Shown in pieces: positions 1-42,529 of a stretch of 42,529 bases of DNA (the stretch's first letter is position 1; every line of letters begins with the position of its first letter). The stretch comes from Candidatus Methanophagales archaeon. GTDB lineage: Archaea; Halobacteriota; Syntropharchaeia; Alkanophagales; Methanospirareceae. The stretch lies in the NCBI GenBank assembly GCA_028572065.1, contig JAPVWK010000002.1, positions 1 through 42,529 of the forward strand, read 5' to 3'. The notes below the pieces were generated by a model. It worked only from the letters and a program-made list of their open reading frames with translations. It was not told where the DNA came from and did not search any database. A program made the translations under genes and the position numbers.

Positions 1-1350
1 AAAATTGTTCATGTATATTCTGTTGTTGTTTGAATTCGTGTGGGATATGCCATCGTCTTCGTTGTTCTTAACCGTGTTTTTTGCTATTATGTTATCGGTG
101 GAATTCCGAAGTTTAATGCCGTCATAGTGGTTAGAGTCGGCAATGTTATTACGGACTTCGTTATTGTTTGACGATTTTAAAGAAATACCATGATAGGCAA
201 CGCTGTTTGAGGCGGCATTACCGGTTATCCTATTGTCATGTGACAAATTCAAGTATATGCCATCCTCACCATTAGTATTTGCAGTATTATCACGAATATC
301 GTTATTGTTTGATAGTTTTAAAGAAATGCCATGATAATTATCATTGTTTGAGACATCATTATCGGTTATCCTGTTGTCGTTTGACTCTTTGAGATAGATG
401 CCATTGTTTCCATTGCTCTTAGCCGTGTTTTTTGATATTATATTATTGCTTGAACTCCAGAGTCCAATACCCTGGTAATGGTTAGAGTTTGCAACGTTAT
501 TACGGACTTCGTTATTGTTTGAAGAACTTACAGATATACCATGATAGTTAACACTATTTGAAGCATCATTATCAATTATCCTGTTGTAGTCAGAAGTTTT
601 GAGGCGGATGCCACTCGCACTATTGCCCTTAGCTGTATTATCCCGTATTATGTTGCCGTCTGACGCTTGAAGTCTAATACCATAGTGCTGATTTTTTTTT
701 GCAATGTTATTTCGAATCTCATTCGAGGAGCCTAGCAAGTAGATGCCTTCATAGTTATCATTGCATGTGTTATCTGCAATAACGTTATTGCTGGAATACA
801 CTCTTATCCCTGCGTAAGGCGATGGCTGTGCATTGACACAATTGAATCCTTTGACGGTGCAGTTGTCTGCCTTTATATTGATTGCATCGCCAGAATCTTG
901 AGCATCAATCGTGGGCATTCCATCGCCTAGTAGTGTTAGTCTCTTACTTAAGGCTACGGTTTCAGTATATGTACCGGTATAGACCAAAACGGTATCTCCA
1001 GCATTTGCATCTGTTATTCCTTCTTGTATTGTATCCCATTTGTGGTTTGCCGGGTCGTCCGTGAAATCGTCATCAACGTAAACAGTTATTGACGCCAACA
1101 GGAACACGTCTCCCGGTGTAGCCAATGCCTCCGCCCTCGGGATAACCTCTGTAGCATGTAGACTTTGATTTTCTAATATGCCACAAAAATCTTTAGCCTC
1201 TTTATTTTTCATGTTTTTTTCTTTAGAATCTGCACCAAGCGTCAAATTATCCGTATTCATAGCAGAAATAGTGCCACTAACTATGCTTGCTACTAGTATA
1301 AGCAATAACAATCCAGAACATAGCTTTCGAGCAAAAAAGTTTTTATACAT
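1..1350 (-). CDS. NosD-type parallel beta-helix surface protein (partial, C-terminus beyond window)
   Basis: I read this on the reverse strand; it is absent from the ORF track because it has no stop in the window. It is open for 450 codons from ATG 1350. A signal peptide (MYKNFFARKLCSGLLLLILV) is followed by a PbH1 start motif (DTIQEGITDANAGDTVLVY), then repeated turns of about 23 residues such as SGIRLKTSDYNRIIDNDAS. This is the right-handed beta-helix (NosD/CASH) fold of archaeal secreted proteins that bind or modify surface polysaccharide. A TATA-like TTTATAAAG lies about 75 bases upstream (1424-1432). It is a separate, more diverged relative of the two giant NosD genes at 6-13.7 kb. The substrate is unknown. 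Confidence 0.9.
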   Translation of the reverse strand, partial: MYKNFFARKLCSGLLLLILVASIVSGTISAMNTDNLTLGADSKEKNMKNKEAKDFCGILENQSLHATEVIPRAEALATPGDVFLLASITVYVDDDFTDDPANHKWDTIQEGITDANAGDTVLVYTGTYTETVALSKRLTLLGDGMPTIDAQDSGDAINIKADNCTVKGFNCVNAQPSPYAGIRVYSSNNVIADNTCNDNYEGIYLLGSSNEIRNNIAKKNQHYGIRLQASDGNIIRDNTAKGNSASGIRLKTSDYNRIIDNDASNSVNYHGISVSSSNNNEVRNNVANSNHYQGIGLWSSSNNIISKNTAKSNGNNGIYLKESNDNRITDNDVSNNDNYHGISLKLSNNNDIRDNTANTNGEDGIYLNLSHDNRITGNAASNSVAYHGISLKSSNNNEVRNNIADSNHYDGIKLRNSTDNIIAKNTVKNNEDDGISHTNSNNNRIYMNNF

Positions 1351-1423
1351 TTTTATTTTGCCCCATTTTGAGATGCGCCACCCTTAGGGTATTCTTGGCA
1401 TATGTTAACTTTTGACATAAGCC

Positions 1424-1432
1424 TTTATAAAG
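1424..1432 (-). promoter_or_regulatory. TATA box of the left-edge beta-helix gene
   Basis: On the minus strand the sequence reads ACTTTATAAAGG. It is placed to start transcription about 50 bases before the ATG at 1350. Assigned by sequence and position only. Confidence 0.4.
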
Positions 1433-1845
1433 TTTTCGCTTTTTCTTTTTCACCCCTCTCTTCTCTTTGACCAAACCGCGGAAAGTATAACCGGCACCTT
1501 CCCTAAAAATTCTGCCGCAATCAAGAGCTTCTTGTCTTCCTTCTTTGCTACATCCCACACCTTTTTAGTCCTTTCCCGGAATTTCCGGTCTCGTGGCAAG
1601 TGATGGTCGTAAATAATCAGTTCAGCATCAATTGAACGCACAATTTCCGCGGCATTATCCACCGCACGTTTTAAATTAATTCTGTTCAGCAAATAACCAA
1701 ACATATAAGTCATGGGACCATCAAGGATAAGCACCTGAGGCTTCTCTCGGATTGTCTGCTACGCATAATCTTCGATTACAGGACCGTTGAGGTCAGAAGA
1801 ATGAATGATTTTCTCATTTTCATGCTTAACAACAGTATAAAATAC

Positions 1846-1855
1846 CCAGCCAACC
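1846..1855. repeat. Left target-site duplication of the IS4 element
   Basis: CCAGCCAACC is identical to bases 3639-3648 on the other side of the element. Within the interrupted gene it encodes part of the RVGW segment. Confidence 0.88.
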
Positions 1856-1872
1856 CATTTCCGTAAACTTAA
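1856..1872 (+). repeat. Left terminal inverted repeat of the IS
   Basis: CATTTCCGTAAACTTAA; pairs with the right end. Confidence 0.9.
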
Positions 1873-2109
1873 GCTAAATAGCGACATAGCATGTAGTTTT
1901 TAGAAAAGATGGAAACACTACTCTTTCATGCATATTTATTAATATATAACAACTATGCATATCGTGATTTTCGGTGGATGGATGCCCTTTTTAGCGTCAC
2001 AAAAGTGTGTGTGGAATTATCAGGCTCTGCGATTAATTGATGAACGTTTGATAAGGCGGGGTCCTACCTGTGACCTATCGTGGGCTACGCGTTTCACCTA
2101 AAGGCGATA

Positions 2110-2119
2110 TTTATATAAA
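2110..2119 (+). promoter_or_regulatory. TATA box of the transposase gene
   Basis: TTTATATAAAG lies about 25 bases before ATG 2141. Spacing fits a very short or absent leader. Confidence 0.4.
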
Positions 2120-2125
2120 GTAGAG

Positions 2126-3404
2126 GTGAAACAAGACATTATGGACGTGAAAGAGGTGTTCCCTGAGTTTTCTGCAATTTTATCTGAAGATGCGATTGTG
2201 GAACTGGCGAAAGAATATGGGGTAGAAGACAAGCGTAAGCGGAAATTAGCCGTTGTTCCTTTCTTCTGGCTAATGGTGCTGTCTGCGATTGAATCGGCTC
2301 CGCGGGGCTGCCTGTCAAAACTGGTTGCCTTTTTCAGTGCGTCATTCTCCCTCATTTATCCCTGTGATCAAGTAAAAGGGCTCAGTCGCATGGCGCTCAG
2401 CAAGAAGCTCTCGGGCACCAACTGGATGTTCTTCAGGGGCGTGTATAACCGACTGCTCACGTGCTATATCAACTCGCTCGAGCCCGATGAGAGATTCTTC
2501 TTCGCACGATTCAAAGACTGCTTCGCTGTGGATGGAAGCGTAATACGGCTCAATAAGACCCTTGAAAAGGTATTTAAAAGCACGAGTAAATCCCAAGCCG
2601 CTTTGAAGTTAAATGCCAAATTTTCAGTTCGAAACCTTGTTCTCACCAAGTTGCAAGTCACAGAAGGTAAAAGACATGACAGCAGGTTCCGTTTTATCAC
2701 GAAAGCGTCAAATATCCTTTATCTCTTTGATCGGGGGTACTGGAATTTTACGAGATTTAAGAAAATCGTTGAAGCAAAGAGCTTCTTCGTTTCCCGCTTG
2801 AAGAAGAGCTGCGACCCACTAATTGTCACCGTTTCTGATCTGAAATGGGCGCATCTGGTGGGTAAGCGGCTCTCTCAGATAACGAAAGCTCTAAAAGATA
2901 TGAACGAGCTGGATGTGAAGGTACAACTCGCAAAGAGCAAGAACTCACAATTTAAGACCGATTTGAGGCTCGTGGGGATACTGCACGAAGGGAAATGGCG
3001 ATTTTACGTGACAAACATCTTTGATGCAATATTTACCCCGCAGGTTATCTACGAGCTGTATTCAAAACGCTGGACCATCGAGATTTTTTTTCAACGACAT
3101 CAAGCATATTATAAAGCTATCGCACATATTCACGAAGAACAAGAACGGCATCATGGCGGAAATCTACTCAGCGCTTATCTTCTATCTCCTTGTTAGGATT
3201 ATAACTGCAATTGCAGCGAAAAACTCAGGTAGGAAGATAACCGACTTCAGTTTCAAAAAAAGCGTTGAGATTTTCAGTGCTTTCTTCTTAATCCAACTAT
3301 CTGAACTTATCCGGGGAACAAAAGCGAAATTTATTGCCTTTTTCCAGAAAGTAGCTTGTGCAATCGTCTGTAACTGCCTGAAACCCCCGCCTCGTGCTAC
3401 TTGA
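2126..3404 (+). pseudogene. IS4-family DDE transposase, frameshifted in a T8 run
   Basis: The RNase H-fold catalytic residues are visible: FAVDGSVIRL (first Asp), LYLFDRGYWN (second Asp), and the IS4 signature Y-(2)-R-(3)-E-(6)-K. The signature is complete only if the frame changes in the eight-T run at 3084-3091. The first frame reads EIFFQRH and stops at 3196. The +1 frame restores YSKRWTIEIFFNDIK and continues to the TGA at 3404, giving about 425 residues. Start: GTG 2126 or, more likely, ATG 2141 with GAGGTG upstream; a TATA box lies at about 2110-2119. One extra T (mutation or homopolymer sequencing error) is the simplest explanation; a programmed +1 shift cannot be excluded. Confidence 0.88.
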
Positions 3405-3621
3405 GCGCAACCCGGAGAATGTGCGTTCATAGCGTGAGCTATGCAGTAAAGCACAGAATAAAAAATGTATAATTCTATTTAAGCCTGTTTAAGGTCTGTT
3501 AAAATGCGGTGACTCGTTTCTTATCCATTGGATGTGAGAAAAAAATAAAATGTGATTATTTACGATTGAAAGTTATATGCTCTCGCGTGTTAGCACCCTC
3601 AACTTTGGTTTTGTGCTGTCT

Positions 3622-3638
3622 TTAAGTTTACGGAAATG
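3622..3638 (-). repeat. Right terminal inverted repeat of the IS
   Basis: Reverse complement of 3622-3638 is CATTTCCGTAAACTTAA, identical to the left end over 17 bases. Confidence 0.9.
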
Positions 3639-3648
3639 CCAGCCAACC
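3639..3648. repeat. Right target-site duplication of the IS4 element
   Basis: CCAGCCAACC matches 1846-1855 exactly and directly abuts the right inverted repeat. Confidence 0.88.
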
Positions 3649-3933
3649 CTTGAGAACTCAATTCCATGAAACAGAGGTTTGCTGAACCGCAACGTGGTAT
3701 TGCCAAATTTAAAACTCTTGCCTTCTGGATATTTTACCGTAAGCGGGCTAAAACTGAGTTCGGTAATCGTCAGTACGTTCACATCCGGTGTCTTAACCAC
3801 CGTGCATAATGACTTCGCACCAAGCGAGTCAAACCAAATAGGCTGGATTATTAACTTTTCCATCTCACTTATTCTTTTAAACGTTTAAGAAAAGCTTTAT
3901 CAAAAAACGCTTTGAGGCGCATCGAAAAGCAAC

Positions 3934-4101
3934 ATGCACATCTTTCTTGACGAGTCAGGCGACTTAGGCGTTCACAGAAAAGTCTGAACAGTATTTTGTG
4001 ATAGCAATTTTAATTACAAGAGATAAGAAAATCAGTTCTTGAATGTCTTTCTAAAAGAGAGATCGAATAAAATTCGAGAAGAGATACGATATTTACCGTG
4101 A
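3934..4101 (+). pseudogene. DUF3800 family relic (N-terminal fragment, two frameshifts)
   Basis: ATG 3934 opens MHIFLDESGDLGV, the hallmark start of DUF3800 proteins (predicted metal-dependent nuclease-like, RNase H fold). The frame then breaks. A second frame continues FTEKSEQYFVIAILITR, typical of the following strand, and a third continues FLNVFLKERSNKIREEIRYLP to a TGA at 4099-4101. Nothing of the C-terminal half was found. DUF3800 genes often travel with mobile DNA, which fits the nearby IS. Confidence 0.7.
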
Positions 4102-4386
4102 ATAGGTGTGCCTTGTAGGATTGGGTGCGGGAAGTTGAAGAGGTAGTAGTGGTAGTAGGGTATATATAGTAGTGTCCTATAATTATAATTGGTGAGTAAG
4201 TCCTCCAGAAAGGGTGATGCCATGTTGACATGGGTGGGAGCGAGTAGGGCAGGGTTCACCATTTTATCTATTTTTGTAAAACATATTTGGAAATAGTAAA
4301 TGATAGAAAGGTAATAGGATATGAAAGAAAGAGTAGATTTGCTTTCAAAATCAAGAAAATTCACGAAAACTTTTTATCTTCGCCTT
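4102..4386. other. Intergenic stretch without recognisable gene
   Basis: AT-rich DNA with a GTAGTAGTGGTAGTAG-type short repeat near 4145-4160. Minus-strand ORFs here (4010-4364) translate to low-complexity Tyr/Ser/Ile-rich sequence with no family features. I see no gene. Confidence 0.5.
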
Positions 4387-4399
4387 CAAATATTTAATC
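4387..4399 (+). promoter_or_regulatory. Probable TATA box of the FAD oxidase gene
   Basis: CAAATATTTAATC lies about 38 bases before ATG 4431, followed by a purine-rich GGAAGAAGGAAAG ribosome-binding region. Confidence 0.4.
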
Positions 4400-4430
4400 A
4401 AATTGACGGAAGAAGGAAAGAGTATAGAAA

Positions 4431-5840
4431 ATGCTAGTAAAGGAACTGCAGGCAATAGTAGGAGAAGCAAACGCGACTGACGACCGTGCGATATGCACAT
4501 CGTATTCGCGAGATCAGCACTGGCACTTTGTACCTGCGAAAAATCCGGCTTGTGTCGTGCGACCTGGGACTAAAGAAGAAGTGCGATCTGTTTTGATGCT
4601 TGCAAATACGCATAAAATACCTGTGATTCCGTATAGTACGGGAATAAACGTGCGTGGCTTGACTATCCCGGTACATGACGGCAGCATATTATTAGATCTG
4701 TCCCGGATGAACCGCATCTTAGAGATAAACCCCGAGATGAAGACTGCGACCGTAGAGCCGGGAGTAACATTTGGTATGTTACTGGAACAGACGCGAAAGC
4801 ACAAATTGCGTCCTGCATTTCCCGACGCGCCCCTTACAGTGAGCGTACTGGTAAATTATTACCTGCGTGGAATATACCAAACTTCAGCTACGGACGGCCA
4901 TGACCACACGATCTCGTATGAGATGATACTACCGAACGGCGAGACATTAAAAACCGGCTCACGTGCGCTTTCTGAGATGCCTTATTTCCGATACGGCGTG
5001 GGTCCTGACTTTGCAGGTATGTTCGGCGCACATCCCGGTACGTGCGGTGTAGTGACCGAATTAACAGCGAAACTTTACCGGTTGTATGACAACAGGAAAG
5101 AGTACTTCATCGGTTTTGACGATGTGGGCACGCCGACTGAGTTCATTTACAATTTAATGCACGATGAATTAGCGGCAAGTATCAGGTTAGTGGACAATCA
5201 GAGCTGGTTGGAAGGCATCTTCGGCACTTTTGATTACGCATACGATAAGCTGCCGAAGTTCGTTGTTTGCGTGCTGGTAGAAGGTGTGGACGGCATATTC
5301 GAGGCAAAGGATACGCTGGTACGTGGGTATATGAACAAATCAGGCGGGCAGGTATTGGAATTACCGGCTGAGTTCGCGCAAACATTCGAGGATGAGTGTC
5401 TGGGCGGTGCGGAGAAGAGCTGTATGGTGTTCGGCTTGAAGGGAAAGGGGAACTATCACTGCATCGGGCTGTATGGACCTTTGACGTTGGCAGCGAAGTA
5501 TTATGAACTGCATGAGAAGACGGCTTTGGAGGTGGGGATACCCAAGGACCACATTCATTTCTATATTGACCCGATATACAGTTTCCACGGGCAGCTCTGC
5601 TATTTCGAGCTTGATGTGTTTTACGACGGGAGTGACGCGGGATTCGGCGAGAAGCTAAGGAATTATAACGAGAAGCAATTTCACCGGCTACTTGAGCTGG
5701 GTATCTATGGCTGGTTCAGACCATATGCGGGTATAATCGAGCCGACAGCGGAAAGAATAGGGTATCTTGCCGAAGTCTGGAAGAAGTTCCTCCGTGTTTT
5801 GGATCCGAACGAGATAATGAATAGGGGGAAGCTGTTCTGA
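4431..5840 (+). CDS. FAD-linked oxidase/dehydrogenase (GlcD/COG0277 family)
   Basis: The 469-residue protein has the PCMH-type FAD-binding domain (about residues 35-215): PACVVRPGTKEEVRSVL, then IPYSTGINVRGLTIP in place of the usual GGGT(N) pyrophosphate loop, and GTCGVVTELTAKLY. A C-terminal FAD-oxidase domain ends in LDPNEIMNRGKLF, the standard family ending. Members oxidise 2-hydroxy acids such as lactate or glycolate, or phenolic alcohols, often handing electrons to an Fe-S HdrD/GlcF-like partner. No such partner is nearby, so substrate and electron acceptor are unknown. The gene stands alone with its own promoter. The family is certain; specificity is not. Confidence 0.88.
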   Translation: MLVKELQAIVGEANATDDRAICTSYSRDQHWHFVPAKNPACVVRPGTKEEVRSVLMLANTHKIPVIPYSTGINVRGLTIPVHDGSILLDLSRMNRILEINPEMKTATVEPGVTFGMLLEQTRKHKLRPAFPDAPLTVSVLVNYYLRGIYQTSATDGHDHTISYEMILPNGETLKTGSRALSEMPYFRYGVGPDFAGMFGAHPGTCGVVTELTAKLYRLYDNRKEYFIGFDDVGTPTEFIYNLMHDELAASIRLVDNQSWLEGIFGTFDYAYDKLPKFVVCVLVEGVDGIFEAKDTLVRGYMNKSGGQVLELPAEFAQTFEDECLGGAEKSCMVFGLKGKGNYHCIGLYGPLTLAAKYYELHEKTALEVGIPKDHIHFYIDPIYSFHGQLCYFELDVFYDGSDAGFGEKLRNYNEKQFHRLLELGIYGWFRPYAGIIEPTAERIGYLAEVWKKFLRVLDPNEIMNRGKLF

Positions 5841-5851
5841 AGACAACCGAA

Positions 5852-5864
5852 AAGCTTATATAAG
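5852..5864 (+). promoter_or_regulatory. TATA box upstream of the first giant NosD gene
   Basis: AAGCTTATATAAG starts 12 bases after the FAD oxidase stop. It would give a leader of about 150 bases before ATG 6038. Confidence 0.35.
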
Positions 5865-6037
5865 TGGTTGCGTGAACTAATTACAAGATCAATCAGTTTT
5901 AGGGCAATATTTTAAGAGCGGGGGATAAAAAGGGGGAAGGTGAGAAGAAATGGGGGCACCGAGGTTTGAATTCGTATTTGTATGCACGGGAGTGTTTGCA
6001 GTGGCTTATTTGTGGAAGTGGGGGTGATAAACAGGAA

Positions 6038-9000
6038 ATGAAAAGAATGTTTATCCAAAAAATGGTGGCATTGGGAAACCGAAGGGCATTGATATTTGCG
6101 GCTTTATTTGTAACGTTCGTATCTGTGGGCATTGGGTGCGCATCTGCAACCATAACTGTCTGTCACAGCGGCTGCGACTACGCCAGTATTCAGGCAGCCG
6201 TAGATGCCACAGATTCAGGGGACACAATCGAGGTGCATAGCGGCACTTACCACGAACATGTAGATGTGAACAGAGAACTAACTCTGCGAGGCGTGGACAT
6301 CGGCACGGGCAAACCTGTTGTAGATGCCTGCGGCAATTATAGTGCAATTACGCTTTCGGTAGATGGAATTACGCTTGAGGGATTCAATGCAACAAACGCA
6401 GGAGGTTGTTACTGGGTGCTGCACAAATATGTTGTGTTTCCGCTTTCGGTGGATGGAATTAGACTTGAGGGATTTAATGCAACAAACGTAGGAGGTGGTT
6501 CCAGGGTGCCATACAAAATTTTTGTGTCGGGAGTCAAGGAAAGAAGCGCAGGAATTACGGTAATCTCAAACAATAACACCATTACTAACAACACAGCCAG
6601 CAACAACGGTGTCGGCATCCACCTCTCCTATTCCAGCAACAACACTTTTACAGGCAATACTATCAGCAACAACCACTGGGACGGTATCCGCCTCAACTCT
6701 TCCTGCAACAATACCATTACAGGTAACAATGTCTGCAACAACGATGAGGGCATCAGTCTCTTCCATTCCCGCAATAATAACATCGTTATAGACAACAATG
6801 TCAGCAACAACCACTGGGACGGTATTCGCCTCCACTTTTCCTGCAACAATACCATTACAGGCAATAATGTCCGCAATAACCGTATCGGCATCAGCCTGGA
6901 TGATTCATGCAACAACACTATTACCGGCAATACATTTCTAAATGATGGTCTTTCTGTTGATGGTTCCTATCAAAACACCGTGAAAGGCAATACGGTAAAT
7001 GGTAAACCTCTTATTTATCTCGAAGATAAGACAGGTATTGAGGTTACAGATGCTGGACAAGTTGTACTTGTAAATTGTACTAATATCACGGTAGAAAATC
7101 TGAACTTATCCAATACACACGTTGGTGTAAGCCTTTTGAAAACAGAAGAAAGCGTAATCTCAAACAATACTGTCAGCAACCACTGGCTTGGCATTAACCT
7201 TGACTGTTCTAGCAACAACACTATTATAGGTAATAATGCCAGCAGCAACGAGGATGGCATCAGCCTTCACTCTTCCAGTAACAACACTATTACAAGTAAT
7301 AATGCCAGCAACAATGGGATCGGCATCAGCCTCTGGGATTCCAGCAACAACACCATTACAGGTAATAATGCCAGCAACAACTGGTGCTACGGCATCCGCC
7401 TCTTCTCAGCCTGCAACAACACTTTTACAAACAATGCTGTCAGCAACAACGACTACAGCGGCATCTACCTCAGCGATTCCTGTTGTAATAATAACATTAT
7501 TGGCAATACGTTTGTAAATGATGGTCTTTTTGTCTGTAATTCCTATCAAAATACTGTGGAAAACAATACGGTAAATGGTAAGCCGCTTGTTTATCTTGTA
7601 GATACCTCAGATACTGAGGTTACAGACGCTGGACAGGTTATACTTGTAAATTGCCGTAATATCACAGTAGAAAATCTGGATTTATCGAACACATGCGTTG
7701 GTATAGAGCTATATAAGACACATGATAGTATAATTTCAAACAATACCGTCAGTAACAATAACATGTACGGTATCATCCTCTGGGATTCCCGCATCAACAC
7801 CATTACAGGCAATAATGTCAGCAACAATGGCGAAGGCGGCATCTACCTAATCAATTCAGGTTGTAATAATAACATTATAGACAATACGTTTGTAAATAAT
7901 GGCCTTTTTTGTTGGTTATTCCTATCAAATACCGTGAAAGGCAATACGGTAAATGGTAAGCCGCTTGTTTATCTTGAAGATACATCAGATACTGAGGTTA
8001 CAGACGCTGGACAGGTTATACTTGTAAATTGCCGTAATATCACGGTAGAAAATCTGGATTTATCCAACACGTGCGTTGGTATAGAACTATATAAGACACA
8101 TGATAGTATAATTTCAAACAATACCGTCAGTAACAACAACAGGGACGGTATTCGCCTCCACTTTTCCTGCAACAATACCATTACAGGCAATAATGTCAGT
8201 AACAACGACTACAGTGGCATCGAGCTATGGGAATCCAATAACAACAATTTTTATCTCAATAATTTCATAAACAACTCTCTAAGCGTTGGTTCTTCTTCTA
8301 CAAGCAACATCATGAACTCCACAGAACAAATAACCTATACATACAACGGCAGCACTTACACAAACTACTTGGGCAACTACTGGAGCGATTATAAAGATAA
8401 GTATCCAGATGCTAAAGAGACGGAGGACTGCGGAATTTGGGATACGCCTTACAGCATGCCTTACCGTCCTGATTCCGATAACGATAACTATCCGCTGATG
8501 CTACCTTGGGAAAACTACTTATCACCAACAGAACCCTATACAAAAACAGACGTAGGCGTTAACTCTACAATAATAACCGCCAGTCCCACTGATTTAGCCG
8601 CATATCTCCCGCCAGAATATTCTGACACCGACATAAGCGATTCGATAGTGCTAAACGTAAACGTAACCGATGATACGCCTGACACAACCGATGCTGCATA
8701 CACAGACATCACAATAATAGTCGGCGAACTTGATATAGAAACCTGCAAAGTATTCAAAACAGGAATAGGCTTCTTACCCGAAGTGGATGATATAACCACA
8801 CTTCCAACAGTGTCTGGCGAGCTCGCGTTCTCAAGAGATTTGGATAATAAAACAGTTACTGTCAGGCTGTATGTAGGCGACCCGCTGCTCGGTGTGATAC
8901 CCGCTGCCGTAGAATCAGTATTTGACACAGGTGAAGGCACCTATCCAAGCATAATGGGCGTCCTCAATGGTACAATCATACCTACACGTGACATCAATGT

Positions 9001-9331
9001 TAGTAAAATGTACACTTATCCCTGTGCAGGGACCGGTGGTCATTCTGAATCCATCAAAATGTATAAAAACGTGACTTTGATCGCAAATGGTTCATGGGTG
9101 GGCTACGAAGGCGACTACCATAACCTAACAATAGATAACGATACTGGTGCTTCTTACGTCATGCTGTTGAAAAATCATATGTACAACTATACCATCGTAA
9201 CAGGTTCGTATCCGCAGATAATTCATGAACACAGCAAAGACGTAACAGGCGGGACTATTACTTGCACTTCTTTCGTGGATGTTAACGGAAAAGTTTATTA
9301 TGACTGGATACCTGCTATTAGATTGGAGTAA
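6038..9331 (+). CDS. Giant NosD-type beta-helix surface protein 1
   Basis: The track ORF starts at 5966, but comparison with the paralogue at 10306 and a GGGGGTG ribosome-binding site favour ATG 6038 (about 1097 residues). It has a signal peptide ending near CASA, then DYASIQAAVDATDSGDTIEVHSG (PbH1 start). Roughly 700 residues of Asn-rich beta-helix follow, with turns such as NNTITGNNASNN. The helix is closed by NYLGNYWSDY and YPLMLPWENY. From about residue 830 a linker and a C-terminal beta-rich domain follow (MYTYPCAGTGGHSESIKM to VYYDWIPAIRLE). There is no C-terminal membrane anchor. Expected to be secreted or S-layer associated and glycosylated at many N-x-S/T sites. A module of about 80 residues recurs three times inside, and one copy has compensating frameshifts. 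Confidence 0.9.
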   Translation: MKRMFIQKMVALGNRRALIFAALFVTFVSVGIGCASATITVCHSGCDYASIQAAVDATDSGDTIEVHSGTYHEHVDVNRELTLRGVDIGTGKPVVDACGNYSAITLSVDGITLEGFNATNAGGCYWVLHKYVVFPLSVDGIRLEGFNATNVGGGSRVPYKIFVSGVKERSAGITVISNNNTITNNTASNNGVGIHLSYSSNNTFTGNTISNNHWDGIRLNSSCNNTITGNNVCNNDEGISLFHSRNNNIVIDNNVSNNHWDGIRLHFSCNNTITGNNVRNNRIGISLDDSCNNTITGNTFLNDGLSVDGSYQNTVKGNTVNGKPLIYLEDKTGIEVTDAGQVVLVNCTNITVENLNLSNTHVGVSLLKTEESVISNNTVSNHWLGINLDCSSNNTIIGNNASSNEDGISLHSSSNNTITSNNASNNGIGISLWDSSNNTITGNNASNNWCYGIRLFSACNNTFTNNAVSNNDYSGIYLSDSCCNNNIIGNTFVNDGLFVCNSYQNTVENNTVNGKPLVYLVDTSDTEVTDAGQVILVNCRNITVENLDLSNTCVGIELYKTHDSIISNNTVSNNNMYGIILWDSRINTITGNNVSNNGEGGIYLINSGCNNNIIDNTFVNNGLFCWLFLSNTVKGNTVNGKPLVYLEDTSDTEVTDAGQVILVNCRNITVENLDLSNTCVGIELYKTHDSIISNNTVSNNNRDGIRLHFSCNNTITGNNVSNNDYSGIELWESNNNNFYLNNFINNSLSVGSSSTSNIMNSTEQITYTYNGSTYTNYLGNYWSDYKDKYPDAKETEDCGIWDTPYSMPYRPDSDNDNYPLMLPWENYLSPTEPYTKTDVGVNSTIITASPTDLAAYLPPEYSDTDISDSIVLNVNVTDDTPDTTDAAYTDITIIVGELDIETCKVFKTGIGFLPEVDDITTLPTVSGELAFSRDLDNKTVTVRLYVGDPLLGVIPAAVESVFDTGEGTYPSIMGVLNGTIIPTRDINVSKMYTYPCAGTGGHSESIKMYKNVTLIANGSWVGYEGDYHNLTIDNDTGASYVMLLKNHMYNYTIVTGSYPQIIHEHSKDVTGGTITCTSFVDVNGKVYYDWIPAIRLE

Positions 9332-9360
9332 CGTTCTTTGATTAAACTTTCTTTCTAATA
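9330..9360 (+). repeat. 3' element shared with other surface-protein genes
   Basis: ACGTTCTTTGATTAAACTTT directly after the NosD1 stop nearly repeats a segment after the carbohydrate-binding protein gene (minus strand, about 14985-14950). Related GAAAGAAAGGTTGT text follows NosD2. Confidence 0.5.
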
Positions 9361-9416
9361 AGGTTTGATGGTCAAGCTTGGTTTAAGCCCTTTAAAAAAG
9401 CGTAGAGAAAAGAGAA

Positions 9417-9842
9417 ATGATGGTGATGGAACATTTAAAAAAGGACTTCCGGGATTTCAAAGGAAGATGCCTGGGAATATTGTTATTTGGCTCCTACGTA
9501 GAGGGAGAGCAAACAAAGAGGAGCGACATTGATGTTTGCGTAGTCAATCCATCGAAAGGCGTTTTGAACGACATCTCCGGTAAGCTTGGCGGGAAATATG
9601 ACATCAAGGTATTTGATAACCTACCGCTGTATATAAAACTGGAAATTATACGGCACCACGTAGTCGTATACGGAAACGAAGCGAATTTATCCGAATATTT
9701 TTACTTTTTCCGGAAGTTGTGGCAGGACATGGAGCACAGGATTGCAGAGAACGAGTTCAAGGATGTTACGGAAAGGATGAGATACAGGAGGAGATGGTTG
9801 AATGAGAAAGAAAAGATACTTAGAGAAATTGGAAGTGTTTGA
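9417..9842 (+). CDS. mntA: MNT-domain antitoxin (MntA-like nucleotidyltransferase)
   Basis: This 141-residue minimal nucleotidyltransferase has the GSx10DxD signature exactly: LLFGSYVEGEQTKRSDIDVCV. In characterised MntA/HepT pairs this enzyme transfers AMP from ATP to a tyrosine beside the HEPN active site and silences the toxin. The gene overlaps the downstream HEPN gene by 41 bases, the usual tightly coupled arrangement. Start is uncertain among three nearby ATGs (9417, 9420, 9426). The pair sits between two giant NosD paralogues. Confidence 0.88.
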   Translation: MMVMEHLKKDFRDFKGRCLGILLFGSYVEGEQTKRSDIDVCVVNPSKGVLNDISGKLGGKYDIKVFDNLPLYIKLEIIRHHVVVYGNEANLSEYFYFFRKLWQDMEHRIAENEFKDVTERMRYRRRWLNEKEKILREIGSV

Positions 9843-10212
9843 ACAAGAGAAAGAGTTCATAGACTCGTATACAATCGCGGATGATGTTACGAAGAGAGCG
9901 TTATTATATGCGTTACAGGTTTGCGTGGACGTTGTCATGGATGTGGCTGCGATGACAACGAAGGACCTGGGACTTGCCGTTGAGGATGATTACACGAACA
10001 TCGAGAAGCTAGAGCGGGAAAAGGTGCTGGCAAGTGAAGAAGCGGAATTGATAAGAAGGTTCAACGGTCTGCGGAATGCTATCGTCCATAAATATAACCG
10101 ATTGGATCTGGTTGCGGTTCAAGAAGGGCTGGATAATATAGAGGCGTTGTATGTGGTGTTAGACAAATTAGTAGAAGTTGTGGCGCTAAAAGGTGCTTTG
10201 GAAGAAAGATGA
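9802..10212 (+). CDS. hepT: HEPN-domain RNase toxin (HepT-like)
   Basis: The 136-residue, all-helical protein begins MRKKRYLEKLEVFEQEKEF, typical of HepT. It carries the HEPN catalytic RX4HxY motif in LRNAIVHKYNRLD near residue 99; its Tyr is the AMPylation target in studied pairs. HepT proteins are RNases, several of which act on tRNA. The start overlaps the end of the MNT gene, so translation is probably coupled. Both genes look intact, so the pair is likely active for phage defence or element maintenance. Confidence 0.88.
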   Translation: MRKKRYLEKLEVFEQEKEFIDSYTIADDVTKRALLYALQVCVDVVMDVAAMTTKDLGLAVEDDYTNIEKLEREKVLASEEAELIRRFNGLRNAIVHKYNRLDLVAVQEGLDNIEALYVVLDKLVEVVALKGALEER

Positions 10213-10250
10213 TGTGCCGGAATCTGAACAAAAACGGGATACCTCGAATA

Positions 10251-10298
10251 AACGGAAAAGTTTATTATGATTGGATACCTGCAATAAAATTGGTGTGA
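10251..10298 (+). pseudogene. Orphan 3' tail of a NosD-type gene
   Basis: Reads NGKVYYDWIPAIKLV then TGA, nearly identical to the last 15 residues of NosD1 (NGKVYYDWIPAIRLE) and similar at the DNA level (about 90% by eye). It directly precedes the NosD2 start and supplies its ribosome-binding region (GGTGTGA). It is the remnant of a third copy or of a recombination event that also involved the MNT/HEPN pair. Confidence 0.75.
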
Positions 10299-10305
10299 GC
10301 AAAAA

Positions 10306-13300
10306 ATGAAAATCCAAAAAAGGGCGGAATTGGGAAACCTGAGGGCATTGATATTTGCGGTTTTATTTGTAACGTTAGTATCTGTGGGCATTGGCTGCGC
10401 ATCTGCAACCATAACCGTCTGTCACAGCGGCTGCGACTACGCCAGCATTCAAGCAGCCGTAGATGCCGCAGATTCAGGGGACATAATCGAGGTGCATAGC
10501 GGCACTTACTACGAACATGTAGACGTGAACAAGGCGCTTATTTTAAAGGGCGTGGATACAGGCAGCGGCAAACCTGTTGTAGATGCCGGTGGCAATAATA
10601 GCGCAATTACGCTTTCGGTAGATAGAATTACTCTTGAGGAGTTCACGGCAACAAACGCAGGGGACGGTTACTCCTTTAGACATTACGCTGGAATCCTGGT
10701 AACTTCAAACAATAACACCATTACAAACAACACGGCTAGCAGCAACAACGACACCGGCATCCTCCTGCGTTCTTCCAGCAACAACACTATTACAGGTAAT
10801 ACTGTCAGCAATAACAGTATCGGCATCGGTCTGGATGATTCATGTAACAACAATATTACCCGTAATACATTTCTAAATGATGGTCTTTCTGTTGATGGTT
10901 CCTATCAAAACACCATAAAAGGCAATACAGTAAATGGTAAACCTCTTGTTTATCTCGAAGATAAGGCGGGTATTGAGGTTACCGATGCAGGACAGGTTAT
11001 ACTTGTAAATTGTACTAATATCACGGTAGAAAATCTGGAGTTATCCAATACATACGTTGCTGTAAGCCTTTTGATAACAGAAGAAAGCGTAATCTCAAAC
11101 AATACAGTCAGCAACAACTGGTGCGGCATTACCCTTGACGATTCCTGCAACAACACTATTATTGGCAATAATGCCAGCAACAACAACTGGTACGGCATTA
11201 CCCTTGACGATTCCTGCAACAACAACACTATTACAGGTAATAATGCCAGCAACAACGGGTGCGGCATCTGCATCTACAAATCTAGCAACAACACCTTTAC
11301 AAACAATACCGTCTGTAGTAACAACGACAAAGGCATCTGCATCATCTCAACCTGCAACAACACCTTTACAAACAATACTATTAGCAACAACGACAAAGGC
11401 ATCTACCTCATCAATTCAGGTTGTAATAATAACATTATATGCAACACATTTCTAAATGATGGTCTTTTTGTCGGTTTTTCCTATCAAAACACCGTGAAGG
11501 GCAATACGGTAAATGGTAATACGGTAAATGGTAAGCCGCTTGTTTATCTTGAAGATACATCAGATACTGAGGTTACAGACGCTGGACAGGTCATACTTGT
11601 AAATTGCAGTAATATTACGGTAGAAAATCTGGATTTATCCAGCACGTGCGTTGGTATAGAACTATGTAAGACAAATGATAGTATAATTTCAAACAATACA
11701 ATCAGTAACAACAACATGTACGGTATCCACCTCATGGATTCCAGCAACAACACCCTTACAGGCAATAATGTCAGCAACAATGGCGAAGTCGACATCGGGC
11801 TATGGGGGGGATCCAATAACAACAAATTTTATCTCAATAATTTCATAAACAACACTCTAAGCGTTTCTTCTACAAGCAACATCTGGAACTCCACAGAACA
11901 AATAACCTATACATACAACGGTAGTTCTTACACAAACTACTTGGGCAACTACTGGAGCGATTATAAAGAAAAATATCCAGATGCTGAAGAGATAGATGGA
12001 ACTGGTATTTGGGATATGCCTTACCGCATATATCCAGACAATGACTTTTATCCGCTGATGGTGCATTTTGAGGCTTATGTTACTACACAAACAAAACGCA
12101 CGGTCCACAATATTGACACCGGTAAGAACTACTCAACTATTCAGGGCGCGATAGATGATCCTATGACATTTGCTGGACATACAATCACAGTGGATGCAGG
12201 TACTTATAATGAGAATGTAGTTGTGAATAAAGCACTTACATTGCGTGGTATTGGTATGCCCGTTGTAGATGCCGGCGGCAATGATAGTGCAATTACGCTT
12301 TCGGTAGATGGAATCACGCTTGAGGGCTTCAATGCAACAAACTCCGGTAGCCAGAATGGCGATGCCGGGATTAAGATTATCTCAAGCAACAATACACTTA
12401 CAGACAATACTATCCGCAACACTAACAACGGCATGTACCTCTACTTTTCACGTGGCAATAACGTTACCGGCAATACTGTCACAAACAGCAATGACGGTAT
12501 AGGCCTCTCGTCCTCCTGCAACAACATAATTGAAGGCAACACAGTCACAAAAAACGCTGGTGGTATAGACCTCTCGTCTTCCCACAACAATAACATCACA
12601 GGCAACAACATCACAAACAGCAGGTGGGGCTGCGACTTCTACAATTCTAATAACAATACCATTTCAAACAACACTGTGAACAATAACAACAACGGCATGT
12701 ACCTCTATTCTTCCGGAGACAACAACATAGCCGGCAACACTGTCCGCGACAACAACTATGGTATCAATCTCACCGCTTCTTGCAATGGCAATACCATTTC
12801 ATGCAACTATGTGGACAAAAACGATAACGCCATCTACATCTCGTATTCTCGCAACAATACCATTACCAGTAACGACATCACAAACAGCAAGTATCATGGT
12901 ATCTGCCTCACATCATCCAGTAACAACAATAATATCACGAACAACTATGTGTACAACAACAGCGATGACGGCATCCACATCTATTCTTCTAGCAACAATG
13001 AAATATATCTCAACGATTTTATAAATAACACCGATAATGTTTATTCTTCCGGTTCACCCAACATCTGGTACTCACAAGAACGATTTACTTATACCTACAA
13101 CGATAGAGTACGCAAAAACTATCTGGGCAACTACTGGAGCGATTATAAAGAAAAGTATCCTGATGCGGGCGAGATAGCTGGGTCTGGACTTTGGAATATA
13201 CCTTACAGCATAGAGGAAGATAAAGATACGTATCCACTAATGAAACCCGTGGTGAATTACTATGTCACGACAACAGGTACTTTTGACACAGGACCAAGCA

Positions 13301-13689
13301 AAAAAGCATATCCCGCAAGTTTCGGCATACACAACGGGACTATAAAACCAACTAAAATACTACAGGTGATTAAGCTTTACACGTATCCCTGTACAGGAAC
13401 CGGCGGGCATACGGAATACGCTAAAATCTGTAAAGGCTCGCGGTGTATCGAAACCGAGCCCTGGGATGGCTATAAGGGCGATTGGCACAATATCTCGTTT
13501 TCCAAACCATTTGAATTGCTTCCAAATGTAGAATACAATTACACCATAAAAACCGGTTCATATCCTCAAATTCATCATACAAATGCGCTTTTAACTGCCG
13601 ATGGCTGGATTAACTGCACTGAGTTTAAGGATGCAAATGGGGACATACAATATGACTGGCTACCGGCGATAAAGCTGTTGTCTGATTAA
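10306..13689 (+). CDS. Giant NosD-type beta-helix surface protein 2 (two helix domains)
   Basis: 1127 residues from ATG 10306. The signal peptide and first helix (about residues 1-545) closely match NosD1, including two copies of the DGL...GKPLVYLED module. Helix 1 ends in NYLGNYWSDYKEKYPDAEE. A second complete helix starts near residue 600 (NYSTIQGAIDDPMTFAGHT) and closes with another NYLGNYWSDY near residue 938. The C-terminal domain (YTYPCTGTGGHTEYAKI to YDWLPAIKLLSD) matches that of NosD1. No membrane anchor is seen. Presumed role: secreted or S-layer-associated polysaccharide-binding or -modifying protein. Stop is TAA. Confidence 0.9.
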   Translation: MKIQKRAELGNLRALIFAVLFVTLVSVGIGCASATITVCHSGCDYASIQAAVDAADSGDIIEVHSGTYYEHVDVNKALILKGVDTGSGKPVVDAGGNNSAITLSVDRITLEEFTATNAGDGYSFRHYAGILVTSNNNTITNNTASSNNDTGILLRSSSNNTITGNTVSNNSIGIGLDDSCNNNITRNTFLNDGLSVDGSYQNTIKGNTVNGKPLVYLEDKAGIEVTDAGQVILVNCTNITVENLELSNTYVAVSLLITEESVISNNTVSNNWCGITLDDSCNNTIIGNNASNNNWYGITLDDSCNNNTITGNNASNNGCGICIYKSSNNTFTNNTVCSNNDKGICIISTCNNTFTNNTISNNDKGIYLINSGCNNNIICNTFLNDGLFVGFSYQNTVKGNTVNGNTVNGKPLVYLEDTSDTEVTDAGQVILVNCSNITVENLDLSSTCVGIELCKTNDSIISNNTISNNNMYGIHLMDSSNNTLTGNNVSNNGEVDIGLWGGSNNNKFYLNNFINNTLSVSSTSNIWNSTEQITYTYNGSSYTNYLGNYWSDYKEKYPDAEEIDGTGIWDMPYRIYPDNDFYPLMVHFEAYVTTQTKRTVHNIDTGKNYSTIQGAIDDPMTFAGHTITVDAGTYNENVVVNKALTLRGIGMPVVDAGGNDSAITLSVDGITLEGFNATNSGSQNGDAGIKIISSNNTLTDNTIRNTNNGMYLYFSRGNNVTGNTVTNSNDGIGLSSSCNNIIEGNTVTKNAGGIDLSSSHNNNITGNNITNSRWGCDFYNSNNNTISNNTVNNNNNGMYLYSSGDNNIAGNTVRDNNYGINLTASCNGNTISCNYVDKNDNAIYISYSRNNTITSNDITNSKYHGICLTSSSNNNNITNNYVYNNSDDGIHIYSSSNNEIYLNDFINNTDNVYSSGSPNIWYSQERFTYTYNDRVRKNYLGNYWSDYKEKYPDAGEIAGSGLWNIPYSIEEDKDTYPLMKPVVNYYVTTTGTFDTGPSKKAYPASFGIHNGTIKPTKILQVIKLYTYPCTGTGGHTEYAKICKGSRCIETEPWDGYKGDWHNISFSKPFELLPNVEYNYTIKTGSYPQIHHTNALLTADGWINCTEFKDANGDIQYDWLPAIKLLSD

Positions 13690-13745
13690 AAAGGTTCGTT
13701 GGTCCCGTTTTCGTTCTAACCCATAAGAAAAGTGTATACAGGAAA

Positions 13746-13756
13746 ACGGCTTCGCC
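13746..13756. other. Short hairpin between convergent genes
   Basis: CGGCTTCGCCG can form a 4-bp stem with a TTC loop within the 142-base gap between NosD2 and the epimerase gene. It lacks a clear T run, so terminator function is a guess. Confidence 0.25.
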
Positions 13757-13831
13757 GAAAGAAAGGTTGTTGGACGCTTGCGATATGATGACCGTATAAC
13801 GACCAAACAAATCAGTACTTAGCACTTATTT

Positions 13832-14764
13832 CTAGCGTATGTCCGCCAACAAATCCTCAGTCGCCTTCCGCACCGCTTCTTCAGATACAAACCCCTCGTG
13901 CCAGCCCAGTTTTTTCAGTTTCGAGGCATCAAGCAGCATAACCGGGACGTCGCCTTTCCAACCTCGTGCACCACCCGTGAACCGTAATTCGGGTGTCGTC
14001 TGCATCTCTTCGCATACGATCTCCGCGATTCGCCGCACACTTGTCATCTCATCCGTACCGATGTTGAATATATTCACACCTTCTTCTTTTGCGTCCAAAC
14101 TCGCAAACATTGCAGCCACACAATCACTCACGTAGATGTACGATTTCGTCTGCTTGCCATCGCCTAATATTTCCAACTCCGCGGGATTTGCCCTAATCTT
14201 ATTGATAAAATCGTAAATTATACCGTGCGAAGACCTTCTGCCGATTACATTCGCAAACCGGTATAGCCATGCCTGCATATCAAATGTATGACAGTAAGCG
14301 GCGATTAACGCTTCACAAGCAAGTTTCGACGCGCCGTATAACGAAATAGGTATGGTAGGATAACCTTCCGGTGTGGGCAGTATATCAGCATCGCCGTAAA
14401 CAGTGGATGTAGAGGTAAATAGGATTCTCTTTACGCCGTTCGTTCTCATTGCTTCCAGCACGTTATATGTTGCGATGACATTCTGATCCAGATGAACCTT
14501 TGTATCTTTTGCACCTAATCGCACTTCGGGATTCGCAGCGAGATGCCACACTTCCGCGGCACCCGCAAAAAGACGGGATATGTCATCATGCAAGATGTCT
14601 ATTTTGTGAAAACAGAAGTTTTCTTTATCTAAGTGCGGCTTTATGAAATTCTCGTCTCCCGCGCTCAGGTTATCCAGAACTACTACCTCTTGTTTCTCAG
14701 CCATTAACTTATCCACGACGTGCGAACCTATGAAGCCCGCGCCACCTGTTACTATTATTTTCAT
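13832..14764 (-). CDS. NAD-dependent epimerase/dehydratase, UDP-glucose 4-epimerase-like
   Basis: The true start is probably ATG 14764 (MKIIVTGGAGFIGSHVV), 16 codons inside the track ORF, because the Rossmann fold begins there. The GGxGFxG NAD site is at residues 8-14. The SDR catalytic residues appear as STSTVYGD and YGASKLACE (YxxxK), and the sugar-nucleotide part contains YRFANVIGRRSSHG. About 310 residues, normal for GalE-type enzymes. It probably makes an activated sugar for glycosylating the neighbouring surface proteins. Exact substrate cannot be told from sequence. It stops at TAG, followed at once by AAA TAA. Confidence 0.87.
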   Translation of the reverse strand: MKIIVTGGAGFIGSHVVDKLMAEKQEVVVLDNLSAGDENFIKPHLDKENFCFHKIDILHDDISRLFAGAAEVWHLAANPEVRLGAKDTKVHLDQNVIATYNVLEAMRTNGVKRILFTSTSTVYGDADILPTPEGYPTIPISLYGASKLACEALIAAYCHTFDMQAWLYRFANVIGRRSSHGIIYDFINKIRANPAELEILGDGKQTKSYIYVSDCVAAMFASLDAKEEGVNIFNIGTDEMTSVRRIAEIVCEEMQTTPELRFTGGARGWKGDVPVMLLDASKLKKLGWHEGFVSEEAVRKATEDLLADIR

Positions 14765-14916
14765 GTCTTGTCTATACCATGTACCTTTTTTGTTTAATAT
14801 GTATCGCGTCATTTTTAGTTTCGCCTTGGCGATTAAACCGCAACAACTATTTTTCTCGCGAGTCTTCTATCAATTGTGCTAATTCCAAAGTACTTCTTGT
14901 GTGATTGTTTCGAAGA

Positions 14917-14947
14917 CCACAAGATTAACTCGGATTTACACACAACC
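14917..14947 (+). repeat. Dispersed intergenic repeat motif (ACCACAAGATTAAC... type)
   Basis: ACCACAAGATTAACTCGGAT closely matches TAACCACAAGATCACACAGA at 37871 and an inverted copy near 37968-38000. The region 14765-14993 otherwise holds only this motif and the shared 3' element. Confidence 0.45.
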
Positions 14948-14949
14948 TT

Positions 14950-14985
14950 TCTTTCCCAACGAAAGTTTAATCAAAGAAACGTATA
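14950..14985 (-). repeat. 3' element downstream of the carbohydrate-binding protein gene
   Basis: On the minus strand it reads CTTTGATTAAACTTTCGTTG then GGAAAGAAAGGTTGTG, with a CTTTC/GAAAG stem. It matches the element after NosD1 at 9330. Confidence 0.45.
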
Positions 14986-14993
14986 ATCTTTAA

Positions 14994-15869
14994 TCACAAA
15001 TTGTAATTCATGCCGAGCATAATATCGGCTGTTGTCTCTTCATCGGCTTTAACGATGACAGAATCCGAGTCAGTCAAGAATTGTGGTTTCGATGCCGTCA
15101 GGATGTAATAGCCCTGTGGAACATCAGTAAATGCGTAGTTACCGTGGGTATCGGTTTTTGTAGCTGCGAGCTCGTCTTGTGCCCAGGTAGTCAGCGTAAC
15201 TGTTGCGTCTGCGATTCCGTTTTCTTTAGCGGTGATGACCGTACCGTAGATGGCGCCTACCCTCTCGGTCGGTACATAAGCTCTATCATTAGTTATAAGC
15301 AGTTTATCGAGTTTAGCGGCACTTTCGCCCGGTTTCAGCTTCAATGTATACTTCCCTGCGGATAGCCGAAATGACACAGGCTCACTCGTGGGATTGGATT
15401 CATCTGTACTACCTTTGTGGTTTACGGTAGTCCATTGCCAGGTATTGGATAAGTAGATAGCTCCGGTAGCATCGTCTATCTGTACCTCGATGGCGTTACC
15501 ATCACCTGTGGGTGCTATCGCTCTACTCCAGATAACGTAATTACCGGAAGTGTTTATGTGGATAGTATATTCTGCTACTCCTGTTCTTGAACTCCAACCT
15601 GATCCTTTTGGTATCTGCAGATACTCGCCACCGGATGCTAAAGGCCCTTTTGCAATCACAAAACCGGGCGTTAACGTATCGGCATCTTCCGCTTCAAGCC
15701 AGACGTATTCTGAACAACCGCACAAAAGTAAATAGCCTGCCACCGCGGTAAGGCAGATTATTATACATACAATTGCAAGATATAGCTTTGGCTTTGGCAC
15801 CTCAGGTATTATCAACGTGCTACTACATGTATATAGAATATCTTTTCTGGCGATACATTCGTCTCCCAC
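14994..15869 (-). CDS. Membrane-anchored carbohydrate-binding (CBM6-like) plus carboxypeptidase-regulatory-like protein
   Basis: An N-terminal hydrophobic segment (LYLAIVCIIICLTAVAGYLL) ends in LLCGCSEY, which could be a lipobox. A galactose-binding-like beta-sandwich follows (WLEAEDADTLTPGF, GEYLQIPKGSGW, SFRLSAGKYTLKLKPG), typical of CBM6/CBM35. At the C-terminus is a carboxypeptidase-regulatory-like beta domain (IYGTVITAKENGIADATVTL, DTHGNYAFTDVPQGYYILTA). The start is uncertain. The first 19 codons overlap the end of the chagasin reading frame, so GTG 15800 or TTG 15816 may be the true start. Likely a surface polysaccharide-binding or scaffold protein. It sits directly after the chagasin gene. 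Confidence 0.75.
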   Translation of the reverse strand: MGDECIARKDILYTCSSTLIIPEVPKPKLYLAIVCIIICLTAVAGYLLLCGCSEYVWLEAEDADTLTPGFVIAKGPLASGGEYLQIPKGSGWSSRTGVAEYTIHINTSGNYVIWSRAIAPTGDGNAIEVQIDDATGAIYLSNTWQWTTVNHKGSTDESNPTSEPVSFRLSAGKYTLKLKPGESAAKLDKLLITNDRAYVPTERVGAIYGTVITAKENGIADATVTLTTWAQDELAATKTDTHGNYAFTDVPQGYYILTASKPQFLTDSDSVIVKADEETTADIMLGMNYNL

Positions 15870-16228
15870 GGGCGGTGATATACCAATTTAAGGGCTGTCA
15901 GGCCGGGACCCACAACATCAAACCTGATGGTTTCTACACCTCCGGCACCGATGAGTTCTGATTCCTGCGCGAATTCTAGTTCTCCCACTTGCTACAGGAT
16001 CTGCTCATCCGGCTGTTCTACCAGTTCCCAGATGTAGCCCGTGGTCGGGTTCGAGTCCAATGAGATGACCAATGATTGCCCTTTTCTTACTGCAATCTCG
16101 TTACCGTTGTCAGTATCTGTGAGCAGCACCTCACTGGGCACTGAACTAGGACTGTACAACGTCAAAACCGCCACTATTAGCACTATTGCCAGTAGCACAC
16201 CGCCGAGGATATACACTTTCTTTTCCAT
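15812..16228 (-). pseudogene. Chagasin-family (I42) cysteine-protease inhibitor with internal in-frame TAG
   Basis: ATG 16228 follows a GAGGTAC ribosome-binding site. An N-terminal membrane segment or signal anchor (VYILGGVLLAIVLIVAVLTL) is followed by the first inhibitory loop, NPTTGYIWEL. The frame meets TAG at 15992-15994 and then continues, without any shift, through the other two loops, GAGGVETIRF and YHRPWE, to TGA at 15812-15814. All three loops are needed in one chain to block papain-like proteases. The gene is either a recent nonsense pseudogene or is read through. The ORF track lists only the first 78 codons. Expected location is outside the cell, guarding surface proteins. Confidence 0.82.
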
Positions 16229-16264
16229 TTAGATGTACCTCTGTATTAGCCGTTAGTATCAAAC

Positions 16265-16276
16265 ACATATAAAGTA
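16265..16276 (-). promoter_or_regulatory. TATA box upstream of the chagasin gene
   Basis: On the minus strand ACTTTATATGTG lies about 40 bases before ATG 16228, a normal archaeal distance with a short leader. Confidence 0.4.
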
Positions 16277-16317
16277 CTTTTTTCGGGTTGAATAAAAACA
16301 CAAAAAAGCAATACACT

Positions 16318-16360
16318 ACTTTAAATCTGTGTCAATCAGTGTTAATCAGCGTCATTAATC
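16318..16360 (-). repeat. Degenerate tandem intergenic repeat (GATTAACACTGATT type)
   Basis: Minus strand reads GATTAACACTGATTGACACA and so on, with a loose 11-12 base period. It resembles the motifs at 14917 and 37871. Confidence 0.35.
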
Positions 16361-17231
16361 ACTTTTCTTTCAAAAAACGTAAAATCCGTTCATTTATATA
16401 TCCAAGACTCTCTATGGCCGGGAAATGGCCTTCGCCTTTTAAACACTCCGCGGCAATTAAATTAGGTATTATCTCTTTTGCTCGCGGAATTATTTTCTCC
16501 GCAGGGAAAAATATGTCTTTTTCTCCTGCTAAAACCAGTGTTGGTGCAGTATAGTTCTTTAATTCTTCTTCCGTGGTTAATCGAGGCATTTTTGTTTCGA
16601 GCTTGTAATGAAGATAAACTGCGCCAGTAACTTCAACTGCGAATTCGTCAACAGCACCACTAAACATAGGGCTTACTGCTTTAAGCAATCTTTTGTCTGT
16701 TGGAAACAACTGATACATAAACATCGGTATAAAAATCTTAAATATCGTTCTACTTATTGAACCGGTAGCAATACCAGAAGGAACAAATAATACGGCCTTT
16801 GATATTCGTTCAGGAGCAAAGGCTGCTGTTCTGAGAATTATACCTGCACCATAAGAAGGGCCTATAAAGGCTGCTCTTTCTATGCTTAAACCTTCTAAAA
16901 CATCCACAACCCATTTGCCAAAGCTATCATATGCGGGCGATACACGATTTTGGCGGCTTTTGCCTGGATGACCTATGGTATCTGGTGCATATACTCTATA
17001 TTAATTAGTCAATGGTAAAAACCATGACAAAGTAACTGGGCTGACTGTGTTACCACCTTGTAGAATTACTAGCGGTGGTGCGCCCTTTGGCCCTTTTATA
17101 AAGATATGCGTATCGCCAAAACGAGTATCAACAATTGTTTCGTCGAATTCAAGCTCAAGTTTAGCTACAGCTTTATCGTAAAGAGATAATACTTTCGCTT
17201 CTCCTTCCGGGCTTTTATATAAAGTTGTCAT
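16359..17231 (-). pseudogene. Alpha/beta hydrolase interrupted by an in-frame TAA
   Basis: ATG 17231 has a strong AAGGAG ten bases upstream. The frame encodes MTTLYKSPEGEAKV and PPLVILQGGN (oxyanion strand), then stops at TAA 17001-17003. It continues in the same frame as YRVYAPDTIGHPGKS, which is the normal next strand of the fold. The nucleophile elbow GPSYGAG, the acid AGEKDIFFP and the catalytic histidine GEGHFPAIE are all intact, so only one nonsense codon separates this from a full 290-residue enzyme. Such proteins are esterases, lipases or C-C hydrolases; the substrate is unknown. It is the last gene of the COG1361/RND/PAS operon. Confidence 0.85.
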
Positions 17232-17263
17232 ATCGGAGAGTCTCCTTGAATAAGCCAATATGT

Positions 17264-18397
17264 TCAGTGCACAAAGATCTTAAACAACCGGTTCAACCTT
17301 TTACCACGCCGTTTCGCCATCATCTCGTCCCACTCTACTCCTGCATCAACCTTTTCATCACCACCCGCTTCTGTCAACTCTTTCAACCGTTCCAACTCGC
17401 CATAATCTAGCCACACACCATGACAGCTCGGACAAACATCTATTTCCACATCCTCTGCATATTCCAGATCCATCATCGCACCACAACGCGGGCATTTCAG
17501 TTTACTCCTGCTTTCCGTACATGTGCGTTTAGTCAGCAAACTGTCGAGTTTCCGGGTGCCCAGCACTTTCTCGAGCTCTTCATTGTCAAACCATATACCC
17601 TGACATTTGGGACATACATCTATAAACACTTTAGGACCCAACAATTTCACATCCTCTTTATTCAGCATCACCCAGCATCTTGGACATTGCAATATTTTCT
17701 CTTCCGGACTCTTGACTATCACTCTCGCAATGCCTTCAAGCCCCATGAACTCGCCCTTGTATTCAAGCGTCCGAGTATTTAGCTCCACAGGAATTCTTTT
17801 CCCGTCTTTGGTTATCACTTCTACCTCATATCTGTCAACCCCTTCTCCAATCTGCCGCTTCCGGAAATTCTCGATTGTAGTTTCCCTGTACTCCAGAGCA
17901 ATGACAGTGGCGAAATTACGACCCACCAACTCGTTCTTATCGTACCCAAGCAGCTCCATGCCTTTTATATTCACATACGTGAACCGACCCTCCTGATCTA
18001 TCGTGAAGATACCGTCTTCTGCGTTTTCCACAAGACTACGGTAGTCCTCTTCCACCTTGTGCAGCACTTTGTCTCTCCTGTGAAATCCCCGGTAAACCAC
18101 CCAGCCGGTCCCAATAAGCAAGATAGCAATAAAAGCCAGGGGCAGCGTGATAATGAGTAACATGCGTTCCATCGTTATTAGATCCTTAGTATCGAGTAGG
18201 AAGAATGGCAGAATTGCCGCTATTCCCAAAACAACTCCAATTGATATAATTAGCAGCCCGACATCCTGGTCCGAGTAGCCCGTGAGGCTAAACCGACCGA
18301 ACGTCCCTTGATGGCTACCCGGAACAAGGATGACATTACATTTCTTGCAGACCTCGGCTGTATCCTTATTCTCTGTCCCACACTCGCTACAGTACAT
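17264..18397 (-). CDS. Membrane PAS-domain protein with three zinc ribbons (zf-TFIIB type)
   Basis: ATG 18397 is preferred over the track's TTG because GGAGG lies eight bases before it. An N-terminal ribbon (CSECGTENKDTAEVCKKC) is followed by two membrane segments (GLLIISIGVVLGIAAILPFF; MLLIITLPLAFIAILLIGTG) and a PAS domain (about residues 125-240: YRSLVENAEDGIFTIDQEGR, GMELLGYDKNELVGR). Two zf-TFIIB ribbons follow (CPRCWVM...CPKCQGIWFDNEELE and CPRCGAM...CPSCHGVWLDYGELE). There is no kinase, HTH or output enzyme. It starts two bases after the RND stop, so it is co-transcribed. Role unknown; plausibly a redox or ligand sensor or an assembly factor for the transporter. Confidence 0.85.
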   Translation of the reverse strand: MYCSECGTENKDTAEVCKKCNVILVPGSHQGTFGRFSLTGYSDQDVGLLIISIGVVLGIAAILPFFLLDTKDLITMERMLLIITLPLAFIAILLIGTGWVVYRGFHRRDKVLHKVEEDYRSLVENAEDGIFTIDQEGRFTYVNIKGMELLGYDKNELVGRNFATVIALEYRETTIENFRKRQIGEGVDRYEVEVITKDGKRIPVELNTRTLEYKGEFMGLEGIARVIVKSPEEKILQCPRCWVMLNKEDVKLLGPKVFIDVCPKCQGIWFDNEELEKVLGTRKLDSLLTKRTCTESRSKLKCPRCGAMMDLEYAEDVEIDVCPSCHGVWLDYGELERLKELTEAGGDEKVDAGVEWDEMMAKRRGKRLNRLFKIFVH

Positions 18398-18399
18398 CT

Positions 18400-20616
18400 C
18401 TACGTCCTCCAAGAAAAGAATGACAGTGCTCGTCTGATAACTCTCTCGTGGAATAAAAGCCCCACGGAGATAATAACCGGCACGAATATCATGCAGAAAA
18501 TTAATCCAATAGAGGCAACCTTGCTGAAATCCTGCACCGGTATGAGCGTCACCGTCATAAGCGCTAAAAACCCGAGTATTGTCGTTATAGTAGTGAGGGC
18601 AATTGACACTCCTACGGTCGAAGAAGTGATTCGCAGTGCGTCCTCTAACTTTTCACCCCTCTCCCGCTCCTCCTTGTACCGGGTGATGAAATGAATGCTG
18701 TAATCAATGCCCAAACCGAGTAAAAGTGTAGCTATCATAATTGTCAGAAATGTCTCAGGGATTTGAAGAAGTCCCATAGTACCCATTGCGAAGATAATGG
18801 CGAGAAGGACCGGTAAAAGCGCAAGTATTATGCCCATAAAACTCCTCAATGCGAGAAAGAGCAGGATTATCACAAGCACTAAACTCAGCAGAGTTGACTG
18901 GACTTTGTCTTTACCCATGATCTCTTCAATCTGCGAACCAACTACGTCCATACCTGCCGGAACAAATATGACGTCTCCGGGCATCTCCACGTAATCCAAA
19001 ACGTCCTTGATCTCTTCTAACAATACTATATACTCGGTTTCATCCATTTCTCTATCAATCTTTATTAACATCAGTCCATTGGTGTAATCACTGGTAACGT
19101 ATTGCCGTCTCAGATCAAAGGGCAGAGCCGCGATTTTGCGTTCTATTTCTTTCTTTTCGTCTGGCACCTAATTGAGCAAACTGGCAATGCTCGAGACCGC
19201 AACTACGCGCGGCACGTCCTCCACGCCCTCCTTTATTTCCGCCATTGTCCCCAGAACTTCGGGGGTCCTGATGTCGTTCGCCTGAACCAGAATCATTGTG
19301 TGGCCGTATTTCACAAACTCGTCCTTTATGATATTACCCGCTTTTACAACAGGCGTTTCCTCGGGCAGCCACATGTCCTCATCTGTCACGCTCTCTATCT
19401 GAGACATACCGTGGAAGACCAGAACGAGACCCACGCCTAAGAAAAATATAACGGCAATCGGTTTTTTCACTGAAATTTCTGACAGCCTTGTCATCATATT
19501 GGGTATGAAGCCCCTTAACCCGAGAGTGTTCGATATTTTAGATAGATCGAAAGTTTTCCCGCCTATTTTGGACTCGAGGACAAGGAATGAAGGCAAAAAT
19601 AATAGCACGGATAGGGCAGAGAAGGATATTGCGATTAAAGACATCAAACCGTACTCCGCAACCATCCTCAGTCCAGCCACAGCAAAGGATGAGAAAGCGG
19701 CCATCGTTGTCAGGCTTGTAAAAATGGTGTTCCTACCTATCTTCGCGACTGCGATGTTCAACGCATTTTCTTTCCCCCGCTCCAGCTCCTCATGATATCT
19801 CTGAACAAGATGGATGCTGTAATCCACTCCCAGGCCCAGGGTAATAGCACCGAACATGACCGTCAGGAAATTCAAAGGTACATTTATAAAGTGCATGGTT
19901 CCAAAGGCAGCCAGGACAGCGACGAGGATCGGGACCATGATAAAAACTGCGGTTATTGGGTTCCGGAAAACGAAGAAAAGGACTACCACTATGGTTAAGA
20001 AACTAATGATTAGAGATGCTACAAAGCCAGACCTCACCGCTTCTTCCCAGGCATGATAAAAGGTCAAGCCCCCGGCAACAGTTACCTCCGTACCCACGGC
20101 TTTGTCTACCTTTGCCACCGTCTTCTGAAACGTCTCCATCATTTGGACCCGGTCCGGCACCTCGGCAGAATCCAATGCGACCGTGACAAGAGAGTACTGA
20201 CGCTCCGTGTTCACGTATTTGGCGACCTCCGTGGGGGGTCGGCTCATTATCTCCTCTCTCGTTTTTCCGAGGTCTAAGACACTGGAAACACTGAAAACTC
20301 CTGGGACTATCGAGACGGTATCTACTATCTCCGCCGTCATGTCCAGTACATCATCTTCTAAAACATCGCGGGCTAAAACGCGGTCCGCCTCAATAAGGAT
20401 ATCCACTGTGTCAGTGCCCATGAAACCACTCTCGACTATTCGTGCTTCGGTCATTCCCGGGGTGTCCGGGTAGTAGAAGCCATGATAGTCCGTACTGATC
20501 TCGGTTTTCGTTGCCTGTTGCAGCGCAACCACTGCAATGATAATCGCCAAAACTATTATGAATGGATAAAGCTTCTTTGAAACATTAGCATAGTGACTGA
20601 GTGCCTCTTCGATCAT
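18400..20616 (-). pseudogene. RND/MMPL-family (HAE3) transporter with one internal in-frame TAG
   Basis: Two track ORFs (482 and 255 residues) are one reading frame separated only by TAG at 19168-19170. The text runs SSIASLLN-TAG-VPDEKKEIERKIA, with no gap relative to the family. Joined, it is about 738 residues. It has an N-terminal TM, a first extracytoplasmic loop, five TMs with GLGVDYSIHLVQRYHEE, another TM and loop, then five TMs with GLGIDYSIHFITRYKEE. These are the two DYS(I)H/RY signatures of HAE3/MMPL permeases, which move lipids or other hydrophobic compounds using ion gradients. GGAGG precedes ATG 20616. Either a nonsense mutation, tolerated read-through, or two separately translated halves (GTG lies just after the stop, but without a ribosome-binding site). 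Confidence 0.85.
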
Positions 20617-20692
20617 CCTCGCTTCCTCCTCTTTAATATCAACAATAACTTTGACATTTATGACTGGCGCTTCAGGATTCTAAGAATATGAA

Positions 20693-21925
20693 TCATTCGC
20701 CCTTTCTTTTTTCACTCTTGAAATAGATAAAAACTCCTATTATGACCACGATCAAAAGAAATGCACTTGCTGCAATGGCCATGATTCCGGTATTCGAGCC
20801 TTCTTTTGATACCACAACCAATCTGAAGGATTCTATTGTATCAAGTCGTTCATCGCCATCTTCCCAGTAGATCCTTATATCGGTCTCGTAGTTATCTGCG
20901 ATTGTGTCACGGTCTGCTTCAAGCTCAAAGGTGGCTATCTTTTCTAAGCCCGGTTCAATATCGCCGAGATAATCTGTTTTTGTCCCTGTGAAATACGACT
21001 TGGTCTTTAATATGGCTTTTATGGATTCCGCATCCTTGTTTCCTATATTCTTGAGCGGGACATTAATTCTGAATTCTGTACCAGGAGTAATTGCAGCCGG
21101 ATTAGTTGTAGCCTCTCCGACCCGAAAGTCAGCTTGCGAAGCGATCTTCAAGGTGATGCTCTTCTCAAGCGAATACTTTTGGTCATCCTCGTCAATGTAG
21201 TCAATAGTGAGCGGAATGTTATAAGACCCTTCCTCCGCGCCGTCTTCTATATCCAGCGCGAATACAAAGTGGTAGCTTTTACGTGCCGGAATCTCTTCGG
21301 TGAAGTCAGAAGTAGAACCCGAATATGCCTCCATAAATGGACTGGCGGGAGCTATTTTGACGGTTACCGATCTCGCCTTTGCAGTTCCGGAATTCTCTAT
21401 TAATACTGTTACATTATTATTCTCGCTGTCTTCTCGTAGTTCCGCAGGGACCGTCTCGACATCGACAACCTCAAGCGTGGTTGTGCCTTCTACATTAAAG
21501 ACTAGCCTAATCTCTGTTTGCGGTCTCCCCTCAGTTTCATGCTGCCCGCCACTGACATTGAAGTAGTATTGATCGAAAGTGACCTGGATTGGAATAGCGT
21601 ATGCACCCTCTGTGATTTCATCCTCGGCTTTTATCGTGATTGGCACATCCTTTGAGCCCCACTCGCTGATCGAAGCGATGTGCACCGTGGATGACCCGAT
21701 AAGAGATATGCCTTCGGCACTCTCGAAATTCAAAGTGATATGACGTGCCTCTTGACCGCCCTGGTTCTTCACCGTGAGCGTGACTTCTTTTATGTCACCG
21801 GGCGCAAGGTCGGTTGGTGTGACCTTTGTAATCACGATCTTGGCATCTGCGGCTGCGTTTGCCGGTGCGACCCCCACCGCCATGACAAGGGTAAGGACTG
21901 CTAGCAAAAGTATGATCTGTTTCAT
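20693..21925 (-). CDS. COG1361-type surface protein with C-terminal membrane anchor
   Basis: 410 residues. It has a signal peptide (MKQIILLLAVLTLVMAVGVA), then three CARDB/NEW3-like beta domains with repeated LTVKNQGGQEARHITL, VLIENSGTAKARSVTV and VPLKNIGNKDAESIKA motifs. A C-terminal membrane segment (IMAIAASAFLLIVVIIGVFI) ends in a KSEKRKGE basic tail. COG1361 proteins are archaeal envelope proteins often encoded beside MMPL-type RND transporters, as here (76 bases upstream of the RND gene). A role as an extracytoplasmic adaptor or partner of the pump is inference. The ribosome-binding site is weak (GTAGGAT). Confidence 0.85.
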   Translation of the reverse strand: MKQIILLLAVLTLVMAVGVAPANAAADAKIVITKVTPTDLAPGDIKEVTLTVKNQGGQEARHITLNFESAEGISLIGSSTVHIASISEWGSKDVPITIKAEDEITEGAYAIPIQVTFDQYYFNVSGGQHETEGRPQTEIRLVFNVEGTTTLEVVDVETVPAELREDSENNNVTVLIENSGTAKARSVTVKIAPASPFMEAYSGSTSDFTEEIPARKSYHFVFALDIEDGAEEGSYNIPLTIDYIDEDDQKYSLEKSITLKIASQADFRVGEATTNPAAITPGTEFRINVPLKNIGNKDAESIKAILKTKSYFTGTKTDYLGDIEPGLEKIATFELEADRDTIADNYETDIRIYWEDGDERLDTIESFRLVVVSKEGSNTGIMAIAASAFLLIVVIIGVFIYFKSEKRKGE

Positions 21926-21950
21926 GATGCTATCCTACTTGAATTTGTGC

Positions 21951-21961
21951 GCATATATACT
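21951..21961 (-). promoter_or_regulatory. TATA box for the minus-strand COG1361/RND operon
   Basis: AGTATATATGC on the minus strand, about 30 bases before ATG 21925, giving a very short leader. It shares a 152-base divergent promoter region with the regulator gene. Confidence 0.4.
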
Positions 21962-22022
21962 TAACTCTTGCTTTTTGATTGCTTTGTTACAAAAACCCAC
22001 TGATTTTTGTGCAGCTACTAAA

Positions 22023-22033
22023 CATTTAAATAC
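22023..22033 (+). promoter_or_regulatory. TATA box for the GbsR-like regulator operon
   Basis: CATTTAAATAC, about 50 bases before ATG 22078; the transcription start would fall near 22053. Confidence 0.4.
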
Positions 22034-22040
22034 TTCAGGA

Positions 22041-22056
22041 TTTACATTTTAGTAAA
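22041..22056. promoter_or_regulatory. Candidate operator (inverted repeat) of the GbsR-like regulator
   Basis: TTTACATTTTAGTAAA has TTTAC/GTAAA arms and overlaps the predicted transcription start. Its place before a regulator gene suggests autoregulation; binding is not shown. Confidence 0.35.
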
Positions 22057-22077
22057 AAGTAAAAAGGTAACGAAAAG

Positions 22078-22623
22078 ATGAGCGAAGTTGTGATGCAAGA
22101 AGTGTTGGATTCATTAGCGAAAATCGGGAAGCAATGGGACTTAGGGGAATCAGTCGGACGAGTCTGGGGCTTCTTACTCTTTAAGTCCTGCCCCGTAACG
22201 CAGCGTGAGATAGAAGAAGGTACGGGCTACAGCCGGGGTTTGGTCAGCCGAAGTCTGAAGAGATTGGAACTAGGACCCATGATAGAAGTAAAGAGGGATG
22301 GACGAGAAATGCGCTATTCTGCTAATACCTCGTTAGCAGATGGTTTTGGTGAGCTAATGAAACATTTTCTTACCGATAAGATCAAGCCGATGATAGAACT
22401 TCTGTCCGATAATTTAGATACAATCGGGGATGAAAAAGTGAGACAGACGTTTCTTGCACTCATAAACGAATACAAGAAATTGAACCTCGCAGTACTCCTC
22501 TTTTCCAAATTGATAGACGACATAAATATGAGGCCCGGAGTGGTAGCGGATGTAGAAGAGCTGGCAACGAGAATATCTATAAAAATAGAGGGCAATATGG
22601 AGAAGGTGATAAGAAATGGATAA
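22078..22623 (+). CDS. GbsR/MarR-like transcriptional regulator (COG1510)
   Basis: 181 residues. The winged HTH lies at about residues 38-80: CPVTQREIEEGTGYSRGLVSRSLKRLELGPMIEVKRDGR. A helical C-terminal part probably dimerises. GbsR-type proteins repress osmolyte uptake in bacteria; archaeal homologues are mostly uncharacterised and are often found beside envelope or transport genes. It is the first gene of the plus-strand operon and overlaps the next gene by eight bases. It is divergent from the other COG1361/RND operon, so it may control both. Confidence 0.8.
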   Translation: MSEVVMQEVLDSLAKIGKQWDLGESVGRVWGFLLFKSCPVTQREIEEGTGYSRGLVSRSLKRLELGPMIEVKRDGREMRYSANTSLADGFGELMKHFLTDKIKPMIELLSDNLDTIGDEKVRQTFLALINEYKKLNLAVLLFSKLIDDINMRPGVVADVEELATRISIKIEGNMEKVIRNG

Positions 22624-23881
22624 TAAAGTAATATTAAAATCGCTTTGCGTCTTTGGCATAGCGTTTTTTATGGTATTTTCGCTTCTGCTTTCGTTTATAC
22701 CACAGGCAGATGCGGGTTTCGCTTCTGTCACGATAACGGACGTAAGACCGACAGAGTTGCATCCCGGCGACACAAAAGAAGTGACGGTAACTGTGAAGAA
22801 CAACGGCGGGCGGGATGCAAAGGATATTAGGCTGGCGTTTCAAGGTACGGATAATTTATCTGTCCTAGGACCCACGGTGGCGCAGATAAATACGCTGAAT
22901 TCATGGCACTCAAAGGACGTGGTAATTACCGTGTACGTGAAAGAGGAAGCGCAAAATGGTATTTATTCCCTTCCCGTAGCATGTTCGTGGCGAGACTTAT
23001 ATCTTGACCCCGCAAAGGGTCACGTAATTACTAACAAAACAAAAGAGCAATTAGGCATTTCTTTCAACGTGATAGGAGCAGAAGTGCTAAACATTGGCGA
23101 TATAACCACCGATCCCTCGGACATAAAACCAGGAGACGAGAATGTGGAGTTGACTGTGGATATAGAGAACAGTGGTGAAGCAGCCGCGAAGGATGTAGAA
23201 GCTAAATTGCTTTCTAATGAAGACTTCAAACCCTCGTGGTCCGGAACAGACCGCTCGTACATCGGCAGGTTGAATTCCGGCGACTCGAAAGAGGCTACAT
23301 TCCACGTTGACGTTTCTGACGAAATAGAATCGAATATCTACAGCATACCCCTGCGGATACGCTATAAAGATATGAGTGGCAAGGAATACGAGACGATGCG
23401 TGCGGTGGAGCTACTGGTGGAACCGAAACCAGAATTTGAAATTGTTTCTCACTATACCGTACCTAAGACGCTAAACGCAGGCGATAATGCGGTTAAGCTG
23501 CACGTGAAGGTAAAGAATATAGGTTCGGAGAATGCGGAATCTGTGAGTGTGCGGATTACAGACGAGGCGGATGTGCCCTTCGACTACGATGTAAAGAGCG
23601 ATTACGTAGGCAATTTGAAGGTGGGTAATGCACGTGAAGCGGTATTGGAGTTCGATGTGAAAAAGAAAGCGGAACCGAAGGAATATCCGCAGGGTATAGA
23701 AATTAGATGCACGGGGGATCGAGACTTAGGCGATGACACGGTATATGTATTTGATGAGCAAATCCTGTTGGCAGTATCGTCAGGTAGTTCTTCGAGCGGG
23801 TTTTCTGTCCCGGGATTTGGTGTTCTATTTGCCTTAATCGCACTTGTTTTCGCATTCGTAATGAGAATAAAGGGACTGTGA
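22616..23881 (+). CDS. COG1361-type surface protein with PGF-CTERM-like sorting tail
   Basis: 421 residues, paralogous to the product of 20693-21925. It has a signal peptide (SLCVFGIAFFMVFSLLLSFI), beta domains opening with DVRPTELHPGDTKEVTVTVK and repeated VTVKNNGGRDAKDIRL, LTVDIENSGEAAAKDVEA and HVKVKNIGSENAESVSV, then a Ser-rich spacer. The tail is VPGFGVLFALIALVFAFVMR plus IKGL. A PGF motif, one hydrophobic helix and a short basic end match PGF-CTERM signals, which archaeosortase A removes while attaching the protein to a membrane lipid. Its start overlaps the regulator stop. It is probably the surface partner of the half-RND proteins that follow. Confidence 0.85.
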   Translation: MDNKVILKSLCVFGIAFFMVFSLLLSFIPQADAGFASVTITDVRPTELHPGDTKEVTVTVKNNGGRDAKDIRLAFQGTDNLSVLGPTVAQINTLNSWHSKDVVITVYVKEEAQNGIYSLPVACSWRDLYLDPAKGHVITNKTKEQLGISFNVIGAEVLNIGDITTDPSDIKPGDENVELTVDIENSGEAAAKDVEAKLLSNEDFKPSWSGTDRSYIGRLNSGDSKEATFHVDVSDEIESNIYSIPLRIRYKDMSGKEYETMRAVELLVEPKPEFEIVSHYTVPKTLNAGDNAVKLHVKVKNIGSENAESVSVRITDEADVPFDYDVKSDYVGNLKVGNAREAVLEFDVKKKAEPKEYPQGIEIRCTGDRDLGDDTVYVFDEQILLAVSSGSSSSGFSVPGFGVLFALIALVFAFVMRIKGL

Positions 23882-23948
23882 AATCCTATGTCAAAACACT
23901 TGTTCTGTTCAGAAAAGAGAAAACCGCGGCTAAACGAAAAACAATACG

Positions 23949-25115
23949 ATGGTGCTAAAAGGAAAGATTAGCCTGGATAAGGCTTTAACGAAATTGGCTT
24001 CGTTTCAATGCCGGCATTATAAGCAGATAATCGTGGCGTCACTGATATTAACGGTGTTTTTAGGCTATGGTGCCACAAACCTGCAGTTTCAAGGTGACTT
24101 ATCGAAAGAAATGCCACAGGATTTGCCGGTATTCGTTTTAGAAGAGGAAATATCGAGTGAGTACCGCGGAGAAGAGTTCTTGGTTATAGCGGTTTGTTTA
24201 GAAGAAGAAACCGATGCAAATGACCTAGTTCGTGACATAAGGGACCCGAAGGTAATAGAATCCGTGGTTGAATTACACGAACGACTTGAAGCAGAGTCTT
24301 CTATTGAAAAGGTTCAGTCAATCGCACCTTATTTTCAAGATCGTGTGCCGGACGATTTAGAAGGAGTGAAGAAGAAGTTGGCATCTGCTCCGGGTGCAGA
24401 AAAATTCTTTAATGACGACTTTAGCATTATGCTGGTCTATGCCAGCCCAATAGCAGGTTTAAGCGAAGAGAAGGTGAAAGCAGCGACAGAGATGATACAA
24501 AAAGACGTTGACAGAACCACAAAACCCGCGGGTGTGGAATATAAGATAACGGGTATGGCACCGCTGATAAATGAACTATTAAGGTTGATGCGTGAGGACA
24601 TGGTTTTCACAACAGTGGTAGCCGCGATTATCATTTTTGTGTTACTGGCATTGCTGGAGCGGTCGTTAACAAAGGGTTTTCTCGTATTCCTACCGTTAAT
24701 TTTTGCTATTATATGGACTTTCGGGACTATGGGATTGCTTGGAATTTCTATATCTCTCAGTACGGTTATAATAGGTGCTGTTATCATCGGTCTGGGTGTC
24801 GAGTACGGGATATTCATGGTCTCGCGGTATTATGAAGAACGAGAGAGGCATACCTCTGCGGAATCGTTAAAAATTGCTATAACTAATATAGGCTCCTCAA
24901 CGTTTGGCTCCGCGGCAACGACTACTGTTGCGTTCTTCGCTTTGACGCTTTCCGTAATGCCAATGATTCAGCATCTGGGGCAGACACTGGCTCTGGGTAT
25001 AATCTACTGCTGGATCGCTGCTGTCATAGTAAATCCGTGTTTTATCGTTTTTGAAGAGCGCATAGAAGCAAAGGTATTAGCCAAATTGTTACATAAATGG
25101 GTGGGATCAGACTGA
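23949..25115 (+). CDS. RND/MMPL transporter, N-terminal half as a separate protein
   Basis: 388 residues. N-terminal TM (IIVASLILTVFLGYGA), one extracytoplasmic domain, then five TMs with the signature GLGVEYGIFMVSRYYEE. This is one 6-TM half of the usual 12-TM HAE3 permease. The stop (TGA) is followed by three bases and the ATG of the second half, in the same frame (codon phases match), so it may come from fission of a fused gene. Here the partner has its own start, unlike the minus-strand RND gene split by TAG. Function: probably export of lipid or another hydrophobic compound as a heteromer with the next protein. Confidence 0.85.
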   Translation: MVLKGKISLDKALTKLASFQCRHYKQIIVASLILTVFLGYGATNLQFQGDLSKEMPQDLPVFVLEEEISSEYRGEEFLVIAVCLEEETDANDLVRDIRDPKVIESVVELHERLEAESSIEKVQSIAPYFQDRVPDDLEGVKKKLASAPGAEKFFNDDFSIMLVYASPIAGLSEEKVKAATEMIQKDVDRTTKPAGVEYKITGMAPLINELLRLMREDMVFTTVVAAIIIFVLLALLERSLTKGFLVFLPLIFAIIWTFGTMGLLGISISLSTVIIGAVIIGLGVEYGIFMVSRYYEERERHTSAESLKIAITNIGSSTFGSAATTTVAFFALTLSVMPMIQHLGQTLALGIIYCWIAAVIVNPCFIVFEERIEAKVLAKLLHKWVGSD

Positions 25116-25118
25116 AAA

Positions 25119-26330
25119 ATGCGTGATAAACTAAGTACATGGGGAAAAGGACCTTTGGAGAAGTATGCGAAGTTTGTATCGCATCACGCAATCGTTGTTT
25201 TAGCTATATTGCTTATGTTCACCCTTTTCACGGGTTATCATGCGTCATTGATGGAAACGACAGGGATTTCGCAGAAGGAATGGCTTCCTGAAGATATAGA
25301 AGTGATAAATACATTTGAGCTAATAGCAGACCAATTTGCGGGTAGCTTCACTACGACTACAATCGTAGTGCAAACCGAGCCAAGATATGCGAGATCTGAT
25401 GAGATACGGGATGTCAGAGACCCTGAAGTACTGAGATACGTTGATTTGCTTTCTGAACAAGCAAAACTCGTTTATGGTGTGGTGAGTGCAGAAAGTGCTG
25501 CAGATGTGATAAAAGAAGTGAACGGAGGTAGAATACCGAGTTCTTTAAGAAGTGTAAAGTCACTACTGAAAAAGGATAATATAGCGGAGCAAAGGATAAG
25601 CAATTATATTAACGATGACTATACAACGACCGTAGTACGGTTGAACATCTTAGAGGATGTAAATGAAGAAGAGGTGGTTGCGGGATTAAGAGAAGCGATG
25701 AAAATAGATAAACCACATGGTGTATCTGTTGATATGACTGGCGATACAACGAGTCCCGTGATAATGGTAACGATGCAAGAACTCATCAAGTCAACGATGT
25801 CGGAAACAGCTCTTGTCTGCTTTGTTGCTATCTTACTCATTCTTATCATTATATTTGCCTCTATTAAACATGGTCTTATTGCTTTACTAACGATTGTTTT
25901 TGGCGTTATATGGACATTTGGCACGCTCGTCTTGATGGGAATGAAGATAACACCACCTACATCTGCTGGGCTTGCAATGATAATGGGCATCGGGATAGAT
26001 TTCGGCATTCAAGTAACGAAGCGGTTTAGATACGAGTTGCAACAAACTTCAGGAAAGTTCAATCAAAAAACACCCCACAGAAACCGCGAGGAAGCAATGG
26101 TAACTACGATTAACAACGTGTTCTATCCGATGACCATAACGACAATAGCGGCGGTGGTAGGCTTCAAATGTCTTGCACTTGGTAAATTGCCGCTGATGGT
26201 AGATATGGGTACAATGATGGCAACGGGAGTGGTGTTTTGTATGGTTGCTGCCTTAACTGTGGTGCCTGCGGTTTTGGTGCTGCTTACAAGGAAAGATAAA
26301 AAAGAGGTGAGGAAGGATGGAACTAAATAG
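25119..26330 (+). CDS. RND/MMPL transporter, second half as a separate protein
   Basis: 403 residues. N-terminal TM (IVVLAILLMFTLFTGYHA), an extracytoplasmic domain, then five TMs with GIGIDFGIQVTKRFRYE, the second-half counterpart of the DYS/RY signature. Translationally coupled to the first half. Ends at TAG (26328-26330), which must act as a real stop, because read-through would run out of frame over the downstream CBS gene. The last 14 bases overlap that gene. Confidence 0.85.
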   Translation: MRDKLSTWGKGPLEKYAKFVSHHAIVVLAILLMFTLFTGYHASLMETTGISQKEWLPEDIEVINTFELIADQFAGSFTTTTIVVQTEPRYARSDEIRDVRDPEVLRYVDLLSEQAKLVYGVVSAESAADVIKEVNGGRIPSSLRSVKSLLKKDNIAEQRISNYINDDYTTTVVRLNILEDVNEEEVVAGLREAMKIDKPHGVSVDMTGDTTSPVIMVTMQELIKSTMSETALVCFVAILLILIIIFASIKHGLIALLTIVFGVIWTFGTLVLMGMKITPPTSAGLAMIMGIGIDFGIQVTKRFRYELQQTSGKFNQKTPHRNREEAMVTTINNVFYPMTITTIAAVVGFKCLALGKLPLMVDMGTMMATGVVFCMVAALTVVPAVLVLLTRKDKKEVRKDGTK

Positions 26331-26760
26331 AAAAATCAGAAGACTGCTAAACGCTCAGCTTCGGGATATGACCGTAGAGGATATTATGGCACCCGAAGTC
26401 GTTACGATTAACGAAGATGCGAGTCTGGAACAGTTATATTCTTTGATTAGCGAATACCACCATGTGGGCTATCCGGTGGTTAATAAAGAGAATAAGGTAA
26501 CGGGAGTTATTTCGTACAAAGATTTGTTTCGTGTAACAAGAGACGACTGGGGTAGTACCCATGTTAAAGAACGGATGAGTACACGGTTAGTCTGCGTCAG
26601 TCCTGGTGATGGTGTTATTGTAGCGGTGGAGAAGATGACAGAGGAGGGGATCGGTAGATTACTCGTGATGGAAGACGATACACTTGTAGGGGTTGTGTCA
26701 CGCAGTTCTATTATGGACGGTGCAGTAAAAAGGTTGTTAACTCAACGATGTGGGCAGTAG
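26317..26760 (+). CDS. CBS-domain pair protein
   Basis: 147 residues with two CBS motifs (about 18-75: VEDIMAPEVVTINEDASLEQ, GYPVVNKENKVTGVISYKDL; about 85-140: RMSTRLVCVSPGDGVIVAV, RLLVMEDDTLVGVVSRSSIM). CBS pairs bind adenine nucleotides or S-adenosylmethionine and regulate partner proteins. GAGGTGAGGAAGG precedes the ATG, which lies inside the end of the transporter gene, so the two are translationally coupled. It is likely a cytoplasmic energy or ligand sensor for the split RND transporter. That link is inference from operon structure. Confidence 0.87.
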   Translation: MELNRKIRRLLNAQLRDMTVEDIMAPEVVTINEDASLEQLYSLISEYHHVGYPVVNKENKVTGVISYKDLFRVTRDDWGSTHVKERMSTRLVCVSPGDGVIVAVEKMTEEGIGRLLVMEDDTLVGVVSRSSIMDGAVKRLLTQRCGQ

Positions 26761-26862
26761 GCATTGCGTTTTGGATGGTTGTGGTAATGTAGTGATTGCA
26801 TGTGGTTCTGGTATTGTTGGAGAGGAGAAACAGATAAAAGTTTTCTTGTTTCGCGAGAAAAA

Positions 26863-26906
26863 TTCATACCTATGAAACTTTATATAGTATTTTATTCATA
26901 GTATAA
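26863..26906 (+). promoter_or_regulatory. Promoter with two operator-like palindromes around the TATA box
   Basis: TTCATACCTATGAA (26863-26876) is a perfect 6-bp inverted repeat. A TATA box (TTTATATAG, 26879-26887) follows, then a related TTCATAGTATAAA (26894-26906). The transcription start would fall at or just before ATG 26914, implying a leaderless mRNA. Arrangement suggests autoregulation by the HTH protein. Confidence 0.5.
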
Positions 26907-26913
26907 ATCAATC

Positions 26914-27294
26914 ATGGTAAAAAGGAATTATATCGCAGATATAGAAAAGGCACTGAAAGAAGGAAAGGAACCAATAGAGTTACTGAACGTTATTTTAGGC
27001 TTTCTTAATTTTAAGCCAATAGAAATAAAAATTTATAATCTTTTACTGACCTCTTCGTTAACGATAAAACAAATTCAAAACCTGTTGAATATTTCAGAAC
27101 GAACAATACGGAAATATATCCAGAGATTAGACCATGAAGGATTTATAATTAAGAAGGTAGAAGAAGGTAAAAGGCTTAAATACGTTTATACTGCGGTTCC
27201 TATTCAGGAAGCATGGAATAAAGTAAAAGGGAAAATACAGCAAATAATAGATGAGATTACCAGAGTTCTGGAACTAAAGGCAGTGCTCTTTTAG
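26914..27294 (+). CDS. HTH transcriptional regulator (TrmB/MarR-like winged helix)
   Basis: 126 residues. A winged HTH in the middle (IEIKIYNLLLTSSLTIKQIQ, LLNISERTIRKYIQRLDHEG) is followed by a wing (KVEEGKRLKYVYTA) and a C-terminal helix that could dimerise. No ligand domain. It has its own promoter with palindromes. It is convergent with the radical SAM operon, separated by only four bases. Target genes unknown. Stop is TAG. Confidence 0.8.
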   Translation: MVKRNYIADIEKALKEGKEPIELLNVILGFLNFKPIEIKIYNLLLTSSLTIKQIQNLLNISERTIRKYIQRLDHEGFIIKKVEEGKRLKYVYTAVPIQEAWNKVKGKIQQIIDEITRVLELKAVLF

Positions 27295-27298
27295 TAGA

Positions 27299-28327
27299 TC
27301 ACCAATATGCATCTTCAAACGTTCCTACACCTTCGCCTACACCCTCTAAAGTAATCATTCTGCCTTCGGTTTTTAGATAAAACTCTGTAGGTGTAATAGC
27401 ATATACAATATAAACTTGCGAACCACCACCACCACTCATATCATATTGTTTTGTTGCATAAGTTTCTAAGACGATTCTAAGGGTTTTGTCATTATCTTGT
27501 CCCGCAATGGCCCAATTATTTCCCCTTTTTGATATTTTCAGCTGTGGATTATCAAATCTGATAATTTTGTTATTTTCAACATCATGAAAAGTTACAGACT
27601 CACGAAAATACGTTTTTGAACTCTTCCCTGTTTTGAGACAGAAAAATGAAATTGAAGAACCATTTTGAAATATTATTCTCCCCCAGTGAAACGGCCCGAA
27701 TATCGTTGCACCAACAACTTTTTGTAGATGTGCTGTCCCCTTGAACTTTTTTCCTAACACAAAGCCATCAACATCTGAAAAAACATCTACCCACCCCACA
27801 CCGAATGGTGGTAAGAACACACCACACGCGCTTTTGTCTTCCAAATAATTTCCTTTTGTTGTTTCTAAATTAATCAAATCCCCGACACTCAATTCATAAT
27901 TTGGAAAACTACCACTAAGTCTCATTTTTTGACCAGAAATCTCGGAAACAATCTTTTTTTCTTGGATTTCTACAATAGCGTTTGTATCTCCTAAATCACG
28001 AAGTTCTTCTCCATCATATACCCAACCAGCAGTAACAGCGTGGAATTTATTTTTTCCCGATTCTCTAAATACCATTTCTTTATTGTTAAACAACATCTTC
28101 TTCCCGTATTTTCTGAATATTAATAGCATAAATTGCACCGGATTTTCACCATCATGGCCAAAGAAAAGGAACCACCAATACTCTTTTCCTAAAGGAGGTA
28201 AAGTTTCGGCATTATACATTACGCGATCTAACAATGTTTTGCTCACATCTGAGCCATTTATAGAAGAAAGTTCTCGTATAAGCTTATAGTTTTCCCAAAT
28301 TCCCGTAATTTTGTTGATATAAATCAT
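27299..28327 (-). CDS. CrtC/AttH-like (lipocalin-fold) protein, function unknown
   Basis: 342 residues, no signal peptide. Features such as EYWWFLFFGHDGENPVQFM, GWVDVFSDVDGFVLGKKFKG, and FGPFHWGRIIFQNGSSISFF resemble the double-lipocalin fold of carotenoid hydratase/AttH-type proteins, but I recognise this only by pattern. GGGTGA lies about eight bases before the ATG. Third gene of a minus-strand operon behind a radical SAM enzyme and a small zinc ribbon. It may act on an isoprenoid or lipid, which would fit the UbiA/UbiB genes nearby; this is inference. Confidence 0.5.
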   Translation of the reverse strand: MIYINKITGIWENYKLIRELSSINGSDVSKTLLDRVMYNAETLPPLGKEYWWFLFFGHDGENPVQFMLLIFRKYGKKMLFNNKEMVFRESGKNKFHAVTAGWVYDGEELRDLGDTNAIVEIQEKKIVSEISGQKMRLSGSFPNYELSVGDLINLETTKGNYLEDKSACGVFLPPFGVGWVDVFSDVDGFVLGKKFKGTAHLQKVVGATIFGPFHWGRIIFQNGSSISFFCLKTGKSSKTYFRESVTFHDVENNKIIRFDNPQLKISKRGNNWAIAGQDNDKTLRIVLETYATKQYDMSGGGGSQVYIVYAITPTEFYLKTEGRMITLEGVGEGVGTFEDAYW

Positions 28328-28329
28328 TT

Positions 28330-28509
28330 TTAATCACCCTTTCTAAATATTTTTTCGGAAAACTCTTTCTTGTTCAGCATTTCAACTCTCTTTTTTCTAA
28401 CACCCGAAACTATCAGCTTTTCACCACAATTAGGACATTTTCTATATCCTCTAAATAATCGCGCCACATCAAAATTTTCTTTACCGTTTGGACATTTCAC
28501 TAAAACCAT
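28330..28509 (-). CDS. Small zinc-ribbon-like protein
   Basis: About 59 residues from ATG 28509. The track start at 28590 would overlap the radical SAM gene. A ribbon-like core (VKCPNGKENF, YRKCPNCGEKL) has a first knuckle CPNG, missing the second Cys, and a full CPNCG second knuckle, then a basic helix. It stops two bases before the next ATG, so the three genes form an operon. It may bind nucleic acid or serve as a partner for the radical SAM enzyme. Confidence 0.6.
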   Translation of the reverse strand: MVLVKCPNGKENFDVARLFRGYRKCPNCGEKLIVSGVRKKRVEMLNKKEFSEKIFRKGD

Positions 28510-28531
28510 GATTAACACTTCGCTAAACTCA

Positions 28532-30133
28532 TTATTTTTCCTCTGCCTCTTTAGTGGAACTAGGGACGCAATATTGTGGTTTGCACTCAATTCCTATTTT
28601 CCTTTTTATGAATATCTCGTCCAATCCTGAAAATTTCATGATTACTTTGAAGATTTTTTTGCCATGTTTCCACCGGTAGTATGGATATGATAACAAACTG
28701 CCGGCCATGACAATTTTATTTATTTCCGGTTTCCATGTGTTTATATCATAGCGACCACATCTCGCAAAGATTTCCCAGTGTAAAGTGTCGAGATTTTTAA
28801 GGTCTTTATGTTTTTGCCCTCTCAAAATGCACTCTTCCTCCGATGTGAAGAGAAGCGGAACATAAAAAATTTTAGCGTCCTTAAGTTTATCTAGAAGAGT
28901 GATAGTAGCGAGTATATCCTCTTTCTGTTCTCCTGGCAGACCTAAAATTAATGTCGCTAACGGATGGACATCATTATCATTTAGAACCCCAACCGATTGG
29001 ACAACAATATCTTGCCATTGTTCAGGTTTATAAGGTAGCATTTTTCCCTTCATATATTTTCCCATTAATCGTGCACTACCCGTCTCTATTCCAACTTCGA
29101 TAGAAGCACAACGTTTGTTGTTGCACCGCCATAAAGACTTCTCAACGAGTATCGGCGCTATTTCCTCTACAATTTTTCTATCGTAAACCACCGGAGCAAG
29201 AGAGGCATGGGCAATCTGTATGTAATCGACACCCCCGATCTTATCTATATCCTGAATGAGTTTTACAATCGCTTCCCTGTTGGGAATGAAATTTGGTTTT
29301 GATTTGTAGAGAAACACGTCATCGGTCTGAAGAAGGATTGCTCGTGTTCCACTTTTTGCATTCAGCTCAACTTCTCGCAGAATGTGTTCTAAAGGGAAGG
29401 AATATCGCTGACGCTGTGTAGGCGAACAGAACGCGCATCCTCGACCACAACCACGTGTTATTTCAACTGTCCCATAGATAGAAGGTTTTTTTATGATGGG
29501 GATTTCTTTATCCACGGGTATTTGCATTGTGATTACCCGATCAAGTGTTTCACCATTCAGAGCTTTTCCGAAGATTTGTAAGAGCGAGTTCTCTGCCTGT
29601 CCAATTAAAATAGTATCTATGCCGAGCTTGTCTTGCATATTTGCGCTTGAAATTTGCCAAGCGCCTGAGCCACCGACAATAATTTTAGCCCGGTATTTCC
29701 TGAGTGCTGGATTGGAGAGCAAATCTTCGAATTCTACTAATGTTGCAGGTTTTCCATTTATGCCGAAAATACTTGTGTACGTTCTGCTTACGAAACCTAT
29801 ACCGAGGGGGTCCATTGTAGAAATACCAATAATTTTTGTTTTCGGTCCGATAAAACGGTGGAGGCTTGTGGGGCACACTGTAACTACATTGCCCTCGCCA
29901 AACTCTTCAATCAGCAATGATTCAACTTTTCTCAAGCCATAAGGTGCGAACTTCGCAGTGCCATCTGGGTTGGAGGGAACAGGCGGATAAAGCTTCTTTT
30001 GCACAAGGACTTTTGGAAACCCCCCGGAAAAAGCGATAAATGGGTTAAGATTAAAATCACTCATTTCAATCATTGATGCTGTCAGAACTATCGGCACACC
30101 ACCATTTTCCGGTATTTTATTATCGAATTTCAT
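28532..30133 (-). CDS. Radical SAM enzyme (COG1032, B12-binding-like N-terminus)
   Basis: About 533 residues from ATG 30133; ATG 30151 is an alternative. Neither has a clear ribosome-binding site, and TATA-like sequence 20-45 bases upstream suggests a leaderless message. The N-terminal region (residues 60-200) has an alternating strand-helix pattern with IIGISTMDPLG and KIIVGGSGAW, as in cobalamin-binding domains of COG1032 enzymes, but the DxHxxG motif is not seen. The [4Fe-4S] site is CGRGCAFC (CxxxCxxC), followed by a TIM-barrel with ASIEVGIETGSARLM and LATLILGLPGE. C-terminal Cys-x-x-x-Cys pairs could hold another cluster. Such enzymes often methylate unreactive carbons. Substrate unknown. 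Confidence 0.82.
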   Translation of the reverse strand: MKFDNKIPENGGVPIVLTASMIEMSDFNLNPFIAFSGGFPKVLVQKKLYPPVPSNPDGTAKFAPYGLRKVESLLIEEFGEGNVVTVCPTSLHRFIGPKTKIIGISTMDPLGIGFVSRTYTSIFGINGKPATLVEFEDLLSNPALRKYRAKIIVGGSGAWQISSANMQDKLGIDTILIGQAENSLLQIFGKALNGETLDRVITMQIPVDKEIPIIKKPSIYGTVEITRGCGRGCAFCSPTQRQRYSFPLEHILREVELNAKSGTRAILLQTDDVFLYKSKPNFIPNREAIVKLIQDIDKIGGVDYIQIAHASLAPVVYDRKIVEEIAPILVEKSLWRCNNKRCASIEVGIETGSARLMGKYMKGKMLPYKPEQWQDIVVQSVGVLNDNDVHPLATLILGLPGEQKEDILATITLLDKLKDAKIFYVPLLFTSEEECILRGQKHKDLKNLDTLHWEIFARCGRYDINTWKPEINKIVMAGSLLSYPYYRWKHGKKIFKVIMKFSGLDEIFIKRKIGIECKPQYCVPSSTKEAEEK

Positions 30134-30149
30134 GTGAACGAATTTATAC

Positions 30150-30183
30150 ACATATATGAATTGTTCGTAACATATATAAATAG
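30150..30183. promoter_or_regulatory. Divergent AT-rich promoter (radical SAM operon / LEA-like gene)
   Basis: Contains CATATATGAATTG and CATATATAAATAG, serving as TATA boxes for both strands. A decayed copy lies at 32514-32546 before the UbiA gene. Confidence 0.45.
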
Positions 30184-30236
30184 TATAAAAAAGTTTTTAT
30201 TATTACATCCTTGTATAACGAAAGGAGGTAAGAATC

Positions 30237-30665
30237 ATGGAAGGAAAAGAGAGTGAGATAACAAAAGCTGTTAGAGACGCGGTGGTAAAAGCGGTTGAGA
30301 AAGGAGAAAACGTAAAAGAAAAGGTGGGCGAGATCACGAGAGGTGCCGTTAAGAAGGCATTGGAGGGAGCCGACGTTACACGTGAAAAAGTGGAATCTGT
30401 GGCTAAAGACGCAATGAAAGGCGTGATTGAAGGAGCACGGAAGGCAAAAGTGGATGCTGCAGAGATTGTCAAAGGGGCTGCGGAGGGCATAATTGAGGGT
30501 ACAAAGCAGGCGGGTGCCAAATCGGCCGAGCTGACGGAACATGCCGCAGAAGCAGCTCTGGACGCCACGAAAGAAGCTGGTGATAAGGCTGTGGAAGTGG
30601 TGAAAGGTGTGGTGAAAGGGTTTCTTGAAGCCGCCAAAGAGATTTTAGAGAAGAAAAAGAAATGA
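30237..30665 (+). CDS. LEA-like amphipathic helical repeat protein
   Basis: 142 residues, Lys/Glu/Ala/Val-rich, no Cys, Trp or Pro. It has repeating units such as EGARKAKVDAAEIVKGAAEG and EGTKQAGAKSAELTEHAAEA in an 11-residue-like rhythm, as in late-embryogenesis-abundant proteins. These are disordered in water and fold into amphipathic helices on membranes or when dry. AAAGGAGGTAAG is a strong ribosome-binding site. It is followed four bases later by the UbiB-like gene, so it may shield or organise a membrane process. Family assignment is by composition and repeat only. Confidence 0.65.
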   Translation: MEGKESEITKAVRDAVVKAVEKGENVKEKVGEITRGAVKKALEGADVTREKVESVAKDAMKGVIEGARKAKVDAAEIVKGAAEGIIEGTKQAGAKSAELTEHAAEAALDATKEAGDKAVEVVKGVVKGFLEAAKEILEKKKK

Positions 30666-30669
30666 TAGA

Positions 30670-32376
30670 TTGGCAATTCGTAAAATCGGTGTGATAAGCA
30701 GCACGTATCGCCATATCAACCGCTATCGCGAGATTATCGCAATATTGGTGAAGTATGGTTTTGGTGAGGTATTAGCGAAGCTGGAGTTACAAAAACATCT
30801 CGAGTTCGGTAAGGGTAAAAGCTTCGTATTAGGTGAAACTGCTACAGAAATAGCGGCTGTTTCGCACTGGGCTCGGGTGCGGATGGCGCTGGAGGAGCTT
30901 GGGCCAACTTTTGTCAAGTTTGGTCAGATGATGAGCACCAGATCTGACATGATCCCCCACGAACTTATCACCGAACTGGAGAAGCTTCAAGAGGAGGTCC
31001 CTCCGTTTTCCACGGAAGATGTGAAGCGAATTATTGCGGAGGAATTGAACAGTTCAGTGGATCGTATCTTCATGGATTTTTCGGGTTCATCTATTGCTGC
31101 CGCATCTATTGCACAGGTGCATAAAGCAGTGTTGCCCGGGGGTGAAGAAGTAGCAGTCAAGATTCAGCGTCCTGATATTGACAAAATTATCGAGGCAGAC
31201 CTGGAGATAATGCTCCATCTCGCCACACTGGCGGAGAAATATCTTAAGGAGACTGAAGCTATAGACATTGTGAAATTAGTAGAGGAATTTGCACGTGTGA
31301 TTCGGAAGGAACTGAACTTCAGAATCGAGGCGGCATATATTGAGCGTTTTGCTAACAATTTCCAGGATGACACGACAATTCACGTGCCTAAGGTCTATAA
31401 GGGTTTTTCCGCAGGTAAAGTCTTGACGATGGAGTTTATCGGCGGGTACAAAGTCACGGATATTACAAAAACCGAGGTGCGTGAGCACGGAATTGACCCT
31501 AAAGTCGTGGCATCGCGTGGGTTGGACCTCATTCTTAAACAAATTTTTGAACACGGATTCTTTCACGCAGACCCGCATCCGGGAAACATCAGAGTTCTGG
31601 ATGGCAATGTCATCTGCTTCCTTGACTACGGCATGATGGGTAGGCTGTCTGCACGTCATCGCGAGGACTTAGCTGACATCTTCATTGGGATAATAAGCAG
31701 AGATGAACATAAAATTACGAAAACAATCTTAAAGTTAACCGGGCGCAGCCATGTCCGAGATGTTGAGGAGTTAGAATCGGACATTGCCGAACTTATCGAG
31801 GTTTATGCTTATGGTTCACTAAAAGAACTTGAGATAGGGGGTGTTATAACCCACATGGGGGATGTGATCATCGAACATCATCTGGAAGGACCTCGAGACT
31901 TCTACCTGCTCGCAAAAGCACTGGTGACCATTGAAGGTGTGGGTAGGGAACTGGACCCAGAGTTCAATGCCGCGAAACACGCTGAACCGTTCGCAAAGAA
32001 GTTGATCATGGATCGTATGAGTCCCCGGAGGTTAATCAAAGATTTTTATCACTCCGCCACTGAAGCAAGCTTGCTGGTGCGTGACTTTCCCGCAGAAGCG
32101 AGGGAGATATTAACACTGCTAAAACAAGGCGAAGCGAATATAAAATTTGAGCACAGAGGTCTTGACCCGATGCTAAAAACATTCGACCAGATTACCAATC
32201 GTATGGTGTTTGCAATTGTTCTGGCGTCGCTCGTGATCGGTTCAGCCCTTATTGTTCTTTCCGGTGTCCCGCCGAAATGGCACGAGATACCGGTTATTGG
32301 CATCGTTGGCTTTCTTGGAGCGGGAATAATGGGCTTTGGGCTGTTATTTTCGATTTTGCGGCACGGTAAGATGTAG
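30670..32376 (+). CDS. UbiB/ABC1/ADCK-family atypical kinase-like protein
   Basis: 568 residues. Family motifs: GPTFVKFGQMMSTRSDMIP (KxGQ), SIAAASIAQVHKAVL (Ala-rich loop plus QVH), EVAVKIQRPDI (ATP-binding Lys), FFHADPHPGNIRVL (HxDPHPGN) and FLDYGMMG (DYG). Two C-terminal membrane helices (VFAIVLASLVIGSALIVL; GIVGFLGAGIMGFGLLF) anchor it. UbiB/COQ8 ATPases extract or position isoprenoid quinone intermediates in membranes. Archaea without ubiquinone also carry them, so the client here could be another prenyl lipid. Start TTG 30670 follows the LEA-like stop closely. Stop is TAG. Confidence 0.9.
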   Translation: MAIRKIGVISSTYRHINRYREIIAILVKYGFGEVLAKLELQKHLEFGKGKSFVLGETATEIAAVSHWARVRMALEELGPTFVKFGQMMSTRSDMIPHELITELEKLQEEVPPFSTEDVKRIIAEELNSSVDRIFMDFSGSSIAAASIAQVHKAVLPGGEEVAVKIQRPDIDKIIEADLEIMLHLATLAEKYLKETEAIDIVKLVEEFARVIRKELNFRIEAAYIERFANNFQDDTTIHVPKVYKGFSAGKVLTMEFIGGYKVTDITKTEVREHGIDPKVVASRGLDLILKQIFEHGFFHADPHPGNIRVLDGNVICFLDYGMMGRLSARHREDLADIFIGIISRDEHKITKTILKLTGRSHVRDVEELESDIAELIEVYAYGSLKELEIGGVITHMGDVIIEHHLEGPRDFYLLAKALVTIEGVGRELDPEFNAAKHAEPFAKKLIMDRMSPRRLIKDFYHSATEASLLVRDFPAEAREILTLLKQGEANIKFEHRGLDPMLKTFDQITNRMVFAIVLASLVIGSALIVLSGVPPKWHEIPVIGIVGFLGAGIMGFGLLFSILRHGKM

Positions 32377-32420
32377 AAACGCATATACTCTTTTTGGAAC
32401 TGCGATAAAGGAAAGCCCCC

Positions 32421-32546
32421 ACTCATTTCAATCATTAATTGTATATGTCAGAACTATCGGCATATTATCATTTGCAGGCATTTTATTCTCTAACCTTTAT
32501 ATGAATCTATTTATGCATATATATGAACCATTATGTAACGTGTATA
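32421..32546 (-). pseudogene. Decayed copy of the radical SAM gene 5' end and promoter
   Basis: ACTCATTTCAATCATT and TGTCAGAACTATCGGCA here match 30059-30074 and 30080-30096 inside the radical SAM gene, and the AT-rich GCATATATATGAACC continues into the promoter match. The encoded peptide PIVLTYTIND-stop-NEW parallels PIVLTASMIEMSDF. It is no longer coding and lies between the UbiB stop and the UbiA start. Confidence 0.7.
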
Positions 32547-32574
32547 TCATGAGCTTGACGAGGGAGCGGAAAAG

Positions 32575-33375
32575 ATGAAGATAAAAGAATACTTCAAGAT
32601 GCTGCGGGTCAAAGAATGGATAAAGTTCTACACACTTATCCCACTTATAGGTGCAGTTTTAGCACATGCTACGCCCTCTATTTTTATTTTAGTATGCGTA
32701 ATCTTCTTCTGCGTGATTGGCTATGGGTTCGTCATAAACAACTATTTCGACGTTGAAATAGACAAACGGCATACGAAAAAAGTCATGCAGGGTAAGAATC
32801 CGCTCTCGACTGGTAAAGTAACGAAAAAAGGAACCTTTATGCTCATGGGTGTGCTGCTCGCAATTCCAATCGCGCTTTCCTGTTTTTTAACTCCAAACGG
32901 TCTTTTATTCACGCTGTTGAGCATTGCTTTCCTCACGCTCTATTCAATAAAATACATAAGGCTCAAAGAACGGTTTATTGCAGATATAATAACTCATGGT
33001 ATGATGTTTGGTTTATTTCCCTTTTTAGCGGGATTTACGCTCGCAGGAGGTGATTTAAATACGTTAACTCTATTACTCGCATCCCTGTTTATGATACTTG
33101 GTTGTGGGGCTTTACTCACGCATCAAATAAATGATTACGAGGAAGATTTGGGAATTTCGAGTACCACCGTTGTTAGAGTGGGCCTGAAGAGTGGTTGGAC
33201 GCTGCTCCTCTCTTTTGTTCTCCTCGCCATTGCGAATTTAGAGCTGATTGCTCATTGTTCTGATATTGGAATGTTGTTTCACGGCGGTGCGTTTGCGTAT
33301 TTAATCGCATATCCACTTTATACATGCAGAGGTGAGGTCCAGGGTGTTATCAATAATTATTCCTGCGCTGAATGA
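32575..33375 (+). CDS. UbiA-family prenyltransferase
   Basis: 266 residues with about eight membrane helices. The first Asp motif appears as NNYFDVEIDKRHTKK and the second as HQINDYEEDLG, where Mg-prenyl diphosphate binds. Archaeal UbiA enzymes make geranylgeranylglyceryl phosphate ethers, menaquinone or methanophenazine-type lipids, haem variants and others; sequence alone does not choose. ATG 32575 follows GAGGGAGCGGAAAAG. The 3' end overlaps the glycosyltransferase gene. Neighbouring UbiB and GT2 genes suggest a membrane-lipid or carrier-lipid pathway. Confidence 0.87.
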   Translation: MKIKEYFKMLRVKEWIKFYTLIPLIGAVLAHATPSIFILVCVIFFCVIGYGFVINNYFDVEIDKRHTKKVMQGKNPLSTGKVTKKGTFMLMGVLLAIPIALSCFLTPNGLLFTLLSIAFLTLYSIKYIRLKERFIADIITHGMMFGLFPFLAGFTLAGGDLNTLTLLLASLFMILGCGALLTHQINDYEEDLGISSTTVVRVGLKSGWTLLLSFVLLAIANLELIAHCSDIGMLFHGGAFAYLIAYPLYTCRGEVQGVINNYSCAE

Positions 33376-34132
33376 GGAAGAAAGAATCGAAGAGTGCCTC
33401 AAATCCCTAGAAGAGCAGGATCTGGATCGGAGCGAGTATGAGATAATCGTGGTGGATGGAGAATCTACTGATAGGACAAGGGAGATAGCTCGCGTCTATG
33501 CGGATAAGGTTATTCCCCAGAGAAGTGAAGGAATTGGTGGTGCGAGAAGAGACGGTGCGGAAGCATCAAACGGCGAGATCCTGGTATTTACAGATGCGGA
33601 TACGATTCACGAAAGGCACTGGCTGAGAGTAATCTCAGAGAATTTAAAGAGCTATGACGTAAGCACGGGGCCCATTCTATTTTATGATGGCAACTACAAA
33701 TCAAACCTACTACGATTATGGCGGAAGATCTACGTCTTGTTCCACCTTTTCGATTTCTACTGGCTGATCGGGTCTAATATGGCGATTAAAATGGAGACAT
33801 ACCAGCGAATAGAAGGTCACCGGAATATCTCACTGCTGGAAGACTTTGATATATCTGTGAAGACGTTCAAAGAAGGGGACGTTCTCAGCAAGTACGATAA
33901 GAATCAACGTGTGTATACCTCTGCGAGGCGGCTGGATAATCTACTCACCTATTTCCTAATCTACGCATACGGTCATTACAATTATCATCTGGCCAGGAAT
34001 TTTGGCCGTCTGCTGGACTACCCCGCTTTCGATAGGATGGATTTAAAGACGATTCTAAATATCGCAGGTATCCAAAAGATAAACGATCTCTATATTAATT
34101 TACGTTCCGGTATTGGTAAGAAGGAGGGATAA
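33344..34132 (+). CDS. GT2-family glycosyltransferase
   Basis: About 262 residues. GTG 33344 is preferred, with GGTGAGG just upstream; the track start is GTG 33332. The GT-A fold is clear: LSIIIPALNEEERIEECL, YEIIVVDGESTDRT, GGARRDGAEASNGEILVF and the metal-binding TDADT. SLLEDFDISVK matches the ED acid motif. No membrane helices beyond a hydrophobic FHLFDFYWLIG stretch. It probably transfers a sugar to a lipid carrier or surface glycan. It overlaps the UbiA gene, so the two are co-translated. Confidence 0.87.
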   Translation: MLSIIIPALNEEERIEECLKSLEEQDLDRSEYEIIVVDGESTDRTREIARVYADKVIPQRSEGIGGARRDGAEASNGEILVFTDADTIHERHWLRVISENLKSYDVSTGPILFYDGNYKSNLLRLWRKIYVLFHLFDFYWLIGSNMAIKMETYQRIEGHRNISLLEDFDISVKTFKEGDVLSKYDKNQRVYTSARRLDNLLTYFLIYAYGHYNYHLARNFGRLLDYPAFDRMDLKTILNIAGIQKINDLYINLRSGIGKKEG

Positions 34133-34316
34133 TGAATACAATTAACTATAACTTAGCGTGTCTTTAGGGTTTATTTTCTTCGCAGGGACGCCATAATGAA
34201 ACGTTCTTTTGGAATTCCCATAGGTAAACGCCGCCTAAAACGCCGATGATAATTCCACCTGCGAAATCAGATAATAAAAATAAAATATTTATGGTGCAAA
34301 AATAATTAATGAAGAG

Positions 34317-34784
34317 ATGAGCGATAATGAAGCAGATAGTAACTTGATAGCCTACTGTGGACTTTACTGCGGCGATTGTTTTGCCCACAAGGGCAAGATT
34401 GCGGATTTAGCAAGAGACCTCAGAAAAGAATTGAGACAGTCAAAGTTTGATAAGACCGCGGAATCTTTGTCCGACATTTCATTCTTCAAGGTATTTGAAA
34501 GCTACGGGCAGTGCTATGAGGTACTGGGCGCACTGGTAAGATTCCGATGCAAGAACGCATGTCGAGGTGGCGGCGGTCCACCGTTCTGTAAGATACGAAA
34601 ATGCAGCCAGAAGAAAGGTATCGAAGGTTGTTGGGAATGCGATGAATTTGAGACCTGCGAAAAGCTGGACTTTTTGAAGCCAGGCCACGGAGATGCGCAT
34701 CTGAAGAACTTAAGGAAGATTAAGAAACAGGGGATTGATAAATTCATTGAAGGGAAGCGGTATTGGTATAATAAGATTAAGTAA
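34317..34784 (+). CDS. DUF3795 cysteine-rich protein
   Basis: 155 residues. Begins with the family hallmark LIAYCGLYCGDCFAHKGKIA and continues with a Cys-rich core (FRCKNACRGGGGPPFCKIRK, CSQKKGIEGCWECDEFETCE), likely binding zinc or an Fe-S cluster. DUF3795 proteins are common in methanogens and anaerobes, function unknown. Ribosome-binding GAAGAG precedes the ATG. A TATA-like AAAATATTTATGG lies about 30 bases upstream. Confidence 0.85.
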   Translation: MSDNEADSNLIAYCGLYCGDCFAHKGKIADLARDLRKELRQSKFDKTAESLSDISFFKVFESYGQCYEVLGALVRFRCKNACRGGGGPPFCKIRKCSQKKGIEGCWECDEFETCEKLDFLKPGHGDAHLKNLRKIKKQGIDKFIEGKRYWYNKIK

Positions 34785-34856
34785 GAACTACCTTGCAAAT
34801 CTTGCAAATATATTTAATGGTTGATTGACATGGATTTGAAATGAGGCAAAAGAAAA

Positions 34857-35321
34857 ATGGAAATACCAACTTTATCGGAAGAAGAAAAATGGGAGATGAT
34901 GCGCGAGATATTCGTGCTGAACAAGCAAGCAGATATTGGCTTCATTATGCAAATGGGAACGGAGAAGATGAGTGAATATGCGGAAATGACCTCTCAGCAA
35001 TATGCAGATATGTTGCGGGCAGAAGGCAAGGATAATGCAATCGGCTTTGCAATGAGCGAGGCGATAGTCCGTAAGAATTTAATGGGGAGCAATGTTGAAG
35101 TTGAGGGAAATCCCAACGAAGCAACTTTGAATCTGAAGAGAGACGGATTCCTGATAACAGCAATAAATCTCATAAAAAAAGGACTGGTGCCTATAAGTAA
35201 AGAGGATTTTCAACATGGATGCATTGAAGGCTATTTCAAACCAAGAGCAGAGAAACTGGGCTTGGAATTGAACGTTGAATATACAGATGAAGGATACGGG
35301 ATAAAGATATCCAAAAAATAA
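34857..35321 (+). CDS. Conserved hypothetical protein
   Basis: 154 residues, soluble, acidic, two-layer alpha/beta look. I do not recognise the family with confidence. The N-terminal half is helical (SEEEKWEMMREIFVLNKQAD), and the C-terminal half has TLNLKRDGFLITAINLIKKG and CIEGYFKPRAEKLGLELNVE, reminiscent of small ligand-binding or heme-NO-like domains. A TATA-like AAATATATTTAATGG lies about 45 bases upstream. It is followed 23 bases later by the VOC gene with its own GAGGAG site, so they may be co-transcribed. Confidence 0.6.
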   Translation: MEIPTLSEEEKWEMMREIFVLNKQADIGFIMQMGTEKMSEYAEMTSQQYADMLRAEGKDNAIGFAMSEAIVRKNLMGSNVEVEGNPNEATLNLKRDGFLITAINLIKKGLVPISKEDFQHGCIEGYFKPRAEKLGLELNVEYTDEGYGIKISKK

Positions 35322-35344
35322 AACATGAGAGGAGACAAATAAAA

Positions 35345-35944
35345 ATGCCAACAATAACTCATTTTATCGTGCCGGCAGATGACATGGAGCGAGCAAAAAA
35401 GTTCTACGCCGAATTATTTGATTGGAAAATCGAAAAATTCCCGGGACCAATAGATTACTATGCGATTACCACTACCGACGAAAACGGTGAGGAAGGTCTT
35501 GGTGGCGGGCTGGGAAAAAGAGAAGAACCACAAGAGGCAATTGTCAACTATGTTGATGTTCCGTCAGTGGATGAGTTCATTGCAAAAGTTAAAAAACTCG
35601 GTGGTAAAGTAGTGGTTCCCAAGACGGCTGTGCCCGGTATAGGATATGCTGCTGTTTGCATTGACACTGAGAATAATACCTTTGGACTCTGGGAATGCGA
35701 TGAAGACGCGAAAATGAACCAATGTGAAAGTTGCGGGATGCCGCTTGACGAAAAAACGACATCTAAATTTGACGACCGATATTGCATCCACTGCCAGAAC
35801 CAAGAAAGCGGTGAGTTGGGAAGTAAAGAACAGGTGCGGGAAGGTAGTATAAACGCCGCGATGCAGTTTATGGGTAAGACCAGAGCGGATGCAGAGAAGA
35901 TGGTGGATGAAATGATGCCAAAACTGCCACGGTGGCGAGAATAA
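35345..35944 (+). CDS. VOC (glyoxalase-like) domain fused to a zinc ribbon
   Basis: 199 residues. Residues 1-120 are a VOC domain (ITHFIVPADDMERAKKFYAE, AAVCIDTENNTFGLWE). Residues 125-199 hold a zinc ribbon (QCESCGMPLDEKT...YCIHCQ) with the helical tail typical of this putative-zinc-ribbon family, ending LPRWRE. VOC proteins bind metal and act on small molecules or antibiotics; the substrate here is unknown. The last 135 coding bases and about 60 bases downstream are duplicated 818 bases further on, at the end of the CopG-type antitoxin gene. Confidence 0.85.
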   Translation: MPTITHFIVPADDMERAKKFYAELFDWKIEKFPGPIDYYAITTTDENGEEGLGGGLGKREEPQEAIVNYVDVPSVDEFIAKVKKLGGKVVVPKTAVPGIGYAAVCIDTENNTFGLWECDEDAKMNQCESCGMPLDEKTTSKFDDRYCIHCQNQESGELGSKEQVREGSINAAMQFMGKTRADAEKMVDEMMPKLPRWRE

Positions 35945-36004
35945 AGGTGTAGGGCCAAACACGGAGTGCGATTACACACATCCTGTTTATCTCTTTTTTA
36001 TTTA
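35810..36004 (+). repeat. 195-bp duplicated segment, copy A
   Basis: Runs from GGTGAGTTGGGAAGTAAAGA through the gene end (CTGCCACGGTGGCGAGAATA) to TTTATCTCTTTTTTATTT. It aligns without net gap to 36628-36822 at an offset of 818 bases. Confidence 0.85.
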
Positions 36005-36087
36005 GTTGAAGTGAAAAAATAGGATTCTATGACCTCTCAAGAGAGGAACGGGAAAAAACGGTCCAAAAGATAGAACGCGAAATATAA

Positions 36088-36374
36088 ATGAAGATTGAAG
36101 GAATAATATGGCTCAGAGACATTGTGGACAAGCTTGCTCTTAAACACCACGTTGAAACTCATGAGGTTGAGGAAGTGCTCTCAGTGGCAAATCTAAGTTT
36201 CGTTTTGTTAAGAAAGGGGAACGAGAGGGTGAAGGTGTATACTTAGCTTTAGGACGAACCAGCGCAGGACGATATTTGTCGGTACTTTTTATTTATAAAA
36301 AGACAAAAGAGGTATTAATATTGAGTGCCAGAGACATGGCAAGAAAGGAAAGGAGACAATATGACAAAAAGTGA
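36088..36374 (+). pseudogene. BrnT-like toxin gene with one-base frameshift
   Basis: Missing from the ORF track because it is broken. ATG 36088 encodes MKIEGIIWLRDIVDKLALKH and HHVETHEVEEVLSVAN. After a one-base loss near 36193 the next frame continues KFRFVKKGEREGEGVYLALG, RTSAGRYLSVLFIYK and ILSARDMARKERRQYDKK to TGA 36374. Inserting one base (making Asn-Pro-Lys) restores the BrnT-type RNase pattern, including the terminal SAR-x-x-x-x-ERR motif. The stop overlaps the antitoxin start by 14 bases, the standard toxin-antitoxin layout. Either truly dead or a sequencing error. Confidence 0.75.
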
Positions 36375-36762
36375 ATTAAAAAATCTGCCACGTTTTGGAT
36401 CCCTTGATGAACTTGTAAAGTTCTTTGATACCCATGATCTGGGTGAATACTGGACTGAGATGCCGGAAGCGCACTTTGAAGTTGATGTCAATAGGAAGAC
36501 GCATCTCTTTGCTATTAACACAGAACTTGCTAATAAATTGACAGACATTGCTAAATCCCGAAAAATCTCTTCCGAGGTACTTATCAGCACTTGGTTAAAA
36601 GAGAAAATTCAGGAACAGATAGAGAACGGTGAATTGGCAAGTAAAGAACAGGTGCGGGAAGGCAGTATAAACGCTGCAATGAAGTTTAGGGGTAAGACAA
36701 GAGCGAAAGCCGAAAAGATGGCGGATGAAATGATGCAAAAATTGCCACGGTGGCGAGAATAA
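36361..36762 (+). CDS. CopG-type antitoxin with a captured zinc-ribbon-protein tail
   Basis: 134 residues from ATG 36361, with AAGGAGACAAT directly upstream; the track start at 36325 is too early. The N-terminal part (LPRFGSLDELVKFFDTHDLG, EYWTEMPEAHFEVD, ELANKLTDIAKSRKISSE) is a CopG/BrnA-like antitoxin that binds DNA and neutralises the upstream toxin. From residue 90 the sequence SKEQVREGSINAAMKFRG...LPRWRE is a near copy of the end of the VOC/zinc-ribbon protein. It lacks the cysteines, so the tail is a duplicated scrap rather than a working ribbon. Confidence 0.8.
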   Translation: MTKSELKNLPRFGSLDELVKFFDTHDLGEYWTEMPEAHFEVDVNRKTHLFAINTELANKLTDIAKSRKISSEVLISTWLKEKIQEQIENGELASKEQVREGSINAAMKFRGKTRAKAEKMADEMMQKLPRWRE

Positions 36763-36822
36763 AGGCGTAGGAACAAACACGGAGGGGTGTGACCACCCCC
36801 GGTTTATCTCTTTTTTATTTTA
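36628..36822 (+). repeat. 195-bp duplicated segment, copy B
   Basis: Second copy of 35810-36004, now forming the 3' end of the antitoxin gene and its downstream terminator region. About 83-85% identical by eye. Confidence 0.85.
36784..36816 (+). terminator. Hairpin plus T-run terminator after the antitoxin gene
   Basis: GGGGTG-TGAC-CACCCC forms a perfect 6-bp stem, followed by GGTTTATCTCTTTTTTATTT. Copy A of the duplication has only a degenerate stem at the matching place. Confidence 0.6.
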
Positions 36823-36941
36823 GCAGAGGCAAAATTATAGTATTCCATGATCGCACAAATGCGGAAACGAAAATTAGAGATAACACCTATAACGGGGCAA
36901 CGGAATAGGTGGAGCTTTAATGCGAGGGGGGACTCGGCATC

Positions 36942-37850
36942 ATGGAGACCGTAACTATTGAACCAAAGCCACCATACGATATAAAGACGCATTTTGAACA
37001 TTACAGCTTAGGTAATCTTCAACCATTGCCCGCCATATACGAAAAGGGTATTTACCGGCGGGCGTTCCGACTAAAAGATGATATTTTGGTTCCTTTTGAA
37101 ATCGAACTAAATGATGATGTGGATAGCCCGAAATTAAAGGCTACTTTTTATTCTGCTATTACTAATAAGGAACGAGAACAAGCCATTGCTAAACTAAAAT
37201 GGGTTCTTGACACGGAATACGATTTGAAACCGTGCTATGAATACATGAATTCTGACCCGATTTTGAGTAGGGTCCGGAACAATAATTATGGCTTAAGGCC
37301 GAGCTACTACAGCACCGTCTATGAAGCGATTATTGTCGCAATAGTGCAACAACAAATTTCATTGAAGATAGCCAGCCATATGGTATCACTTATTGTCAGA
37401 AGATATGGCGACTGTATCCGGGTTGGCAATAAAGAATTCTGGGAGTTCCCGTCACCAAAAGAACTGGCAAAAGCCACTGTCAAAGGTTTAAGAGATTGTA
37501 AATTGAGCGAACGGAAAGCAGAGTATATTCGTAATTTCTCGCAGGTAGTTGCAAAAGGTGAGTTTTACCCAGAGAGCTTGAAAAAGTGCGATTATGTGCA
37601 GATTGTAGATAAAATAACTTCTTTTCGGGGCATGGGGCTGTGGACCGCGGAAAGTGTAATTGTAACTTCCATTGATGTTGAAAATGTGAATCCATCAGGC
37701 GACTTGGGTGCAAGAAAGGCGATTTCGCATTTTTATAGTGGCGACAAACTCATGAGTGAAGCGGAGGTCCGGAACTTTACTGAAAGATGGGGGAGATATA
37801 AAGGGATTATTACTTATTACTTGATGGCGGAATATGTACATAACGAGTGA
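36942..37850 (+). CDS. AlkA/3-methyladenine-DNA-glycosylase-like HhH-GPD protein
   Basis: 302 residues. The HhH-GPD core spans about 100-300: AIIVAIVQQQISLKIASHMV, the helix-hairpin-helix ITSFRGMGLWTAESVIV near residue 225, and the catalytic Asp in NPSGDLGARKAI near residue 252. The N-terminal beta domain resembles AlkA. It would remove alkylated bases from DNA. No C-terminal Fe-S cysteines, so not the EndoIII/MutY branch. GAGGGGGGAC precedes the ATG. Single gene. Confidence 0.87.
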   Translation: METVTIEPKPPYDIKTHFEHYSLGNLQPLPAIYEKGIYRRAFRLKDDILVPFEIELNDDVDSPKLKATFYSAITNKEREQAIAKLKWVLDTEYDLKPCYEYMNSDPILSRVRNNNYGLRPSYYSTVYEAIIVAIVQQQISLKIASHMVSLIVRRYGDCIRVGNKEFWEFPSPKELAKATVKGLRDCKLSERKAEYIRNFSQVVAKGEFYPESLKKCDYVQIVDKITSFRGMGLWTAESVIVTSIDVENVNPSGDLGARKAISHFYSGDKLMSEAEVRNFTERWGRYKGIITYYLMAEYVHNE

Positions 37851-37870
37851 AAAATGGGCAACTGTTTAGT

Positions 37871-38000
37871 TAACCACAAGATCACACAGATTTCCACGAG
37901 AAAACCTTTACCAAAAGAATCTTGTTTTTCTTTTAGCACAGGTTTTCTTTTTGTAAAAAAGAAAAAGTGTTGTGTTAATCTCGTGAAATCTCGTGGTTTC
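37871..38000. repeat. Composite inverted-repeat element with nested perfect hairpin
   Basis: The 311-base gap between the glycosylase and antiporter genes holds outer arms TAACCACAAGATCACACAGA... (37871-37900) and its imperfect reverse complement (37968-38000). Inside is a perfect 10-bp stem TTTTCTTTTT-GTA-AAAAAGAAAA (37943-37965). The arms resemble motifs at 14917 and 16318. Nothing else recognisable in the gap. Confidence 0.6.
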
Positions 38001-38161
38001 TTACCCCGCTGCTATACAAATACAGAAATGGCATTAGATACTATTTTAGCAACGTTTAAATAACAGCATCTTAAGAGTTCGACGAGTGGTGACGTTTTGG
38101 TAGAGGCTAACCAGGTATAGCATAGTTACAGAAATGACATACGTATGCCCACTGCGAAACC

Positions 38162-39715
38162 TTACGACGGTATCACATTTCCTATCGCGACATCCACAAG
38201 GTCATAGATGTACATTGAAAGCATATCTACATACGGTGCGAGCATCTCCACAGGTCTCAAGATGAAAGCCAAAAAGAAGATAACCGAAAAAATCGCGGTT
38301 ATCGCTAACGGTATGACCACAAGAGAAGTTGATTCTTTCACTTTTGGCTCTGCTACCGCGCCCTCCGGTTCCTTAAAGAATGCGGTATGTAATATCGGGA
38401 AGAAATAAATAACATCCAGTAAAGACGCAATCAAAAGGACGAACAGGAATATAATCATCACAGGTGAAATAGTTTCGTATGCCACGTATGTACCCATGCA
38501 CAAATACCATTTACTTATGAAGCCCACAGCAGGCGGAATACCACACATTCCAAGCGCACCTACGGTGAATGCCAGCATCGTTATCGGCATTGTCTTCCCT
38601 ATGCCACCCATCTCACTTATGTTCTTCTTACCGGTGGCCACCATTATCGCACCGGCACACATAAACAGCGTTATCTTCATGTAGCCGTGGAACGGAATGT
38701 GCATCATAGCACCCCGTATTCCTGGTTCTGTTAACAACGCCGCGCCCAAAAGTATGTAGGACAACTGATTTATGGTAGAATATGCAAGTCTTCTTTTCAA
38801 ATTGTCTTGACCGATGGCAAACAAATTGGAAACGATCATTGTAAAGCCCGCGATGCATGCAAGTAGCAGACCCAGTCCAAGCGAGGTCATCAAGTCCACA
38901 CCATATATGAAACACACAATCCGGACGATTCCGAACACGCCCGCTTTCACCACTGCTACTGCGTGCAGTAACGCGCTTACAGGTGTCGGCGCCACCATCG
39001 CTGCGGGTAACCATGAATGGAACGGCATCCACGCCGCCTTCAGAAACCCCAAAAGGAAACAGACGAACAAAATTATCAGTGTCCACTTATGTGCAGGATT
39101 AAGAGCAGCAAGCGCAGCTATCCCACCATTCGTGAAGTCCGTGGTCCCTGTAAGATAGTAAACCATCACCAACCCAAACAGGAAGAAACAACCCGAGGTG
39201 AGCAGATACGCGAAATACTTATGACCCGCGCTCAAAGCCTCTGCCGTCTGATCGTGAACAACCAGAGCATATGTCGAGACAGTTAAAATCTCATAAAAAA
39301 TGAACAGCGTGAGCAAATTCGCGGACATTGCAATGCCCAAAGCACCAAATATGGCAAGAGCAAAGCTAAAGTAGAATCTAGTCTGTGCATGCTCCTTCAA
39401 CGACCTCATATAGCCTATGGAATAGAAAGTGACCAATATCCAGAGAGAAGAAGAAGTGAGTGCGAATAGCATACCGAACGCATCTACTTTTAAGCCAATT
39501 CCCAGGCCCGGCAATAAAGTCTGGCTAAAGGTGAATCTGATAACGTCGCCACCTAAAACAGGCTGTATCATAGACAGAACGAGCGAGAACGTTGCTATAC
39601 TCGCTACGATTGCCACTCCTTCCCGGATATTCGGCCATTTACCTAACATAAATATTAAAGGCGCTGCTATTAACGGGCACAGAAGGACTAACAGTGGCGT
39701 AAGCATCTCTACCAT
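38162..39715 (-). CDS. Mrp/Nuo-type proton-antiporter membrane subunit (NuoL/M/MrpD family), second of pair
   Basis: 517 residues, about 14 membrane helices (Proton_antipo_M). Conserved transport residues: the TM5 Glu in LLTLFIFYEILTVSTYALV, the TM7 Lys in FLLGFLKAAWMPFHSWLPAA and the Lys/His pair in VSALLHAVAVVKAG. ATG 39715 overlaps the TAG of the upstream subunit (ATGGTAG). No small Mrp subunits or hydrogenase/Nuo genes are in the window, though the operon may have lost or never had them. Function: Na+/H+ exchange or an ion-pumping module of a larger complex. Confidence 0.88.
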   Translation of the reverse strand: MVEMLTPLLVLLCPLIAAPLIFMLGKWPNIREGVAIVASIATFSLVLSMIQPVLGGDVIRFTFSQTLLPGLGIGLKVDAFGMLFALTSSSLWILVTFYSIGYMRSLKEHAQTRFYFSFALAIFGALGIAMSANLLTLFIFYEILTVSTYALVVHDQTAEALSAGHKYFAYLLTSGCFFLFGLVMVYYLTGTTDFTNGGIAALAALNPAHKWTLIILFVCFLLGFLKAAWMPFHSWLPAAMVAPTPVSALLHAVAVVKAGVFGIVRIVCFIYGVDLMTSLGLGLLLACIAGFTMIVSNLFAIGQDNLKRRLAYSTINQLSYILLGAALLTEPGIRGAMMHIPFHGYMKITLFMCAGAIMVATGKKNISEMGGIGKTMPITMLAFTVGALGMCGIPPAVGFISKWYLCMGTYVAYETISPVMIIFLFVLLIASLLDVIYFFPILHTAFFKEPEGAVAEPKVKESTSLVVIPLAITAIFSVIFFLAFILRPVEMLAPYVDMLSMYIYDLVDVAIGNVIPS

Positions 39716-41247
39716 TGCGGCATCCCTCCTACACCCAATTCACATAACATCTGGTCCATCATAGGTGCAAACACGCCTGTAAGCCATAAAATACCCACGA
39801 CAATACAAAGAACCGCGAGTAATAACATTGGTACAACCATACTGAGCGGCACATCCGCCTTCTTCGTGTCGTGATGATGCCCCCCCCCAGAGTTGACAAA
39901 ATAAATACGGTCAACTATTCGCCAGAAATAAGCAAGGTTTAGAAGCGTACTGATCATGAGTATAACTACGAATGCGTAACCGGAAATAGGCAAAGTTGCC
40001 GTAGCCTCTAAAGACGCAAAAAGTAAAAACAGTTTCGTGGCAAAGCCAGTACACGGGGGCACACCAATCATGGCAATTGCAGCTAAAGTGAATGCCGCAC
40101 TTGCAAATGGCATCTTCTTCCCTAACCCTTCAAAATCTTTTATATCCCAGAGGTTCAATTTGTAGATGAATGCACCAGCCGCCAAAAACAGGCAGCCTTT
40201 CATTATCGCATGATTTAAGATATGCGCAATCGCTCCGACAAGGCCCCAGGCCGAAATTGGCGCCAGTCCTATTCCCAACACGATATAGCCTATCTGGGCA
40301 ATGCTGGAATATGCAAGCATCCGCTTCAATTTTGTCTGCTGTATCGCGAGTACCGACCCAGCGATTATGCCTATCGCTGCGATCCAGCAGAGTGCCATTT
40401 CCACACCGCCATAGCTCTGCAAGAACTTGATTGTGAACACGGAGAAAATAACTCTTATTAAGGCATATACCGAAACTTTGGACATCGTGGCTGCGATTAT
40501 CGCACTTACAGCAGAAGGTGCGTACGTGTATGCGTCCGGCTGCCATACATGTAACGGAAATAGCGCCATCTTTATGCTCATCCCGACAGCAAAGAACACA
40601 AACGCTGCTTGCACTGCTCTGTTCCCATACAGCGGTGGCAGCAGTGCCGAAAGGTCGGCCATATTTAGCGTGCCGGTAACCGCGTATAGGAAACCCGCGC
40701 CTAACAGGTAGAAACAGGCACCCATAGAGCCCATAATCACATAGTTGTAACTCGCTTTTAACGCTCTTCCACCGGCAACTGCTATCAGTGCGTATGACGC
40801 TAATGCCGATATTTCCAGGAATACGTACAAATTAAAAATATCACCTGTCACAACTATGCCACATAAACCGGTGATAAGTAGTTGAAATACCGAATAGAAC
40901 GGAACTATCTTAAGCGGTAGCTCCTTCTCTACGCTTCGTTTTGAATATATAGCACAAATAAAGCTAAGAAATAGAATCACGATGAGTACATACGCATTAA
41001 ACGTATCTATTACGTATTCTATGCCCCATGGCGGTGCCCAGCCACCCAATTGGTAATGTATGGGCCCTTCTGCCAAGACGCGTTTCAGCATAGAGAACGC
41101 CATCAACAGTTGTATGAATATAGTAGCTAACGAAATAGGAAACGCGACTTTCTTATTTAGCCAACCTGCGATTAAGATAGTAAATGCAGCAAACATCGAG
41201 ATTACAATCACAAGTACCGGATAATGTTCAGCTAAAAACCATGTCAT
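39709..41247 (-). CDS. Mrp/Nuo-type proton-antiporter membrane subunit (MrpD/NuoN-like), first of pair
   Basis: About 512 residues from ATG 41247; the track uses the GTG just before it. About 14 membrane helices. Key residues: Glu in IFNLYVFLEISALASYALIA, Lys in FAVGMSIKMALFPLHVWQPD, the YAPSAVSAIIAATMSK loop, and His/Lys in IAHILNHAIMKGCLFLA. The second-to-last segment has a His-rich GGGHHHDTKK linker. GGGAGAG is the ribosome-binding site. Ends at TAG inside the next gene's start. Works with the neighbouring paralogue. Confidence 0.88.
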   Translation of the reverse strand: MTWFLAEHYPVLVIVISMFAAFTILIAGWLNKKVAFPISLATIFIQLLMAFSMLKRVLAEGPIHYQLGGWAPPWGIEYVIDTFNAYVLIVILFLSFICAIYSKRSVEKELPLKIVPFYSVFQLLITGLCGIVVTGDIFNLYVFLEISALASYALIAVAGGRALKASYNYVIMGSMGACFYLLGAGFLYAVTGTLNMADLSALLPPLYGNRAVQAAFVFFAVGMSIKMALFPLHVWQPDAYTYAPSAVSAIIAATMSKVSVYALIRVIFSVFTIKFLQSYGGVEMALCWIAAIGIIAGSVLAIQQTKLKRMLAYSSIAQIGYIVLGIGLAPISAWGLVGAIAHILNHAIMKGCLFLAAGAFIYKLNLWDIKDFEGLGKKMPFASAAFTLAAIAMIGVPPCTGFATKLFLLFASLEATATLPISGYAFVVILMISTLLNLAYFWRIVDRIYFVNSGGGHHHDTKKADVPLSMVVPMLLLAVLCIVVGILWLTGVFAPMMDQMLCELGVGGMPQW

Positions 41248-41354
41248 CACTATTTCTCTCCCTTCCGCTTTTAGTTCGCCCTCTCGCTACGTCCTTCCTT
41301 AGTCATTTCCCTTCTCTTCGCCATCCGTACACCAACCTAAATAGGATAGAAACA

Positions 41355-41366
41355 CTATATATATCT
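41355..41366 (-). promoter_or_regulatory. TATA box of the antiporter operon
   Basis: GATATATATAGT on the minus strand, about 110 bases before ATG 41247, implying a leader of about 85 bases. Confidence 0.4.
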
Positions 41367-41386
41367 TTCCTTTTTTCGCTGTTGTA

Positions 41387-41917
41387 TCACCAGGGCACAT
41401 CTTTTCGCCCCAGTTTAAAGCCTGTGTAATTTGTAAGTAAGTGCAGTATCGGCGTAATTATAACTACTATAATGATTATTTCTGGAGTGAAAGCGTCAAT
41501 GAACCAATCTCGTGCAAACAGGAACAGAAGCAGCCACGCGCCCGCTACAAAGTCCAGTTGATCTACAACAGGAAAGGGTGCACCTCTTTTCAGGCCCACG
41601 CGCCGCTTTACGAGACTGGCCAGGAGGTCACCAAGCATTGCACCTGCGGATAAGCAAAGAATCGTGACTAAACAAAGAGGGAAAGGCCCGAACGAGTGGG
41701 ACATGGGTTGTTGGATTATACCACATAGGACTCCGCAAGCGGTGCCCTTCAAGAAGCCTTCATATGTCTTGCCATCACCCAGCAACCGGTTTTTACCCCA
41801 ATAAATACCGCGGTCTATGGGTGTTTTCCCTTTGAAGAACCCCGCACTCAGATTCGTGATGTACGCAGGCAGCATCAGCCATATCGCATAGAGGATAATC
41901 ATAGGGTCCATATTCAC
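41387..41917 (-). CDS. carS: CDP-archaeol synthase
   Basis: 176 residues, about five membrane helices. CarS hallmarks: PAYITNLSAGFFKGKTPIDR, the catalytic-loop KNRLLGDGKTYEGFLKG, and KRGAPFPVVDQLDFVAGA. It transfers CMP from CTP to unsaturated archaetidic acid, making the CDP-archaeol precursor of all archaeal polar lipids. This is the clearest archaeal marker in the window. Length is normal. Start could be Met 1 or Met 3. It sits upstream of the antiporter genes, but a TATA box between them suggests separate transcription. Confidence 0.92.
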   Translation of the reverse strand: MNMDPMIILYAIWLMLPAYITNLSAGFFKGKTPIDRGIYWGKNRLLGDGKTYEGFLKGTACGVLCGIIQQPMSHSFGPFPLCLVTILCLSAGAMLGDLLASLVKRRVGLKRGAPFPVVDQLDFVAGAWLLLFLFARDWFIDAFTPEIIIIVVIITPILHLLTNYTGFKLGRKDVPW

Positions 41918-41976
41918 TTAATATCAGGACGGTTTATAAAATCCACGAGCTTTTTTGAAATACCGAAACTACCGTA

Positions 41977-42165
41977 TCATGCCACTATCAACTTAACATA
42001 GTCCATCTTTCGACTCGTCTGGAACTGCCGGACCAGTTGCTTTATCCGCGCTGCGTCACCCTCCAGAATGAATACTTCGAGGCATTTGTCCTCTCGCAAG
42101 TGGTTATGAATCTGCGTACTTATGATGTCCTCAAATTCGTGCTTTATCTCTGTTACTAAACCAGT
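41977..42165 (-). pseudogene. NikR C-terminal-domain relic
   Basis: Minus strand encodes TGLVTEIKHEFEDIISTQIHNHLR, KCLEVFILEGDAARIKQLV, and MDYVKLIVA then TGA. This matches the C-terminal ACT-like nickel-binding domain of NikR (QHE...H.H, CLE, RGxAxRI). The ribbon-helix-helix DNA-binding half is absent: TAG (42166-42168) lies just upstream and the sequence beyond belongs to the divergent ZnuA-like gene. No start codon, so it is a fragment. Confidence 0.78.
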
Positions 42166-42192
42166 CTATCTATAAATGGTGAAGAGGCAAAG

Positions 42193-42529
42193 ATGGAAAA
42201 GCGAAGAGGGATATTAGTTGTAATGCTGTTTGCGGTCATCTGCATAATCGCCGTGAGTGCCACGTACATTTACACTAACCCTGGTAGAGGCAGAGTAGCA
42301 GATGAAGAAGCAATAGGGGTGGTTGTGACTATACTACCACAAGCGGATTTCGTGCATAACGTGGCAGGCGACAAAGTGAGTGTTACAATCATGGTACCGC
42401 CAGGAGCGAGTCCTCATACCTATGAACCAACACCGGGTCAATTAATGGAAGTCAGCAAGGCGAGGATATACTTGAAGGTGGGCTCGGGCGTGGAATTCGA
42501 GCAGACCTGGCTGGACAAGATTATTGGTA
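42193..42529 (+). CDS. ZnuA/TroA-family metal-binding protein of an ABC transporter (partial)
   Basis: Open to the window end and absent from the ORF track. ATG 42193 after GGTGAAGAGG. A signal peptide or lipid-anchor segment (ILVVMLFAVICIIAVSATYI) is followed by VVVTILPQADFVHNVAG and VPPGASPHTYEPTPGQLMEV, the first metal-binding histidine loop of cluster 9 solute-binding proteins for Zn, Mn or Fe. KARIYLKVGSGVEFEQTWLD follows the family pattern. Permease and ATPase genes would be expected to the right. The divergent NikR relic hints at former metal-dependent control. Confidence 0.9.
   Translation, partial: MEKRRGILVVMLFAVICIIAVSATYIYTNPGRGRVADEEAIGVVVTILPQADFVHNVAGDKVSVTIMVPPGASPHTYEPTPGQLMEVSKARIYLKVGSGVEFEQTWLDKIIG

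Follow-up and report, generated by a model that had tools for sequence, protein, structure and literature searches.

Stop-codon loss in front of a duplicated zinc-ribbon gene end as the probable origin of an extended CopG antitoxin in a Methanophagales archaeon

In the window, the whole 42,529-nt stretch of DNA analysed here from a Candidatus Methanophagales archaeon, a methane oxidiser of the ANME-1 group, a CopG-type antitoxin gene runs on into a second copy of the end of a neighboring zinc-ribbon gene. The best explanation as a whole, to which we give a probability of about three in four, is a toxin-antitoxin module flanked by repeats of the zinc-ribbon tail, recombination among such loci, and a subsequent loss of the antitoxin stop codon. 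An earlier note on this DNA had taken the repeat as direct evidence of gene fusion by segmental duplication. The segment is duplicated, but the chimera does not seem to have been built by the duplication, as two related loci, L035 (GoMg2) and L036 (CSMAG_2436), keep a stop codon at the same junction. According to our comparison of related sequences, the fusion would result from the later loss of this stop. The BrnT-CopG module lying between the two repeat copies, including its toxin gene, was not reported in that note.

The repeat is direct, and the features of the window located below between 35345 and 37850 are all on the forward (+) strand. Copy A (35803..36055) consists of the zinc-ribbon tail, a terminator region and about 55 nt similar to the upstream region of an AlkA-like gene. 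Copy B (36621..36873) contains the tail, a terminator with a perfect stem and the beginning of the sequence that precedes the AlkA-like gene. The best local alignment of both regions comprises 206 identities, 46 mismatches and 2 gap positions (206 of 254 columns) and reaches a score of 154, compared to a maximum of 18 among 200 mononucleotide shuffles. In a whole-genome search copy B matched copy A with an E-value of 9.4e-63. The start-to-start spacing of 818 is as described earlier, but the recurrence is not exact: the copies share 81% identity over about 253 bp, instead of the proposed 195 bp (35810-36004 versus 36628-36822), and 88% across the first 164 nt. A third copy of the tail is present on contig C22 of the same genome. 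In the coding tail each of the window's two copies is more similar to the other (89%) than to any relative.

Copy A covers the last 47 codons or so of a gene (35345..35944) encoding a protein of 199 aa, which combines a VOC (glyoxalase-like) domain (PF00903, E 6.7e-7) with a Zn_ribbon_2 domain (PF12674, E 5.8e-10) whose whole profile is matched by residues 127-198. The tail corresponds to the C-terminal half of Zn_ribbon_2, which thus is its source. Of this family the antitoxin holds only the C-terminal helical half without cysteines: the chimeric protein scored 12.7 bits against PF12674, below the gathering cut-off of 22.5, and matched profile positions 34-81 only. Both the antitoxin ORF and the VOC/zinc-ribbon gene end in the peptide -LPRWRE, confirming the earlier observation. 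Unfused relatives carrying this tail far from any VOC gene had been named as evidence against the fusion. Such a case was half found in L036, where the tail is unfused and lies beside a stand-alone zinc-ribbon gene of 76 aa, which lacks the VOC domain and matches the whole PF12674 profile.

The zinc-ribbon gene directly follows a 154-aa ORF in L036 (4333-4345), L048 and L050. In the window (35322-35720), L035, L020 and L033 a VOC domain is joined ahead of the zinc-ribbon after this ORF. The presence or absence of VOC at the zinc-ribbon locus is a second case of domain gain or loss. One particular glutamine codon of the zinc-ribbon tail is replaced by an in-frame stop both in the C22 paralogue (L003:1521-1526, CAG to TAG) and in L057, a Gottesmanbacteria contig. 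A search of solved structures gave no useful match for the zinc-ribbon protein, nor did the corresponding search for the toxin.

The module begins behind copy A with a spacer (36016..36087), which is found between copy A and the toxin gene in all three filled loci, namely the window, L035 and L036. Blastn identities of the spacer were 93% to L035, 91% to L036, and 87% over 38 nt to L056; the match in L056 concerns the first part of the spacer and lies ahead of the AlkA-like gene. The spacer is followed by a BrnT toxin pseudogene (36088..36374), 287 nt in length compared to 285 nt in intact relatives, which encode 94 aa. Alignment to L035 placed two additional nucleotides (CT) at about 36178-36181, and this frameshift leaves no intact reading frame in the window. 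The toxin gene is intact in L035 and L036. Relatives' toxins matched PF04365 (BrnT_toxin) with E-values around 1e-9 (38.7 bits for L035 and 39.2 for L037; gathering cut-off 34.5), and such intact relatives would place the toxin gene in the BrnT class. In L038 (3675-5011) about 1.08 kb of inserted sequence interrupts a BrnT gene.

The antitoxin core comprises 87 codons (36361..36621) and matches PF12441 (E 4.9e-7) with 30.8 bits, against 40.7 for L037 and a cut-off of 28; no match to BrnA (PF14384) was returned. Its start likely is the ATG at 36361 rather than the GTG at 36325, since all relatives start there and the antitoxin gene then overlaps the toxin gene's end. BrnT-BrnA type II systems (PF04365 plus CopG/RHH PF12441) likewise have the toxin gene upstream and an antitoxin gene overlapping its end. 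In contrast to BrnT-BrnA, the toxin gene of the window is frameshifted, and the antitoxin matches PF12441, not the BrnA family PF14384, and carries a foreign C-terminus of 46 residues. BrnT-CopG pairs are a known class of type II systems, and nothing categorically new was found here. Those antitoxin relatives that carry names derive from ANME-1/Methanophagales MAGs.

Homologous CopG antitoxins had been expected to end near residue 88, and this holds: codon 88 is a stop (TAG, TAA or TGA) in at least 11 distinct related antitoxin loci. The antitoxin of the window, instead of ending shortly after RHH helix 2 at about residue 87, is 46 residues longer. At the position of the former stop (36622..36624) it alone reads GAG, followed by the zinc-ribbon tail as C-terminus (36625..36762; 45 codons and a stop, delimited by alignment with copy A and relatives). 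The peptide across the junction is ...KIQEQIENGELASK... and the nucleotide sequence is CAG GAA CAG ATA GAG AAC GGT. The corresponding junctions are CAG GAA CAG ATA TAA TAG AAC GGT in L035 and CAG GAA CGG ATA TAG AAC GGT in L036, with the tail in frame behind the kept stop in both cases. The existence of the duplication junction alone therefore does not open the fusion frame. Since at least 11 related loci stop at this codon, and L035 and L036 keep the stop at the junction, the stop at codon 88 is taken as ancestral and the GAG of the window as derived, which fits a C-terminal extension by stop-codon loss.

One alternative is a single step, in which duplication of the VOC gene end into the antitoxin gene fused both at once, the stops of L035 and L036 having arisen later. 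An open reading frame through the junction and the mutual closeness of both tails in the window would be expected in this case. However, the TAG of L036 occupies the codon at which tail-less, unfused relatives stop and hence is ancestral there, L035 stops at the same place, and two lineages would each have to return to a stop independently. We therefore regard fusion in one step as very unlikely.

The whole fusion depends on one base, 36622, of a draft MAG. If this base were in reality a T, the antitoxin would end at codon 87 and there would be no chimera. The contig belongs to an assembly of 229 contigs with 83% completeness, and a single base decides, but there is no positive sign of an error. 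Misassembly is contradicted by the occurrence of the structural junctions in other genomes: the junction between the toxin-antitoxin pair and the tail was found independently in L035 and L036, and the junction between the tail and the AlkA-like gene in L056. An error of sequencing or assembly is accordingly considered rather improbable.

Alternatively, TAG could be translated in this clade, e.g. as pyrrolysine, so that a fused protein would be made in L036 and others and the tail would be a working domain. In-frame TAG codons do occur in several related genes (the zinc-ribbon tail of C22 and the junction of L036), and the frame of tail B is open in all three genomes (the window, L035 and L036). 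On the other hand, L035 has TAA followed by TAG, and TAA or TGA are found at the same codon in related loci. Moreover, a search of the window's genome for PylS gave no match exceeding the curated cut-off, and its single weak match resembles those obtained in 13 of 14 control genomes. As the genome is 83% complete, the lack of PylS is no proof. We discarded pyrrolysine recoding, and readthrough of the stop hardly deserves credence as an explanation.

The surroundings of the module suggest how the tail came to lie behind the antitoxin. The toxin-antitoxin pair is flanked by the two repeats, which look as though they bounded a segment inserted into a zinc-ribbon locus. Downstream of copy B the window contains an HhH-GPD/AlkA-like glycosylase gene (36942..37850; PF00730, E 1.4e-12), and the same order of tail, terminator and gene is found in L056. 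This locus consists of tail, terminator, spacer and AlkA-like gene without toxin or antitoxin, and its colinearity with copy B of the window extends as far as the AlkA-like gene, with 83% identity across 229 nt. The AlkA-like gene would then be the original right-hand neighbor of copy B. The zinc-ribbon gene of L056 is truncated, begins near the start point of copy B and lies behind an unrelated gene; L056 therefore is no pristine empty site. In L062 a similar stretch without the tail was noticed by eye upstream of the AlkA-like gene.

Unlike in the window, copy B is followed in L035 and L036 by another sequence, flank X, normally found downstream of module-less zinc-ribbon genes (L020, L050, L049, L051 and L033). 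Filled and module-less loci match here with, e.g., 82% over 104 nt (E 1.6e-26). The comparisons of the AlkA-like flank and flank X thus place the module at two kinds of loci, each with a module-less counterpart. The C22 paralogue shows a further arrangement, in which VOC, zinc-ribbon, tail and spacer are followed by a toxin remnant and an antitoxin with a stop at codon 88, without copy B.

After the zinc-ribbon terminators of L050, L049, L051, L033 and L020 a flank conserved over about 90 nt was observed (GAGGCGAAAAATGAGTGAGAAGTTTCAGTTAAAG...GTATATGCGAA...GGATATAC), which is often followed by ACGTTA. This flank may be a small repeat or a recombination site. Integron cassettes were considered as well and rejected; TIGR02249 matches in the family were all below the cut-off, as in the controls, and a paper on archaeal integrons does not mention Methanophagales. 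Viral carriage was likewise rejected, with no antitoxin relative among viral contigs.

The terminators also differ between the two copies. Copy B has a perfect stem, GGGGTG-TGAC-CACCCC, as described in the earlier note, which had proposed that it was gained. Hairpin energies are -12.4 kcal/mol for copy A, the weakest, -13.8 for copy B, -18.9 for C22 and -22.8 for L056. Since most relatives have good hairpins, the hairpin is regarded as ancestral, with copy A having lost its stem and copy B having gained nothing. Most likely, the terminator region of copy A (35963..36003, from the fold of 35945-36012 and of relatives) represents a decayed stem followed by a T-tract.

Between the window and L035, spacer, toxin and antitoxin genes show 90-100% identity, and both tails 74-88%. 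Synonymous divergence follows the same pattern, with a dS of 0.07 for the antitoxin and 0.84 for tail B. Site patterns supporting within-genome and between-genome relationships are about equal in number (8 and 7, respectively), and this mixture was read as a sign of partial gene conversion. The tree of the tails (135 nt, 21 rows) contains one starred branch and neither supports nor excludes a single clade of copies B. Given this tree and the equal site patterns, the shared junction is the main argument for common descent of copy B. The mosaic is most simply read as the result of crossing over or gene conversion between tails.

From these data the following course of events is proposed. The module would have been joined to a zinc-ribbon locus, and a tandem-type duplication of tail, spacer, toxin and antitoxin genes, with a unit of 818 bp, would have put the tail in frame directly behind the antitoxin stop. 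Thereafter the module may have moved or recombined between zinc-ribbon loci through ordinary homologous recombination in the tails. Finally, in the lineage of the window, the antitoxin stop would have changed from TAG to GAG, by which the antitoxin became 46 residues longer. The shared junction is then explained by the duplication and subsequent movement between loci, and the conversion-like mosaic by homologous recombination in the tails.

Modules with direct repeats that integrate and excise by homologous recombination are a related case, and here too filled loci occur together with module-less ones (L056, L050, L049, L020 and L033). They differ from the present locus in that our module, which contains the toxin and antitoxin genes only, has no integrase gene, that neither an excised circle nor another intermediate was seen, and that the repeats correspond to the end of a gene plus a terminator and not to an att site. 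It may be speculated that BrnT-CopG represents a minimal cassette without integrase, spreading among ANME-1 zinc-ribbon genes via homologous recombination between tail repeats, perhaps as a circle of about 818 bp. Insertion would restore the end of the host gene and leave an in-frame tail behind the antitoxin stop, which could be captured by one mutation. This more general proposal is tentative, and at present we consider it doubtful.

Whether the extended antitoxin has a function is a separate question. The tail could extend RHH helix 2 and add a new binding capacity, making the protein a selected functional chimera. The antitoxin core is open and constrained (dN/dS mostly 0.15-0.4), and the low dN/dS of tail B is also compatible with selection keeping the tail. 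In an AlphaFold model of the antitoxin, helix 71-110 continues unbroken into the tail and is followed by a predicted helix at 114-127, so the extension could be structurally tolerated. Model confidence is medium, with a pTM of 0.50 and a tail pLDDT of about 75-81, the tail being modelled without an alignment. At three positions tail B carries residues (R, K and Q, including a change from P to Q) that are absent there from 15 functional tails, although the functional tails of L020, L055 and L057 contain as many odd residues as tail B of the window. Moreover, the toxin gene is frameshifted, and the antitoxin C22:1506 also lost its stop and acquired an unrelated extension, as predicted under relaxed constraint. 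A selected chimera therefore seems quite unlikely. Beside a broken toxin gene the added tail was probably tolerated without having been selected, and we favour the view of an orphan antitoxin that has been extended neutrally.

New C-termini that arose by loss of a stop codon have been documented 54 times in Saccharomyces and 28 times in Drosophila (PMC4494051). As in the antitoxin of the window, a mutated stop adds a new C-terminus in these cases. There the new sequence is noncoding, whereas the sequence added in the window, in an archaeon, was coding before its capture and is the duplicated tail of a different gene, lying in frame. Our literature search on stop loss in antitoxins revealed nothing relevant. 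The fusion is a well-documented case of the ordinary gene-fusion kind, located beside an already broken toxin gene. Its value lies in being a rare prokaryotic fusion at the domain level of which the steps can be read in living relatives, from module-less loci through the duplication with the stop kept to the loss of the stop. It indicates that duplication and fusion were separate events here, that an in-frame coding fragment placed in advance can be captured by one substitution, and that a toxin-antitoxin module can use repeats made up of the end of a gene and its terminator as seams for recombination.

Two further observations were made in the genome of the window. The second antitoxin copy, on contig C22 (C22:1506; L004:1418-1900, G000:C22), lost its stop via a one-base change of frame, and its extension (...EQVIEAKEWIEG...) is unrelated to the zinc-ribbon tail; only the 3'-end of the toxin gene is present there. 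In the window itself, region 2126-3404 contains a transposase-like ORF of 356 aa and an overlapping second frame which, by eye, resembles its continuation, suggesting a frameshifted transposase.
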